Part shown: one piece after another, positions 1-64,000 of the stretch | How positions within the stretch are numbered: the stretch's first letter is position 1 | Layout of the letters: each line of letters starts with the position of its first letter | Assembly (NCBI RefSeq): GCF_002127965.1 | Contig: NZ_CP018787.1 | Coordinates: 2,108,001-2,172,000, forward strand | Reading direction: 5' to 3' | From: Oxalobacter formigenes | GTDB lineage: Bacteria > Pseudomonadota > Gammaproteobacteria > Burkholderiales > Burkholderiaceae_D | Length of the DNA stretch: 64,000 nt | The notes under the pieces: generated by a model | What the model was told of the DNA's origin: nothing | Database searches by the model: none | What the model saw: the letters and a program-made list of their open reading frames with translations, nothing else | Position numbers and translations under genes: made by a program

Positions 1-1
1 C

Positions 2-136
2 ACTATTCGTAAAGAAAGTGCCGAACCCGGCGAGGGATTTCCGATACCGTTCGAAAAATTTATTAGTTTAGACCTCACAAATGCCCCGTGGGAAATACTT
101 CAGGAACTGAAAGAGGCCGAAGGAATCGGAGACTGA
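2..136 (+). CDS. C-terminal end of an unidentified protein (partial)
   Basis: An open frame enters from the left edge and stops with TGA at 134-136, giving 44 C-terminal residues ending in GIGD. The tail is acidic with an NAPWEILQELKEAE helix-like stretch. I do not recognise the family. It sits directly before tightly packed small genes on the same strand, so it is probably part of the same early operon of the integrated element. The start lies outside the window. Confidence 0.55.
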   Translation, partial: TIRKESAEPGEGFPIPFEKFISLDLTNAPWEILQELKEAEGIGD

Positions 137-138
137 TC

Positions 139-225
139 ATGGGGATTAAAGCAATAACTCGTCAGGTTTATTGGTCGGAGCGCCGAAATCGCAAGGAAAT
201 AGAAGCAGGAAAGGTAGAGGTATGA
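139..225 (+). CDS. Small basic peptide, 28 residues, unknown
   Basis: This short frame begins with ATG two bases after the preceding stop and has GGAG at 128-131, seven bases before the start. The product is a 28-residue basic peptide (MGIKAITRQVYWSERRN...) ending EVEV-like in GKVEV. No family is recognised. The support is its position in an operon of nearly gapless genes and its good ribosome-binding site. It could still be non-functional leader sequence. Confidence 0.4.
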   Translation: MGIKAITRQVYWSERRNRKEIEAGKVEV

Positions 226-227
226 GC

Positions 228-317
228 ATGGGGGACATTATATTTTTAACAACGTTACTTTTTGCGGTACTTGGCGCCCTTGCGCTTTCATTACCGGTCA
301 ACCGATCATTTCTTTGA
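228..317 (+). CDS. Small hydrophobic peptide, 29 residues, probable single-span membrane peptide
   Basis: ATG at 228 follows GAGG at 217-220 with a seven-base gap. The 29-residue product has one hydrophobic run (IIFLTTLLFAVLGALALSL) long enough for a membrane helix, then a short polar tail. Phage early operons often carry such tiny membrane peptides, but no family can be named. The gap to the previous stop is two bases, which supports a real operon member. Confidence 0.4.
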   Translation: MGDIIFLTTLLFAVLGALALSLPVNRSFL

Positions 318-321
318 GATT

Positions 322-534
322 ATGATGAACGAATTTTTGGATAAATCACGCCCTGCAATGCCGTTAAATCGTTATGTATTTGCTGGGATATTTCAGGGTA
401 GTTGCCCTCGGTGCGGAGGATTTCTTGTAGGTAAAAAAGATTGTGAATGTGGACAACGCATTTTCTGGGAAAAACAAGAAATTCATGTTTGGGATAAGGC
501 GGGAAAGGAATTTTATGAAAACGCCCGAACCTGA
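322..534 (+). CDS. Small zinc-ribbon protein
   Basis: The predicted 70-residue protein has two cysteine pairs, CPRCGG and CECGQ, that form a plausible zinc ribbon, followed by a charged tail. ATG at 322 (or 325) was chosen because it follows the previous stop directly; an upstream TTG at 262 would overlap the preceding frame. The CGQRIFW motif resembles the CGQRLDW tails of the next two genes, suggesting a related zinc-ribbon family. Its 3' end overlaps the next gene by 20 bases. Function is unknown; phage zinc ribbons of this kind usually bind nucleic acid or host proteins. Confidence 0.55.
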   Translation: MMNEFLDKSRPAMPLNRYVFAGIFQGSCPRCGGFLVGKKDCECGQRIFWEKQEIHVWDKAGKEFYENART

Positions 535-1030
535 ATTACTGCCCTCTCCGCATGACGGAAGCAAAGTCAAATTTTGCGACGAATGCGATAGCGGCTGCCA
601 CAGAATTATCGGCAATGGCATAGAGATAGACCTACTGCCAACAATTCGTCAAGGCGACAGCTTGGAGAACCGCAGAGCTATATGCGCTGAGCGATGGAAC
701 GCCCGCGTTTACCCACCTCGATTTATACCAGAAACTCCGGCGCAGGTTCTGGAATGGCTATGCAGCAATTATCGCTCGTATGAAGCATTTCCAGATCCGC
801 AAGATGACACCTACACTTTAACTGCACACGACATATTAAGCGCATTCTCGTGGTGGGACGAAGATGAATACCCGCCAGAGGTTCAGGCTGCGATTGATCG
901 AAGCAAAAAAGAAAAAGTGAGTCTTATGCCGGGCGGCATTGGTGTATGTCCAAACTGTCTCGCAGATATTCACGATGAAATCACGCATTGCTGTCACTGC
1001 GGACAGCGACTGGATTGGAGCGAAGAATGA
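515..1030 (+). CDS. Lar-like plus zinc-ribbon protein of the phage early region
   Basis: The product has 171 residues. The first 60 or so (MKTPEPELLPSP... CDECDSGC ... AICAERWNAR) look like a decayed Lar/restriction-alleviation fold, whose family pattern is LLPCPFCG...AIxxWNxR; several of the usual cysteines are replaced. A C-terminal zinc ribbon (CPNC ... CCHCGQRLDWSEE) follows after an acidic middle. ATG at 515 has AAAGGA at 504-509. The stop overlaps the start of the next gene as ATGA. The Lar relation is inferred from pattern only, and restriction alleviation is not shown. Confidence 0.55.
   Translation: MKTPEPELLPSPHDGSKVKFCDECDSGCHRIIGNGIEIDLLPTIRQGDSLENRRAICAERWNARVYPPRFIPETPAQVLEWLCSNYRSYEAFPDPQDDTYTLTAHDILSAFSWWDEDEYPPEVQAAIDRSKKEKVSLMPGGIGVCPNCLADIHDEITHCCHCGQRLDWSEE
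998..1024 (+). repeat. Gene-junction repeat, copy 1 (tail codons plus RBS)
   Basis: These 27 bases encode the CGQRLDWSE tail and match 1438-1464 at 25 of 27 positions. The GGAG inside (1017-1020) is also the ribosome-binding site of the next gene, six bases before ATG at 1027. The segment therefore has both a coding and a translation-start role. Confidence 0.8.
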
Positions 1031-1467
1031 CTAACGATGAAATCTACATCACTCACCCGGTTACCGGTGAATCGATGGATAAATCAATGTGCAAGCGCGT
1101 TATTACGCAGCTTTACGAACAACGCGAAGCATTGGAAAAGCAGATCGATGGACTGCATGATCAGATCATGAATTTGCCTTGCTTGGATCAGCCGGGCGTA
1201 GAACGTAATAGCCAGATTGCATACAAGACAGGACACAGAGATGCCAGACATGCTGCCGCTGAACTTGTGGCAATGATCGAGGCAGAAACCAAGAATGAAT
1301 CACCTGCGATTGAAAGAGATATACCTGTTCAACCGAAATTGATTACAGCAACGAGAGAGGATTTCGACGACACCTTTGAATGCCCATCATGCGCAAAGAG
1401 ATTTAGTTCTTTTGATGAGTTTGATTTTTGTCCTTGGTGCGGTCAGCGGCTGGATTGGAGCGAATGA
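1027..1467 (+). CDS. Zinc-ribbon-tailed protein, phage early region
   Basis: The start is ATG overlapping the previous stop (ATGA), with GGAG six bases upstream, so a longer frame beginning at 988 was rejected. The product has 146 residues: a helical, coiled-coil-like N-terminal half (KRVITQLYEQREALEKQ), a middle that may dimerise, and a C-terminal zinc ribbon (CPSC ... CPWCGQRLDWSE). The tail is almost identical to that of the preceding gene at both protein and DNA level, while the N-terminal parts are unrelated, which points to domain shuffling. Function unknown. Confidence 0.6.
   Translation: MTNDEIYITHPVTGESMDKSMCKRVITQLYEQREALEKQIDGLHDQIMNLPCLDQPGVERNSQIAYKTGHRDARHAAAELVAMIEAETKNESPAIERDIPVQPKLITATREDFDDTFECPSCAKRFSSFDEFDFCPWCGQRLDWSE
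1438..1464 (+). repeat. Gene-junction repeat, copy 2
   Basis: This is the second copy of the 27-base junction element, at the end of the 1027-1467 gene, with two differences from 998-1024. Its GGAG (1457-1460) lies six bases before ATG at 1467, the same spacing as in copy 1. This argues that ATG 1467 rather than 1464 starts the next gene. Confidence 0.8.
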
Positions 1468-1763
1468 TGGCCTGCAACATTACTAAACGCGACGGCATGA
1501 CCATCTTCATTTGCGGAAGTGAGTTGCCGCAGTGGGAAGTGTGTGCCGAATGCGGGGATGTCGCCGATATTCTATGCGACTACCCTGTTGGCGACGGCCT
1601 GACGTGCGACCGTAATCTATGTGCTGATTGCGCTGTCGAGGTCGCGCCGAACCTGCATTACTGTAAACCGCACTTTGAAATGTGGAAGCAATTCAAAGAA
1701 TCGGGAGGCGTTCGTGATGTTCTTCAGAACGTCGTTCCATTTTCGAGATTGGATCGTCCATGA
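1467..1763 (+). CDS. Cysteine-rich small protein, unknown
   Basis: The product has 98 residues with many cysteines and histidines (VCAECGDVADILCDYP, LTCDRNLCADCAVE, LHYCKPHF). They fit one or two zinc sites of B-box or treble-clef style. ATG at 1467 has a good GGAG six bases before it; ATG at 1464 is the alternative and would overlap the previous stop. The stop forms ATGA with the next gene, so translation is probably coupled. No named family is certain, but similar cysteine-rich proteins occur in phage early regions. Confidence 0.55.
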   Translation: MACNITKRDGMTIFICGSELPQWEVCAECGDVADILCDYPVGDGLTCDRNLCADCAVEVAPNLHYCKPHFEMWKQFKESGGVRDVLQNVVPFSRLDRP

Positions 1764-2008
1764 CTGTAAAAAATTTACAAAAAGAAATCTCTCCGACTGT
1801 AAAAGAAATCATTGAGAAATGCAGAGGGTCTGATGAATTCGAGTCATTCGCATTTTTCGGATCCGTTGCACTGGAATTGTGGGCGATAAACCTGCAAATT
1901 TTAGATGAAGAAGATGGAAATAAATTACTTGATCATTTCACATCTGAAGTAAAAAAACGCTCTCAAGAACTTAAAGAAATTGCAAAGGCACCAAAATGGC
2001 ATCAATAA
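1760..2008 (+). CDS. Small helical protein, unknown
   Basis: This 82-residue, charged, alpha-helical protein starts at the ATGA overlap with its neighbour. Its C-terminal part (LLDHFTSEVKKRSQELKEIAKA) could form a coiled coil. No cysteines or catalytic motif are visible, and I recognise no family. The last 13 bases overlap the start of the methyltransferase gene. Position and overlaps support it as a genuine operon member. Confidence 0.5.
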   Translation: MTVKNLQKEISPTVKEIIEKCRGSDEFESFAFFGSVALELWAINLQILDEEDGNKLLDHFTSEVKKRSQELKEIAKAPKWHQ

Positions 2009-2011
2009 ACA
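1996..2011 (+). repeat. 16-bp direct repeat at methyltransferase start
   Basis: The bases ATGGCATCAATAAACA are identical to 2484-2499. Both copies begin with the start codon of a gene and encode MASIN. Together they bracket the 488-bp methyltransferase gene. Confidence 0.85.
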
Positions 2012-2481
2012 GCAATGAAACGGGAATCAAGCCAATTCTAGATGCTTGCTGTGGTTCTCGTATGATGTGGTTCGACAAGCAGAATCCGTTGGCGGTCTTT
2101 GCTGACAGTCGGTCAGAATCGCACACGCTATGCGATGGACGAGTTTTGCATATCAATCCAGACGTTCAGCATGATTTTAGAAATATGGATTTTGCGGACG
2201 AGTCGTTCAATCTCGTGTGTTTCGACCCGCCACATCTTGTTCACGCAGGTGAAAAATCATGGTTGGGCAAAAAATATGGCGTGTTATCTGGCGATTGGCA
2301 AGACGATATCAAACAAGGCTTCGCTGAATGTTTTCGCGTCTTGAAGCCGTTCGGCACTCTTGTTTTTAAATGGTCTGATGAACAGATCAATACGTCAGAA
2401 GCGCTGAAGCTGACACCGCACAAACCATTGTTCGGACACCGTCGCGGGAAAACGGTATTTTTAGTTTTTATGAAAGCTTAA
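1996..2481 (+). CDS. Class I SAM-dependent methyltransferase, phage type
   Basis: The 161-residue protein has a compact Rossmann methyltransferase layout. A motif I-like loop [11 protein letters not shown] is near residue 15, an acidic residue follows the second strand (FADSR), and an FDPPH motif near residue 76 matches the catalytic (D/N)PP[Y/F/H] of amino-methyltransferases. FDPP-type enzymes usually methylate adenine N6 or cytosine N4 in DNA, but several small phage members are uncharacterised, so the substrate is open. The gene starts inside the end of the previous gene, and its first 16 bases are repeated at the start of ssb, two bases after its own stop. Confidence 0.7.
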
Positions 2482-2483
2482 AT

Positions 2484-2499
2484 ATGGCATCAATAAACA
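2484..2499 (+). repeat. 16-bp direct repeat at ssb start
   Basis: Second copy of the ATGGCATCAATAAACA repeat (first copy 1996-2011). It provides the start codon and the first five codons of ssb. Confidence 0.85.
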
Positions 2500-2929
2500 A
2501 GGTAATTCTCATAGGCAACTTGGGCCGTGACCCAGAAAATCGCTATTTGCCCAGTGGTGAACAGGTGACCAGTATTGCAGTTGCGACAACAGAAAGCTGG
2601 AAAGATAAAACTACCGGCGAGAAACAAAGCCTGACCGAATGGCATCGCATTTCCTTCTTCGGCAAACTGGCTGAAATTGCAGGCCAGTATCTAAAAAAGG
2701 TTCGCAGGTCTACATTGAAGGCCGTCTGAGAACGCGTAAATATACCGACAAGGAAGGCATCGACCGTTACGCGACCGAAATCATCGCCGACACTATGCAG
2801 ATGCTTGGCAGCCGTCAGGATGGGCAGGAAAGCACTGGGCGCAATAAATATGCGGAACAAACAGGCAGAGACGCGCCAAGTCAGCGCCCTGCTCCTATGT
2901 CTGATATGGACGACGATATCCCGTTTTGA
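2484..2929 (+). CDS. ssb: Single-stranded DNA-binding protein, read through a -1 frameshift
   Basis: The N-terminal OB-fold half ([18 protein letters not shown] ... [20 protein letters not shown]) is classic SSB. The frame then goes to a stop at 2727-2729, giving an 81-residue truncated product. Shifting by -1 at 2693-2699 continues with [17 protein letters not shown] and ends in the acidic tip MDDDIPF, giving a 148-residue SSB of normal layout with stop at 2927. The shift site is an A AAA AAG heptamer in the correct phase, the same slippery sequence as in dnaX. Either the gene uses programmed -1 frameshifting, or it carries a one-base A deletion (biological or sequencing). SSB binds single-stranded DNA as a tetramer and recruits partners through the PF tip. 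Confidence 0.8.
2693..2699 (+). promoter_or_regulatory. Possible -1 ribosomal frameshift site in ssb (A_AAA_AAG)
   Basis: The zero-frame codons CTA AAA AAG present the heptamer in the phase needed for tandem tRNA slippage, and a -1 step gives GGT TCG CAG, the exact SSB continuation. An AGG at 2681-2683 lies nine bases upstream, a weak Shine-Dalgarno-like stimulator. I see no strong stem-loop just downstream. A deletion in the A-run would look identical. Confidence 0.5.
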
Positions 2930-2944
2930 TGAGGGCTATAAGCT

Positions 2945-3229
2945 TTGAAATGCTATCGAACGATAAAGAAACACGCGCTTGAAACCGGACTGACTGAATC
3001 AGCTATCAGAACAAAAATTCAACGCGGGAAATGGATGGAGGGTCGTGTATGGAAACGCGACCCTGATGGAACAATAATGATTGACGTAGAGGGATATAAC
3101 CAATGGGTGGAAAACGGGAACGGTCTGGTGTTGTCGCCGTGTCAGAAACGTCAATCCAAATCACCTTTACCTTCAAGGGCGTCCTGTGCCGTGAAAGGCT
3201 CAAGCTCAAGCCCACTGCCGCTAACTTAA
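2945..3229 (+). CDS. Excisionase-like DNA-binding protein
   Basis: The product has 94 residues. The first 60 (MKCYRTIKKHALETGLTE ... AIRTKIQRGKWMEG ... MIDVEGYNQWVE) match phage excisionases with a winged-helix fold, in which the KxxxGxWxEGxxW and IDxEGYxxWV patterns are typical. Excisionases bend attachment-site DNA and bias the integrase toward excision. The start is TTG, supported by GAGGG at 2931-2935 nine bases upstream. The last 127 bases overlap the integrase in another frame, and the tail (SSSSPLPLT) is low complexity, so the functional part probably ends near the integrase start. Confidence 0.7.
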   Translation: MKCYRTIKKHALETGLTESAIRTKIQRGKWMEGRVWKRDPDGTIMIDVEGYNQWVENGNGLVLSPCQKRQSKSPLPSRASCAVKGSSSSPLPLT

Positions 3230-4260
3230 AACGAGCAGAGTTGCACAGGGCAGCGATATTGCATGCTATTTCTATTGGCACGTTTGATTATTCGGTTACC
3301 TTCCCAGATTCGCCAAGACGTTTTAAGTTCAGCGAAGAAAAAGGAGACGGACATTTTTTGGAAGATTGGCTTCAAACATGGCTTGACCGCCAAAAGCCAC
3401 ATATCAAAACCAGCACATGGGATGGCTACAGGAAAATTGTCTATAACGTACTGATACCAGAAATTGGAAAAATATATCTGTCTGACTTGCGACGGAACCA
3501 TGTCCGGAAAATGTGCGACAAGATGACGAGCGTTACAAATAAACGCTTGTCGAATATTCAAAGCGTTTTGCGCTCATCATTACAGAATGCCCTCGACGAC
3601 GACATATTAGATGCCAACCCATTATACGGGTGGCGTTACAAACGGGCAGAGGCTCCAAAGCCGAATGATCATGTTGACCCGTTCAATAAAGAAGAACAAG
3701 CGTCTATTATCGCCGCTTGCAAAGACAGACTTATCAAAAACCTGTTTCAGGCCGCTTTATGGTCAGGGCTGCGAACAAATGAACTTGTCGCATTAAATTG
3801 GGATGATATCGACTTGAAACGCGGAGTAATCCGCATCTGGAAAGGTAAGACACAAGCAGCAAAAGTTGCCGAAACACCGAAAACAAAACGAAGCGTCAGG
3901 GAAGTGAAGATATTGCTGCCTGCACGTAAAGCACTTTTAGACCAGAAGAAACTGACTTTCTCGCCAGACAAGAATTCACCTGTGTTCATCAACCCAAACA
4001 CTGGGGACGCATGGACAGGCGACCAGCAAATCAGAAATGCATGGATGTCAATTTTAGAGATTGCGAATATCCGGTATCGTAACCCTTACCAGACGCGGCA
4101 TACATACGCTTCAATGATGCTATCAGCAGGTGAAACTCCCGTTTGGCTGGCGGGGCAAATGGGACATACTGATGTCAACATGATTTATAAAATCTACGCA
4201 AGATGGATACCTGACGCCGCACCGAATGCAGGACAAAGAGCCGTGGAAATATTTGGATAA
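3103..4260 (+). CDS. Tyrosine-family site-specific integrase
   Basis: The product has 385 residues. An N-terminal arm-binding domain (GGKRERSGVVAVSETSIQI..., DUF3596 type) covers about residues 1-75, a core-binding helical domain about 85-180, and the catalytic domain about 195-380. Active-site residues visible are Arg in SGLRTNE, Arg/His in YQTRHTYAS, the histidine of GHTDVN and the nucleophile Tyr in KIYARW. It resembles integrases of lambdoid elements that use tRNA genes. It overlaps the excisionase gene and reads toward tRNA-Ser, whose 3' end is the likely attachment site. The gene appears intact. Confidence 0.92.
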   Translation: MGGKRERSGVVAVSETSIQITFTFKGVLCRERLKLKPTAANLKRAELHRAAILHAISIGTFDYSVTFPDSPRRFKFSEEKGDGHFLEDWLQTWLDRQKPHIKTSTWDGYRKIVYNVLIPEIGKIYLSDLRRNHVRKMCDKMTSVTNKRLSNIQSVLRSSLQNALDDDILDANPLYGWRYKRAEAPKPNDHVDPFNKEEQASIIAACKDRLIKNLFQAALWSGLRTNELVALNWDDIDLKRGVIRIWKGKTQAAKVAETPKTKRSVREVKILLPARKALLDQKKLTFSPDKNSPVFINPNTGDAWTGDQQIRNAWMSILEIANIRYRNPYQTRHTYASMMLSAGETPVWLAGQMGHTDVNMIYKIYARWIPDAAPNAGQRAVEIFG

Positions 4261-4344
4261 GGGCAAAAAATACAACAAAAGAAAAGGCTGCATAAATGCT
4301 GCACTACACAGCCTAATCCAGCATCATTTCATACATTTATTTCA

Positions 4345-4387
4345 AAAAACAAAAAACCGTAACTCGTTTGTATTCAACGAGTTACGG
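4345..4387 (-). terminator. Rho-independent terminator after tRNA-Ser
   Basis: A perfect 12-bp stem (4357-4368 with 4376-4387, seven-base loop) is followed on the minus strand by TTTTTTGTTTTTT (4356-4345). It lies ten bases past the tRNA 3' end and fits termination of the tRNA-Ser transcript. It sits on the element side of the likely attachment site. Confidence 0.85.
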
Positions 4388-4396
4388 CTAATATCT

Positions 4397-4487
4397 TGGC
4401 GGAGAGAGGGGGATTCGAACCCCCGATAGGCTATGAACCTATACACGCTTTCCAGGCGTGCGACTTAAACCACTCATCCATCTCTCC
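4397..4487 (-). tRNA. tRNA-Ser (anticodon GGA)
   Basis: Read on the minus strand, a 7-bp acceptor stem (GGAGAGA/TCTCTCC) encloses a D arm, an anticodon stem CACGC/GCGTG with loop CTGGAAA (anticodon GGA), the long variable arm typical of serine tRNAs, a TTCGAAT T-loop, and an encoded GCCA 3' end at 4400-4397. The gene decodes UCC/UCU. The integrase next to its 3' end suggests it is the insertion target of the element, which keeps the tRNA intact. Confidence 0.95.
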
Positions 4488-4520
4488 TGCAATGGATTAC
4501 TGCGAAGCCATGCATTCTAG

Positions 4521-4560
4521 CATAAAGATGGGGGATGTCCTCATCTTTATGCAATTTTTT
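4521..4560. terminator. Hairpin between acs and tRNA-Ser, possible terminator
   Basis: A 10-bp stem (4521-4530 with 4542-4551), extendable by about three pairs, is followed on the plus strand by CAATTTTTT. On the minus strand, the direction of acs, no T-tract follows the hairpin. It may still end or pause acs transcripts before the tRNA, or protect against plus-strand read-through. Confidence 0.5.
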
Positions 4561-4567
4561 GACAAGA

Positions 4568-6550
4568 TCACAACGATTTCTTGAGCTGGTCAAGGATGGC
4601 CGGGTTTTCCAGTGTGGAAATGTCCTGCGTGATTTCCTCGCCACGGGCGATGACGCGCAAAAGACGGCGCATGATTTTGCCCGAACGGGTCTTCGGCAGG
4701 TTGGCGCCGAAGCGGATTTCTTTCGGACGGGCAATCGGGCTGATCTCGCGCGACACCCATTTGCGCAGGTCGGCGGCGACGTCTTTCGCGTTCTCGCCTT
4801 CCGGCAATTCCTTTTTGAGGATGACGAAGGCGCAAATGGATTCACCGGTCAGATCGTCCGGCTTGCCGACAACGGCGGCTTCGGCAACCATCGGATGAGC
4901 GGACAGCACGGATTCGACTTCCATCGTGCCAAGGGCGTGACCCGAAACGTTCAACACGTCGTCGATACGACCGGTGATGGTGAAGTATCCGGTTTGCGGG
5001 TCACGGATCGCGCCGTCGCCGGCCTGATACAGTCTTCCGCCGAGTTCTTCCGGCCAGTAATGGGTCTTGTAGCGTTCGTCGTTGCCCCAGACGGTACGGA
5101 TCATGGAAGGCCAGGGCCGGTTGATGACAAGGATACCGCCCTGCCCGTTCGGCAATTCCTGACCGGTTTCATCGACAACGCTGATCGACAGGCCCGGCAA
5201 TGGCAATGTGCATGAACCCGGAACGAGCGGGGTCGCGCCCGGCATCGGGGCGATGACGTGACCTCCGGTTTCGGTTTGCCAAAAGGTATCGACGATCGGG
5301 CAACGTTCCTTGCCGATATGTTTGTAGAACCAGAGCCATGCTTCCGGGTTGATCGGTTCGCCGACGGAGCCGAGCAGCCTCAGGCTGGAGAGGTCGTAGT
5401 TTTCCGGTGCAACCATCGTGTCTTCAGTGCTGGCCTTGATGAGTGAACGGATGGCGGTCGGTGCGGTATAGAAAATGGTGACCTTGTGCTTGTCGATCAT
5501 TTCCCAGAAACGGCCGGCATGCGGGAAGGTCGGCACGCCTTCGAACAGGACGATGGTGCCACCGACGGCCAGAGGGCCATAGGCGTTATAGGTGTGGCCG
5601 GTAATCCAGCCCACATCTGCCGTGCACCAGAAAATATCGTCCGGCTTGATGTCGAACGTCCAGCGCATGGTCATGATCGCCCAGAGGAGATATCCACCCG
5701 AGGAATGCTGTGCGCCTTTCGGATTGCCGGTAGAGCCGGAGGTATAGAGGATGAACAGTGGATGTTCGGCGTCGACCCATTCCGGTTCGCAGACGTCGGA
5801 CTGTGAATCGGTCAGTTCGTGCTTCCAGTGATCGCGGCCCTTGACGAAGTTGATCTCGTTGCCGGTACGCTGGTAAATGATGACGTTTTTGACCTTGTTG
5901 TCGTCGATCATGGCCAGTGCATCGTCCACGATGGCTTTCAGAGGCAGGTAACGGCCGCCACGAACCTGTTCGTCGGCGGTGATGACGGCGACAGCGCCGG
6001 CATTTTCAATTCTTTCGGCAAGCGACGGCGCAGAGAAACCGCCGAACACGACCGAATGGGTCGCACCGATACGGGCACAGGCCTGCATCGCGATAATCGC
6101 TTCGGCCGACATTGCCATGTAGATGACGACACGGTCGCCTTTTTTGATGCCCAGCGATTTCAGGCCATTGGCCATTTTGCAAACCCGTTTGTGGAGTTCG
6201 CGATAAGTCAGGCGGGTAACGGTGCCGTCATCCGCTTCGAAAACGATCGCATCTTTTTCCGCGTTGCCATTTTCAAGATTCTTGTCGAGACAGTTGTAGG
6301 AGACATTCAGCTTACCATCCTCAAACCATTTGTAAAACGGGGGATTGGTTTCGTCCAGCACTTTGGTGAACGGTTTGTGCCAGAGTACGTTTTCACGCGC
6401 CAGCTTGCCCCAGAACCCTTCGTAGTCCTCTTCAGCTTCCTTGCACAGCGCCCAATATGCATCCATGCTCGGGATAGCCGCGTTTTGCGCAAACTCTTCG
6501 GATGGATAATAAAAACGGGTTTCTTTTTTTTCGGATGGATTTGCTGCCAT
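4568..6550 (-). CDS. acs: Acetyl-CoA synthetase (AMP-forming)
   Basis: This 660-residue enzyme makes acetyl-CoA from acetate, ATP and CoA. It shows the adenylation core [19 protein letters not shown] around residue 270, [17 protein letters not shown], the TFWQTETGG signature, and the C-terminal RSGKIMRR loop with the lysine that is acetylated in known Acs proteins. Length matches the family (about 650). ATG at 6550 has AGGAG upstream. The gene stands alone, divergent from fumarase, which suggests a role in acetate scavenging feeding the TCA and glyoxylate routes. No regulatory site is certain. Confidence 0.96.
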
Positions 6551-6937
6551 TTTGTCACTCCTGTTTTTTTAATGGCCTCCCGTAGCGTTTTACGGGGCGG
6601 CCGGACTCTTCTTGTGAATGAGTACACGTTTAAAACAGCCGGAATAAACAGACTTTCCGACCATTCCTTTTGCAGAGATCCCCTAAAAAGAGGATTTCCG
6701 TCTGGCAAAACCAGTCCGGTAAGACCGGTTCTTTATTACTATTAAATCTAAGGTATATAACAACTGAAAATATAAGGCATGCAAGATATCGCAAGTTTCC
6801 GTTGTCGTCAAATAACTTTTTCACTTTTTTCCGACTCTTGTCAGGGATCGTATTCACATGCCTGTGAAAGAGGCTAAAATAAGCCGATCTGTGAACATGG
6901 GTATTCGCCCTGTTTTAATATTGAATCCGACACGCCT
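6551..6937. other. Divergent promoter region acs / fumarase
   Basis: This 387-base non-coding stretch separates two divergent genes and should hold promoters for both. A small hairpin (CCCGTA/TACGGG near 6577-6595) lies just upstream of the acs ribosome-binding site. The middle (6720-6800) is A+T-rich. I could not assign a confident -35/-10 pair or operator. Confidence 0.4.
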
Positions 6938-8476
6938 ATGACTACCATCAAGCAAGAAGACCTGATCGAATCGATCGCCGCTGCGCTTCAATACATCAGC
7001 TACTATCACCCCACCGACTATATAAGACATTTGGCGAAGGCTTATGAAATTGAACAAAGCCCGGCCGCAAAAGACGCCATTGAACAGATCCTGACGAATT
7101 CACGGATGTGTGCGGAAGGCAAAAGGCCGATTTGTCAGGATACGGGTATCGTAAACGTTTTTCTGAAAGTCGGCATGGACGTGAAATGGGACGGCTTTAC
7201 GGGCAGCATCCACGACGCGATCAATGAAGGCGTCCGGCGCGCTTATGCTTTCGAAGACAACAAGCTGCGCAACTCCGTCGTGGCCGATCCGCAGTTCGAA
7301 CGCAAGAACACGAAAGACAATACCCCTGCCGTCATCATGATGGATGTCGTTCCAGGCAACACAGTGGAAGTGACACTCGGTGCCAAGGGTGGCGGCTCGG
7401 AAAACAAGTCGTCATTGAAGATGCTGAACCCGTCCGATTCGCTGGTCGATTACGTTCTGGAAACGGTCGAACACATGGGCGCGGGCTGGTGCCCGCCCGG
7501 CATTCTCGGCATCGGTATCGGCGGCACGGCTGAAAAGGCTGCCCTGATGGCGAAAGAAGCCGCGATGGAATCGATCGACATGGCTGAACTGAAAGCCCGA
7601 GGCCCGCAAAACAAGCTGGAAGAATTGCGCATCGAGCTTTACGACAAGATCAACGCGCTCGGTATCGGCGCGCAGGGTGTCGGTGGCATGACGACCGTTC
7701 TGGACGTCAAGATCAATATGTACCCGACCCATGCCGCTTCCAAACCCGTCGCGATCATCCCGAACTGTGCCGCGACGCGCCATGCGCACTTCGTGCTGGA
7801 CGGTTCCGGCCCGGTTTACCTCGACCCGCCATCTTTGTCAGACTGGCCGCAGATCAACTGGCATCCGGATGTGGAAAAATCGACCCGCGTCAATCTGAAT
7901 ACGCTGACGAAAGAAGAAGTCGCGTCATGGAAACCGGGACAGACCCTGCTGTTGAACGGTAAAATGCTGACCGGCCGCGACGCCGCGCACAAGCGGATTG
8001 CCGATATGCTCGCGAAAGGTGAAAAACTGCCGGTCGATTTCACCAATCGCGTGATTTATTACGTCGGCCCGGTCGATCCGGTTCGTGACGAAGTGGTCGG
8101 CCCAGCTGGCCCGACAACCTCGACCCGCATGGACAAGTTCACGGAAACGATGCTCGGCCAGACCGGATTGATTGCCATGGTCGGCAAGGCCGAACGCGGC
8201 CCGGTCGCGATCGAGGCGATCAAAAAGCATAAATCGGCCTATATGATTGCTGTCGGCGGCGCCGCCTATCTGGTGTCCAAAGCGATCAGGGATGCCAAAA
8301 TACTGGCCTTCGCCGATCTTGGCATGGAAGCGATCTATGAATTTGACGTTCAGGACATGCCCGTGACTGTTGCCGTCGATTCCAGCGGCACGTCCCTTCA
8401 TACGACAGGCCCCGCTGAATGGTCGGCGAAAATCGTCAATTTCTGTGATGGAAAAATTCCGAAAGCGAACAATTGA
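6938..8476 (+). CDS. fumA: Class I fumarate hydratase (iron-sulfur)
   Basis: The 512-residue protein interconverts fumarate and malate in the TCA cycle. It is the oxygen-sensitive class I type with a [4Fe-4S] cluster: cysteines in PICQDTG (about residue 67), WCPPGILG and PNCAATRH fit the cluster ligands. The alpha-type domain is N-terminal and the beta-type domain (GKMLTGRDAAHKR onward) C-terminal in one chain. ATG at 6938 has little Shine-Dalgarno match. The stop overlaps the murI start (TTGA), which suggests coupled translation. Class I use fits a low-oxygen lifestyle. Confidence 0.95.
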   Translation: MTTIKQEDLIESIAAALQYISYYHPTDYIRHLAKAYEIEQSPAAKDAIEQILTNSRMCAEGKRPICQDTGIVNVFLKVGMDVKWDGFTGSIHDAINEGVRRAYAFEDNKLRNSVVADPQFERKNTKDNTPAVIMMDVVPGNTVEVTLGAKGGGSENKSSLKMLNPSDSLVDYVLETVEHMGAGWCPPGILGIGIGGTAEKAALMAKEAAMESIDMAELKARGPQNKLEELRIELYDKINALGIGAQGVGGMTTVLDVKINMYPTHAASKPVAIIPNCAATRHAHFVLDGSGPVYLDPPSLSDWPQINWHPDVEKSTRVNLNTLTKEEVASWKPGQTLLLNGKMLTGRDAAHKRIADMLAKGEKLPVDFTNRVIYYVGPVDPVRDEVVGPAGPTTSTRMDKFTETMLGQTGLIAMVGKAERGPVAIEAIKKHKSAYMIAVGGAAYLVSKAIRDAKILAFADLGMEAIYEFDVQDMPVTVAVDSSGTSLHTTGPAEWSAKIVNFCDGKIPKANN

Positions 8477-9324
8477 ACTCCAGCGCCAGCGACAATTCGG
8501 GCAAGCTCAAGGCTTCCGGACCGATCGGCATTTTCGATTCCGGTGTGGGCGGCTTGTCTGTCTTAAGGCATATTGCGACGCAATTGCCGGATGAAGAGCT
8601 GGTTTATTTCGCCGACTCAGGCTACGCCCCTTATGGGGACAAACCCGAGGAATTCGTGGTTGAACGTTCGTTTCTGATCACGGATTTCCTGCTGAAGCAG
8701 GACATCAAGGCTTTGGTTGTCGCCTGCAATACCGCCACGGCAATGGCGATTCACCTGTTGAGGGAAAAGTATCCTGACCTTCCGATCGTTGGCGTCGAAC
8801 CGGGACTCAAACCGGCGGCCGCCAAAACGATTACAGGCACGGTCGGCGTGATGGCGACGGAGCGGACGCTGGCAAGCAACAAGTTCCACGTGCTTCATCA
8901 GTTGTTGAACGACCAGACCGGCGTTCATTTCATCATGCAAGCGTGCAACGGCATGGCCGATTTGATCGAACACGCGGAACTGGATTCCGAACCGATTTTC
9001 GAACTGGTGCAACGCTATCTTTTGCCTCTGCTCGAACAGAAAGCCGATACGATCGTCCTGGGATGCACACACTACCCTTTTGTCAGGCATGTCATTGAGA
9101 AGGTCGCTGCCGACTACGGTTCAACGCAGCTGAACATTATCGACACGGGATATGCCGTCGCCCGTCAGCTGAAACACCTGCTCGACATTTATGGACTGAA
9201 CAAAAACGGATGTTCGCCCGATTCATTAGTCAGGGCGTACACATCGGGCGATCCGGCTACGATTTCGCACCTGATATCCCGATTACTGCAAACCGACATG
9301 CCGGTTTTATACGTATCATTGTAA
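8473..9324 (+). CDS. murI: Glutamate racemase
   Basis: The 283-residue protein makes D-glutamate for peptidoglycan. GIFDSGVGGLSVL, DSGYAPYG, CNTATA (first catalytic Cys) and LGCTHYP (second catalytic Cys) are all present. The start is TTG, overlapping the fumarase stop; no other in-frame start precedes the conserved DSGVGG motif. Coupling to a TCA gene is unusual and may only reflect compact gene arrangement. The gene is followed by an envelope lipoprotein. Confidence 0.95.
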   Translation: MNSSASDNSGKLKASGPIGIFDSGVGGLSVLRHIATQLPDEELVYFADSGYAPYGDKPEEFVVERSFLITDFLLKQDIKALVVACNTATAMAIHLLREKYPDLPIVGVEPGLKPAAAKTITGTVGVMATERTLASNKFHVLHQLLNDQTGVHFIMQACNGMADLIEHAELDSEPIFELVQRYLLPLLEQKADTIVLGCTHYPFVRHVIEKVAADYGSTQLNIIDTGYAVARQLKHLLDIYGLNKNGCSPDSLVRAYTSGDPATISHLISRLLQTDMPVLYVSL

Positions 9325-9367
9325 AAATCAAAAAATACTGAATTAACCTCTTTGACGGAGAACGACC

Positions 9368-9712
9368 ATGAAACGTTTATTTCTTTTGCTGGCAGCCCTT
9401 CCTCTCGTTGCCTGTACCACGACGAGCAACGAGCTTAACCAGAACCTCGAGCCTTTGCCTGCGAAAGCCATCAGTTACCAGTGCGACAGCGGCAACCGCA
9501 TCATCGTAACGTACCCGGACAATGAAACGGCCGAGGTCAAATACATGGACGACACGTACCAGATGAAAATCGCCATTTCCGCCAGCGGTGCCCGCTATGT
9601 CGGTGATGGCCTTGTCTGGTGGACGAAGGGGAATGAAGCCAGCATGTACAAGGCGGTCAACAATACCGAAACAGGTGACCAGATCGAAAACTGCACGCAG
9701 GTCCTGAAATAA
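9368..9712 (+). CDS. mliC: MliC-type lysozyme-inhibitor lipoprotein
   Basis: This 114-residue protein has a lipoprotein signal (MKRLFLLLAALPLVAC, lipobox LVAC) and a C-terminal MliC/PliC domain: YQCDSGNRIIVTY, MKIAISASGARY, LVWWTKGNEA and a final cysteine pairing with the first. The SGxxY loop inserts into the active site of c-type lysozymes in characterised members. It should sit in the outer membrane and protect peptidoglycan against host lysozyme. GGAG precedes the ATG. It lies just downstream of murI. Confidence 0.88.
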   Translation: MKRLFLLLAALPLVACTTTSNELNQNLEPLPAKAISYQCDSGNRIIVTYPDNETAEVKYMDDTYQMKIAISASGARYVGDGLVWWTKGNEASMYKAVNNTETGDQIENCTQVLK

Positions 9713-9864
9713 ACCGCCTGAGCGGCAAAGGTCTGTTTTCGTTTCAAACGGCAAGAGGATGAGGCAAAAAAAAACCGTGAAAACAAGTGCTTGAACCACT
9801 TGATACGGCCTCATCTTCTGTTACCATTATTTCCTGAGCCAAACAACAGAAGGGAGATGGATTC

Positions 9865-10707
9865 GTGAATACTTCAGTCAAAATCACTGTTCTGGTCGAT
9901 ACCGAATCGTTTGACGAAAATCTCGCAAAGGAACACGGGTTTTCGGCATGGATCGAAACGGAAGGCCGCCATATCCTGTTCGATACCGGCCAGACCGGCG
10001 GCATGCTGGAAAATGCGAAGCGCCTCGGCATTGACCTGAAAAAGGCCGATACACTCGTGCTCTCCCACGGCCATTTCGACCATACCGGCCAGATCCCCCA
10101 ATTTCTGGAATTAAATGACAAGGCCGAAATCTATTGCTGTTACGACCTCGGGATCACGCGCTACAGTTGCAAGATCGGGACAGACCCCCGCTCCATCGGC
10201 ATGCCGGAGGCTTCCAGAGAAGCCCTGTCCACGATTTCACAAAGCCGTATTCACGAAATCGGCACACCCCGTTACCTGACCAACCGGGTTGGCATGACGG
10301 GCCCGGTTCCCCGACATTCCATGTTCGAAGATACCGGCGGCCCCTTCTTTCTGGACGACCATAGAAAGGTGGATGATCTGATTGAAGACGACCAGTCCAT
10401 GTGGTTCGAAACCGATAAGGGCCTCCTGATTCTTCTCGGCTGCTGCCATGCCGGTCTGGTCAATACCGTGGAATACATCAAGGCCATTTCCGGCATCGAC
10501 AAAATTCATGGCATCATCGGCGGCATGCATCTGGTCAACGCCGATGAAAAACGCCTGCAATATACCTTCGACAGCATGAAAAGCTGGAACCCGGATATCC
10601 TTGTCCCGTGCCACTGCACCGGACAGGTTCCCGTTGCCAGAATGATCGAGGCCATCGGCAGCGACATCGTCACGTGGGGCTGTTCCGGTTACACGGTAGA
10701 AGCCTGA
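9865..10707 (+). CDS. Metallo-beta-lactamase-fold hydrolase (COG1237 type)
   Basis: The 280-residue protein has the MBL metal motif SHGHFDHTG near residue 73, a later metal histidine in LLGCCHAGLVNT and another in IIGGMHL/PCHCTG. The overall pattern is that of the family named after dihydropterin-ribofuranosyl-aminobenzene-phosphate synthase, whose substrates are mostly unproven in bacteria. The start is GTG, supported by AGGGAG at 9851-9856. It forms a two-gene unit with the thiamine-binding protein 32 bases downstream, so a role in pterin or thiamine-like metabolite handling is possible. Confidence 0.85.
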   Translation: MNTSVKITVLVDTESFDENLAKEHGFSAWIETEGRHILFDTGQTGGMLENAKRLGIDLKKADTLVLSHGHFDHTGQIPQFLELNDKAEIYCCYDLGITRYSCKIGTDPRSIGMPEASREALSTISQSRIHEIGTPRYLTNRVGMTGPVPRHSMFEDTGGPFFLDDHRKVDDLIEDDQSMWFETDKGLLILLGCCHAGLVNTVEYIKAISGIDKIHGIIGGMHLVNADEKRLQYTFDSMKSWNPDILVPCHCTGQVPVARMIEAIGSDIVTWGCSGYTVEA

Positions 10708-10739
10708 ATTTAAACAATTTATTATCTGGAGAATTTCTT

Positions 10740-11054
10740 ATGGTATTGCTTGAACTCGCCATTTTCCCGAACGACAAGGGCACGAGCCTTTCCCCATATG
10801 TCGCCCGATGCGTGGATATCATCGACAAGAGCGGACTGGCCTATCAGTTTTCCGCGATGAGCACGACAATAGAAGGCGATTGGGATGACGTGATGAAAGT
10901 CGTCGGCGACTGTTTCAAGGCACTGGCAACCGATTGCGACCGCATCAGCGTCATGACCCGCGTCGATTACCGCGCAGGCAAGGAGTCCCGCCTGAAAAGC
11001 AAGGTGACGGCTGTCGAGGAAAAACTGGGCCGCGAAGTCGTCAAAAAACAGTAA
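10740..11054 (+). CDS. MTH1187/YqgV-family thiamine-binding protein
   Basis: The 104-residue protein (MVLLELAIFPNDKGTSLSPYVARC ... GLAYQFSAMSTTIEGDWDDVM) matches the small ferredoxin-like thiamine-binding domain family once called DUF77. Members bind thiamine or related pyrimidines as dimers or tetramers. ATG at 10740 has GGAG just upstream. It follows the MBL hydrolase on the same strand and is closed by a strong bidirectional terminator, so the two genes probably form one transcript. Confidence 0.82.
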   Translation: MVLLELAIFPNDKGTSLSPYVARCVDIIDKSGLAYQFSAMSTTIEGDWDDVMKVVGDCFKALATDCDRISVMTRVDYRAGKESRLKSKVTAVEEKLGREVVKKQ

Positions 11055-11082
11055 ATCTTCCGTTTCATTCCGTTCCGTCCAT

Positions 11083-11121
11083 AAAAAAAGCATGGGAGAA
11101 TTCATTTCCCCATGCTTTTTT
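11083..11121. terminator. Bidirectional terminator
   Basis: AAAAAAAGCATGGG and CCCCATGCTTTTTTT form a hairpin with an A-tract on one side and a T-tract on the other. It lies between the convergent thiamine-binding gene and the SPFH gene and should stop both. Confidence 0.88.
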
Positions 11122-11170
11122 GTTACCGGTTCAAACCGGCTCTTTTGCCGTTTATGCCACTTGAGTCCGT

Positions 11171-12082
11171 TTACGATTTCTTCTGCGACTCGACGATCTT
11201 CATCGCACCCGCGATCAGGCCGCCGATATCGCTCAGGTTGGACGGCACGATGATCGAATTATTGGTTTTTGCCAGTTTCTCGAAAGCGGCAACGTATTGT
11301 TCAGCCACTTTCAGGTTGACTGCGTCGCTGCCACCCTGTTCGCTGATAGCCTGACCGACCTTGCGCAAGGCTTCCGCATTGGCATCGGCAATAGCGATAA
11401 TGGCGGCCGCTTCACCCTGTGCACGATTGATGGCACCTTGTTTTTCACCTTCGGACTTGGCGATTTCGGCTTCACGCTGGCCGTCGGCGATATTGATCTG
11501 TTCCTGCTTGCGGCCTTCGGAAGCGGCGATCAAGGCACGTTTTTCACGCTCGGCCGTAATCTGCGCCTGCATGGCCTGCAAAATGGCGGCTGGCGGGGTC
11601 AGATCCTTGATTTCATAACGCAGGACTTTCACGCCCCAGTTCTGTGCCGATTCGTCGATGGCAGTGACCACACAGGTATTGATGTAATCGCGTTCCTCGA
11701 ATGTCTTGTCCAGTTCCAGACGGCCGATAACGGAACGCAGGGTCGTTTGGGCCAGTTGCGTAATAGCGGCGATATAGTCGGATGAGCCGTAAGATGCCCG
11801 CATCGCATCGGTAATCTGGAAATACAGAATACCGTCCACCTGCAACTGGGTATTGTCTTTCGTGATGCAGATTTGCGAAGGCACGTCCAGCGGGATTTCC
11901 TTCAGGTTGTGCTTGTAGGCGACCCGGTCGATGAACGGAACCACGATGTTCAGTCCCGGTGCGAGCGTGGCATGATATTTGCCCAGACGTTCAACGACCC
12001 ACGCATGCTGCTGAGGCACGACATTGACCGATTTGGCTATAAATACAATGGCGATAAAGAGAAGAATAAAAAAGAAAAACAT
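11171..12082 (-). CDS. qmcA: SPFH/stomatin-family membrane protein (paraslipin, QmcA-like)
   Basis: The 303-residue protein has one N-terminal membrane span (FFFFILLFIAIVFIAKSV), an SPFH domain (VPQQHAWVVERLGKY ... VDGILYFQI ... SVIGRLELD) and an Ala/Glu-rich coiled coil (EGEKQGAINRAQGEA). Such proteins form large cage-like oligomers in membrane microdomains. ATG at 12082 was chosen; an upstream TTG at 12136 would add 18 residues and overlap nfeD. The NfeD partner is directly upstream, the standard pairing. The E. coli name is given by similarity only. Confidence 0.88.
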   Translation of the reverse strand: MFFFFILLFIAIVFIAKSVNVVPQQHAWVVERLGKYHATLAPGLNIVVPFIDRVAYKHNLKEIPLDVPSQICITKDNTQLQVDGILYFQITDAMRASYGSSDYIAAITQLAQTTLRSVIGRLELDKTFEERDYINTCVVTAIDESAQNWGVKVLRYEIKDLTPPAAILQAMQAQITAEREKRALIAASEGRKQEQINIADGQREAEIAKSEGEKQGAINRAQGEAAAIIAIADANAEALRKVGQAISEQGGSDAVNLKVAEQYVAAFEKLAKTNNSIIVPSNLSDIGGLIAGAMKIVESQKKS

Positions 12083-12123
12083 AAAATCCAATCGAGTATC
12101 CGTTTCCTGAAAAATTGAAAAAA

Positions 12124-12561
12124 TTATTCGTGGCAATTATCGACGAGCAAAACAGCTCCCCGAATTTCACGAATGACGAATTGTCCTGCTTTGGGCTCAG
12201 CTTCAGGAAGAAGCTCGACATCCCAAAGCGCACCTCTATAATTGACACGGGCCCGGTAATTGCCGTCATCCGGTTTTTCCCATTTCCCGACATCAAGAGT
12301 CTGCCCGATATCCAGATAAACAGCCGGATTGCGCTGCGGATGGGGTTTTCTGAACAGCCTGCTTTTTCGCAGAATCAGCGTCACGAGCAGCCCGACAACT
12401 CCGGCAACGATAAATTGTACGGAAACGTGGGCACCCGCCATTGCCGCCAGCCCCCCGGCAGCAAGCCCGATAGCGATCATCAGCAGGTAAAACGTTCCGC
12501 TGAAAATTTCGATCGCTACCAGAATACCGGCAACCGCCAGCCAAATCATCCAGATGCTCAT
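12124..12561 (-). CDS. NfeD-family membrane protein
   Basis: The 145-residue protein has two to three hydrophobic helices (IWLAVAGILVAIEIFSGTFYLL, GLAAGGLAAMAG, FIVAGVVGLLVTLI) and a C-terminal OB-fold domain (GQTLDVGKWEKPDDGNYRARVNYRGALWDVEL) typical of short NfeD proteins. It works with SPFH proteins in membrane-domain quality control. ATG at 12561 follows an AAAGGGA; the longer upstream frame lacks a good start. It is co-directional with the SPFH gene 41 bases away. Confidence 0.9.
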   Translation of the reverse strand: MSIWMIWLAVAGILVAIEIFSGTFYLLMIAIGLAAGGLAAMAGAHVSVQFIVAGVVGLLVTLILRKSRLFRKPHPQRNPAVYLDIGQTLDVGKWEKPDDGNYRARVNYRGALWDVELLPEAEPKAGQFVIREIRGAVLLVDNCHE

Positions 12562-12706
12562 GAATCCCTTTATCCTCTTAATCCTTTTTGGTCGGCAGAT
12601 TATTTTCGCAACATTATAGAATAGATAAGGAAAAGGCGAATATCCTTGCGGCCTGTTCACTTTTCAGGGAAAAACAAAACAGGCCGTTCAGGAAGAGCAA
12701 GACGGT

Positions 12707-15139
12707 TTAACAGCCTTTTATCTGGCTATCCGCCAGCGTTTGCCATGTCGAAATGACGGAATCCGGGTTCAGCGACATGGAATCGATACCCTGTTTCATC
12801 AGCCATCTTGCAAAATCGGGATGATCAGAAGGGCCCTGTCCACAGATGCCGACGTATTTGCCCTGATTGTTGCACGCGGCAATCGCTTTCGAAATCAGCG
12901 CCAGCACGGCAGGGTCGCGTTCATCGAAATCTGCCATCAGGAGATCCAGACCGGAATCGCGATCCAGACCCAGTGTCAACTGGGTCAAATCGTTGGAGCC
13001 AATTGAAAAACCATCGAACATTTCGAGGAATTCGTCTGCCAGAATCGCGTTCGACGGCACTTCACACATCATGATGATGCGCAGGCCGTTTTCACCACGG
13101 CGCAAGCCGTTGACAGCCAGCAGGTCGAGAACGGAACGGCCTTGCTTGAGGGTCCTGACAAATGGCACCATCAGTTCGACGTTGGTAAAGCCCATTTCAT
13201 TGCGAACCTTTTTCATGGCGTCGCATTCCATATTGAACGCTTCGGCAAAGGATGGTGCAATGTAACGGGAAGCGCCACGGAAACCCATCATCGGGTTTTC
13301 TTCTTCCGGCTCGAACCGCGTGCCACCCATCAGGGTACGGTATTCATTGGACTTGAAGTCGGAAAGACGGACAATAACCGGTTTCGGCCAGAATGCCGCT
13401 GCAATCGTCGCGACGCCTTCCGCCAGTTTCTGGACGTAATAGGTACGCGGATTGGCATAACCGCGTGAAACGGATTCGATCGCTTTTTTCAAATCCGGAT
13501 CGACGTTCGGATAAGCCAGAATGGCGTTCGGATGAACGCTGATTTCATTGATGATGAATTCCAGACGGGCAAGACCGACACCACCATTCGGAATCGATTG
13601 CAGTTTGAAGGCCAGCTGTGGATTGCCGACGTTCATGGCAATCTTGACCGGAAGCACAGGCAATTCACCGTAAGTGACTTCCGTTTCTTCCGTTTCCAGC
13701 GTGCCTTCATAAATATGACCGTCTTCGCCTTCCGCACAGGAAACGGTGACGAGTTGACCGTCTTTCAACACTTCGGTCGCGTCGCCGCAACCGACTACGG
13801 CAGGCACGCCGATTTCACGGGCGACAATCGCCGCATGGCAGGTTCGGCCGCCACGGTTCGTCACAATCGCGGCCGAACGCCTCATGACCGGTTCCCAGTT
13901 CGGGTCCGTCATATCGGCAACCAGAACGTCGCCTTCCTCGACCTTGAACATCTCGGAAGGGTCGCGGACGATACGGACGCGCCCGATACCGATTTTCTGG
14001 CCGATCGCCCGGCCTGACGCGAGCACCTTGCCCTTGCTTTTCAGTTTGAATACCTGAACGGAATCACCGGACTTCTGGGAATTGACCGTTTCAGGACGCG
14101 CCTGAAGGATGTACAGCTTGCCATCGTCGCCATCCTTGCCCCATTCGATATCCATCGGACGACCGTAATGTTTTTCGATGATGACGGCGAATTTCGCCAG
14201 TTCCATCACATCGTCATCGGTAATCGAAAAATGGCGGCGCTGTTCTTCAGGCACTTCAATCGTCTTGACCGGTGATTTCGCGTCCGCACTGGTATCGAAA
14301 ACCATTTCGATCAATTTGGAACCGATTGAACGGCGGATGATCGCCATTTTGCCTTTTTCCAGCATCGGCTTGTGCACGTAGAATTCGTCCGGATTGACAG
14401 CACCCTGCACCACGGTTTCACCCAGCCCGTAGCTGGACGTGATGAAAACGACGTCCGGAAAACCGGATTCCGTATCGAGGGTAAACATGACGCCGGAAGA
14501 CGCGAGATCGGAACGCACCATTTTCTGGATACCGGCCGAGAGCGCCACTTCGGCATGCTTGAAGCCACGCTGCTGGCGATAGGAAATCGCACGGTCGTTA
14601 TAGAGTGAAGCGAAAACTTCCTTGACGGCATGCAGAAGATTTTCTTCGCCGACAACATTCAGGAAAGTTTCCTGCTGGCCAGCAAACGACGCATCCTGCA
14701 AGTCTTCCGCCGTTGCGGAAGAACGCACGGCAACGGAAAGTTCCCCGACCGAGGCTTTGACCATCTTGCGGTAATGCTCAAGCAATTCCGCTTCAAGGCG
14801 GGGCTGGAAAGGCGTATCCATAATCCATTGACGGATATCGGCACCGGCCATAGCCAGGGCGCGCACATCGCTGACATCGACACCGGCAAGCCTTTTTTCG
14901 ATCCGTTTTGCCAGCGTTTCGTCCCCGTTTGCGCTATGGGAAAGAAAATCGCGATACGCCTGCGCCGTTGTCGCAAATCCGCCGGGAACCCTCACTCCCT
15001 TTTCCTGCAGCTGGCTGATCATTTCACCGAGAGATGCATTCTTCCCGCCAACCGATGGCACATCTTTCATTCTCAATTCTGTAAACGGAATAACGTAAAC
15101 AGCCTGATCATTGGATGTTAGTGGCGATGTTTCCGACAT
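12707..15139 (-). CDS. ppsA: Phosphoenolpyruvate synthase
   Basis: The 810-residue enzyme converts pyruvate and ATP to PEP, AMP and phosphate for gluconeogenesis. It has an N-terminal ATP-binding domain ([24 protein letters not shown]), the swivelling phosphohistidine domain with [13 protein letters not shown] near residue 430, and a C-terminal PEP-binding barrel ([28 protein letters not shown]). ATG has AAGGAG upstream. The regulator ppsR is divergent 180 bases away, the usual genetic link, and its target threonine next to the catalytic histidine (T-C-H) is present. Confidence 0.97.
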
Positions 15140-15319
15140 GGTGATCTCCTTGCGCGTAAAGTGAATCAGTAACTGGTAAATGGGGAATTACATGGTATTT
15201 CGGCAAAACGGCATTTATCTTTTTATTGTACCGCGCCAGAGACTGTGTTTTTCAAAAATAATCTTTACAATAAAAGAAATTCTTCATCTCTTTGATTATT
15301 CTTTCAGACAGGTTGAAAT

Positions 15320-16144
15320 ATGACGACACAACAGGATATTCCAGGCCGTACCGTATACATAGTTTCTGACGGTACCGGCATCACGGCGGAGGCTTTGGCC
15401 CGCTCGGTCCTTTCCCAGTTCAATCTGACTTTTTCCCGGATTCATATCCCCTTTGTCGATACACTGGACAAGGTAAGGCAGGCAAAAGACCAGATTCAGG
15501 CCGAACGGGAAAAAACGGGACAGCTACCGATCGTTTTTTCCACCCTCGTCATACCGGAACTCGTTACCGAATTGCGCAAGGCCGATGCCCTGCATCTGGA
15601 CGTGATCCAGACTTTCGTTGAACCGTTGAGAGCCGAACTGGGGATTTCACCGAAAGAGGAAATCGGGCTGTCTCACCAGAATATGGAAAGTCTGGAATAC
15701 AAAAAGCGGATAGAAGCCATCAACTTCACACTGGAACACGACGACGGGCAGTCCAACCGGAATCTGGAAGACGCCGACGTTATTCTGGTCGGCGTATCCC
15801 GAAGCGGCAAGACACCGACCAGCCTGTATCTGGCCATGCAATACGGATTGAAAGTCGCCAACTATCCCCTGATTCCGGAAGATTTCGAACGCGGCCATAT
15901 GCCCAAAGCGCTACAACCGTATAAAAACAAGCTTTTCGGATTGACCATCCAGCCGGAAAGGCTCGCCGAAGTCCGTAATGAAAGGCGTCCGAACAGCCGT
16001 TATGCGGCACTGGACAATTGCCGTTATGAAATTTCGGAAGCGGAAGGCATGATGAATCTGGAAAACATCCGCTATCTTTCCTCGACCTCGAAATCCATCG
16101 AGGAAATCGCGACGGCCATTTTAAGCAATTTGCGTTCTTATTGA
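15320..16144 (+). CDS. ppsR: PEP synthase kinase/pyrophosphorylase
   Basis: The 274-residue protein is a DUF299-family bifunctional regulator. It inactivates PEP synthase by ADP-dependent phosphorylation of the threonine near the active histidine and reactivates it by phosphorolysis. It shows YIVSDGTGITAEALARS at the start, the P-loop-like GVSRSGKTPTSLYLA near residue 157 and NSRYAALDNCRYEI near the end. It is divergent from its target gene ppsA, as in E. coli. Confidence 0.96.
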   Translation: MTTQQDIPGRTVYIVSDGTGITAEALARSVLSQFNLTFSRIHIPFVDTLDKVRQAKDQIQAEREKTGQLPIVFSTLVIPELVTELRKADALHLDVIQTFVEPLRAELGISPKEEIGLSHQNMESLEYKKRIEAINFTLEHDDGQSNRNLEDADVILVGVSRSGKTPTSLYLAMQYGLKVANYPLIPEDFERGHMPKALQPYKNKLFGLTIQPERLAEVRNERRPNSRYAALDNCRYEISEAEGMMNLENIRYLSSTSKSIEEIATAILSNLRSY

Positions 16145-16172
16145 AAAAGGCGGCCTGACCAGTCGCCTTTAA
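16144..16172 (-). terminator. Terminator downstream of the PIG-L gene
   Basis: AAAGGCG (16146-16152) pairs with CGCCTTT (16164-16170). On the minus strand the stem is followed by TTTTTC. It lies between convergent ppsR and the deacetylase gene; the plus-strand side lacks a clean T-tract. Confidence 0.55.
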
Positions 16173-16180
16173 AAACCCGT

Positions 16181-16921
16181 TTACAGGATGTCGATTTCAA
16201 AGGAAGCGGCATAAGGCTCGCGAATACCGAGTTCAGTTGCCGTTTTGCGATTCAGCATCAAAACCCGGTCGTCGAACCCGTATTTTCTGTCACGCAAATT
16301 ACGCTGGTGCTGGGAATCGTGATACCGCAAAAGCTGTGCTTTCCATTGCGCATCAGCTTCATCGAAACCGACGTAGAAATCCTTTTTCATACCGATTGTT
16401 TTCACGTCGCTGTTGAACAACAGGGCGATGGGCCATTCCACTTTCGACGCAATCGCCTTCATCATGTTGGCCATATCCCGATGGGCGCGATTGGAATCGT
16501 TCCCGTGAGGCATGAAAAGCAAATCAGGATGTATCTGACGGATCAGCTTTTCCAGAAAAAGCCGGTTGGCTTCATCATCGACAACCTGATCGTCAGGTGC
16601 ATTATTCAGGTTCAGAAAACGGAAGTTTTGATCAGGAAGGCCAAAGAAACGAAGGCTGCCAGTCTGTTCCCTCACGCGTAACTGTCGTTTTTCTTCCTGC
16701 GTCATTCCGGCGCCGTAGACCTTATCGATACCGCTGCCTGTTTCGGCGACAAGGGCATGGATATCATGGCCCTGATTTTTCAGATATTTCAGGGTGACGC
16801 CGATTGCGTCGAAATCGTCAGGATGGGGTGCCGTCACCAGAACCGTCATCGGACGGGGCCAGACAATACTGCGCAGGTCGGTTGGAGAACTTTTTGGAAG
16901 AAGAAAATCCAGATTCGTCAC
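16181..16921 (-). CDS. PIG-L/LmbE-family deacetylase
   Basis: The 246-residue protein has the zinc motif TAPHPDDFDAIG near residue 32 and a later HRD motif in NDSNRAHRDMANM, the signature of PIG-L N-acetylglucosamine-type deacetylases. Known relatives deacetylate GlcNAc-linked lipids, mycothiol or bacillithiol precursors; the substrate here is not evident. The start is GTG with AAAGGA eight bases upstream. Its position just after rnhB and the lipid A genes hints at an envelope sugar substrate, but that is weak evidence. Confidence 0.85.
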   Translation of the reverse strand: MTNLDFLLPKSSPTDLRSIVWPRPMTVLVTAPHPDDFDAIGVTLKYLKNQGHDIHALVAETGSGIDKVYGAGMTQEEKRQLRVREQTGSLRFFGLPDQNFRFLNLNNAPDDQVVDDEANRLFLEKLIRQIHPDLLFMPHGNDSNRAHRDMANMMKAIASKVEWPIALLFNSDVKTIGMKKDFYVGFDEADAQWKAQLLRYHDSQHQRNLRDRKYGFDDRVLMLNRKTATELGIREPYAASFEIDIL

Positions 16922-16955
16922 TTGAAAATCCTTTCATTCACGTCCGGTGAAAAAC

Positions 16956-17615
16956 TCAGTCGGAAAACGCTTCCGGTTCAAGGATCTTCCGGACAGGAGC
17001 ATATGTCTTGCGGTGGACAGGCGAAACACCGTGAATACTTAACTGTTCCAGATGATACGCCGTCGGGTAGCCTTTATGGCGGTCGAAACCATATTCAGGG
17101 TATTGACGATGCAAATCCAGCATGACGGCGTCCCGTGCCGTTTTGGCAAGAATGGAAGCAGCCGAAATGGCAGGCACCTTGTCGTCACCCTTGACAATGG
17201 CCTTTGCAGCAATTGCAAGCTTCGGACAGCGATTGCCGTCGATCAGGGCCAGCTCCGGCCTGATCGCCAGCGACTCGATGGCCCGTTTCATCGCCAGCAT
17301 GGAGGCATGCAGGATATTCAGTTCATCGATTTCTTCAATCGAGCATTCGGCGATAGCCCATGCCCTGGCGTACTGTTTGATTTCGAGCGCCAGCTCGTCC
17401 CGTCGATGTTCGGACAGTTTCTTGGAATCTTTCAGGCCAGCAATCGGATGATCCGGATCGAGAATGACCGCGGCCGCAAAAACAGGCCCCGCAATTGGCC
17501 CCCTGCCTGCCTCATCCGCTCCGCAAAAGAGCGTCACGCCTGATGCATAATCCTCATCGAACAAAGGAAGGGGCAAAGTGGAAGAAGCCGCACGTTTTCC
17601 GATTTTGTTAGCCAT
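16956..17615 (-). CDS. rnhB: Ribonuclease HII
   Basis: The 219-residue enzyme removes ribonucleotides from DNA. The metal-binding residues are seen in [20 protein letters not shown], with a further Asp in [11 protein letters not shown] and [17 protein letters not shown]. It overlaps the end of lpxB by eight bases, the conserved lpxB-rnhB arrangement at the end of the lipid A cluster. Length is normal. Confidence 0.96.
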
Positions 17616-18750
17616 TGCCGTTCATGACTTCCAGAATGGCGTCGGCACTCGTCTGGGCCGTATTGCGTAACAGCGAATAGTGCATGGCAATGAAACGTTC
17701 TTCAAGACGCTGGCGGTTTGCCTGATCCGTCAGCTGGAACCACAATGCATCAGCCAAAGCCTGCCCGGTCGCCGCATTCTGGAGCAATTCAGGAACAATC
17801 ATTTCACCTGCCAGAATATTGGGCAAGCCGACAGGCGGTTTGACGATATGACGTGCGATTTCCCAGGTCGCCCGCATCAGCTTGTAGGCAATGACCATCG
17901 GTTTTTTGAACAGGGCCACTTCCAGTGTTGCTGTTCCGGAGGCAACCAGCACGGCATCAGCGGCTGTAATGGCGGCATGGGAATGCCCGCGCACGATTTG
18001 CAGTGGCAAATCATCCAGACGCGCGCCGGATACCAGTTTCGTGAAATATTTCAATTGTTCGTCACCCGCCATCGGGATCACAAACTGGATCGTCGGATCG
18101 CGCTGCAACAGTATTTTCGCCGATTCGACAAAAGCCGGACTGTTATATTTCAGTTCCGACATACGGCTGCCGGGCATAATCGTGATAACCGGTTTTTCCC
18201 TGTCCAGTCCAAGGCTCGTCCGTGCGGCATCGATATCCGGACGCATCGGAATCGATTCAGCCAGCGGATGACCGACATAGGTAACGGGAATACCCGCTTT
18301 CTGGTAAATGGCTTCCTCGAAAGGAAACAGGACGAGAATGCGTGAAACGGCTTCGGCAATTTTCCTGATGCGTCCGCTGCGCCATGCCCATACCGACGGG
18401 CTGACGAAATGAACGGTCTTGATACCTGCTTTTTTCAGGGCCAGTTCAAGACTGAGATTGAATTCGGGAGAATCGATACCGACGAAAACGTCCGGCCTCT
18501 GCGCAAGCAGATGATCCCGGAGATGGTTGTGGATACCCTTGATTTCACGATAGTGCGCCAGAACCTCGAACAGGCCGTTGACGGAAAGCTTTTCCATCGG
18601 CCAGTTGCTGACGAAATCGTATTTCGCCATCTGTGGGCCACCGATGCCGTGCATCAGTGTATCGGGCAATTGGGGACGAAGCGCCGACAGCAGGTTGGCT
18701 CCCAGCAAATCGCCGGACGTTTCACCTGCTACCATGGCTATCGATCTCAA
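17608..18750 (-). CDS. lpxB: Lipid-A-disaccharide synthase
   Basis: This enzyme joins UDP-2,3-diacylglucosamine and lipid X, the committed disaccharide step of lipid A synthesis at the inner membrane. [16 protein letters not shown] begins the protein, and [14 protein letters not shown] and [12 protein letters not shown] are family motifs. I chose TTG at 18750 because a strong GGGAGTGGGG lies just upstream and the conserved region begins six residues later (380 residues). A TTG at 18774 would add eight residues without a clear ribosome-binding site. It overlaps rnhB and follows lpxA. Confidence 0.94.
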
Positions 18751-18798
18751 AACCCCACTCCCTATCTGTGACAACGAACGGAAACGACCTGCGCCCGA

Positions 18799-19584
18799 TT
18801 ACCTGAGCAAACCTCTTTGCGCTTCGGAAATGAAGGTATGCATCTGTTCAATATATTTGGCGGATTCCGGAGAAGCGGCCGCTTCTTCCAGCAATTTCAT
18901 TTTGGCTTCTTCAAGCGTCAGGCCCGACCGGTAAACGGTTTTGTACGCCCTTTTGATCCCCGTGATCTGATCCGGGGAAAAACCGCGGCGTCTCAGACCT
19001 TCCGCATTGATGCCGTAAGCCGTTGTCGGCGTTCCGGAAGCCATGACGAAAGGAGAAATATCCTGTGAAATCTTGGCGCCAAACCCGGTCATGGCATGGT
19101 CTCCGATCCGGCAAAACTGATGGATCAGCGTAAAACCGCCGAGAATGACCCAGTCGCCGATATGAACGTGGCCTGCTAGCTGGGCGCTATTGGCGAAAAT
19201 GGTGTTGTTCCCGACCTGACAGTCATGGGCCAGATGGACATACGCCATGATCCAGTTATCGTTACCCAGACGGGTTACGCCAACATCCTGTGCCGTTCCC
19301 AGATTGAAGGTGCAGAATTCACGAATGGTGTTGCGATCGCCAATTTCGAGTTTCGTTTCTTCCCCGGCGTATTTCTTGTCCTGAGGCATGGCACCCAGAG
19401 AGGCAAACTGGAAAATATGATTGTCTTCACCGATCGTCGTGTGGCCTTCAATGACGACATGTGGGCCGACTTTGGTACGGGCACCGATTTTGACGTTCGG
19501 GCCGATGATCGAATAAGGTCCGACTTCGACCGAGCTGTCCAATTCGGCTTTCGGATCGACTATTGCACTGGGATGAATCGCCAT
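18799..19584 (-). CDS. lpxA: UDP-N-acetylglucosamine acyltransferase
   Basis: The 261-residue enzyme adds the first hydroxyacyl chain to UDP-GlcNAc in lipid A synthesis. Left-handed beta-helix hexapeptide repeats ([28 protein letters not shown]) fill the N-terminal two thirds, with the catalytic His in [14 protein letters not shown] helical C-terminal domain follows. The start ATG overlaps the fabZ stop by one base (TGATG), so translation is probably coupled. A longer upstream frame inside fabZ was rejected. Confidence 0.96.
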
Positions 19585-20051
19585 CAGGCTTCCACTTTCT
19601 GGGCGACGACACCGCCCCGAATGGCACACATCAGTTCCGCTTCAACAGCCAGCTGTCCGTCAACCATGCCCTTCGTCCTGAACTTCCACATACCTCTTGA
19701 ACTGCGAACCAGTTCCGCTTCCATCACCAGCTGGTCACCCGGTTCGACTGGCCGTTTGAAACGGGCACTGTCAATCGTCGCAAAATAAACGACGGCATCC
19801 TTGTCCAGTTTGCTGTCAGCGGACATGAACGCGAAAATCGCTGCCGTCTGGGCCAGCGCCTCGATAATCAGCACACCCGGCATAACAGGATGATTCGGGA
19901 AATGGCCGTTGAAAAACTCTTCATTGGCAGTAACGTTTTTGATGGCAGTGATTTTCTTGCCGGCTTCCCAGTCGAGGACACGGTCAACGAGCAACATGGG
20001 ATAACGATGGGGCAACAACTCGCGGATCTGATGAATATTCAGGGTGTTCAT
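19584..20051 (-). CDS. fabZ: 3-hydroxyacyl-ACP dehydratase FabZ
   Basis: The 155-residue hot-dog-fold enzyme dehydrates hydroxyacyl-ACP in fatty acid synthesis and competes with LpxA/LpxD for the same acyl-ACP pool. [14 protein letters not shown], and [20 protein letters not shown] with the catalytic His and Glu, are complete. It overlaps lpxD at ATGA and lpxA at TGATG. The lpxD-fabZ-lpxA order is conserved in Gram-negatives. Confidence 0.96.
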
Positions 20052-21100
20052 TTTTCAGTTTCAGTTAAGGCTTTTACAGTTTTTTCCAATTCACGGATTC
20101 TATCACGCATAGTGCCCAATTTACGCACCAGCACAGCAGTCTTTTCCCACTCCTGATGCTTTGCCAGTGGATAAAAACCGGAATAAACGCCCGGTTCGGT
20201 AACCGAACTCTGGACAACACTCGATGCCGTGATATGGGTTCTGTCCGCAATCGTCAAATGACCGCCGATCATGGCCGCTCCACCGACCGTACAGTTCTTG
20301 CCGAAAATCGCGCTACCAGCGACACCGACACAACCCGCCATCGCCGAGTTTTCACCGACATGGCAGTTATGGCCGATCTGGATCTGATTATCCAGCTTGA
20401 CGCCATTTTCGATAATCGTGTCGGACAATGCACCACGGTCGATAGTCGTATTGGCACCGATCTGGACATCGTTACCGATAATGACGCGGCCTGTCTGGGG
20501 AATCTTGACCCAGACACCATCTTCATTGGCAAAACCGAAGCCTTCACATCCGATGACGGCCCCAGGACGCAAAACACCGCGTTCCCCGATTTCACATTCA
20601 TTCAAAAAGATAACCCGAGGGAAGAAACGGCACCCCGCTCCGACTTTTGCCTTCCTGCCGATAAAGCAACCCGCTTCAATCACACAGTTCTCCCCGATTT
20701 CAGCTTCCGCCTCAATGGTCACAAAAGGACCGATAGAAGCCGTTGGAGCAACTTTCGCAGACGGATCGATTACCGCACTGGGATGGATGCCTTGCACCGG
20801 AGGAATGGTTTTGAAACTTTCGAACAGCTGCGCCGCATGGGCGAAATAGGCGTAAGGATTTTTGGCGACGATGCGCGAACCCTTGAACAGATCGCCAACC
20901 AGCTGATTGTCTTTCGGGGAAATGATCAGTGCACCGGCCTGGGACCGTTTCACTTCATTTCTCAGGCGGGGATTGGTCAGAAAAGTGATATGCGAGGAAT
21001 CGGCATTATCGAGAGGAGCGAAACCGGCTACTTTAGTTTCGCCGTTACCAATAAGTTGACCGCCGAAGCGGTCAACGAGTTCTGCAAGACTGATTAACAT
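20048..21100 (-). CDS. lpxD: UDP-3-O-(3-hydroxyacyl)glucosamine N-acyltransferase
   Basis: The 350-residue enzyme adds the second acyl chain in lipid A synthesis. An N-terminal uridine-binding domain (about residues 1-100) is followed by hexapeptide repeats. The catalytic His lies in [22 protein letters not shown]-terminal helix ([22 protein letters not shown]) extends the protein. The gene follows ompH by 17 bases and overlaps fabZ (ATGA). Confidence 0.96.
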
Positions 21101-21117
21101 CCTGATATTTGAAAAGA

Positions 21118-21636
21118 TTATTTATTGAGTGCTTTCAGAACCTGATCGGTAATATCGACACGAGGATTGATATAGGCAGCATCCTGAACGATCAGATCAT
21201 ATTTTTCCGCTTTGGCAATCCGGTCGATTTCCTTGTTCACACGATCGACAACCTTGGCCAGTTCTTCATTGCGGCGTTGCATCAGGTCTTCACGGAATGC
21301 ACGCTGCTTGCGCTGGAAATCCTGGGACAGGTCGGCCAGTTCACGCTGGCGTTTCAAACGATCGGACTCGGTCAGAACAGGCATATCCTTTTCAAGTTTT
21401 TCGCTCATCGTTTTCAAACGGGCCTGCGCACCGTGCATTTCCTTGGCACGTTTTGAAAAATCGGCTTCGAGTTTTTTCTCGGCTGCCTTGGCAGGAGCGG
21501 ATTCGCTCATGATCTTGTCAGGATTGATATAACCCACTTTGGACGTCTGGGCCTGTGCGAAACCAAAGATACCCAAACAAAATGCAAGGACGGCTATTTT
21601 TTTCGTATCCATAAGAGTTTTAGCAAAATTATTCAA
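21118..21636 (-). CDS. ompH: Periplasmic chaperone Skp/OmpH
   Basis: The 172-residue protein has a signal peptide (KKIAVLAFCLGIFGFAQAQ) and a long charged coiled coil (RQRELADLSQDFQRKQRAF) typical of Skp, which carries unfolded outer-membrane proteins through the periplasm. TTG at 21636 was chosen because GGAGAAG stands just before it; ATG at 21612 has no ribosome-binding site. Either start leaves a workable signal. The gene lies between bamA, which folds its clients, and lpxD. Confidence 0.93.
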   Translation of the reverse strand: MNNFAKTLMDTKKIAVLAFCLGIFGFAQAQTSKVGYINPDKIMSESAPAKAAEKKLEADFSKRAKEMHGAQARLKTMSEKLEKDMPVLTESDRLKRQRELADLSQDFQRKQRAFREDLMQRRNEELAKVVDRVNKEIDRIAKAEKYDLIVQDAAYINPRVDITDQVLKALNK

Positions 21637-21688
21637 GTTACTTCTCCAAAAAATAAATCGTCAATATGTTTATTATGCCATCGATTCA

Positions 21689-24016
21689 CTAGAAACCGGT
21701 ACCCAACTGGAACTGGAAGGCTTCTTTTTGATCGCCTTCTTTCGAATTCAGCGGGATACCGTAACTGAGTTTCAAAGGACCGATCGGCGACACCCAACTG
21801 ACACCGAACCCGGCTGAGTATCTCAAATTACCCAGATCAATGTTTTGATTGTCCGCATAAACGTTACCTGCATCGAGGAAGGTAAACCAGCGCAAAGTCT
21901 TGTCGCCGCCCATGCCCGGCATCGGGAATTGCAATTCCACATTACCGACAACGCGTTTGGTACCACCGAGATAAACACGATTGCCATAATAATCGTATTC
22001 AACACGTCCCAGAGAAGAGCTTTCATAGCCACGAACCGTACCCATACCACCGGCATAGAAGTTCTTGAAAAGAGGATATGGATTTCCGCCGAGACCTTTA
22101 CCATAATCGACCATGCCGTTCAAAGCCAGAGTCCCGCTCGAGAAAAGTGGCATGAAATACTGGTGCTGATAGGACAACTTATAGTATTTCATATCGCCCA
22201 GAAGAGAAACTTCGGCATTCGCCTTCTGGTATCGGCCTTTGGTCGGAATAAGGGCACTGTCACGATTATCCCTTTGCCAGGCAACCGTCAACGGTACCGA
22301 CCAGGCAGAAGCTGTAGTCCCGTCTGTACCGAACTGCCGCACGAATTCCAGATATTGCGGTGGACTGTTCCAGTAAGTGTCGATACTGGTATTTTCAACC
22401 CCTACACCGAAAAATACCCTGTCCACTTCGGTAAACGGAATACCGAAATTGACGTTTCCGCCCATTGTTTTGACTTTATAATCGCTATCGTTAATCAAAG
22501 GCGGCCGGATCGTACGATAAAAGATTTCGTAACGGCGGCTGATACCATCGTCGGTAAAATAAGGATTGGTCTGTGCCAGCGAAATCGTTCTGTAGCGCTG
22601 GCTGGTATTGACGTTCAAGGCAACGTCATTACCGGTACCGGCAAAATTCTGCTGTTCGATGGAGCCCGACAGCAACAGTTTGTCACTTTGAGAAAAACCG
22701 GCGCCCAGCATGACGTTACCAGTCGGTTTTTCGACGACCTTCATATTGACGTCAACCTGATCGACGGTTCCCTGAACCTCGGGGGTTTCGACAGCCACTT
22801 CAGTAAAGAAACCCAGACGGTCAACACGGTCACGGGACAATTTGATGTTCTTGCCGTTATACCATGAACCCTCCATTTGACGGAATTCACGACGAATGAC
22901 TTCATCACGGGTCTTGTTATTGCCCGCAATCGTAATCTGGCGGACATAAACACGCTTGCCCGGATCGACGAAAATCGTGAAAGCGACTTCTTTCTTTTCA
23001 CGATCGATATCGGGCTGCGGATTGACATTCGCAAACGCATAACCAAAGTTGCCCAGATATTCGGTAATGTCCCTGGAACTGTTCGTCAGTTTCTCACCGG
23101 AATAAACATCGCCTTTTTTCAGCTGGATGAGATTGCGGATTTCTTTTTCACGACCGAAAAGCTCGCCCTCGAGCCGGATGTCGGAAACCTTGTACTTGTC
23201 ACCTTCCTTGATATTGACGGTGATGTAAATGTCTTTCTTGTCGGATGTGATCGACACCTGCGTCGATTCAACCTGCATTTCGATGTAACCGCGATTCTGG
23301 TAGTACGACTTGATAGCTTCAAGATCGCCCGTCATTTTTTCCTTGGAATACTGGTCTGCCTTGGTATACCAGGTAAACCAGCCCGGCGTACGCAACTTGA
23401 TGACCTCCAGCAATTTCTTGTCCGAGAATGCCTTGTTGCCGACGAATTTGATCTGCTTGATACGCGCCACTTCACCTTCATCAACCGTGAAGTTGACAGC
23501 GACCCTGTTCCGTTCAACCGGAGTGATCGTCGTCGTAATCTGGACACCATACAGGCCATGAGACAGGTATTGCCTTTTCAGTTCCTGCTCTGCACGATCA
23601 AGCAGCGAACGGTCATAAATACGGCCTTCACCGAGTCCGACATCTTTAAGCGACTTGATCAGGGCTGCCTTTTCGAATTCCTTGGCACCTGTAAAATCCA
23701 CACTGGCAATCGCAGGCCTTTCTTCAACGATAACGACCAGAACGTCGCCTTCAGCGTCAATTCTGACATCCTTGAAAAAGCCGGTAGCATAAAGCGCCTT
23801 GATGGCTGAAACGGCTTTTTCATCATTAAACGTTTCACCCACACGAACAGGCAGGTAATTGAAAACCGTTCCCGCTTCAGTACGCTGAATGCCTTCTACA
23901 CGAATATCCTTGACGGTAAAAGGCTCGACTGCCTGGGCAACATTCGAATAAAAAGCCATGGATATCGCTGCCAGCAGTGACAAACGAAAAGGCAAACGTT
24001 GATGAAATAATTTCAT
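21689..24016 (-). CDS. bamA: Outer-membrane assembly factor BamA
   Basis: The 775-residue protein has a signal peptide ending near AVAQA/VEPFTV, five POTRA domains (about residues 25-420) and a C-terminal 16-strand barrel. The barrel contains the VRGY motif (GTVRGYESSSLG), and the protein ends QFQLGTGF with terminal aromatic Phe. BamA inserts beta-barrel proteins in the outer membrane. ATG at 24016 was preferred to an upstream GTG at 24037. Downstream ompH is the matching periplasmic chaperone. Confidence 0.96.
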   Translation of the reverse strand: MKLFHQRLPFRLSLLAAISMAFYSNVAQAVEPFTVKDIRVEGIQRTEAGTVFNYLPVRVGETFNDEKAVSAIKALYATGFFKDVRIDAEGDVLVVIVEERPAIASVDFTGAKEFEKAALIKSLKDVGLGEGRIYDRSLLDRAEQELKRQYLSHGLYGVQITTTITPVERNRVAVNFTVDEGEVARIKQIKFVGNKAFSDKKLLEVIKLRTPGWFTWYTKADQYSKEKMTGDLEAIKSYYQNRGYIEMQVESTQVSITSDKKDIYITVNIKEGDKYKVSDIRLEGELFGREKEIRNLIQLKKGDVYSGEKLTNSSRDITEYLGNFGYAFANVNPQPDIDREKKEVAFTIFVDPGKRVYVRQITIAGNNKTRDEVIRREFRQMEGSWYNGKNIKLSRDRVDRLGFFTEVAVETPEVQGTVDQVDVNMKVVEKPTGNVMLGAGFSQSDKLLLSGSIEQQNFAGTGNDVALNVNTSQRYRTISLAQTNPYFTDDGISRRYEIFYRTIRPPLINDSDYKVKTMGGNVNFGIPFTEVDRVFFGVGVENTSIDTYWNSPPQYLEFVRQFGTDGTTASAWSVPLTVAWQRDNRDSALIPTKGRYQKANAEVSLLGDMKYYKLSYQHQYFMPLFSSGTLALNGMVDYGKGLGGNPYPLFKNFYAGGMGTVRGYESSSLGRVEYDYYGNRVYLGGTKRVVGNVELQFPMPGMGGDKTLRWFTFLDAGNVYADNQNIDLGNLRYSAGFGVSWVSPIGPLKLSYGIPLNSKEGDQKEAFQFQLGTGF

Positions 24017-24066
24017 GAATCTGATTTTAGACGCCACAAAAAACTCACATTCAGCCGGTTTTTCAC

Positions 24067-25446
24067 TCAGAAAAAGATCCGGATGACATCATTAAAAACG
24101 GCAACCAATAACAATAATCCAAGGATACCGACACCGATTTTATAGCCTATTTTCGCAATACGATCCGAAATAGAACCACCAGTCACAACTTCCACTGCAT
24201 AATACAGCAAAAGTCCTCCATCCAGAACAGGTATCGGAAGTAAATTCATCACACCGATACTGATACTGATGAACACGATAAAATGGAGATAGCGGATAAG
24301 CCCGGCGCGGGCTGTCTGCCCGGCATAATCGGCAATGGCAATCGGACCGGTGATATTTTTCAGCGACACATCGCCAACCAGCATTCTGCCAATCATTTTT
24401 ACCGTGATATACGAGGTATCCCAGGTTTTCGAAATGCCTTCCATCAGCGCAACCGGAACGCTGTAACTCAGTATGGTCATTTCAGGCATGACAGAAATAT
24501 TGGCGTCCATTTTGCCGATCAACTGGTCTTTGACCGTTTTCGCTTCCGGCGTCAGGGTAATGCTGACCGGTTCATTATTGCGCAAAACGTCCAGCGCCAA
24601 CGTTTTTCCGGGGGATTGCCGGATGATATTGACGAGTGCAAGAGAATCCAGAACAGGTTCTCCGTCGATTTTGACGATTTTGTCACCTTCCATAAGACCT
24701 GACTGTGCGGCAACACCTCCTTCAATCGTTTTTCCGACAATGGCGGGTGGCCTCTCGACACCGAGGCCGAGTTTGCCGATAAAATCCTTGTCGACGTCTT
24801 CAATCGACACCTGATTCATGGGCAACATGACTGTTTTTTCCGGGACACGCGGCGCGCCTTCAGCATCCGTTGGCCCTGAAGAAGCGACCCCGACGGAAAC
24901 CGCCGACCGTGCTTCCATCAGCATTTCAGTCATTTTCCAGCGTACCTGCTGCCAGTTATGGATCGGCATGCCGTCAATGTTGACGATGGTTTCGCCGCCC
25001 CTCAAACCGGCCTGATAAGCAACTGTATTGGTCGGCACTTCGCGAAGTTTTGCAATTGGCTCAGGCATGCCGTAGATATAAAGTCCGGTCAAAACGACGA
25101 TGGCCAGCACGAAATTGGCCAGCGGCCCTGCCGCAACGATGGCAATACGGCGCCAGACATTCTGGCTGGTAAATTCACGTTTCCTGTCCTCCGGCGAAAC
25201 CTGACTCAAATCGTCGGCTCTTGCATCAAGCAATTTGACATACCCGCCCAGAGGCAACGCGGAAAGCGCCCACTCCGTCTGGTCAGGGCCGAATTTGCGG
25301 CTATACAGGATTTTCCCCATCCCCAGAGAAAAACGCAGAACCTTGACATTGCAAAGACGGGCCATCCAGTAATGACCCAGCTCATGAAAGACGATGAGTA
25401 CGGACAAGGCAAAGATGAATGCAAAAAATGTTTGAATGAATATCAT
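24067..25446 (-). CDS. rseP: Site-2 protease RseP
   Basis: The 459-residue inner-membrane zinc protease has HELGH near residue 21, two PDZ domains (about 115-290) and the C-terminal [10 protein letters not shown] motif, with about four membrane spans. It cuts membrane anti-sigma factors in the envelope stress response and clears signal-peptide remnants. Its ATG overlaps the dxr stop (ATGA). Neighbouring bamA makes the stress link natural. Confidence 0.96.
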
Positions 25447-26630
25447 TGCAAAATCAAATCGGTTGCGACCGTCCGTGCTGCGCGGTCATGCATTAAAACA
25501 CTATCGATCGTCGTTACAGCACTTTCTGTCATTACCTTGTCCAGAACATTGGCCACAACGTAATCAATCCGTCGGAAACTGATTCTCTCGTCCAGAAAAG
25601 CCTGAACGGCCACTTCGTTGGCGGCATTCAGAATGGCCGGTGTCGCCCCACCCGTTTCAAGCGCTTCATAAGCCAGCTTCAGGCAAGGAAAACGGACGAA
25701 ATCGGGGGACTCGAACTGCAAGGTACCGATCCGTGTCAGATCCAGAGGCGTCACTCCGGACGTCATCCGGTCAGGATAAGCGAGCGCATGGGCAATCGGA
25801 ATCCGCATATCCGGATTTCCAAGCTGTGCAATGACCGAACCGTCAATATAGGAAACCATTGAATGAATGACGCTTTGGGGGTGAATGACCACTTCAATCT
25901 GGCTTGCCGGAATACCGAAGAGCCAGTGCGCCTCGATCACTTCCAGTCCTTTATTCATCATGGTAGCAGAATCGACGGATATTTTGCGCCCCATTACCCA
26001 TTTCGGATGGGCGATCGCCTGTTCCGGTGTCACGCTATCCAGTGTATCGACTGGTCGATGCAAAAAAGGGCCGCCTGAAGCGGTCAGCAAAACCTTCGAA
26101 ACACCATGCTGATGCGGAAAACGCTTGTGTGAAAAGGGTAGACACTGAAAAATGGCATTGTGTTCGCTGTCGATAGGCAACAAGGTGGCATCGTGATTGA
26201 TGACAGCGTCGATAAACAGCTGGCCGGACATCACCAGTGCTTCCTTGTTGGCGAGCATGACTTTTTTGCCTGCACGTGCCGCTGCCAATGCCGGCGCGAG
26301 ACCTGCAGCGCCGACAATGGCCGCCATGACGGCATCGCATTTTTCGGAGGCGGCCACTTGGCAAAGCGCTTTCTCGCCATACAAAACTTCGGTTTTCAGC
26401 CCTTTGGAACGCAAGGATTTCTGAAGAAGCAATGCCGATTCCGGCGTGCCGACAACGGCGACTTCAGGCTGGAATTTTTCGCACTGTTCCAGTAATTGGT
26501 CAACATGCCGGTTCGCCGTCAGGGCATAAACGGAATACTGATCCGGATGGCGCGACAGCACATCCAGCGTCGAGACACCGATTGAGCCTGTAGAACCCAG
26601 AACTGTGATGACCTGCCTTCGCGCCGTCAT
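25443..26630 (-). CDS. dxr: 1-deoxy-D-xylulose-5-phosphate reductoisomerase
   Basis: The enzyme makes methylerythritol phosphate in non-mevalonate isoprenoid synthesis using [50 protein letters not shown] and the metal-binding E are present. ATG at 26630 gives 395 residues; a GTG at 26642 inside the end of cdsA would add MAIK and cannot be excluded. It stands between cdsA and rseP, with uppS, a downstream user of isoprenoids, also in the cluster. Confidence 0.95.
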
Positions 26631-26632
26631 TT

Positions 26633-27451
26633 TTATAGCCACATCCCCAATAAAACGGCCAGTGGCAACATCGGGATCAGGGAATCGATACGATCCAGAA
26701 CGCCGCCATGCCCTGGCAACAAGTTACTGCTGTCTTTGAAACCGATACGCCGTTTCAGTTTCGATTCAAGCAAATCACCCACGATACTCATGGCGACCAG
26801 CAAGACAAGGCCTCCGATCATTCCGCCCCAGCCGTACTTTTCAAATATCAGCACACTGATATTGGATTCAGGAGTTGAAAAATTCATGGAGGCAATGGCA
26901 AGCAGTATAACAGTCACCATGCCGCCGACAACACCTTCCCAGGTTTTTCCCGGAGAAATGGCCGGAGCCAGTTTATGCCTGCCGAACGCTCTTCCTGCAA
27001 AATAGGCACCGATATCGGCCAGCCATGCAATCACAAGGATCGACAGCAAAAACAGCGCAGAACGCTTATACAGGAGAAGCACGCACAGGAAACTGGAAAG
27101 AATGGAAAACAGGTAACAAGCCTGATAAATATGGCCCGACAAGGTATGCAGGGGCGGTATCGTGCGGAAAAGCGACGGGATAAGCAAAGCGATCCAGATC
27201 AGCACGGCAACGAAGGCAAACCAGATATAGGCGGTGGAAGACAGCCACAACCCGGTAAATACAAATATCAGGCTTGCCAATACAGCAACGGCTATCGGAT
27301 ATCTGTTATCGAAAAGTCTGGCGTTTTCCCAGGCACCCGCGGCAAAAAACACCAGCAGGAACAGTCCGAAAAGCCATTCACTCCGGGACCAGAGGATCAA
27401 AAACAAAACTGCAGCCAGACATAAAGCGGTTATGACTCGTTGTTTCAGCAT
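26633..27451 (-). CDS. cdsA: Phosphatidate cytidylyltransferase
   Basis: The 272-residue inner-membrane enzyme makes CDP-diacylglycerol, the precursor of all major phospholipids. It has about eight hydrophobic helices and the C-terminal CDP-alcohol signature [36 protein letters not shown] at 27451 follows the uppS stop by four bases. The uppS-cdsA-dxr order is conserved. Confidence 0.95.
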
Positions 27452-27455
27452 TTGC

Positions 27456-28199
27456 CTAATCCGTTAATTGTTCACTGGTTTTTCCGAACCGTCGTTCTCT
27501 CGACTGGAAAGACGCGATTGCCTTTTCCAGTTCTTCATTGTCGAAATCGGGCCAGAAGGTTTCTGTAAAATATAACTCCGAATAGGCCAATTGCCAAAGA
27601 AGAAAATTTGAAATTCGTGTTTCACCGCCCGTGCGGATGAAAAGATCCGGTTCAGGAGCGTAGGAAAGGGCAAGATAAGACGACAAACGTTCTTCCGTCA
27701 TGTCTTTTACATCCAGCCCTTCCGAAGACATCCGTCTCGCTGCCTGCAAGATATCCCAGCGGCCGCCATAGTTGGCGCAAACCGTCAGCGTGAGTGTCGA
27801 ATTTTTCGACGTTTTTTCTTCTGCAACGGTTATAGCCTTCTGTAAAGGCACATCGAAACGGCTCAAGTCACCGACCACTTTGAGCCGGATATCGTTGTCG
27901 TGCAATTTATCGGTCTCTTTTTCAAGAGAAGAAAGAAACAGGTTCATCAGGAAACTGACTTCCTCGCCCGGTCTTTTCCAGTTTTCCGAGCTGAACGCAA
28001 AAACCGTCAGATAAGGGATATTGCGAACGATACATCCTTCAATTGTCCGCCTGATCGCTTCCACGCCTTTGACATGTCCGGCAACACGGGGCAAAAAACG
28101 TTTTTTCGCCCAGCGTCCGTTTCCATCCATCACAATAGCAATATGCTGCGGCATAAGATTCTTATCCGCAGCATATGTTGAAGTCTGATCGCTAACCAT
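27456..28199 (-). CDS. uppS: Undecaprenyl diphosphate synthase
   Basis: The 247-residue cis-prenyltransferase builds the C55 carrier lipid for peptidoglycan and surface glycans. [28 protein letters not shown] and the C-terminal [19 protein letters not shown] motif are complete. ATG at 28199 lacks a clear ribosome-binding site; ATG at 28154, just before [10 protein letters not shown], is an alternative start. It lies between frr and cdsA. Confidence 0.95.
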
Positions 28200-28215
28200 A
28201 TCGGATACGGTCCGC

Positions 28216-28776
28216 TTATACTGTCATGACTTCTTTTTCCTTGTCGGCAAGCAGCTTGTCGATTTGCTGGACAAATTTGTCAGTCAGTTTCTGGATGTCG
28301 TCCTGTGAACGGCGTTCATCGTCTTCCGAGCACTCCTTGTCCTTGACCATTTTCTTCACGGCTTCATTGGCGTCACGGCGAATGTTCCTGACGGCAACCT
28401 TCGCGTCTTCACCTTCCGTCTTGACCAGCTTGACCATTTCCTTGCGGCGTTCTTCCGTCAACGCTGGTGTCGGAACGCGAATGATTTCACCCATCGTCGA
28501 AGGATTCAGGCCCAGATCGGAATCGCGAATGGCTTTTTCGATAGCGTTGACCATTTTCTTTTCCCACGGCTGGACAGAAATGGTACGTGCGTCCAGCAAG
28601 GTGATATTGGCAACCTGGCTGATCTTGGTTGGTGAACCGTAATAATCGACTTCTACATGATCGAGAATACCGGTATGAGCCCGGCCAGTCCGAACCTTGG
28701 CCAGATCGGCTTTCAGTGACTCGATCGATTTGTTCATTTTCTGTTCGGCACTTTTTTTCACATCGGCAATACTCAT
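28216..28776 (-). CDS. frr: Ribosome recycling factor
   Basis: The 186-residue protein splits post-termination ribosomes together with EF-G. The long three-helix bundle pattern ([52 protein letters not shown]) is clear and length is standard. AAGGAAG precedes the ATG. It sits after pyrH as in most proteobacteria. Confidence 0.97.
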
Positions 28777-28834
28777 GACACTTCCTTATGCAAAATAAAC
28801 CTGACCGGAAAAAACCGGATTGTCAGTGTAAGGT

Positions 28835-29551
28835 TTAAAGGTGAACCAGCGTTCCCTCGTCTTCACCCAGAAGAACACGTTTTAAGGCACCGTGTTTCAG
28901 GATCGAGAATATTTTAATCGGTAATTTCTGATCGCGACAGAGGGCAAATGCAGCGGCATCCATGACTTCAAGATGCTTTTCAATCGCTTCGTCAAAAGTG
29001 ATGTGCGAATAACGGGAAGCCGACGCATCTTTCATCGGATCGGCGCTGTAGACGCCATCGACCTTGGTCGCTTTCAGAACGATTTCAGCACCCATTTCCG
29101 CGCCACGCAAGGCAGCAGCGGTATCGGTCGTGAAAAACGGATTGCCGGTACCTGCAGCGAAAACGACTACCTTGCCTTCTTCCAGATACTGGAGCGCTTT
29201 CGGCCGGACATAGGATTCGACAACCTGGTCGATACCGATGGCAGACATGACACGTGCCGTCAAACCGGCCTGCTCCATGGCATCGGCCAAAGCGAGGGAA
29301 TTGATGACCGTGGCCAGCATCCCCATATAATCGGCCGTCGCACGATCCATTCCCTTTGCGCCGGGAGCGACGCCCCGGAAAATATTGCCACCACCGATAA
29401 CGATAGCCATTTCAACGCCCAGCTTCGCCGCATCGACCACGTCTTCAACCATATGTTCGATAGAAGCACGATTGATGCCGAACTGGTCTTCGCCCATAAG
29501 AGCTTCACCTGACAACTTCAGAAGAACCCGCTTGTATACAGGAGTGGTCAT
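28835..29551 (-). CDS. pyrH: UMP kinase
   Basis: The 238-residue amino-acid-kinase-fold enzyme phosphorylates UMP to [26 protein letters not shown] and [19 protein letters not shown] are family motifs. AAGGA stands before ATG at 29551. A terminator separates it from tsf upstream, so it may be transcribed partly from its own promoter in the 97-base gap. Confidence 0.97.
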
Positions 29552-29613
29552 GATTGCGATTCCTTAATTGACAACGTTAAGACATTGGAATGAACGAGAA
29601 GGACAGAACTTGC

Positions 29614-29638
29614 AAAAACGGGCCTTTCGGCCCGTTTT
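29614..29638 (-). terminator. Terminator after tsf
   Basis: AACGGGCC and GGCCCGTT form a tight stem with a TTTC (GAAA on the minus strand) tetraloop, followed on the minus strand by TTTTTG. It lies directly after the tsf stop and should separate rpsB-tsf from pyrH. Confidence 0.88.
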
Positions 29639-29648
29639 CAAATTGCCA

Positions 29649-30557
29649 TCAAGCTTTGGACGCTGCCATCTGGGCAGCCACTTCCTCAGCGAAGTTATCC
29701 ACTTTCTTCTCGATCCCTTCGCCCACAACATAAAGGGTAAAGGATTTCAAAGTGGTTTTCGCTTCTTTCAGCATTTGTTCAACAGACTGTTTGTCGTTTT
29801 TGACAAATGGCTGGTTCAGAAGGGAAACTTCTTTCAAAAATTTCTGTACCGAACCTTCAACACGACGCGCAACGATATCGGCTGGCTGTGCTTTTTTGCC
29901 TTCGGCAACGGCCTTGGCGGAATCTTCAGCCGCTTTCTGTGCGGCAACCGAACGTTCCCGTTCGATCAGTTCAGGAGAGACACCTTCCGAAGACAGGGCA
30001 ACCGGTTTCATTGCAGCGATATGCATGGCAACGTCTTTACCGACCTGTTCGTCAGGGCCTTCGTATTCGACAACAACACCGATGCGGGTTCCGTGCAGAT
30101 AGGTTGCGATTTTGGCGCTGCTTTCGTGACGGGCGAAACGGCGGATCGACATGTTTTCACCGATACGACCCACGAGCGCTGTGCGATATTCTTCAAGCGT
30201 CTTGCCATCGAAAGGCAAGGCGGACAAGGCAGCCACGTCTGCCGGATTGTTGTCATTGACCAGTTTTGCACAGCTGTTTGCCAGTGCAATGAAGTCATCA
30301 TTCTTGGTAACGAAGTCGGTTTCACAGTTGACTTCGATGATGGAAGCGGTGTTTCCATCGACGTGAATGGCGATAACGCCTTCAGCGGTAACGCGGGAAG
30401 ACGCTTTCGAAGCCTTGTTGCCCAGTTTGACGCGCAACAGGTCTTCCGCTTTCTGCAGATCACCGTCCGCTTCGGTTAACGCTTTTTTGCATTCCATCAT
30501 AGGAGCGTCCGTCTTGGCACGCAATTGACCTACCATGGCTGCTGTAATGACTGCCAT
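29649..30557 (-). CDS. tsf: Elongation factor Ts
   Basis: The 302-residue nucleotide exchange factor for EF-Tu has an N-terminal UBA-like domain, the signature [19 protein letters not shown], and the core [19 protein letters not shown] precedes the ATG. It is co-transcribed with rpsB, separated by 89 bases with an intergenic hairpin, and is followed by a terminator. Confidence 0.97.
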
Positions 30558-30611
30558 ATTGTTCTCCTCTCAAGGGGAGCTACAGCTCCCGACTACCTGT
30601 TTCTTCAAACA

Positions 30612-30636
30612 GCCTGTTTCCGGACCGGAAACAGGC
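30612..30636 (-). promoter_or_regulatory. Hairpin between rpsB and tsf
   Basis: GCCTGTTTCC and GGAAACAGGC form a 10-bp stem with a five-base loop in the rpsB-tsf gap. No clear T-run follows on the minus strand, so it may act as a partial terminator or an RNA-processing site setting the S2:EF-Ts ratio. Confidence 0.55.
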
Positions 30637-30646
30637 CTGCAAACTT

Positions 30647-31387
30647 TTAGTTGCTTTCTGCGGCAACAGCTTCTTCGCCTTTGGCGGCTTCGAGAACGTC
30701 GTGCATTGCATTGGCACGGCCTTCGAGGATCGCGTCAGCTACGCCGCGAGCGTACAACTGGATGGCTTTGGACGAATCGTCGTTACCTGGAATAACGTAA
30801 GCCAGACCTTCAGGGGAATGGTTGGTATCGACAACGCCGATAACAGGGATACCCAGTTTGGCAGCTTCGGTGATAGCACCTTTGTGATAGCCGACGTCGA
30901 CAACGAAAATGGCGTCAGGCAAACCGTTCATGTCCTTGATGCCACCGATGGATTTCTGCAGTTTTTCAACTTCGCGCGAGAACATCAGGCCTTCTTTCTT
31001 GCTCATCTTTTCGACAGAGCCGTCTTCAATGGCAGCTTCCATGTCTTTCAGACGTTTGATGGAGGTCTTGATGGTCTTGAAGTTGGTCAGCATGCCGCCG
31101 AGCCAGCGCTGGTCGACGAAAGGCATACCGGCACGCTGTGCTTCGGCAGCGATGATGTCGCGAGCCTGTCTTTTGGTTCCAACCATCAGAATCGTACCGC
31201 GATTGGCAGCCAGCTGACGGATGTAGTTCATCGCGTCGTTGTACATTGCCAGGGTTTTTTCGAGATTGACGATATGGATTTTGTTGCGGTGACCAAAGAT
31301 GAAAGGAGCCATCTTCGGGTTCCAGAAACGGGTTTGGTGGCCGAAATGGACACCGGCTTCCAGCATTTCACGCATGGTTACGGACAT
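30647..31387 (-). CDS. rpsB: 30S ribosomal protein S2
   Basis: The 246-residue protein has [22 protein letters not shown] at the start and [19 protein letters not shown] later, the S2 signatures. It binds the 30S body with help from S1. CTGGAG precedes the ATG. A 269-base leader lies upstream toward the divergent nnr gene and could hold autoregulatory structure, as S2 is known to repress its own operon. Confidence 0.97.
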
Positions 31388-31656
31388 AATAATCTCCAGG
31401 GTTAGGTCTTGAATTCGCCCAAGAACTCTTGATGAGCACCCTTTCAGGTCGAATTCGCGATTTTTGCTATAAAAAATAAAACAACTTCTTGAAAAATTTC
31501 AAGAGTTCATCATTGTACTGTAAAAACCATTTTGCTTAAAGGGATTAACCGATAAAAATAGCGGCAAACATACAAATTCTTTTTTTTATTCCCGTAACTG
31601 TTAGAGTAATACCTTACGTTCCGTTACCTTCAACTCATTTCTCGGATTGAACCACA

Positions 31657-33177
31657 ATGAACGCACTTTACTCCATCGACGCCATCCGGACTATCGAACG
31701 CTCTGCTCTCGCCGATCTGCCCAAGGGAACGCTCATGCAGCGTGCAGGCAGTGAAGCCGCCAGTCTTGCCATGCACATGCTGGCGAAATCCGCCGATACA
31801 AAAAAAGAAGTCCTCGTTCTCGCCGGTCCGGGCAACAACGGTGGTGACGCCCTGGAAATGGCGACCATTCTGGCAAACGATGGCGTGGCCGTCTCCGTTT
31901 TACTGGTGGCAAACCGGAAAAAACAGTCCGAAGAAGCCATTCTCGCCAGAAAAAAAGCCGTCAAGAGCCCTGTGCACTGGGAAGACGCCCTTTCGCTCAA
32001 AACGACACTGGAGAGTATCCGTTCAAAAAAATGGGCGCTCGTTGTCGATGGCATGTTCGGCATCGGACTGAAAGAAGCCCTGACAGGCAACCGGCAAAAA
32101 CTGGTCGAAATCGTCAATACATTCAAATGTCCGATACTGGCCCTTGACGTTCCCAGCGGCCTGAACGCAAATACGGGCAACATCGTCGGAAAAGAAGAAA
32201 TTGCCGTTCACGCGACCGATACGATTACGTTCATCGCCGACAAACCGGGACTCCATACCCGAAAAGGGCGCGACTGCGCCGGAAGAGTCCATGTGGTCAC
32301 GCTGGATGTCGACAGGAAATATTTTCCCGAAACCCGGTGCTGGCTGAATTCACCGGATCTGTTTGAATCCTGTCTGAAACCGCGCCCGGAAGATTCGCAC
32401 AAAGGCAGTTATGGCCGCATCGCCATTGTCGGAGGGACACAAGGCATGAGCGGCGCGCCGGTACTCGCCGCAAAGGCAGCTCTCTTTTCCGGTGCCGGAT
32501 TGTGTTATGCCATTTACCTGAAAAACCCGCCAGCCTACGACCCGGTTTCTCCTGAAATCATGTTTCGTGCTGCACACCAGTTCGATTTTGCCACCGACGT
32601 CATCGTGACCGGGCCCGGATTGGGCAAATCCGGCGCCGCCAGGGATATCGTGATCAAAACGATTGAAGCCCATACGCCAATCGTTCTGGACGCCGATGCC
32701 CTGAACATTCTTTCAGAAAACGGGGCGATCGCCCAAATGCTTTCAGAAAGAGATTCCCCGACGATCATCACGCCGCACCCGCTGGAAGCTGCAAGACTTT
32801 TGAAAACCACCAGTGACGTCATTCAGGCCAACCGGCTCGAAGCTGCCAGAGAACTGGCCCGGCGATTCAAGGCTGTCGCCGTTCTCAAGGGATCGGGAAC
32901 CGTCATCGCCTCACCGGACGGCAAAACGGTCATCAACCCGACCGGCAACCCGGCACTGGCAACAGCAGGAACAGGGGACGTTCTTTCCGGAATTACCGGT
33001 GCACTGATCGCGCAGGGCTGGCCTGCATGGGAAGCCACCCTCGCTGCCGTCTGGCTGCATGGCAAGGCCGCCGATACACTGGCTCTTCGCCGTCACGGAC
33101 CAATTGGAACGGTGGCAGGTGAACTGGCTCCTGAAGTCCGCTTGCAACTGAATCTTCTGGTTAAGCGAAAGACTTAA
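31657..33177 (+). CDS. nnr: Bifunctional NAD(P)H-hydrate epimerase/dehydratase
   Basis: The 506-residue protein repairs damaged NAD(P)H. An N-terminal YjeF epimerase domain (LAGPGNNGGDALEMA, VVDGMFGIGL, LALDVPSGLNANTG; about 1-210) is fused to a C-terminal ADP-dependent dehydratase domain of ribokinase fold (TGPGLGKSGAA, TPHPLEAARLL, AVLKGSGTVIASP, ATAGTGDVLSGITG with the catalytic Asp). It stands alone, divergent from rpsB, and ends at a bidirectional terminator shared with lon. Confidence 0.96.
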   Translation: MNALYSIDAIRTIERSALADLPKGTLMQRAGSEAASLAMHMLAKSADTKKEVLVLAGPGNNGGDALEMATILANDGVAVSVLLVANRKKQSEEAILARKKAVKSPVHWEDALSLKTTLESIRSKKWALVVDGMFGIGLKEALTGNRQKLVEIVNTFKCPILALDVPSGLNANTGNIVGKEEIAVHATDTITFIADKPGLHTRKGRDCAGRVHVVTLDVDRKYFPETRCWLNSPDLFESCLKPRPEDSHKGSYGRIAIVGGTQGMSGAPVLAAKAALFSGAGLCYAIYLKNPPAYDPVSPEIMFRAAHQFDFATDVIVTGPGLGKSGAARDIVIKTIEAHTPIVLDADALNILSENGAIAQMLSERDSPTIITPHPLEAARLLKTTSDVIQANRLEAARELARRFKAVAVLKGSGTVIASPDGKTVINPTGNPALATAGTGDVLSGITGALIAQGWPAWEATLAAVWLHGKAADTLALRRHGPIGTVAGELAPEVRLQLNLLVKRKT

Positions 33178-33205
33178 AAAAAGCCCCGGATATCCGGGGC
33201 TTTTT
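33176..33205. terminator. Bidirectional terminator nnr / lon
   Basis: AAAAAAAGCCCCGG and CCGGGGCTTTTT form a hairpin with a four-base loop. A- and T-tracts on either side suit termination of both convergent genes. Confidence 0.92.
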
Positions 33206-33224
33206 CAATGAATCATAAAACCGG

Positions 33225-35636
33225 TCAATGCGTCATGAGGTTGCCGCCACTGGCATTTTCAGCCGGTTCAGCCGCTACGGCGATGGCTGCCGCCTCTTCC
33301 GTAATCGGTTCGGGCTGGCTTTCCAGAGCGATTTCCCAAACCTTGTCGATCCAGCGAACCGGAATGATTTCCAGCTTGTTTTTGACGTTGTCCGGGATTT
33401 CAATCAGATCCTTCACGTTTTCCTGTGGAATGATGACCTGTTTAATCCCCCCGCGCAAAGCCGCAAGCAGTTTCTCTTTCAGGCCACCGATCGGCAGGAC
33501 TTCCCCGCGCAGGGTGATTTCACCCGTCATGGCGACATCTGCCCGAACCGGAATGCCACTGAATACGGAAACCAGTGCCGTCGCCATCGAAATACCGGCT
33601 GACGGGCCGTCTTTAGGAGTCGCGCCTTCAGGCAAGTGGATATGGATGTCTTTCTTCTCGAAAGCCTCATTCTTGATACCCAGCTTGTTGGCACGGCTGC
33701 GAACAACCGTTCTGGCCGCTTCGATGGATTCCTTCATCACGTCGCCCAAAGTACCGGTACGGATGATCTGGCCCTTGCCCGGAACGGCAACCGCTTCGAC
33801 TGTCAGCAATTCACCGCCGACTTCCGTCCATGCCAGTCCGGACACTTCACCGATCTGGTTTTCCTTTTCTGCGACACCATAATCGAACTGGCGAACACCC
33901 AGGAATTTATCGATATTCTTCGGCGTGACGACAATTTTGCGATTCTGTTTTTTCAACAGGAGCATCTTGACGACCTTGCGGCAAATCTTGGAGATTTCGC
34001 GTTCCAGCGCCCGGACACCGGCTTCCCGTGTGTAATAACGAATGATATCCCTGATGGCGCCCTCGGTAATTGAAATTTCCGTTTCCTTCAGGCCATTTCC
34101 CCTGATCTGTTTCGGCAACAGATAACGCTGTGCAATGCTCGTTTTTTCGTCTTCCGTATAACCGGAAAGGCGAATCACTTCCATTCTGTCGAGCAGGGCA
34201 GGAGGAATATTGTAGGAATTGGATGTCGCAATGAACATCACATCCGACAAATCGAAATCCACTTCGACATAATGGTCGGAGAACGTATGGTTCTGTTCCG
34301 GGTCCAATACTTCCAGAAGAGCCGCTGCCGGATCGCCGCGGAAATCCGCGCCGATCTTGTCCACTTCATCCAGAAGGAAAAGCGGATTGCGGACACCGGC
34401 CTTGACCAGACTTTGCAAAATCTTGCCCGGCATCGCACCGATATAGGTACGGCGATGACCGCGGATTTCAGCTTCATCACGCACGCCACCCAGCGCCATG
34501 CGGACATATTTCCGGTTCGTTGCACGTGCGATAGATTGACCAAGAGAGGTCTTGCCAACTCCCGGAGGGCCGACGAAACACAGAATCGGCGCCTTGACCT
34601 TGTCGACCCGCTGCTGGACGGCAAGATATTCAAGGATGCGTTCCTTGACCCTGTCCAGACCATAGTGATCGTCTTCCAGTACCTTTTCGGCATTGGCAAG
34701 ATCGTTGTTCACCTTGGATTTTTTTCTCCATGGCAGGGAAACGAGCGTTTCGATGTAATTGCGCACCACAGTCGCTTCCGCCGACATCGGCGACATGACT
34801 TTCAGTTTTTTGAGTTCGGAGAGAGCCTTGTCACGGGCTTCTTTCGGCATCTTGGCCAGTCTGATTTTCTTTTCAAGATCTTCAAAATCAGTCCCTTCCT
34901 CGCCTTCGCCCAATTCGCGCTGGATCGCCTTGACCTGTTCATTCAGGTAGTATTCACGCTGCGATTTTTCCATCTGGCGTTTGACGCGGCCACGGATGCG
35001 CTTCTCGACCTGCATGATGTCAAGCTCGCTTTCAAGCCTTTCCAGCAAATATTCCAGACGCCGTTCGACATTGACCATTTCCAGAACAACCTGCTTCTGT
35101 TCCAGTTTCAATGGCAAATGCGCGGCTATCGTATCGGCGAAGCGGCCCGGATCGTCGATCGTCGAGAGAGACCCGACCACTTCATGAGGAATCTTCTTGT
35201 TCAGTTTGACGTACTGTTCGAACTGCTGGACGATCGCGCGCCGCATGGCTTCGATTTCAGGTTCGTTTTCCCCCGTGGATTCGACAGGCGATACATCGGC
35301 AACCAGATGCTGTTCTTCCGACTCGACATGATCGACCCGTGCACGACCAACGCCTTCGACCAGAACCTTCACGGTTCCATCGGGGAGCTTCAGCATTTGC
35401 AATACGGTTGCAACGCACCCTATTTCATAAATATCTTCTGCAGACGGTTCATCCTTTGCCGCTGTTTTCTGGGCAGCCAGCATGATGGTTTTTTCATTTT
35501 CCATTGCCGTTTCAAGCGCATGAATCGACTTGGGACGCCCGACGAACAGGGGAATGACCATATGCGGAAAGACAACCACATCCCGTAATGGAAGCAATGG
35601 CAATCTAGACGGCTTTATATCAGTTGAAGTCATCAT
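33225..35636 (-). CDS. lon: ATP-dependent protease Lon
   Basis: The 803-residue protease has an N-terminal substrate domain (LPLLPLRDVVVFPHMVIPLFVG), an AAA+ module with GPPGVGKTSLGQ near residue 355 and FLLDEVDKIG, and a C-terminal Ser-Lys protease domain with PKDGPSAGIS near residue 677. It degrades misfolded and regulatory proteins. ATG at 35636 has AAGG upstream; the longer frame from 35693 was rejected. The C-terminus carries an Ala/Glu-rich extension (EEAAAIAVAAEPAENA). It is last in the tig-clpP-clpX-lon block. Confidence 0.97.
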   Translation of the reverse strand: MMTSTDIKPSRLPLLPLRDVVVFPHMVIPLFVGRPKSIHALETAMENEKTIMLAAQKTAAKDEPSAEDIYEIGCVATVLQMLKLPDGTVKVLVEGVGRARVDHVESEEQHLVADVSPVESTGENEPEIEAMRRAIVQQFEQYVKLNKKIPHEVVGSLSTIDDPGRFADTIAAHLPLKLEQKQVVLEMVNVERRLEYLLERLESELDIMQVEKRIRGRVKRQMEKSQREYYLNEQVKAIQRELGEGEEGTDFEDLEKKIRLAKMPKEARDKALSELKKLKVMSPMSAEATVVRNYIETLVSLPWRKKSKVNNDLANAEKVLEDDHYGLDRVKERILEYLAVQQRVDKVKAPILCFVGPPGVGKTSLGQSIARATNRKYVRMALGGVRDEAEIRGHRRTYIGAMPGKILQSLVKAGVRNPLFLLDEVDKIGADFRGDPAAALLEVLDPEQNHTFSDHYVEVDFDLSDVMFIATSNSYNIPPALLDRMEVIRLSGYTEDEKTSIAQRYLLPKQIRGNGLKETEISITEGAIRDIIRYYTREAGVRALEREISKICRKVVKMLLLKKQNRKIVVTPKNIDKFLGVRQFDYGVAEKENQIGEVSGLAWTEVGGELLTVEAVAVPGKGQIIRTGTLGDVMKESIEAARTVVRSRANKLGIKNEAFEKKDIHIHLPEGATPKDGPSAGISMATALVSVFSGIPVRADVAMTGEITLRGEVLPIGGLKEKLLAALRGGIKQVIIPQENVKDLIEIPDNVKNKLEIIPVRWIDKVWEIALESQPEPITEEAAAIAVAAEPAENASGGNLMTH

Positions 35637-35723
35637 GAGAAACCTTAAATAATAAGCATAAGGATAATTTTGGCCCGATCCCTGAAAAAACAAGACCTGA
35701 CGTGAAAATTATCCAAGACTTTC

Positions 35724-35742
35724 GGCAGGCTGGCAGCCTGCC
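35724..35742. repeat. Strong short-loop hairpin between clpX and lon
   Basis: GGCAGGCT and AGCCTGCC flank a three-base loop. No T-tract follows on either strand, so it is not a clear terminator. It lies in the 152-base region that should contain the lon promoter. Confidence 0.55.
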
Positions 35743-35788
35743 TTGAAAATGGAAAAATGACCGGCAATCAAATGCGCAAAAAACAAAT

Positions 35789-37060
35789 TCAGCTTTGTCC
35801 GGCTACTTTTTGTTTATCCTGATAAATCAGTAAAGGTTTCGAATCTTTCGTCACCGTATTTTCATCGATGACGACCTTGGTGACATTTTGCTCTGTCGGC
35901 AAGTTGTACATCACATCAAGCAATAAATTCTCCATTATGGAACGAAGGCCCCGGGCACCGGTTTTGCGTTCCAGCGCTTTTCGGGCAATCGCACGAAGAG
36001 CTTCAGGACGAATCTCCAGTTCAGCGCCTTCCATTTGCAACAACTTCGTGTACTGCTTGACCAAAGCGTTTTTGGGTTTTTCAAGAATATCAACAAGCGC
36101 TTCTTCTGTCAGCTCGTGCAATACGGCCACGACAGGAAGACGACCGATCAATTCGGGAATCAGGCCGAATTTGATCAGATCTTCCGGTTCGACGTCGGCA
36201 AGTTTCTCGCTTTCGACAATGTCCGTAGGACTTTTCACGCGCGCGGAAAATCCGATGCCGCCCTTCTCGGAACGATTCGAAATGATCTTCGTCAAACCAT
36301 CGAATGCCCCACCGCAAATAAACATGATATTGGTGGTATCCACGGAAATGAAATCCTGATTCGGGTGTTTGCGACCACCTTGCGGAGGAACCGATGCCAT
36401 GGTTCCCTCGATCATTTTCAACAGGGCCTGCTGAACCCCTTCACCCGACACGTCACGGGTGATGGAAGGATTATCGGACTTTCTTGAAATCTTATCAATT
36501 TCATCAATGTAAACAATGCCTCTTTGCGCTTTTTCGACATCATATTCGCAGCCCTGAAGCAGTTTCTGGATGATGTTTTCGACGTCTTCGCCCACATAAC
36601 CGGCTTCGGTCAGAGTGGTTGCATCGGCAATGACGAAAGGTACGTTCAACATTCTGGCCAGAGTCTGTGCCAAAAGCGTCTTGCCGGAACCTGTCGGGCC
36701 GACCAGAAGGATATTGCTTTTCGACAGTTCGACGTCGTCATTCTTGCCGCCATAGAATTTCAGGCGCTTGTAATGATTGTAAACCGCGACGGAAAGAATT
36801 TTCTTCGCCTGTTCCTGACCGATAACGTACTGGTCCAGCAGATTGCAGATTTCTTTTGGCGTCGGCAGTTCGGAACCGTTTTCCTGACCGAATTCAGGGC
36901 TTAACAGTTCATCCCGGATAATGTCGTTACATAAATCGATACACTCGTCACAAATGTATACGGATGGACCGGCAATCAGCTTTTTGACTTCATTCTGGCT
37001 TTTTCCGCAGAACGAGCAATAAAGCATTTTTTCAGGTGCTGGTGTTTTGTTTTCTGACAT
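35789..37060 (-). CDS. clpX: ClpX, ATP-dependent unfoldase of ClpXP
   Basis: The 423-residue AAA+ protein has an N-terminal zinc-binding domain ([14 protein letters not shown] ... YICDEC), Walker [13 protein letters not shown] near residue 118, Walker [11 protein letters not shown], and the IGF-type loop that docks on ClpP ([10 protein letters not shown]). It unfolds tagged substrates for ClpP. It follows clpP by 134 bases, in which a terminator stands. Confidence 0.97.
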
Positions 37061-37140
37061 GAGTAGAGGGTCAAGTTTTTGGATTCGATATGAGAATTAT
37101 GAAGATACCATAAACCCGGTTTTCTGGCAGCGGACATCGA

Positions 37141-37174
37141 AAAAAACGCCCGAACGTAAGATGTTCGGGCTTTT
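37141..37174 (-). terminator. Terminator between clpP and clpX
   Basis: GCCCGAAC and GTTCGGGC form an 8-bp stem with a seven-base loop. On the minus strand the stem is followed by a G and then TTTTTT (37146-37141). It lies 21 bases after the clpP stop. Confidence 0.85.
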
Positions 37175-37194
37175 GCATAATGATCGAGGCGCCT

Positions 37195-37818
37195 TTACAT
37201 ACGTTTGGACAGGACATCGTCGATAAGGCCATAATCCTTTGCCTCATTTGCCGACATGAAATTATCCCTTTCCGTATCGCGAGCGACCTGTTCGATACTC
37301 TTGCCGGTATTGTCGGCGAGAATACCGTTCAGCCTTTCACGCAGGTAAAGGATTTCACGCGCATGGATTTCAATATCCGTTGCCTGCCCCTGCGCGCCGC
37401 CTGATGGCTGGTGAATCATGATGCGCGAATTGGGCAGTGAAAAACGCTTGCCCTTTTCGCCAGCCGCCAGAAGAAACGCGCCCATCGAAGCCGCCAGCCC
37501 CGTACACAGGGTCGAAACCTGCGGCTTGATGAATTGCATCGTATCGTAAATCGCCATTCCGGCCGAAACGGAGCCGCCCGGCGAGTTGATATACAGCGAA
37601 ATGTCTTTGTCCGGATTTTCGCTTTCCAGAAACAGGAGCTGCGCAACGATCAGATTGGCATTCTGATCCATGACCGGACCGACCAGAAAGACAATCCTTT
37701 CTTTCAGGAGACGGGAATAAATATCATAAGCCCGTTCCCCGCGGCCACTCTGTTCGATCACCATGGGGATCATGCCCAGCATCCGGGTGTCCAGTGCAGA
37801 ATCACGAAACTGTGTCAT
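37195..37818 (-). CDS. clpP: ClpP, proteolytic subunit of ClpXP
   Basis: The 207-residue serine protease forms the two-ring chamber of ClpXP. The catalytic Ser is in [14 protein letters not shown], His in [15 protein letters not shown], and the Asp lies near [20 protein letters not shown] at 37818 has AGGAC six bases upstream; a start five codons earlier is less likely. It follows tig by 43 bases. Confidence 0.97.
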
Positions 37819-37861
37819 TTGTCGTCCTGTCAAAATGGTGAAAATCCGGAGATTTTCTTGA

Positions 37862-39205
37862 TTACAGTGGCTGATTCATCAGTTCTTCGAAAGGAACTGC
37901 CTTGTCAGTTACCTTGGCTTTTCCGAAAACGTAATCTACTGCGTTTTCTTCCATAATCATTGCTTCCAGTTCTCTGCGACGACCAGGATCATTCAGGTAA
38001 TAATCGATGACCATCTGCGGATTTTCATAGCTGGCAGCAATTTCAGTTGCCCTTTCCTTCAGTTTATCAGCAGAGACCGCCAGAATATTGTCCTTGATCA
38101 ACTCGCCCAGCAGCATGCCCAGACGGACACGTTTTTCGGCCTGCGCTGCAAAGAGTTCAGGTGGCAGTGCGATATCTTTCTGTGCAGGATTGCGTACTGA
38201 CAGATCGTGACGGGTCATTTCGATCAGCTGGTCGGTTTCCTGTTTGACCAGTGCCTGTGGAATGTCGAATTCGGACACGTCGATCAGGGCATCCATCACA
38301 CGGTTCTTGTTGATGGAAATCAGGCGATTCTTGACTTCACGTTCCAGATTGGTACGGATATCTTCACGCAGTTTTGCAACGCCGCCTTCCTTGATGCCCA
38401 GCGCCTGTGCAAATGCATCGTCGAGTTCCGGCAAATGCGACCATTCGATTTTCTTTACGGTAACGGTGAATTCAGCCGTTTTGCCTGCTACATCCTTGCC
38501 ATGATAGTCTTCAGGGAAAGCCAGCGGGAAAACCTTGGTTTCGCCGACTTTCATGCCACGAATCGCATTTTCGAATTCAGGCAACATCTGTTTTTCACCC
38601 AGAACAAACGGGAAGTCTTCGGCCTTGCCACCTTCGAATTCAACGCCGTCGATACGGCCGGTGAAATCGATGGTTACGCGGTCGCCATCCTGCGCGGATA
38701 CGTCGTCACCGCCCTTGCCGTGTTCGCCGTCTTCACCCTTGACGTGGAAATGTGCCTGACGTTTTCTCAGGATATCCAGAGTCTTGTCGACTTCGGCATC
38801 GGTTACCGTTGCAACGGCTTTTTCCAGCTCTACCTTGGCAAGATCGCCAATCTTGACTTCAGGATAAACCTCGAAAGTTGCGGTAAAGGCGATTTCGTCC
38901 TTGGAAACGTCGTCACCGGTTTTTTCCTCGAATTTCGGATAACCCGCAACGCGCAGATTGTTTTCTTCGACAGCCTTGGAGAAAGCAGACGAGATTTTTT
39001 CATTCAGTACGTCATTCTGGATGCCTGCACCATACATGGATGCAACCATATCCATAGGCACTTTGCCCTGTCTGAAACCGGAAGCTTTTGCAGTACGTGC
39101 ACGTACTTTCAAACGTTTTTCAACTTCCGTTGTAATGTCAGCGACAGGGATGGAGACGGTCAGACGTCTTTCGAGCTTTTCCAGGGTTTCAACAGCGTTT
39201 GCCAT
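37862..39205 (-). CDS. tig: Trigger factor
   Basis: The 447-residue ribosome-associated chaperone has an N-terminal ribosome-binding domain with the GFRQGKVP motif near residue 45, a peptidyl-prolyl isomerase domain ([24 protein letters not shown], about 160-245) and a C-terminal helical cage. ATG at 39205 begins [15 protein letters not shown], the normal trigger factor start. It opens the tig-clpP-clpX-lon cluster. Confidence 0.97.
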
Positions 39206-39622
39206 GTAATTTGTCCAAAAAATAGAGGCTTTGAAACCAGACACCTGATTTCAAAACCGTTTTTCATTTAACTAAAAATATAAATCGCGCCTTTGTCCCG
39301 CAGTTTACCCCCTTGGCGGCGGGCAATCCAAAACAAACGGCAATTATTCATTAAAACAGCTCGACATTTTAGCCGAAATTGTTCAAATACAGCAAAATTC
39401 TGATATTTTTCATCAAAAAACAATCAAAAAATCTTCAAAAAAACCGGCAAAGTGCTATTCTTCCACAAACTTATAAATGAGAATGATTATCATTACTATT
39501 TTATTTGAAATTTGTTAGGATGTCTGAATTATTCTAGAATGCAGGGTTTTCATGAGGCCGAATTATTTTATAATTCAAATTTTTATCGGTCACCCCCCAA
39601 GGAATAAACCAGAAGGACGATT
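39206..39622. other. Divergent control region tig / fdxA
   Basis: This 417-base A+T-rich non-coding stretch separates trigger factor and ferredoxin. It holds the Fur-box-like palindrome at 39479-39497 and a TATAAT at 39569-39574 that may be the -10 element of the ferredoxin promoter, though its -35 is weak. No gene is visible. Confidence 0.5.
39479..39497. promoter_or_regulatory. Fur-box-like operator upstream of fdxA
   Basis: The 19 bases GAGAATGATTATCATTACT match the classical Fur consensus at 15 of 19 positions and contain the inverted core AATGAT-T-ATCATT. It lies 126 bases before the ferredoxin start. It suggests iron control of this promoter (inference). Confidence 0.7.
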
Positions 39623-39946
39623 ATGACTCACGTTGTCACCGATGCCTGTATTCTCTGTAAATATACTGATTGCGTGGATGTATGCCCTGTCGATTGTTTT
39701 CACGAAGGGCCCAATACACTGGTGATCAATCCGAATGAATGCATCGATTGTGCAGTCTGTGTCCCGGAATGCCCGGCCGAAGCGATTTTCGCTGAAGAAG
39801 ACGTACCGGAGAACCAGCAGGAATTTATCGCATTGAATGCGGAACTGTCCGGAAAATGGCCCACGATCACCCGTTCAAAGGACCCGATGCCCGATGCGGA
39901 CAAATGGAAAGACGTCAAGGACAAATTGCGTCATCTGATTAAATAG
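39623..39946 (+). CDS. fdxA: 7Fe ferredoxin FdxA
   Basis: The 107-residue protein carries one [3Fe-4S] and one [4Fe-4S] cluster. The ligands appear in [18 protein letters not shown] and [12 protein letters not shown], and the extended C-terminal part ([21 protein letters not shown]) is typical of the Azotobacter-type FdxA. It transfers electrons at low potential. GAAGGACG lies upstream of ATG. The next gene encodes a ferredoxin-NADP reductase, a likely partner, and a Fur-box-like site precedes the pair. Confidence 0.95.
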
Positions 39947-40058
39947 AGAATTAACGATTCATCGTACCGTCGTTTCCTGCCTGCCATGCTCTTGCAGCTG
40001 TATTGTGAGCATGGTTTTCTTTACGGGGAGACGGTCATAAACAGGAACTTCATCAATA

Positions 40059-41117
40059 ATGGATGCCAGAATTGACACTATGCCAATCGAAGCCGATGCC
40101 GTTATCGTCGGCGCCGGTCCGGTTGGACTTTTTCAGGTATTCGAGCTAGGACTGCTCGAAATCAAGGCGCACGTCATCGATTCCCTGCCCGCTGTCGGCG
40201 GCCAATGCGTTGAACTGTATCCCGACAAACCGATTTACGACATTCCGGCGGTTCCTTCCTATACAGGCCTTGAACTGACGGAAAACCTGATGAAACAGAT
40301 CGAGCCTTTCGGCCCGACCTTCCATCTCGGAGAAGAAGTCGTCAAGGTCGAACGCCGCGAGGATGGCCGTTTCGATCTGGAAACATCCATTGGCAAGAAA
40401 TTCATTACCAAAACCGTTTTCATCGCGGCCGGCGTCGGCGCTTTCCAGCCACGCACCCTGAAAGTGGATGGTATCGAGCAATTCGAAAATTCCCAGCTCT
40501 TTTACCGTGTCAAAGACCCTGAACTGTTCCGGGGAAAAAATCTCGTTGTCTGTGGTGGTGGTGATTCCGCACTGGACTGGGCCCTGAAACTGGTCGACAT
40601 CGCCGAATCCGTCATTCTGCTTCACCGCCGTGAGGAATACCGCGCCGCGCCCGCTTCCGTTTCCAAAATGAAGGATTTGTGTGAAGAATATTGCATGCAG
40701 GCCCTGACCGGACAGGTAACGGGTTATGAAAGCCAGGACGGCAAACTGACGGAAATCAAGGTCACCGGTCTTGACGGCGTCACGCGCCGCCTGCCGCTGG
40801 ACTGCCTGCTCGTCTTCTTCGGCCTGTCGCCGAAACTGGGACCGATTGCCGAATGGGGCCTCGAAATCGACCGTCGCCAGATTGTCGTCGATACGGAAAA
40901 ATTCCAGACGAATATCCCCGGTATTTTTGCCGTGGGCGATATCAATATTTATCCGGGCAAGAAAAAACTGATCCTCTCAGGCTTCCACGAAGCCGCACTG
41001 GCCGCTTTTGCTGCCGCACCTTACGTCTTCCCGGAAAAGAAAGTCCATCTCCAATACACCACGACCTCTCCGAAACTGCACAAGGTTCTGGGGGTCGAAA
41101 CGCCGACTTTCGATTAA
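40059..41117 (+). CDS. Ferredoxin--NADP reductase, thioredoxin-reductase-like type
   Basis: The 352-residue flavoprotein has an FAD motif [15 protein letters not shown] near residue 17, an NADP motif [16 protein letters not shown] near 163, and a C-terminal FAD-contacting motif [11 protein letters not shown]. It lacks the CxxC disulfide of thioredoxin reductases, which identifies it as the YumC-like ferredoxin/flavodoxin-NADP reductase type. ATG at 40080 is an alternative start. It follows fdxA by 112 bases and ends at a terminator. Confidence 0.92.
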
Positions 41118-41137
41118 GACGACAATGAATCGCGCAA

Positions 41138-41166
41138 GCCGTCAGCATGAAGCTGACGGCTTTTTT
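41138..41166 (+). terminator. Terminator after ferredoxin-NADP reductase
   Basis: GCCGTCAGC and GCTGACGGC form a nine-pair stem with a five-base loop followed by TTTTTTATT. It closes the fdxA-reductase unit. Confidence 0.93.
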
Positions 41167-41196
41167 ATTGCATGAAAAATTTGCGATAATAGCGCT

Positions 41197-41859
41197 GTGA
41201 GAAATCCTGAAGAAAACAAAACCGGACTGATCGACCGGATTCTATCCATACTGCCGCAAACCCAATGTGCCAAATGTGGTTTCGACAGCTGCCGTGCTTA
41301 TGCCATGGCCATTGTGGAAAACGGAGTCCCCATCAATCGTTGTCCGACAGGCGGACAATCCCGAATACAGAAACTGGCCGAACTTCTACAGCTTGAAGAA
41401 TTGCCGCTGGACAGAAGCTGTGGCGAGGAAAAACCGTATTCCATTGCAGTCATTGACGAAACGACATGTACCGGCTGCACGATTTGCATTCAGGCCTGTC
41501 CGGTCGACGCCATCGTCGGCACCGGCAAAATGATGCATACGGTCATAAACGATTACTGTACCGGCTGTGAATTGTGCATCCCGACATGCCCGCTCGATTG
41601 CATAGGCCTGAAAAACATGTCAGCAACGCTACCATTTTCCGAAGTATGGGATACCGGACATGCAAGCGCTGCCCGTGAGCGTTTCGAGAGGCGGCAAAAA
41701 CGTCTCGATGATGAAAAAAACAAGCTGAACCGCCTGAGTGCCAGCAAGCAACCTGCACAGGAATCCGCTTCACAAGCAGAGAATAAAAAATCGGAAATCC
41801 TCCGCAAGGCATTGGAACGTGCCAGGGAAAAAGCAAGAGAATACCGCCATAAACCCTGA
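41197..41859 (+). CDS. rsxB: RnfB/RsxB-type electron-transport ferredoxin
   Basis: The 220-residue protein has the RnfB Fe-S domain (LPQTQCAKCGFDSCRAYA ... INRCPTGG) and two further [4Fe-4S] motifs (CTGCTICIQACP, CTGCELCIPTCP). A charged C-terminal tail of about 70 residues rich in Lys/Arg/Ala follows. It lacks the N-terminal membrane helix of true RnfB and no other rnf gene is near, matching the solitary soluble form found before nth in Burkholderiales. It probably feeds electrons to Fe-S enzymes such as Nth, which is inference. The start is GTG with no obvious ribosome-binding site. Confidence 0.88.
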   Translation: MRNPEENKTGLIDRILSILPQTQCAKCGFDSCRAYAMAIVENGVPINRCPTGGQSRIQKLAELLQLEELPLDRSCGEEKPYSIAVIDETTCTGCTICIQACPVDAIVGTGKMMHTVINDYCTGCELCIPTCPLDCIGLKNMSATLPFSEVWDTGHASAARERFERRQKRLDDEKNKLNRLSASKQPAQESASQAENKKSEILRKALERAREKAREYRHKP

Positions 41860-41956
41860 ACCGTTTTTGTCCTGAAATACGAGGCTGCCAACCGGATTTT
41901 CGAAAAAGTGGCATCATGTTGGCTTCGCTTCCACTATTTCCTTACAAAACAGACAA

Positions 41957-42598
41957 ATGACGCCGAAAAAAATAGAAGAAATGTTCGAGCGCTTCAAAAA
42001 AGCGAATCCCGATCCCCGATCTGATCTGCAATTCAACAGTCCTTATGAATTGCTCGTTGCCGTGATGTTATCCGCTCAGGCGACGGACATCTCGGTCAAC
42101 AAGGCGACTGAAAAACTGTATCCGGTCGCCAACACTCCCGAATCCATTATTGCGCTTGGTGTTGAAGGACTGAAGTCTTACGTCAAGACGATCAACCTGT
42201 ATCCTACCAAGTCCAAAAACATCATTCGCATGTCGGAAATATTGCTGGAAAAACACGACGGCGACGTTCCCGCAGACCGGGAAGCGCTTGAAGCACTTCC
42301 GGGCGTCGGGCGCAAGACGGCCAACGTCGTTCTGAACACGGCTTTCAATCAGATGACGATGGCAGTCGATACGCATATCTTCCGCGTGTCGAACCGGACC
42401 GGGCTTGCCCCGGGCAAAAACGTGCTGGAAGTTGAAAAGGGACTGGTGAAAGTCATCCCTCCGAAATACATGATGAACGCCCACCACTGGCTTTTGCTGC
42501 ATGGGCGTTATGTCTGCAAGGCCAAGAATTTCCAGTGTGAAAACTGTCTGATCAACGACCTTTGCGGATACCCCGATAAAACAACGGCAGCAAGGTAA
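41957..42598 (+). CDS. nth: Endonuclease III
   Basis: The 213-residue base-excision glycosylase/lyase removes oxidised pyrimidines. The helix-hairpin-helix LEALPGVGRKTANVVLN with the catalytic Lys, the catalytic Asp in AVDTHIFRVSNR, and the C-terminal cluster CKAKNFQCENCLINDLC are all present. It lies directly after the RnfB-type ferredoxin on the same strand, 97 bases apart. Confidence 0.97.
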   Translation: MTPKKIEEMFERFKKANPDPRSDLQFNSPYELLVAVMLSAQATDISVNKATEKLYPVANTPESIIALGVEGLKSYVKTINLYPTKSKNIIRMSEILLEKHDGDVPADREALEALPGVGRKTANVVLNTAFNQMTMAVDTHIFRVSNRTGLAPGKNVLEVEKGLVKVIPPKYMMNAHHWLLLHGRYVCKAKNFQCENCLINDLCGYPDKTTAAR

Positions 42599-42634
42599 AA
42601 CCCTGCTGCCATATTCAGTCACTTTCGAAAATTT

Positions 42635-44128
42635 TTATTTTCCGCGACGACGTTGCCCCTGCTGGCCACGATTTCCGCGAGCATTGCCTCGCATGGTCGT
42701 CGATTCAACTCTTCCGGCATAACCGAAAGTCGTTTGAAGCGGATCAGGCTGGCGGGAGCGGGGCGCACCCTTCTGAGCACTGGTCGGCCCTTTTTTCGAA
42801 CGGGAGTCATTGTTGCGGAATTCATGAATGGACAGTGTTTCGGACCTTCCAAAGCTCCCTTTCCTGTCCTGTCCCTGACGTTTGGCGCCAGCACTGCGGC
42901 CTTTTGCCGTTTCCGTCGCGCTCTTGTCTCCTTTCGGTTCCATACCTGACAGACGCATCAGGTTGCGGACAGCGTTATCGTCGAGCTCGTCCCAGCGGCC
43001 ACGTTTCAGATTCTGCGGGAGTGTTATCACACCGTAACGGGTACGGATCAGGCGGGAAACCGTCAGGCCTACCGATTCGAACATGCGGCGCACTTCACGG
43101 TTGCGCCCTTCACCGATCGTGACCCGATACCACTTGTTGATGCCTTCGCCACCACCATCCGCAATACTCGAAAACTGTCCGATCCCATCTCCCAGATCGA
43201 CGCCCGCCAGCAATTTCTGCCGCATGCCTTCTTCCAGTTCGCCCAGTGTACGGACGGCATATTCACGCTCGATATTGTAGCGGGGATGCATCAGGCGATT
43301 GGCAAGATCGCCGTTATTGGTAAACAGAAGCAGGCCTTCCGTATTGAAGTCCAGACGGCCGACAGCCAGCCATTTGCTGTTTTTGAGCGATGGCAGGTTA
43401 TCGAAAACGGATGCTCTTTTTTCAGGATCGTCACGACTGACGATTTCACCGGCCGGTTTGTGGTAAAGCATGACTTTAGGAAGGCTTTTCGTCACTTTGC
43501 GCTGCAAGAGTTTCCCATTGATGCGTACCTGATCCGTCGGCAGGATTCTCTGGCCGATATGAGCCGGTTCACCATTGACGGAAACGCGTCCGGCAATGAT
43601 CAGTTCTTCCATGTCGCGACGGGAACCGAGACCGGCATCGGCAAGCACCTTGTGAAGCTTGGGAGCGTCGTCTTCAGCCCTCAATTCACGTTTGGCATTC
43701 TTTTGTTTCGTTGGTGCATCTGCCGAAGCGTCACCCTCTCCATTGATTTTGTCGTAATCGTCGGAAGTCACAAACCGGAAAACGTTGCCTGCATCGTTCT
43801 TGTCCGCATCCTTGCGGTTCTTCGGTACATTCCGGTTCATTTTGGCGACCGGTTTTCTGGCCGGTTTTTTTCCGGATACCGGTTTGTCGGCAACCGCTTC
43901 GGATCGGGTATCGTTCACAGCCGGTACCATACCTGTTTGATCAGCTCCATCCAGTGCAGCTTTTGCCCTGGAGGACGGTTTTCCTGCCGTCCGGGATACC
44001 GGTTTGGCTGTTGCGTTTTTAGCTGTTTTCTTCCCCGGGCGTGTTTCTTTTTCGGCCTTCACCTCTGGCGGTTCATTTACCGCTTCAACCGGTACTCCAA
44101 CATCCATATCGTTATCCATTTCAATCAT
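42635..44128 (-). CDS. rluB: 23S rRNA pseudouridine synthase RluB
   Basis: The protein modifies U2605 of 23S rRNA in its E. coli counterpart. An S4 domain ([21 protein letters not shown]) and the RsuA-type catalytic core with [24 protein letters not shown] follow an unusually long, Lys/Ala/Pro-rich N-terminal extension of about 150 residues. A disordered basic tail ([17 protein letters not shown]) ends the protein. The start is uncertain: ATG at 44128 gives 497 residues, ATG at 44167 gives 510. It is downstream of scpB on the same strand. Confidence 0.93.
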
Positions 44129-44185
44129 ACTCAAACTATAATTATTCCCGTTTCCCGTATTGCACATCCGGCCGCAAAAAGCCGG

Positions 44186-44737
44186 TCAGATGGAATCCAT
44201 ATCCATTTCCTGCAACACCTGCAAAGGCGGCAACTGTTCCAGCGAAGCCAGTCCCAGATCACTCAAAAACTGTGAAGTCGTGGCCAAAAGCGCAGGCCGT
44301 CCCGGAACCTCACGATGGCCGATCGCCTCGATCCAGCCTCTTTCTTCCAGCAGGCGAATAGCCTGCGAATTGACAGTCACTCCACGAATCCGCTCGATAT
44401 CCCCTCTGGTAACGGGCTGGTTATAGGCGATGATCGCCAGCGTTTCCATCGTCGCCCTGCTGTAACGGGGAGGTTTTTCCTGACGCAGTTTTTCCAGATA
44501 GGGTTTCATTTCCGGACGGCTCTGAAAACGCCAGCCGTTCGAGACATTGACCAGTTCCAGTCCCTTGCCCGACCAGTCGTTTTTCAGCTCTTCGATCAGC
44601 GACCTGAACCGGTCGGCACTGATTTTCACGCCGCGTGCATCGCCGTCGAACATGCTTCTCATGTCCTGTAGCGACAAGGGTTCCTGCGCACACAACAAGG
44701 CCGTTTCGAGGACTTTTTTTTCCTCTTCCATATTCAT
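44186..44737 (-). CDS. scpB: Condensin subunit ScpB
   Basis: The 183-residue protein has the two winged-helix domains of ScpB ([52 protein letters not shown]). It binds ScpA to complete the SMC condensin; scpA and smc are not in the window. ATG at 44737 was chosen over a TTG at 44746. The scpB-rluB pairing is widely conserved. Confidence 0.95.
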
Positions 44738-45219
44738 ACGAATCAAGGAATTCCGCGTTTCATCGAAAATCGCAATTGCGAGGCCAGATGAAAACCGGAA
44801 CTTTTAACGGGCTCTTTAACCCGCGCTAAGGGAAAACCGGCCTGAACACGTTTTTCCAGAGAGAAACGGCTGTGGAAACATCAAACCGGACAAGGCCACA
44901 CATGCCGAAAACCATCTCAGTCATGCGTGTCGAATTTATTTGCCAAAAAGCACTGTCGAGAATGTAAAACATAAGCGAAAAAGTGTCCAGCCAAAAAAGA
45001 AAAGAAAGGCTGAAAACCGGATTAGTGTTGCTACTTTTTCTCTTTTGCACTTTTTTGTCAAGCCTTATCTGTCGCTTGTTTGAAGCAGGAAAAGGCATCG
45101 TCAAAAAAGTCGCGATATTCCCGGTTCAGTTGATCTTCACCAAGCCGCCAATATCATTTTATTGCGATGTTATGCCTGATCAGGACCATCCGACATTCAT
45201 CTTGTAAAGGTTCCCCAAA
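44738..45219. other. Divergent non-coding region before the glucan synthase
   Basis: About 480 bases lie between scpB and the giant glucan synthase gene. The right part should carry the promoter of the latter. A 10-bp palindrome CCTGATCAGG is at 45175-45184. A frame with a membrane-like stretch at 44983-45207 lacks a ribosome-binding site and is not called. I see no convincing promoter hexamers. Confidence 0.4.
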
Positions 45220-48200
45220 TTGAAGACCATCAGCACATTTTTCAATTTATTCAGCCAGCCCGAGTTTTTCATCCATAATCAGGCCGGCAAAAATACCGCC
45301 GCCGATTTCGAACTGGAAGAAGAACCCTTGCGTTCCGAGCTGTACAGCATTACGCAAATGGACCAGTACGGAAAATACCTTGGCCGTACGCATGTATTGT
45401 CCGACAAACATGAGAGAGACCATTTGCTGGCCCGTCTTGCCGATAATGAAGCCGTTATCCGCCGGGTATACGACATTCTCGCGTCAGCTGTGCGCTCGGA
45501 AAACCGGATCACCCCGGCAGCGGAATGGCTTCTGGACAATTTCTATCTCATAGAGGAACAGATCCAGATAGCGAAAAACCATCTGCCCGAAAAATACAGC
45601 AGTGAACTGCCCAGGTTATCCAGCGAGACAATGGGTTCCGTCCCTCGGGTTTATGAACTGGCGCTGGAAATCGTCTCGCACGGTGACGGCCATATCGACG
45701 CCAACAGTCTTTCCCATTTCATTTCTTCCTATCAGAGCGAATCCGTCCTGACGCTGGGCGAACTCTGGGCCATTCCGATCATGCTCCGTCTGGCACTGAT
45801 CGAGAACCTCAGACGCGTTGCCGTCCGGCTGGCCATGTCGCGTGCCCATCACGAACTGGCGGAAGAATGGGTCCAGAAATTCACGGATACGGCCGAAAAC
45901 GATCCGGGCAACCTGATCCTTCAGGTGGCCGATCTGGCCCGTTCCAACCCGCCGATGGTCAGCGCTTTCGTCGCCGAATTGACCCGTCGCCTGCAAAGCC
46001 AGAAAGCCATTCTTGCCCTTCCGCTGACATGGATTTCGCAGCGCCTTGCCGAAACCGGGATGACTATCGAACAGCTGGTCATGATCGAAACCCAGCGGCA
46101 GGCAGCCGATCAGGTCAGTATCAGCAACAGCATCGGCAGCATACGGCTGCTCGGTGCAATGGACTGGCACGAATTCGTCGAATCCCTCTCTGTCGTCGAG
46201 CAGATTTTGCGCACAGACCCGACGGAAGTATATCCCCTCATGGATTTCGCTTCCAGGGATCATTACCGGCACCAGATTGAAAAAATGGCGAAAAAAAGTG
46301 CGTTGACCGAAGTCGACGTCGCAAAAAAAGCCATTGGCCTGACAGAAGAAGCTTTCAAAAACCCGGACAGTGACGAACGCTCCAGACACGTCGGCTTTTA
46401 CCTGATCGACAAGGGACGGACGGAACTGGAAAAAGCCATACAAATGAAAAAGACCCGTCTGGAAAAATGGATGGGATCGAGTATCTGTTCGCCTGTTTTC
46501 GCTTATCTGGGTTCTTTTGCCGCCCTGACCCTGATCCTGTCAGCATGGATGCTTTACGGTTCCGATATCGACAGACTGCCTCTCTGGTTGTGGGCCGTAA
46601 CCGGTATCAGCACTCTTGTTGCATCCAGCCAGCTTTCCCTTGCCCTCGTGAACTGGCTGACGACGTTTCCGACCGTATCGATTCCATTGCCGAAAATGGA
46701 TTTTTCCAAAGGTATCCCGGAAGGATATGAAACGCTTGTCGTGATACCGACCATGTTGATTTCCGAAAAACAGATTGAAAAACTGTGCGACAACCTCGAA
46801 GTCCACTATCTCGCCAATCGTGACAAACGGCTGAAATTCTGCCTTTTGACCGACTTTGTCGATGCCGACAGGGAAACGATGCCACACGATGCGGCGCTGA
46901 TTCACCGGCTGACCAGCCTGATCGACGAACTGAACGGAAAACACGCCGATGATGACGAAGGCCCTTTCCTTGCCTTGAACCGTCCCCGCAAATGGAACCT
47001 CAGTGAAAAGAAATGGATCGGCTATGAGCGCAAGCGCGGCAAACTGGAAGCCTTGAACGCCCTTTTGACCGGGCACGATACCAATGCATTCACGGTCAAA
47101 ACCGGTTCGATCGGCAATCTTGACAAGACCCGTTATGTCATTACGCTCGATTCCGACACGAACCTTTTGCGTGATTCTGCCAGACAGTTTGTCGGTGCCA
47201 TGGCGCACCCGTTAAACCGAGCGCGCTATAACGCGGCAAAAGACAGGGTCGTCGAAGGTTACGGTATCCTTCAGCCCCGCATCACGACCAGCCTGCCTGC
47301 AGCCAATGCCTCCTGGTACGAAAGGCTGTGTAGCGGTGACGCAGGTATCGATCCCTATACCAAAACCGTTTCAGACGTTTATCAGGACGTTTTCGGGGAA
47401 GGTTCCTTCATCGGGAAAGGCATATACGACGTCGGGATCGTTTACAAGACCCTGAATGAACGATTGCCGGAAAACAGTATTTTGAGCCATGACCTGATCG
47501 AGGGCTGTTATGCCCGTTCGGGCCTTTTGAGCGATGGACAGCTTTATGAACAGTACCCATCCAGTTATCTGGCCGACGTCAAACGGCGTCATCGCTGGAT
47601 CAGGGGCGACTGGCAACTGCTGAAATGGCTGTTTCCGCTGGTTCCCGATGCAAGGCCACAAAACAAAAGCGGCAAACAGCGCAATCCCCTGACGATGCTC
47701 TCCCGCTGGAAACTGTTCGACAATTTGCGGCGTAGCCTGTTCGCTCCGGCAGCCGCATTCCTGTTTTTCGCCAGCTGGACTGTCCTGAACCCGACCTGGG
47801 CATGGACACTGTTTTTACTGGCCATTTTCTTTTTGCCACCCCTGCTCGCTTCGCTGACCGATCTGGTAAAGAAAGGCCCGGACATTTCCCTGAGACAGCA
47901 CCTGTCTGCCACGTCAGTTTCCATCCGGCAGCACTTCATGACGGCGATCCTGTCGCTGCTCATGATCCCTCACGAAGCCTGTTATTCGGTCGACGCGATT
48001 TTAAGGACACTATGGAGAACGTTCTTCACCAGACGTCACATGATGCAATGGGTACCGTCGGCCATGACGAACCGGCACGATGGGGACGTTTCCTCGTATT
48101 TCAAAAACATGTGGTTTGCCCCGGCCTACGCCGTGGCACTCGCTTTCGCGGTCTCCACCTTGCGTCCCGACGCATTCGTTTTTGCCAGCCTCTTCATCTT

Positions 48201-51200
48201 TTTCTGGCTGATATCTCCCGTCATTGCATGGAAGATCAGCCTGCCGTCTGTCAAGGAACTCCGCGAGTTGTCAGACAAACAAAAGCTTTATCTGCGCAAA
48301 CTCTCCAGAAAAATCTGGTCGTTTTTCGATGCGTATGCCGGCGCGGAAGACAACTGGCTGCCACCGGACAACATTCAGGAAATGCCGACGTTTACGTCAC
48401 CGACCGACAAACTGGCCAATGATGGAAACGTTACACAAAAACCGGAAATCGTCGTTGCCCACCGCACATCCCCGACCAATATCGGGCTGGCACTGCTGTC
48501 GTATCTGGCGGCGAACGACTTCGGCTATATCCCTGCCAGCCATCTGATCACCCGTTTGTCGAATACCTTCGGGTCGATGGCCAGACTCGAGCGCTACCGG
48601 GGCCATTTCTACAACTGGTACGATACCAAAACGCTCCAGCCACTCCAGAACCCGATTTATATTTCTTCCGTCGACAGCGGCAATCTGGCCGGTCATCTGA
48701 TTACATTGAAGGCAGGACTGGCCGAACAGAAAAACCGGATGGCCTTGACAGGCCGTTTGCTCGACGGACTCAGGGATACGTTTGAATTGTTACGGGATGA
48801 AGGCAACGACAAGTATCGTGCACAGATTGTCGACATCGACCGGAAACTCTCCAAATACGAAAAACAGGCGAAACTGACGATCAAGCAACGATTTGACTTG
48901 CTGCACAGTCTCGTCGACACCCTGACGACACTGGTCCCCATTACGGCAAGAGATGAGAAAACCCTCTCCAGCTTCTGGAGCAACGCCCTCCTCTCCCAGT
49001 GCAACCAGCAGCTCGATGAACTGGCCAATCTGGCACCCTGGGTTCTCCTGCCCGGCTGGCAAAACAAGCCGAACCTCATTTCCGAGCTGAACCGGAACAT
49101 GAGCCTGCAACAGGTTTGCGAACTGTCGGAACATCTTGTCACGACTTTTGAAGAGATGAAAAAGAAAGCAGGCAAGGAAGATCAGGAATTGCTTGAAGAA
49201 TTGGAAGTACGTGTCGGGAACGCCTCGAAAGAAGCGGGGAAAAGGCTTGAATCTTTTGCTGATCTCGTCAGACAGATCGACGACTTTTCGCAGATGGATT
49301 TCACCTTCCTCTACGACCATTCCACCAACCTGCTGTCCATCGGTTACAACATCACTGACCGCAAGATCGATAACAGTTATTACGATCTTCTCGCTTCCGA
49401 AGCACGCCTGACCAGTTTCGTCGCCATCGCGATGGGACAGATCCCGCAGGAAAACTGGTTCGCGCTGGGCCGGATGATGACCGTCATCGGCGGCGATCCG
49501 ATTCTCCTGTCGTGGAGCGGCTCGATGTTCGAATACCTGATGCCGCATCTGGTCATGCCGAGTTTTGAGAGCACGCTTTTGGACCAGACCCACAAGGCCG
49601 CCGTGATGAGACAGAAAGATTACGGTAAACAGCGCGGTGTGCCCTGGGGCATTTCCGAATCGGGATACTATGCTTTCGACGCACGCCTGAATTATCAGTA
49701 CCGGGCTTTCGGCGTGCCCGGTCTTGGCTTGAAACGTGGTCTGGCCGACGATCTGGTTATCGCCCCATACGCGACCATGCTTTCCGTCATGGTCGAACCC
49801 GACATGGCCTGCAACAACCTGATCGAACTGGAAGAGAAGGGATTTGCCGGACAATACGGCCTGTTCGAGGCAATCGACTATACGCAGGCACGTCTGACCC
49901 GTGGACAGAATTACGCGATTGTCCGCTCCTATATGGCCCATCATCAGGGCATGAGCTTTTTGTCTCTTGAATCCTGCCTGCTGGACCAGCCGATGCAAAG
50001 ACGTTTCGCCTCAGACGCGTGGATGCAGGCAACCCTGCCGCTCTTGCATGAACGCATTCCGAAAACCATCGCTTACTATGAAAGGGCGCCGAATCTGGCC
50101 AAAACCCAGATGGCGTCGATTCCTGCCGAATTGCCGACCCGTGTTTACACGACGTCCGACACCCGCATTCCGGAAGTCCAGCTTCTTTCCAACGGTTCCT
50201 ACCACGTCATGGCAACCAACGCCGGTGGCGGGTACAGCCACTGGAAAAACCTCGCCATCACCCGCTGGAAACCGGATACCACACAGGATAACTGGGGAAC
50301 ATTCTTCTATTTGCGCGATCTGGACGACGGGAATTTCTGGTCGACCGCTTACCAGCCAGTCAAAAAAGAAAGCGCCAGGTACGAAACGATATTCTCTGAA
50401 GGACGTGCCGAGTATCGCTGTATCGAAAACGGCATTGAAACCCATTGTGAAGTCGTCGTTTCCCCGGAAGACGATATCGAACTCCGGCGTCACAAGATCA
50501 CGAACCGTTCGGCAAAAAGCCGTACCATCGAGCTGACCAGCTATTCGGAAACGGTCATCGCCACCGCGATTGCCGACCTGTCCCATCCAGCTTTTTCCAA
50601 ACTGTTCGTCCAGACGGAAATCGTGCCGGAATTCAACGCGATCATCAGCACGCGTCGTCCGCGTTTCGAAACGGAAAAACCGCCTTTTTCTTTTGCCATG
50701 ATGGTCATTCATGACAAACAGGCAAAAGACATTTCCTATGAAACCGACCGGAGCAAATTCCTCGGCCGGATGAATACCGTGACCGCTCCGGCAGCATTGA
50801 CCGGCAGGGAACCTCTGTCCGACAGCCAGGGTTCCGTCCTCGATCCGGTCGCGGTCCTGCGCTGCCAGCTTGTTCTGGAACCGGACGAATCGGTCGTGAT
50901 CGATTACGTCGCCGGCATCTCGCCTGACCGGGAAGAAAGCCTCCGCCTGATCGACAAATATGACGACCGCTATCTGGCTGACCGTGTTTTCGAAATGGCC
51001 TGGACGCACAATCACGCCTTCCTGCACCAATTAAATGCCGACGAATCGGATTCCCAGCTTTACGCACGGCTTGCCAGCTCGGTCATCTATCCGAATCCGG
51101 CCTATCGTGCCGACAGCTCTGTCCTGTCCAAAAACAATCGGGGACAATCCGGCTTGTGGAGCTATGCCATCTCGGGTGATTTGCCGATCGTGCTGGTCAA

Positions 51201-54033
51201 GATCCACGCGCAGGAAAATCTGGATATCGTCCGCCAGATGATTCAGGCACATACCTGGTGGCATATGAAAGGCCTGAAAGTCGATCTGGTGATCTGGAAC
51301 GAGGATTACGTCGGTTACCGGCAAGTTCTTCAGGAACAGATCATGGGCCTGATTTCATCGACCCAGCTGGCAACCGAACTGAATGAGCCGGGCGGTATTT
51401 TCGTGCGGCAGGCCGACCAGATTTCGCCGGAAGACCGAACCCTGATTTCTTCTGTTGCCCGGATCATCATTTCGGATATGGACGGCCCGCTCGCGCTGCA
51501 AATCAAGCGTAGCGAACGAAAAGAACGCCGCAAATTCCTGCCGTTGCATACGACGCGCAGCTATACGCCATCCAAACCGCCAGAACTGGCCGCCAACAAT
51601 GCATTGCTGAACAATGGCCTCGGCGGTTACTCTGAAAAAGCCCATGAATACATCATTCACCTGACGGAAGAGATGGCGACACCGGCACCCTGGGTCAATG
51701 TGCTTGCCAATGCAAACTTCGGGACGATTGTCAGTGAAAGCGGACAATCGTACACATGGGATATCAACGCCCATGAATTCCGTATCACGCCATGGGAAAA
51801 CGACCCGGTTTCCGATGTCAGCGGCGAAGCGTTTTACATGCGCGACGAGGAAACGGGCCATTACTGGTCGCCGACGCCGCTGCCTTGCCGCGGGACGGGC
51901 GACTATGTCTGCCGCCACGGATTCGGCTACAGTGTTTTCGAACACGTCGAAGACGGTATCCGTACCGAACTCTGGATTTACGTGGCTCTGGAAAACAGCA
52001 TCAAGTATTCCGTGCTGAAGATAAAAAATGAATCGGGGACGTCCCGATCCCTTTCCGCTACCAGCTACGTCGAGTGGGTTCTCGGAGAGTTGAGGGAAAA
52101 AACGCAGATGAGCGTGATCACGGAAATCGATCCTGTCAGCGGCGCACTCTTCGCACGCAATCCGTACAACACGGAGTTCGCCGAACGTATCGCTTTCTTT
52201 ACCGTCAACACACCGAACCGTACCGTCACGGGCAACCGGACTGAATTTATCGGGCGTAACAATACCCTGAGAAATCCCGCCGCCATGTCCCGCTCTTACC
52301 TCTCCAACCGGGTAGGCGCTGGATACGATCCGTGTGGCGCGATTCATGTTCCCTTCACTCTGGCGGCCGGTCAGGAAAAGGAAATCCAGTTCATGCTTGG
52401 TACTGCCGGTCGCCGGAGTGCCGACGCCAGCCAGTACGTCCATCGCTATCGCAGTGTCGAAGCGGCGGAACTGGCTCTTGTACAGGTTCAGAAATACTGG
52501 GAAAAAACCCTCTCTGCCGTGACTATCCAGACGCCGGATACCTCGCTGAACGTGTTGGCGAACGGCTGGCTGATGTACCAGACGATCGGCTGCCGCCTGT
52601 GGGCCCGAAGCGGCTTTTACCAGTCAGGCGGGGCATTCGGTTTCCGCGACCAGTTGCAGGACGCCATGTCGGTCATCCATACCGAACCGGCGCTGCTCAG
52701 GAACCAGATTCTTCTTTGTTGCGAACACCAGTTCGTCGAGGGCGATGTCCAGCACTGGTGGCATCCGCCGTCAGGACGAGGAGTGCGAACCCGCTGTTCG
52801 GACGATTATCTCTGGCTGCCGCTTGGGCTTTGCCGTTACATCACGACAACCGGCGACATGAGCATTCTCGACGAGAAACGTTACTTCCTTGAAGGCCGTC
52901 CGGTTCCGGAAGATGAGGAATCCTACTACGACCTGCCTCAGCGTTCACCGGAAGAAGGAACGGTTTATGAGCACTGTGTCCGCTCCATCCGGCACGGCTT
53001 GCGCTTCGGCATTCACGGCTTGCCGCTGATGGGTTCCGGTGACTGGAACGACGGCATGGACCGGGTCGGCATCAAGGGCAAAGGCGAAAGCGTCTGGCTG
53101 GCTTTCTTCCTGTACCGGGTCCTGAATGAATATGCGGGTCTGGCCGACAAGACCAATGACTCAGGATTTGCCGACATGTGCCGGCAGGAAGCGAAAGGCC
53201 TTCAGCTGCATATCGAACAGAATGCATGGGACGGCCAATGGTATCGCCGTGCCTATTTCGACGACGGCACTCCGCTTGGCTCACACGTGAATCCCGAATG
53301 CACGACCGATTCCATTTCGCAAAGCTGGTCGGTTCTGTCGGAAGCCGGAGAAAAAGAACGGACGCTGCAAGCCATGCAGTCGCTTAACCAGCGACTCGTC
53401 AAACGGGACAAAAAACTTATCCAGCTCCTTGACCCGCCATTTGACAAGTCCGATCTCAATCCGGGTTACATCAAGGGATATGTCCCGGGCGTCCGTGAAA
53501 ACGGCGGCCAGTATACGCATGCCGCTATCTGGGCGTCGATGGCCTTTGCGAAAATCGGCAATACGGATCTGGCATGGGAACTCTTCAGGATCATCAATCC
53601 GGTCAATCACGGAATGACGCCGGATGAAACTGAACTGTACAAGGTCGAACCGTACGTCGTGGCGGCTGACGTGTATGCCGTTTCGCCGCATACCGGTCGT
53701 GGCGGCTGGTCGTGGTACACGGGATCGTCCGGCTGGATGTACCGCCTGATCCTCGAGTCGCTGCTGGGTATACGTCTGGAAAACGGACATCTCGTTTTCG
53801 TTCCATGCCTGCCGTCGGAATGGACATCCGCCGAGGTCGTTTACCGGTACAAAAACACGAGCTACCGCATTACGGTAACGAACCGGCCGGATGCGCCGGA
53901 AACGGAAGTCTGGCTCGACAACGTCCAGCAAACAACGGCGTCGATTGTGCTTGAAGACGACCAGAAAGACCATCAGGTAATCGTCAAGGCCGGAAGGAAC
54001 AAAACCGATCCCGAACCTCTGACGCTGATCTGA
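45220..54033 (+). CDS. Cyclic beta-1,2-glucan synthase (NdvB/Cgs type)
   Basis: The 2937-residue inner-membrane enzyme builds and cyclises periplasmic beta-1,2-glucan from UDP-glucose. Visible order: N-terminal region (1-415); membrane helices about 419-480; GT84 glycosyltransferase about 500-800 with LDSDTNLL near 643 and RHRWIRGDWQ near 790; membrane helices about 840-1010; glucoamylase-like domain about 1366-1560 (YDHSTNLLSIGYN, GISESGYYAFD); two carbohydrate-binding GH94-N regions near 1637 and 2126; GH94 phosphorylase domain about 2440-2900 with GSGDWNDGMDRVG near 2606. The layout and size match Brucella Cgs and rhizobial NdvB. The start is TTG with AAAGG at 45206-45210. No transporter (NdvA) is adjacent. 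Confidence 0.93.
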   Translation: MKTISTFFNLFSQPEFFIHNQAGKNTAADFELEEEPLRSELYSITQMDQYGKYLGRTHVLSDKHERDHLLARLADNEAVIRRVYDILASAVRSENRITPAAEWLLDNFYLIEEQIQIAKNHLPEKYSSELPRLSSETMGSVPRVYELALEIVSHGDGHIDANSLSHFISSYQSESVLTLGELWAIPIMLRLALIENLRRVAVRLAMSRAHHELAEEWVQKFTDTAENDPGNLILQVADLARSNPPMVSAFVAELTRRLQSQKAILALPLTWISQRLAETGMTIEQLVMIETQRQAADQVSISNSIGSIRLLGAMDWHEFVESLSVVEQILRTDPTEVYPLMDFASRDHYRHQIEKMAKKSALTEVDVAKKAIGLTEEAFKNPDSDERSRHVGFYLIDKGRTELEKAIQMKKTRLEKWMGSSICSPVFAYLGSFAALTLILSAWMLYGSDIDRLPLWLWAVTGISTLVASSQLSLALVNWLTTFPTVSIPLPKMDFSKGIPEGYETLVVIPTMLISEKQIEKLCDNLEVHYLANRDKRLKFCLLTDFVDADRETMPHDAALIHRLTSLIDELNGKHADDDEGPFLALNRPRKWNLSEKKWIGYERKRGKLEALNALLTGHDTNAFTVKTGSIGNLDKTRYVITLDSDTNLLRDSARQFVGAMAHPLNRARYNAAKDRVVEGYGILQPRITTSLPAANASWYERLCSGDAGIDPYTKTVSDVYQDVFGEGSFIGKGIYDVGIVYKTLNERLPENSILSHDLIEGCYARSGLLSDGQLYEQYPSSYLADVKRRHRWIRGDWQLLKWLFPLVPDARPQNKSGKQRNPLTMLSRWKLFDNLRRSLFAPAAAFLFFASWTVLNPTWAWTLFLLAIFFLPPLLASLTDLVKKGPDISLRQHLSATSVSIRQHFMTAILSLLMIPHEACYSVDAILRTLWRTFFTRRHMMQWVPSAMTNRHDGDVSSYFKNMWFAPAYAVALAFAVSTLRPDAFVFASLFIFFWLISPVIAWKISLPSVKELRELSDKQKLYLRKLSRKIWSFFDAYAGAEDNWLPPDNIQEMPTFTSPTDKLANDGNVTQKPEIVVAHRTSPTNIGLALLSYLAANDFGYIPASHLITRLSNTFGSMARLERYRGHFYNWYDTKTLQPLQNPIYISSVDSGNLAGHLITLKAGLAEQKNRMALTGRLLDGLRDTFELLRDEGNDKYRAQIVDIDRKLSKYEKQAKLTIKQRFDLLHSLVDTLTTLVPITARDEKTLSSFWSNALLSQCNQQLDELANLAPWVLLPGWQNKPNLISELNRNMSLQQVCELSEHLVTTFEEMKKKAGKEDQELLEELEVRVGNASKEAGKRLESFADLVRQIDDFSQMDFTFLYDHSTNLLSIGYNITDRKIDNSYYDLLASEARLTSFVAIAMGQIPQENWFALGRMMTVIGGDPILLSWSGSMFEYLMPHLVMPSFESTLLDQTHKAAVMRQKDYGKQRGVPWGISESGYYAFDARLNYQYRAFGVPGLGLKRGLADDLVIAPYATMLSVMVEPDMACNNLIELEEKGFAGQYGLFEAIDYTQARLTRGQNYAIVRSYMAHHQGMSFLSLESCLLDQPMQRRFASDAWMQATLPLLHERIPKTIAYYERAPNLAKTQMASIPAELPTRVYTTSDTRIPEVQLLSNGSYHVMATNAGGGYSHWKNLAITRWKPDTTQDNWGTFFYLRDLDDGNFWSTAYQPVKKESARYETIFSEGRAEYRCIENGIETHCEVVVSPEDDIELRRHKITNRSAKSRTIELTSYSETVIATAIADLSHPAFSKLFVQTEIVPEFNAIISTRRPRFETEKPPFSFAMMVIHDKQAKDISYETDRSKFLGRMNTVTAPAALTGREPLSDSQGSVLDPVAVLRCQLVLEPDESVVIDYVAGISPDREESLRLIDKYDDRYLADRVFEMAWTHNHAFLHQLNADESDSQLYARLASSVIYPNPAYRADSSVLSKNNRGQSGLWSYAISGDLPIVLVKIHAQENLDIVRQMIQAHTWWHMKGLKVDLVIWNEDYVGYRQVLQEQIMGLISSTQLATELNEPGGIFVRQADQISPEDRTLISSVARIIISDMDGPLALQIKRSERKERRKFLPLHTTRSYTPSKPPELAANNALLNNGLGGYSEKAHEYIIHLTEEMATPAPWVNVLANANFGTIVSESGQSYTWDINAHEFRITPWENDPVSDVSGEAFYMRDEETGHYWSPTPLPCRGTGDYVCRHGFGYSVFEHVEDGIRTELWIYVALENSIKYSVLKIKNESGTSRSLSATSYVEWVLGELREKTQMSVITEIDPVSGALFARNPYNTEFAERIAFFTVNTPNRTVTGNRTEFIGRNNTLRNPAAMSRSYLSNRVGAGYDPCGAIHVPFTLAAGQEKEIQFMLGTAGRRSADASQYVHRYRSVEAAELALVQVQKYWEKTLSAVTIQTPDTSLNVLANGWLMYQTIGCRLWARSGFYQSGGAFGFRDQLQDAMSVIHTEPALLRNQILLCCEHQFVEGDVQHWWHPPSGRGVRTRCSDDYLWLPLGLCRYITTTGDMSILDEKRYFLEGRPVPEDEESYYDLPQRSPEEGTVYEHCVRSIRHGLRFGIHGLPLMGSGDWNDGMDRVGIKGKGESVWLAFFLYRVLNEYAGLADKTNDSGFADMCRQEAKGLQLHIEQNAWDGQWYRRAYFDDGTPLGSHVNPECTTDSISQSWSVLSEAGEKERTLQAMQSLNQRLVKRDKKLIQLLDPPFDKSDLNPGYIKGYVPGVRENGGQYTHAAIWASMAFAKIGNTDLAWELFRIINPVNHGMTPDETELYKVEPYVVAADVYAVSPHTGRGGWSWYTGSSGWMYRLILESLLGIRLENGHLVFVPCLPSEWTSAEVVYRYKNTSYRITVTNRPDAPETEVWLDNVQQTTASIVLEDDQKDHQVIVKAGRNKTDPEPLTLI

Positions 54034-54050
54034 TCACTCAGAAAACACGG

Positions 54051-54099
54051 TTCCGGATTTCCGAAACAGGATGAATCCGGAATCGTGAATTTGTTTTTT
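54051..54099 (+). terminator. Probable terminator after the glucan synthase
   Basis: TTCCGGATT (54051-54059) pairs with AATCCGGAA (54074-54082). A TTTGTTTTTT tract follows after an eight-base gap. The gap makes it weaker than the other terminators here. Confidence 0.5.
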
Positions 54100-54278
54100 C
54101 CAATTAATCAGAAGTTTGCGGGGTTTTCATAAAAAGGAGGGATTGCAGGAACCGTCTGCCTGTTTCCAGACGACAAGCCGAAAGCGGCTTCATCCTGTAT
54201 CATATCGAAAAATTTCATTTGGCCGGTCGCGCTTTTATCCGAAACACGATTTCGCCCTAACAACGAAGTGATCCGTTC

Positions 54279-55211
54279 ATGTTCAAAGAAAATACGCTCG
54301 TCAACAAAGTCCTGTTTTTCATTCTCCTGGTCCTTTGCCTGACGCCTTTCATCTCCATTCCCGTCGCGCTTTTCATGGGCCTCGCATTTGCGCTGGTTTT
54401 CAAGAACCCCTATCCGGATATCAGCAAGAAAGCGTCCAAATACCTGCTCCAGTTTTCCGTTGTCGGGCTTGGTTTCGGCATGAATATGTATGAAGCCTTG
54501 AAGGCAGGAAAGGAAGGCATCACTTTTACCATCGTATCCGTTTTTGGCGTGCTTCTGATCGGCGTGTTTCTGGGTAAACTGTTCAAGCTGGAAAGAACCA
54601 TCGCTTACCTGATTTCCGCAGGGACGGCGATTTGCGGCGGCAGTGCCATCGCCGCCGTTGCGCCTATCGTGAAAGCCAAGGATACGGAAATATCGGTGTC
54701 CATCGGAACCGTCTTCATCCTGAATGCCATCGCCTTATTTATTTTTCCGATACTGGGCCATCACTTTGGTCTCTCCCAGACACAATTCGGGACGTGGGCG
54801 GCGATTGCCATCCATGACGTCTCCTCCGTCGTCGGGGCAGGCGCGGCCTACGGGGAAGAAGCGCTGAAGGTCGCCACTACCGTCAAGCTGACCCGGGCAC
54901 TGTGGATCATTCCCGTCGCCATCGTGACATCCCTCTTCTTCAAACAGAAAACAGACAAGGTGTACAAACCCTGGTTCATCCTGTTCTTCACACTGGCAAT
55001 GATCGCCAATACCTTTTTGCCATTGCCACCACTGCTGGTGGAAAACATCCTGATAGTCGCAAAAACCGGTTTTGCCGTCACCCTTTTCCTGATTGGTACC
55101 GACCTGTCCGTCGATGTCATCAGGAAAGTCGGTGTCAAGGCGATTTTGTTCGGCGTGATATTGTGGGTGCTCATCAGTACCGTCAGTTTTATCGTCATTA
55201 CCATGATGTAA
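54279..55211 (+). CDS. YeiH/UPF0324-family permease (putative sulfate exporter)
   Basis: The 310-residue protein has about nine to ten membrane helices and the family motif ISAGTAICGGSAIAAVAPIVKAK near residue 112, with AIAIHDVSSVVGAGAAYG later. The family is annotated as putative sulfate exporters; transport of sulfate or sulfite is not well proven. It is slightly shorter than E. coli YeiH. It stands alone on the plus strand downstream of the glucan synthase, with no LysR regulator beside it. Confidence 0.9.
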   Translation: MFKENTLVNKVLFFILLVLCLTPFISIPVALFMGLAFALVFKNPYPDISKKASKYLLQFSVVGLGFGMNMYEALKAGKEGITFTIVSVFGVLLIGVFLGKLFKLERTIAYLISAGTAICGGSAIAAVAPIVKAKDTEISVSIGTVFILNAIALFIFPILGHHFGLSQTQFGTWAAIAIHDVSSVVGAGAAYGEEALKVATTVKLTRALWIIPVAIVTSLFFKQKTDKVYKPWFILFFTLAMIANTFLPLPPLLVENILIVAKTGFAVTLFLIGTDLSVDVIRKVGVKAILFGVILWVLISTVSFIVITMM

Positions 55212-55349
55212 AACCCCGAACATCGATTTAACGTCAGTAAGCGGGTATTGCCCTGCCGCTATTCGACAGGAAGCATCCCGGTTTCGTTTTATTTGCAGAA
55301 ATGAAAAGCGATTTTGTTTTCCGGACAAAAGACAGCAAAATATTTTCTT

Positions 55350-55868
55350 TTATACACTTTGACGGATGTATGTATTACTGACGCGTTTCGATTTGAGAAG
55401 ATAGGCGGTCCAGACAACGGCCCAGAATATGGATTTCGTGAAGGGTCCCGACATATCTTTTATGAACCCGCCGATCATGTCGGTCCCGAAACTCATGTAA
55501 AAATACAATCCGACCAAAACAATGGAAAAAGGGCCGATCAGCCATAACGCACTGATCGTATACCGGACCGATTTCCACTCGTGTTTTTTCCAGAGCAGAC
55601 ATCCGGCAGCGATACTGATGACGGACGCGACGATGACAGCTCCCCAGCAGAACCATTTATATTGAACGTAAGCCGAAATGTGCAACATGATCGGGTTTTC
55701 CATTTCAATTTCATGGAAATCCTTCGCCAGCATGGCAATATTCGCGACCGGACTCAGAATCGTCAATATGATGATCAGGAAAGCCAGCCAGCCTCCCACT
55801 CCCTTCGGGCCATCCAGAGATAAATCGGGCAACTCCTTTTTTTCCGGAGGCCTGTTTTCATTTTCCAT
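55350..55868 (-). CDS. DUF2569-family membrane protein
   Basis: The 172-residue protein has a proline-rich charged N-terminus, GVGGWLAFLIIILTILSP, and four membrane helices, ending in IFWAVVWTAYLLKSKRVSNTY, which matches the DUF2569 C-terminal pattern. Function is unknown; the family occurs as small inner-membrane proteins in Gram-negatives. AAAGG lies ten bases before ATG. It is isolated on the minus strand between two plus-strand genes. Confidence 0.82.
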   Translation of the reverse strand: MENENRPPEKKELPDLSLDGPKGVGGWLAFLIIILTILSPVANIAMLAKDFHEIEMENPIMLHISAYVQYKWFCWGAVIVASVISIAAGCLLWKKHEWKSVRYTISALWLIGPFSIVLVGLYFYMSFGTDMIGGFIKDMSGPFTKSIFWAVVWTAYLLKSKRVSNTYIRQSV

Positions 55869-56110
55869 TTCGATCGCTACCTTTTATTCAGGCTTTCATT
55901 AATATCGGAAGTCATTCTAGCCTTTCCATTCGACGGGCTCATTAAAACCGTCAAGCTTTTTGACGATTACTCCGGTTTCGCCTGTTTTTTGTCTTTTTTG
56001 CAACCAGGTAACCTTTTAAGTATCCCGTTTTTTTCGAAGACATCCTTGACTCCGTTATCCCGTTAACATGCTAATATCAAAGACCTGTCTTCCCTGAAAG
56101 AAAAACAGTC

Positions 56111-56878
56111 ATGAAAATAGCTACATGGAACGTCAACTCGCTCAAAGTCCGCCTGCCTCACGTATTGCAGTGGCTGGAAGACAATCCCGTCGATGTCCTC
56201 TGCCTTCAGGAAACGAAACTGACGGACGACAAGTTTCCCGTTATGGAAATCGGGGCAGCGGGTTATCAGGTGGCTTTCACAGGACAGAAAACCTATAACG
56301 GCGTCGCTATTCTTTCAAAAAAACCGGTAACGGATATCGTCAAAAACAATCCGCTTTTCCCGGATGAGCAGCAGCGCATTGTTGCCGCAACTGTCGACAA
56401 TATCCGCATCGTCTGTGCCTACGTCCCCAATGGACAGGCGGTTGGATCGGAAAAATATTCGTACAAACTGGACTGGCTGCGTTCCCTGACCCAATGGCTG
56501 GCAGAAGAACGGCAAAAACATCCATATCTGGCACTATTGGGTGACTACAATATCGCGCCGGAAGACCGCGACGTTTACGACCCGGTGGCATGGGAAGGCA
56601 ACGTTCTCGTTTCGCCACCGGAACGGGATGCTTTCCGGGCATTGCAGGACATCGATTTCATCGACGCTTACCGTCTTTTCGAACAGCCTGAAAAATCATA
56701 CAGCTGGTGGGATTACCGGCAGCTGGGTTTCCAGAAAAACCGCGGATTGCGGATCGACCATATCCTGCTGTCCAAAGCGTTGGCACCACATTGCACGGCA
56801 TGCACAATCGACCGCATTCCTCGCAAATGGACACAGCCTTCTGACCATACGCCGGTCATTGCCGAACTGGATATCTGA
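56111..56878 (+). CDS. xthA: Exodeoxyribonuclease III
   Basis: The 255-residue AP endonuclease/3'-exonuclease acts in base-excision repair. IATWNVNSLKVR, VLCLQETKL with the metal Glu, GDYNIAPEDRDVYD, RIDHILLSK and SDHTPVIAEL with the catalytic Asp-His give a complete active site. It stands alone; nth, another base-excision enzyme, is 13 kb away. Confidence 0.96.
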   Translation: MKIATWNVNSLKVRLPHVLQWLEDNPVDVLCLQETKLTDDKFPVMEIGAAGYQVAFTGQKTYNGVAILSKKPVTDIVKNNPLFPDEQQRIVAATVDNIRIVCAYVPNGQAVGSEKYSYKLDWLRSLTQWLAEERQKHPYLALLGDYNIAPEDRDVYDPVAWEGNVLVSPPERDAFRALQDIDFIDAYRLFEQPEKSYSWWDYRQLGFQKNRGLRIDHILLSKALAPHCTACTIDRIPRKWTQPSDHTPVIAELDI

Positions 56879-56979
56879 TTCACCCTCTTTGACAAACCAG
56901 TACAGCGTTAAAACGGCACTGGTTTGCGCAGTCCCGAAAAGTTACAATAGGCAATTTTTCCGGGTTCTGAAAGCCACTC

Positions 56980-57900
56980 ATGGGTACCGTCCTGCTCAAG
57001 GCACTGTCGTTTGTCCTGATCATCGTTTTGGGATATGTGCTCAAAAAACTGGTTTTCAAAAACCCTAAAGATCACCAGATCGTCGCGTTCATTCTCCTGA
57101 ATGTCACGCTTCCGGCTACAGTCATCCACGCCTTCGGCACGTTCCGTCGGGATGCGTCCCTTTTCCTGATTATCGCAATCGGCTTTTTGTGCGCCGTCAT
57201 CCCGATGCTCTTCGTTTATCTGATCAGCCGCCACCAGAAAAAGGACAAGCGTGCCTTTTCGATGATCAATGTCTGCGGGTTCAATATCGGCTGTTTTGCG
57301 CTGCCGTTTGTCCAGAACTTTTTCGGCCCGGGTGGCATGATCATCGCCTGCCTGTTCGATATCGGCAACGCCTTTATAGTCACCGGTGGCTCGTTCGCTT
57401 TCACATCGACTGTCCTGCAAACGAATCCGGATGAAAAGCAAAGCGTTGGCACGCTGCTGAAAAAATTCGTCAGTTCGATCCCTTTCGATACCTACATGCT
57501 GATGCTCGTTCTGGTCATGCTGAACATCCCGGTACCGGACGTGGTCATTACCCTCGTCGAGCCAATCGCGTCAGCCAACAGTTTCTTCGCCCTGCTTCTG
57601 ATCGGCATGATGTTCGAGTTCCGCACCCGTGCCGACAAATACCGGACGATGTTCGGGGTGTTGGGGCTGCGCCTTCTGTTCGGAGCGGCATTTTCGGCAA
57701 TGCTTTATTTTTTCCTGCCTTTTTCGCTTGAAGTCAGGCAGGTGTTAGCTGTCGTCGCTTTCGCGCCGGTTACTTCACTGGCCCCGATTTATACCGAACG
57801 CTGCCAAAGTGACAGTGCCCTGTCCAGCCTGACGCTGTCCATTTCCATTGTCATCAGCCTGACGGTCATGATCGGGCTTGTCCTTGCCATGCAAGCGTGA
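56980..57900 (+). CDS. AEC-family transporter
   Basis: The 306-residue protein has about ten membrane helices in the two-half arrangement of the auxin-efflux-carrier family (LSFVLIIVLGYVLKKL, IVAFILLNVTLPATVIHAF, SLTLSISIVISLTVMIGLVLAM). Bacterial members, such as the malonate or malate carriers, move organic acids. The substrate cannot be read from the sequence. It is monocistronic between xthA and prfB. Confidence 0.88.
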   Translation: MGTVLLKALSFVLIIVLGYVLKKLVFKNPKDHQIVAFILLNVTLPATVIHAFGTFRRDASLFLIIAIGFLCAVIPMLFVYLISRHQKKDKRAFSMINVCGFNIGCFALPFVQNFFGPGGMIIACLFDIGNAFIVTGGSFAFTSTVLQTNPDEKQSVGTLLKKFVSSIPFDTYMLMLVLVMLNIPVPDVVITLVEPIASANSFFALLLIGMMFEFRTRADKYRTMFGVLGLRLLFGAAFSAMLYFFLPFSLEVRQVLAVVAFAPVTSLAPIYTERCQSDSALSSLTLSISIVISLTVMIGLVLAMQA

Positions 57901-58033
57901 GCCTCACAAAAAAGTGTGTCAAATCATGTATTTTGCAAGTTTTTAACACGATAAATAAGGCAAAAACCGAAACGGTTTGACTCCTCTCGGGTATAATTTC
58001 CCTTTTGCACTTACGATTTCATTACATATCATC

Positions 58034-59138
58034 ATGGAAGCAGAACGTCTCAATTCAATTACCCACCGTATCTCAGACCTGACCGAACGTGAAACTGCCT
58101 TACGGGGGTATCTTTGACTTCGCTGCCAAGTCAGACAAGCTTGAGCAGGTAAACGCCGAACTGGAAGACCCGGACGTCTGGAACGATCCGAAAAAGGCAC
58201 AGGATCTCGGCAAGGAAAAAAAATCCCTTGAAAACGTCGTTCTTTCCCTCACCCGGATCAAATCCGGCCTGGATGACGCGGCCGAACTTTTCGAAATGGC
58301 AAAGGAAGAACAGGACGACGATACGTTGAAAGCGGTCGACGACGACACGCTGGAGCTGCTTGACCAGATCGAAAAACTCGAATTCCGCCGGATGTTTTCC
58401 AATCCGATGGACCCGTGCAACTGTTTCATCGACATTCAGGCCGGTGCAGGCGGTACCGAAGCGCAGGACTGGGCTTCGATGATTCTCCGCCAATACCTCC
58501 GTTACTGTGAACGCAAGGGCTTCAATGCGACGATTCTGGAACAGTCCGACGGTGAAGTCGCCGGCATCAAGACCGCAACGATCAAGGTCGAGGGCGATTA
58601 CGCCTACGGCTATCTCCGGACGGAAACCGGCGTTCACCGCCTTGTGCGGAAATCGCCTTTCGATTCGTCCAACGGCCGCCACACGTCTTTTTGCAGTCTT
58701 TTCGTGTATCCGGAAGTCGATGATTCCATTGAAATCGACATCAATCCGGCAGACGTTCGCGTCGATACCTACCGTGCCTCCGGTGCGGGGGGACAGCACA
58801 TCAACAAAACGGACTCCGCCGTCCGGCTGACGCATGCCCCGACCGGTATTGTCGTCCAGTGCCAGAACGACCGGAGCCAGCACCGAAACCGTGCCGACGC
58901 ATGGGAAATGCTGAAGTCACGCCTGTTCGAGCTGGAACTGCGCAAACGCATGAGCGAACAGCAAAAACTGGAAGATTCCAAGACCGACGTAGGCTGGGGT
59001 CACCAGATCCGTTCCTACGTGCTGGACAACTCGCGCATCAAGGATTTGAGAACCAACCATGAAACGGGTAATACGAAAGCCGTTCTGGATGGCGATCTGG
59101 ACGATTTCATTCTCGAATCGTTGAAACAGGGTGTATAA
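58034..59138 (+). CDS. prfB: Peptide chain release factor 2, with programmed +1 frameshift
   Basis: RF2 ends translation at UGA and UAA. The reading frame starts at ATG 58034 and runs 27 codons to an in-frame TGA at 58115-58117, then must shift +1 to continue at GAC (58116). The complete protein has 367 residues with RKSPFDS (stop-codon recognition) and [16 protein letters not shown] (peptidyl hydrolysis). The shift lets RF2 regulate itself: low RF2 stalls at UGA and promotes shifting. lysS follows by 50 bases, the conserved prfB-lysS pair. Confidence 0.97.
58103..58118 (+). promoter_or_regulatory. prfB +1 frameshift signal
   Basis: An internal Shine-Dalgarno-like GGGGG (about 58104-58108) stands just before TAT CTT TGA C, the classic RF2 autoregulation signal with CTT as the slip codon and TGA followed by C. 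Confidence 0.95.
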
Positions 59139-59188
59139 AGAACTTTAAAGAACGTTTTTTCCCAAATAGACAGAACTTACATCGCATC

Positions 59189-60724
59189 ATGACCACGCAA
59201 ACACAAAACAACGAACCTGCGGCCCCCGCCCAGGATGAAAATTCCATCATGGCCGAACGCCGTGCCAAACTGGCTGCCCTTCGCGAACAGGGCGTCGCCT
59301 ATCCAAACGATTTCCGTCCTAAAAACAAGGCTGACGATATTCATGCCCAATACGACGGAATGGATAACGAAGCGCTCGAAGCAGCCAAAATCGAGGTTTG
59401 TGTTGCAGGTCGCATGATGCTGAAGCGGGTCATGGGAAAAGCGTCTTTCGCGACCTTGCAGGATGCTTCCGGTTTGCAGGCCAACGGCCGTATCCAGCTT
59501 TTCCTGTCCAACGACGCAACCGGCAAGGAAGCACATGATGCGTTCAAACGTTACGACATTGGCGACATTCTCGGTGCAACGGGCACCCTGTTCAAAACCA
59601 GAACCGGTGAACTCTCCGTTCGTGTGTCCGAAGTTCGCCTGATCACGAAATCGGTTCGCCCCTTGCCGGACAAATTCCACGGCCTGTCCGATCAGGAACT
59701 CAAATACCGCCAGCGTTACGTCGATCTGATCATGAGCGAGGAAACGCGCAAAACATTCAAGGCAAGAACGGCAGCGATTGCCTCCATTCGCCGTTTCATG
59801 GGCGACAACGGCTTTATGGAAGTCGAAACCCCGATGCTGCACGCGATTCCGGGCGGCGCCGCAGCCAAACCGTTCATCACTTATCACAATGCGCTGGATA
59901 TGCAAATGTTCATGCGTATCGCTCCGGAACTGTACCTGAAACGTTTGCTGGTCGGCGGTTTCGAACGGGTGTTTGAGCTGAACCGCAACTTCCGCAACGA
60001 AGGTGTTTCCCCGCGCCATAATCCTGAATTCACGATGATGGAATTCTATGCCGCCTACGTCGATTACAAGTGGCTGATGGACTTTACCGAAACGGTTATC
60101 CGTCAGGCCGTCGTCGATACCTACGGTACCCCTGTCATCACGTATCAGGGCAAGGAACTGGACTTCTCCAAACCATTCCGTCGTTTCACTATTCTGGAAG
60201 CGATTTCCAAATACGCGCCACACTACACTTTAGAACAGTTGAACGATGCCGACTTCCTGCGTGCCGAACTCAAAAAATTCGGCGTCAAACTCCTGCCGAC
60301 CGCTGGCGTGGGTGCCCTGCAACTCGCCCTGTTCGAAGAAACGGCCGAAGCGAAACTCTGGGAACCGACTTACATCATCGACTACCCTGTCGAAGTATCA
60401 CCACTGGCCCGCGCGTCCGATACCCGCGAAGGCATTACGGAACGCTTCGAGCTCTTCATGGTCGGCCGTGAAATCGCCAACGGTTTCTCCGAACTGAACG
60501 ATCCGGAAGACCAGTCTGCCCGTTTCATGAAACAGGTCGAAGCCAAGGACGCCGGTGACGAGGAAGCCATGTATTACGATTCCGATTACATCCGCGCGCT
60601 GGAATACGGCATGCCACCTGCTGGCGGCTGCGGCATCGGTATCGACCGTCTCGTCATGCTGCTGACCGACTCTCCCAACATCCGTGACGTCATCCTGTTC
60701 CCGCACATGCGCCGGGAAGACTGA
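59189..60724 (+). CDS. lysS: Lysyl-tRNA synthetase, class II
   Basis: The 511-residue enzyme charges tRNA-Lys. An OB-fold anticodon-binding domain (about 60-185) precedes the class II catalytic core: motif 2 [20 protein letters not shown] near residue 262 and motif 3 [14 protein letters not shown] near 488. Length matches E. coli LysS (505). It lies downstream of prfB and is followed by a strong terminator. Confidence 0.97.
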
Positions 60725-61055
60725 TTCACGAGTTAACGACAAAAAAGCCGGCATTTTCGCCGGCTTTTATTTTGCTTTCCATAAATATCAATACCCCTCT
60801 GACTGAGATCAAAACCGGCGCGTCATTCCCTCATTAAGATGGAAGAATGAAAGAAATTGCAGGGAGCGTTTGTCCTGTCACTTTCATTGAAAAATTTCAG
60901 CTTTCTGCAAGAAAGTTTCTTTTGATGTAACATGTTCTTACCCTAATGATCAGTTCGCCGATGGGCCGGACAAGGAAAAAATTGACCCCTCATCATCCGC
61001 GCACGATCGTTTCAAGACCAAAACACGTTACGTACCTTTTATGATTGGAAAGAAA
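60725..61055. other. Intergenic region lysS - dps
   Basis: After the lysS terminator, about 280 bases lead to dps and should hold its promoter. A TTGATG (60922) with TAATGA 16 bases later is a weak candidate. No clear operator or small RNA is visible. Confidence 0.35.
60741..60773 (+). terminator. Terminator after lysS
   Basis: AAAAGCCGGC and GCCGGCTTTT form a stem with a six-base loop, followed by ATTTTG. It lies 17 bases past the lysS stop. Confidence 0.93.
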
Positions 61056-61643
61056 ATGTCCACGAAACAGTCCGTCGCAACAGGTAGCAAGACCGCCAAC
61101 AAAATTGAATTATCGAGGTCCTCCATGAAAAAATCAAATCCGGTTTCCCGCTTGAACACCACTTCCGACCTCTCTGCGGAAGGCATCACCAAAATCCAGC
61201 AGGCATTGAACCCCATGCTGGCGGATGTTTTCGCACTGTACATGAAAACCAAGAATTTCCACTGGCACATGAGCGGCCCACATTTCCGTGATTACCACCT
61301 GCTGTTCGACGAACATGCCGACCAGATTTTCGCCATGACTGACGACATCGCCGAACGCGTCAGAAAACTGGGAGCCATCACACTGCATTCCATCGGTGAA
61401 GTTTCCAGGTTGCAACGCATTCGCGACAACAACGAACCTTACGTCGATCCACTGGACATGTTGATCGAGCTCAAAGACGACAATCTGAGCCTGTTGGGTT
61501 CGATGCGCAAGGCACACGAAGTCTGCGACAAATTCGAAGATGTCGCCACTGCCAGCCTGATCGAAAACTGGATCGATGAAACGGAAAGACGAATCTGGTT
61601 CCTTTTCGAAGCGGCACAGGACATGGATTCAACCGGACATTAA
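61056..61643 (+). CDS. dps: Dps-family ferritin-like protein
   Basis: The 195-residue protein forms a 12-subunit shell that binds DNA and oxidises iron with peroxide. Ferroxidase residues are seen in KTKNFHWHMSGPHFRDYH and LLFDEHADQIFAMTDDIAERV. The N-terminal tail of about 40 residues is Lys/Ser-rich and could bind DNA. ATG at 61056 has GGAAAG upstream; ATG at 61041 would add five residues. It is monocistronic with its own terminator. Stress or stationary-phase control is expected for the family but no site is visible. Confidence 0.94.
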   Translation: MSTKQSVATGSKTANKIELSRSSMKKSNPVSRLNTTSDLSAEGITKIQQALNPMLADVFALYMKTKNFHWHMSGPHFRDYHLLFDEHADQIFAMTDDIAERVRKLGAITLHSIGEVSRLQRIRDNNEPYVDPLDMLIELKDDNLSLLGSMRKAHEVCDKFEDVATASLIENWIDETERRIWFLFEAAQDMDSTGH

Positions 61644-62057
61644 TCAAGACTTTTCCTTCTCTTTTTCCATTAAACGGAATGGTTACCACCATTCCGTTTT
61701 TTTATGCGTGACGATAATCCCTCCTTTCTCACCTGTTTTCCATGCTATTTTTCAACGGATTCTGAAATTTTCCCTGCGAAAATTTTCCGTCAAAACCTTT
61801 CATTTTCCCAAGCAACCTGACCGGTTTAATCCCTTTCCTTTTAATGAAGCTCAAAGGGTGAAATGACAGTCCGGGTAAATTAAACCCGTTCGTTTACACG
61901 ATTTTTCCGTTTTGCATTTTCTGAAACACATTCCGTCACTATCCGGAAACTTCAGTTGCTGCATCACCAATACGGAAAAACAAAAAACGCCCGTATTTGA
62001 CAGACATGTCTTTACGGACACAAGTGTTATTAACCGTTAAGCAAACTGGAGGCTTCA
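61644..62057. other. Intergenic region dps - gadB
   Basis: The 414 bases hold the dps terminator, then an A+T-rich leader before gadB. A short inverted repeat CGGGT/ACCCG lies near 61873-61889. It probably contains the gadB promoter, but no confident hexamers or acid-response box could be recognised. Confidence 0.4.
61672..61703 (+). terminator. Terminator after dps
   Basis: AAACGGAATGG and CCATTCCGTTT form an 11-bp stem with a six-base loop followed by TTTT. It lies 29 bases past the dps stop. Confidence 0.93.
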
Positions 62058-63455
62058 ATGGCATACCTAAGCAATACCGATCTGACTCGTAACGATCCGA
62101 TTTTCGGCTCTCCCTTCGTTTCGAAGGCCGCCAACAAAAAGACCTTCCCGAATGACGAGCAAAATGCTTACGACGTTTATCAGGTCGTTCACGACGAATT
62201 GTATCTGGACGGCAATGCCCGCCAGAATCTGGCCACCTTTTGCCAGACCTTCGAAGAAGAAGAACTTCACGCACTGATGGACCTGTCGATCGACAAGAAC
62301 ATGATCGACAAGGATGAATATCCCCAGACAGCGGCCATCGAAAATTATTGCGTCCACATGATCGCCGATCTGTGGAATGCACCGGATTCCGCCACCACCA
62401 TCGGTACCTCGACCGTCGGTTCAAGTGAAGCCTGTATGCTGGGCGGTCTGGCTGCCCTGTGGCGCTGGCGCGCGAAACGGAAAGCGGCTGGCAAACCGAT
62501 CGACAAACCCAACATGGTTTGCGGTCCCGTTCAGGTTTGCTGGCTGAAATTCGCCCGTTACTGGGACATCGAAATCCGTGAAATGCCGATGCGTGACAAC
62601 CACTACGTCATGGCACCGGAAGACATGCTCTCGATGGTCGATGAAAACACCATTGTCGTCGTACCGACTCTGGGCCAGACGTATACCGGCCTGTACGAAC
62701 CGGTCAAACCGCTGGCAGACGCACTGGACAAATTGCAGACTGAAAAAGGTCTGGACATCGACATTCACGTCGACGGTGCCAGCGGCGGCTTCCTTGCCCC
62801 GTTCTGTGCTCCGGAAATGGTATGGGACTTCCGCCTGCCACGCGTGAAATCCATCAGCACCTCCGGCCACAAATTCGGTCTGGCTCCTTTGGGGGTAGGC
62901 TGGGTTGTCTGGCGCGAAACGAAAGACCTGCCGGAAGGCCTGATTTTCCACGTCAACTATCTCGGTGGCGATCTGCCGACCTTCGCACTGAACTTCTCCC
63001 GTCCTGCCGGACAGGTCATCTGCCAGTACTACAACCTGCTGCGTCTGGGCAAGGAAGGTTATCAGCGCATTCATGGCGATTGCTACAAGACGGCACAGAT
63101 GCTGGCGGAAGGCCTGCAAATGATCGGACCATTCGAAATGATCCACAGCGGCAAGGAACAGGAAGGCATCCCTGCCCTGACCTGGAAGATCAAGGATGGC
63201 GCGAAAACCAATTACAGCCTGTACGATCTGGCGGACCACCTGAGAACCCGCGGCTGGCTCGTCCCGGCTTACTCGCTGCCACCTCATGCCGACAACATCA
63301 TTGTCCAGCGCATTCTGGTCAAACAGGGTCTGTCTGCCGATATGGCTTCCCTGCTTCTCGAAGACTTCAAACGCTCCATCGACTTCTTCGACAGCCATCA
63401 GCCACACGGCTTTACCGGCAAGGAAGCCCAGATGGGCAACCATAGCGGCAGATAA
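62058..63455 (+). CDS. gadB: Glutamate decarboxylase
   Basis: The 465-residue PLP enzyme turns glutamate into GABA and CO2, consuming a proton. [16 protein letters not shown] and [18 protein letters not shown] with the PLP lysine near residue 272 are typical, and [19 protein letters not shown] follows. The length equals E. coli GadA/B (466), and the C-terminal ...[15 protein letters not shown] is close to the pH-switch tail ending in His-x-x-x of E. coli GadB. The next gene is a glutaminase, as in acid-resistance loci. The antiporter gadC is not in the window and may lie beyond. Confidence 0.96.
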
Positions 63456-63513
63456 GGGACACCTTTGGCAATGCAGGGGAAATAAACGAAAACATTCTTG
63501 TAAAGGTAAAAAA

Positions 63514-64000
63514 ATGAGCGTCAATCAAAATCAGGAGCAAAGGAAACAGGTGTTGGACTTTATGACCTCTGCTCACCAGACTTTTTCTTCAGACAAGGGC
63601 GGAGCGAACGCCAGTTACATTCCGTATCTGGCTTCCGTCCCGTCCGATCTGTTCGGTATCGCCATTTCGTTCCCTGACGGTCAGGTGCTCGAAGTCGGCG
63701 ATACGAAATATGAATTCGCCATCGAATCCATTTCGAAAGTATTCACACTGGCGAAAGTGCTGGAAGAAATCGGCAAGGACAAGTTCCTCGCCACAATCGG
63801 TTCCGACGCGACTGGCGAACCGTTCAATTCGGTCATTGCACTGGAACTGCACAAGGAACATCCGAGTAATCCGTTCGACAATGCCGGCGCGATTGCCACG
63901 GTCAGCCTGTTGAATGCCAAATCGGCAGACGATCGCTGGAACCAGATCATCAGTACCTACAGCCTGTTTGCCGGCCGTGATCTGACCGTCAATGAAGAAG
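63514..64000 (+). CDS. glsA: Glutaminase A (partial, runs off the window)
   Basis: The first 162 codons show the beta-lactamase-like glutaminase fold: GGANASYIPYLASVP, the catalytic SISKVFTLAKVLEEIG with the Ser-x-x-Lys pair, and NPFDNAGAIATVSLL. Glutaminase makes glutamate and ammonia from glutamine; the ammonia takes up protons and the glutamate feeds GadB. AAAGG precedes ATG at 63514. It follows gadB by 58 bases and is probably co-transcribed. Confidence 0.95.
   Translation, partial: MSVNQNQEQRKQVLDFMTSAHQTFSSDKGGANASYIPYLASVPSDLFGIAISFPDGQVLEVGDTKYEFAIESISKVFTLAKVLEEIGKDKFLATIGSDATGEPFNSVIALELHKEHPSNPFDNAGAIATVSLLNAKSADDRWNQIISTYSLFAGRDLTVNEE

Follow-up and report, generated by a model that had tools for sequence, protein, structure and literature searches.

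Results

Three consecutive forward-strand genes are considered here, within a window (the whole stretch of DNA analysed, 64,000 nucleotides) that corresponds to positions 2108001-2172000 of the 2.47 Mb Oxalobacter formigenes genome. Gene 1 (518..1030, + strand, 170 aa) consists of an N-terminal part and a C-terminal zinc ribbon ending CCHCGQRLDWSEE; gene 2 (1027..1467, +, 146 aa) joins an ITHP/KRVITQ part, an LHDQIMNL part and a C-terminal zinc ribbon; and gene 3 (1467..1763, +), identified as an open frame with its start at 1464 or 1467, encodes a Cys-rich protein of 98 aa. IMG/VR has a 56,898-base viral contig for the DNA around these junctions. In the same prophage, a 255 aa frame (L008, 6525-7292) is made up mostly of short VYGDAWV/VSGNA-type repeats, and the ssb gene (window 2484-2929) appears to carry a frameshift that leaves 81 aa and a remainder of 44 aa, where the copy of ssb in a second prophage of this genome is intact (151 aa). 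A model of oxalyl-CoA decarboxylase reaches 887.7 bits in the genome, against a cut-off of 739.4.

An earlier note on this DNA reported that genes 1 and 2 end in nearly the same 27 bases, and this was confirmed. Tail copy 1 (998..1024, +) reads TGC GGA CAG CGA CTG GAT TGG AGC GAA and tail copy 2 (1438..1464, +) reads TGC GGT CAG CGG CTG GAT TGG AGC GAA, such that 25 of 27 bases are identical and both mismatches fall at third codon positions. Each copy encodes the peptide CGQRLDWSE. A search of the window with a degenerate pattern coding for this peptide, allowing up to three mismatches, returned these two copies only, where shuffled sequence leads one to expect none.

Both proteins end in a zinc ribbon with the pattern CPxC-x(n)-CxxCGQRLDW, and the 27 bases encode its last knuckle. 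The ribbon extends over 947..1027 (+) in gene 1 (CPNC...CCHCGQRLDWSEE) and 1381..1464 (+) in gene 2 (CPSC...CPWCGQRLDWSE). In a profile search, both C-termini were matched by phrog_10714 (E 3.6e-6 for gene 1 and E 1e-10 for gene 2), and the ribbon of gene 2 carries the invariant Cys residues of our alignment A1. The presence of two CxxC knuckles, the second in the form CxxCGQ[KR]LDW, places the domain in the PHROG 10714 type, and its Cys pattern suggests that it binds zinc. Zinc-ribbon matches of the window genes in Pfam were all sub-threshold, and the ribbon profile gave weak matches to rubrerythrin, eS27 and bL32. The proteins had been described as unrelated upstream of the tail; this is correct for their N-terminal parts but not for the last ~30–50 residues, which form one common zinc-ribbon module.

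Comparison of whole window genes with annotated phages (tblastn) yielded weak, partial matches only, and gene 3 had no family above cut-off in Pfam and PHROG profile searches. Neither gene 1 nor its copy in the second prophage reached the PF14354 (Lar restriction alleviation) gathering score in a Pfam search; two genus homologues (L297 and L301) pass that cut-off in their N-terminal part, and through its relation to them gene 1 is probably Lar-like.

The 16S rRNA in this genome has the 3' end GGATCACCTCCTTTCTAG, which contains CCTCC, and the GGAG spanning the Trp and Ser codons of each tail is therefore able to pair with CUCC. Six bases separate the first GGAG (1017..1020, +), which is the predicted Shine-Dalgarno site of gene 2, from ATG 1027. 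The second (1457..1460, +), the corresponding site for gene 3, lies six bases before ATG 1467 and three before ATG 1464, which is in frame with ATG 1467 and overlaps the gene 2 stop. The six-base spacing originally proposed for both genes thus stands for ATG 1027, and at the second junction only if translation begins at ATG 1467 rather than 1464. With a 16S complement at a workable distance from both ATG 1027 and ATG 1467, we infer that the tail would provide the site at which translation of the next gene starts. The ATGA arrangement makes it likely that translation is coupled where the genes overlap. Folding of the RNA at four junctions gave no structure clearly better than shuffles, and a hairpin-based coupling switch is accordingly unsupported.

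A third copy of the tail is found in the second prophage (an IMG/VR viral contig of 36,962 bases), where a homologue of gene 1 is followed by a different gene and the arrangement of GGAG, six bases and ATG is repeated. The DNA encoding the N-terminal part of gene 1 is ~96% identical between the prophages, and the middle of the gene is diverged. The ~96% identical stretch is a sharp-ended block (window 505-704, L007 7993-8186). Upstream of it lie two genes that are unrelated to each other but end in a KEFYEN tail, and the left end of the block lies inside this tail, at the Shine-Dalgarno site of gene 1. The tail together with GAAGAATGA (about 988-1029) is a second island of identity with diverged DNA on either side, such that in this one prophage pair there are breakpoints around the tail.

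Modules are also shuffled around the tail in genus relatives. A Lar-like/ITHP/ribbon arrangement (L306) ends CGQRLDWSNNELE, and the start of a further gene lies within this tail; in L301 the tail is CGKKLDWEFGNGID and ssb starts inside it; and in L297 an excisionase-like gene follows the tail CGQALDWEA. Tail codons and residues both differ among these relatives (CGKKLDWEF, CGQALDWEA, CGQRLDWSNN). On the reverse strand of L306 (3787-4732), the ITHP and LHDQIMNL parts are two genes split by a ribbon end, where window 1027-1467 has a single gene.

Further relatives were collected by scanning viral contigs for CGQ[RK]LDW and CPxCGQKLD and adding the window and genome loci, which gave at least 114 non-identical zinc-ribbon ends, at least 112 of them with Trp after Asp. 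Most of these searches required the Trp; in the one that did not, it followed CGQKLD in 31 of 32 matches. The consensus of the ribbon is CPxC-x(n)-YCxxCGQ[KR]LDW, the invariant columns of A1 being C, C, C, CGQ, D and W, and among the matches listed 90 of 95 aligned tail proteins, almost all of viral-contig origin, matched phrog_10714. The Trp is also kept in tails that have no nearby start and, given this and its retention after CGQKLD, we regard it as a feature of the protein; the idea that it is retained for the sake of the Shine-Dalgarno site was rejected, as it is present where no start follows.

Among the matches listed, about 100 non-identical relatives in viral contigs have the CGQ[RK]LDW end in common, whereas the N-terminal parts ahead of it and the genes after it are many: 70 N-terminal parts fall into 52 clusters and 90 downstream proteins into 71. 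The N-terminal clustering took N-terminal parts only; single linkage on the 80 residues ahead of the final knuckle joined 91 proteins by way of their common ribbon and was rejected. In annotated phages the gene after the tail is DUF1492, Lar or hypothetical: Solobacterium phage SMO_1P has the tail CGQRLDWSEE with TGGAGTGAAGAATGA and then a DUF1492 gene, and Ruminococcus phage phiRgIBDN1 has CGQRLDWSE and then a Lar gene. The concern that the tail might belong to one fixed pair of genes can be set aside, since the third copy, the genus relatives and the annotated phages all place it behind and before different genes. A zinc-ribbon tail with an embedded ribosome-binding site recurs in many phages.

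Codon use at these tails was analysed with start codons inferred from open reading frames unless the phage was annotated. Where Ser follows Trp, 40 of 48 tails use an AGY codon, whereas AGY makes up 53% of the remaining Ser codons in these ORFs (p 9e-6). A GGAG or GGGAG located at the Trp is associated with a start 5–13 bases on (37/45 vs 18/59, odds ratio 10.5, p 1.5e-7), including when the set is reduced for similar proteins (odds ratio 11.6, p 9e-7), and synonymous recoding lowers the Shine-Dalgarno score of the tails from 4.40 to 3.64 (p 2.5e-9). The AGY bias and the tie to nearby starts uphold the claim that the tail is both a protein end and the Shine-Dalgarno site of the next gene. Ribbon ends in CGAKMD (L174-L293) provide a Shine-Dalgarno site through other residues, such as MDGG read as GGAGGT, and their mean score of 5.54 drops to 3.99 on recoding.

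The earlier note held that synonymous changes destroying the GGAG would speak against its reading. Such changes do occur, with Ser as TCN in 8 of 48 tails, and they count against a fixed 27-mer. Four of the eight have a later start or none; among the four with a near start, three have GGAGG, GGAG or GAGG roughly a codon further along and the fourth (L127) has GGTGA only. As changes that remove the GGAG accompany a shifted Shine-Dalgarno site or a distant or absent start, it is the function and the domain that are kept, not the 27 bases. The spacing between GGAG and start also varies, 6, 8, 9, 11 and 12 bases all being common, and is not always six.

As a control, 422 ATGA gene pairs elsewhere in these contigs showed the same Shine-Dalgarno excess (4.25 vs 3.49), and ribbon tails did not differ from these pairs in that excess (p 0.39). 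The proposal that ribbon ends are shaped by the Shine-Dalgarno site more than other gene ends is unsupported by this comparison, and because the control pairs behave alike, the mechanism is the one that is usual where genes are closely packed.

Discussion

We consider it very probable that the repeat corresponds to the C-terminal knuckle of a ribbon of PHROG 10714 type, widespread in phages, and that its last codons double as the Shine-Dalgarno site of the next gene. In this reading the tail belongs to a portable protein domain that carries a ribosome-binding site within it, one more instance of a kind already known. In the mechanism that we propose, the ribbon domain lies at the ends of two adjacent early-region prophage genes, and the protein itself fixes the Trp in the tail. 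The residue that follows Trp, and its codon, would be chosen, as the codon statistics support, such that TGG AGY (or AGR, GAG) yields GGAG or GGGAG, and this would pair with 16S rRNA to start the next, overlapping gene. Because the mobile domain sits at gene ends that are overlapped by gene starts, shuffling of N-terminal parts or downstream genes would retain the ribosome-binding site. The tail copies would be alike in DNA mainly because they encode the same nine residues with similar codon preferences.

Lambdoid phages have boundary sequences, short conserved stretches at gene junctions where neighbouring genes have been exchanged. The tail resembles these in being a short conserved junction with exchanged neighbours; it differs in that a protein domain and a Shine-Dalgarno site explain the conservation. 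The earlier note likened the two and proposed a portable DNA junction cassette, in which homologous or microhomology recombination at the tail DNA would swap neighbouring genes. The island of identity between the two prophages and the varied module order in genus relatives are consistent with such a cassette, as is the Defluviitaleaceae MAG (L014) that shares 26 of 27 bases with tail copy 2. The codons also match somewhat beyond what codon use predicts: from the nine residues and the codon use around them, at least 25 of 27 matches has P 0.014 (0.034 with Ser held to AGY), and the codon match of the three copies jointly has P 0.0004–0.002, leaving room for some common DNA history. However, the peptide-coding pattern was absent from 147 other genomes searched and had few matches in viral and genome collections, and the 27-mer was not found as a dispersed DNA element in any of these three sets. 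Across phages the tail codons vary nearly freely (58 distinct CGQKLD codon strings in 94 tails, vs 65 expected with independent columns), genus relatives use other codons and even other residues, and protein constraint by itself accounts for most of the identity. The observations can thus be explained without a DNA boundary sequence, and no nucleotide sequence was found conserved at many junctions across phages in the sets searched; the cassette is weakly supported and, in our judgement, unlikely. We think it similarly improbable that the zinc-ribbon end and its site form a selected exchange junction, the DNA of which is kept similar within the prophages of a host; if this were true, recombination would swap N-terminal modules and downstream genes with the start signal intact.

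Recent tandem duplication or gene conversion could account for adjacent genes that match at 25 of 27 bases. However, identity between the two copies is 25–37% directly upstream of the tail, which is the chance level, and 30–50% downstream, and two of the eight codons with a synonymous choice differ, making such an origin very improbable. Least probable of all is pure chance or codon bias, in which the tail is a protein motif and the GGAG incidental: Trp is a protein feature and Trp-Ser with AGY yields GGAG automatically, but the AGY enrichment, the tie to nearby starts and the shifted Shine-Dalgarno site in most TCN tails with a near start refute this at the population level, though it could hold at a single junction.

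The ribbon with an embedded ribosome-binding site, which we prefer, has several counterparts. PHROG 10714, a phage family of unknown function, and the phage 'zinc-ribbon domain containing protein' have the same C-terminal ribbon and CGQxLDW end, but the family says nothing on the downstream start, and the window genes carry other N-terminal parts. The Lar proteins resemble the genus homologues of gene 1; the window gene and its second-prophage copy differ from them in their sub-threshold scores and extra zinc-ribbon end. Our literature search found the general phenomenon and no paper on a CGQRLDW-type tail. In the sections of PMC2784483 on closely spaced genes, and in 1996 work cited there, a Shine-Dalgarno site within the coding end of the upstream gene constrains its codons, and this is presented as general for such genes. 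The junctions described here are alike in this respect; compared with what those sections describe, they differ in that one recurrent peptide end, LDWS, supplies the site.

In conclusion, the tail offers a clear, countable case of a protein motif and a translation signal on the same bases in many unrelated phage gene pairs. It also brings a caution, in that repeated DNA at gene ends may reflect a common protein domain and not a recombination site. These findings show how phage modules may shuffle without loss of the next gene's start.
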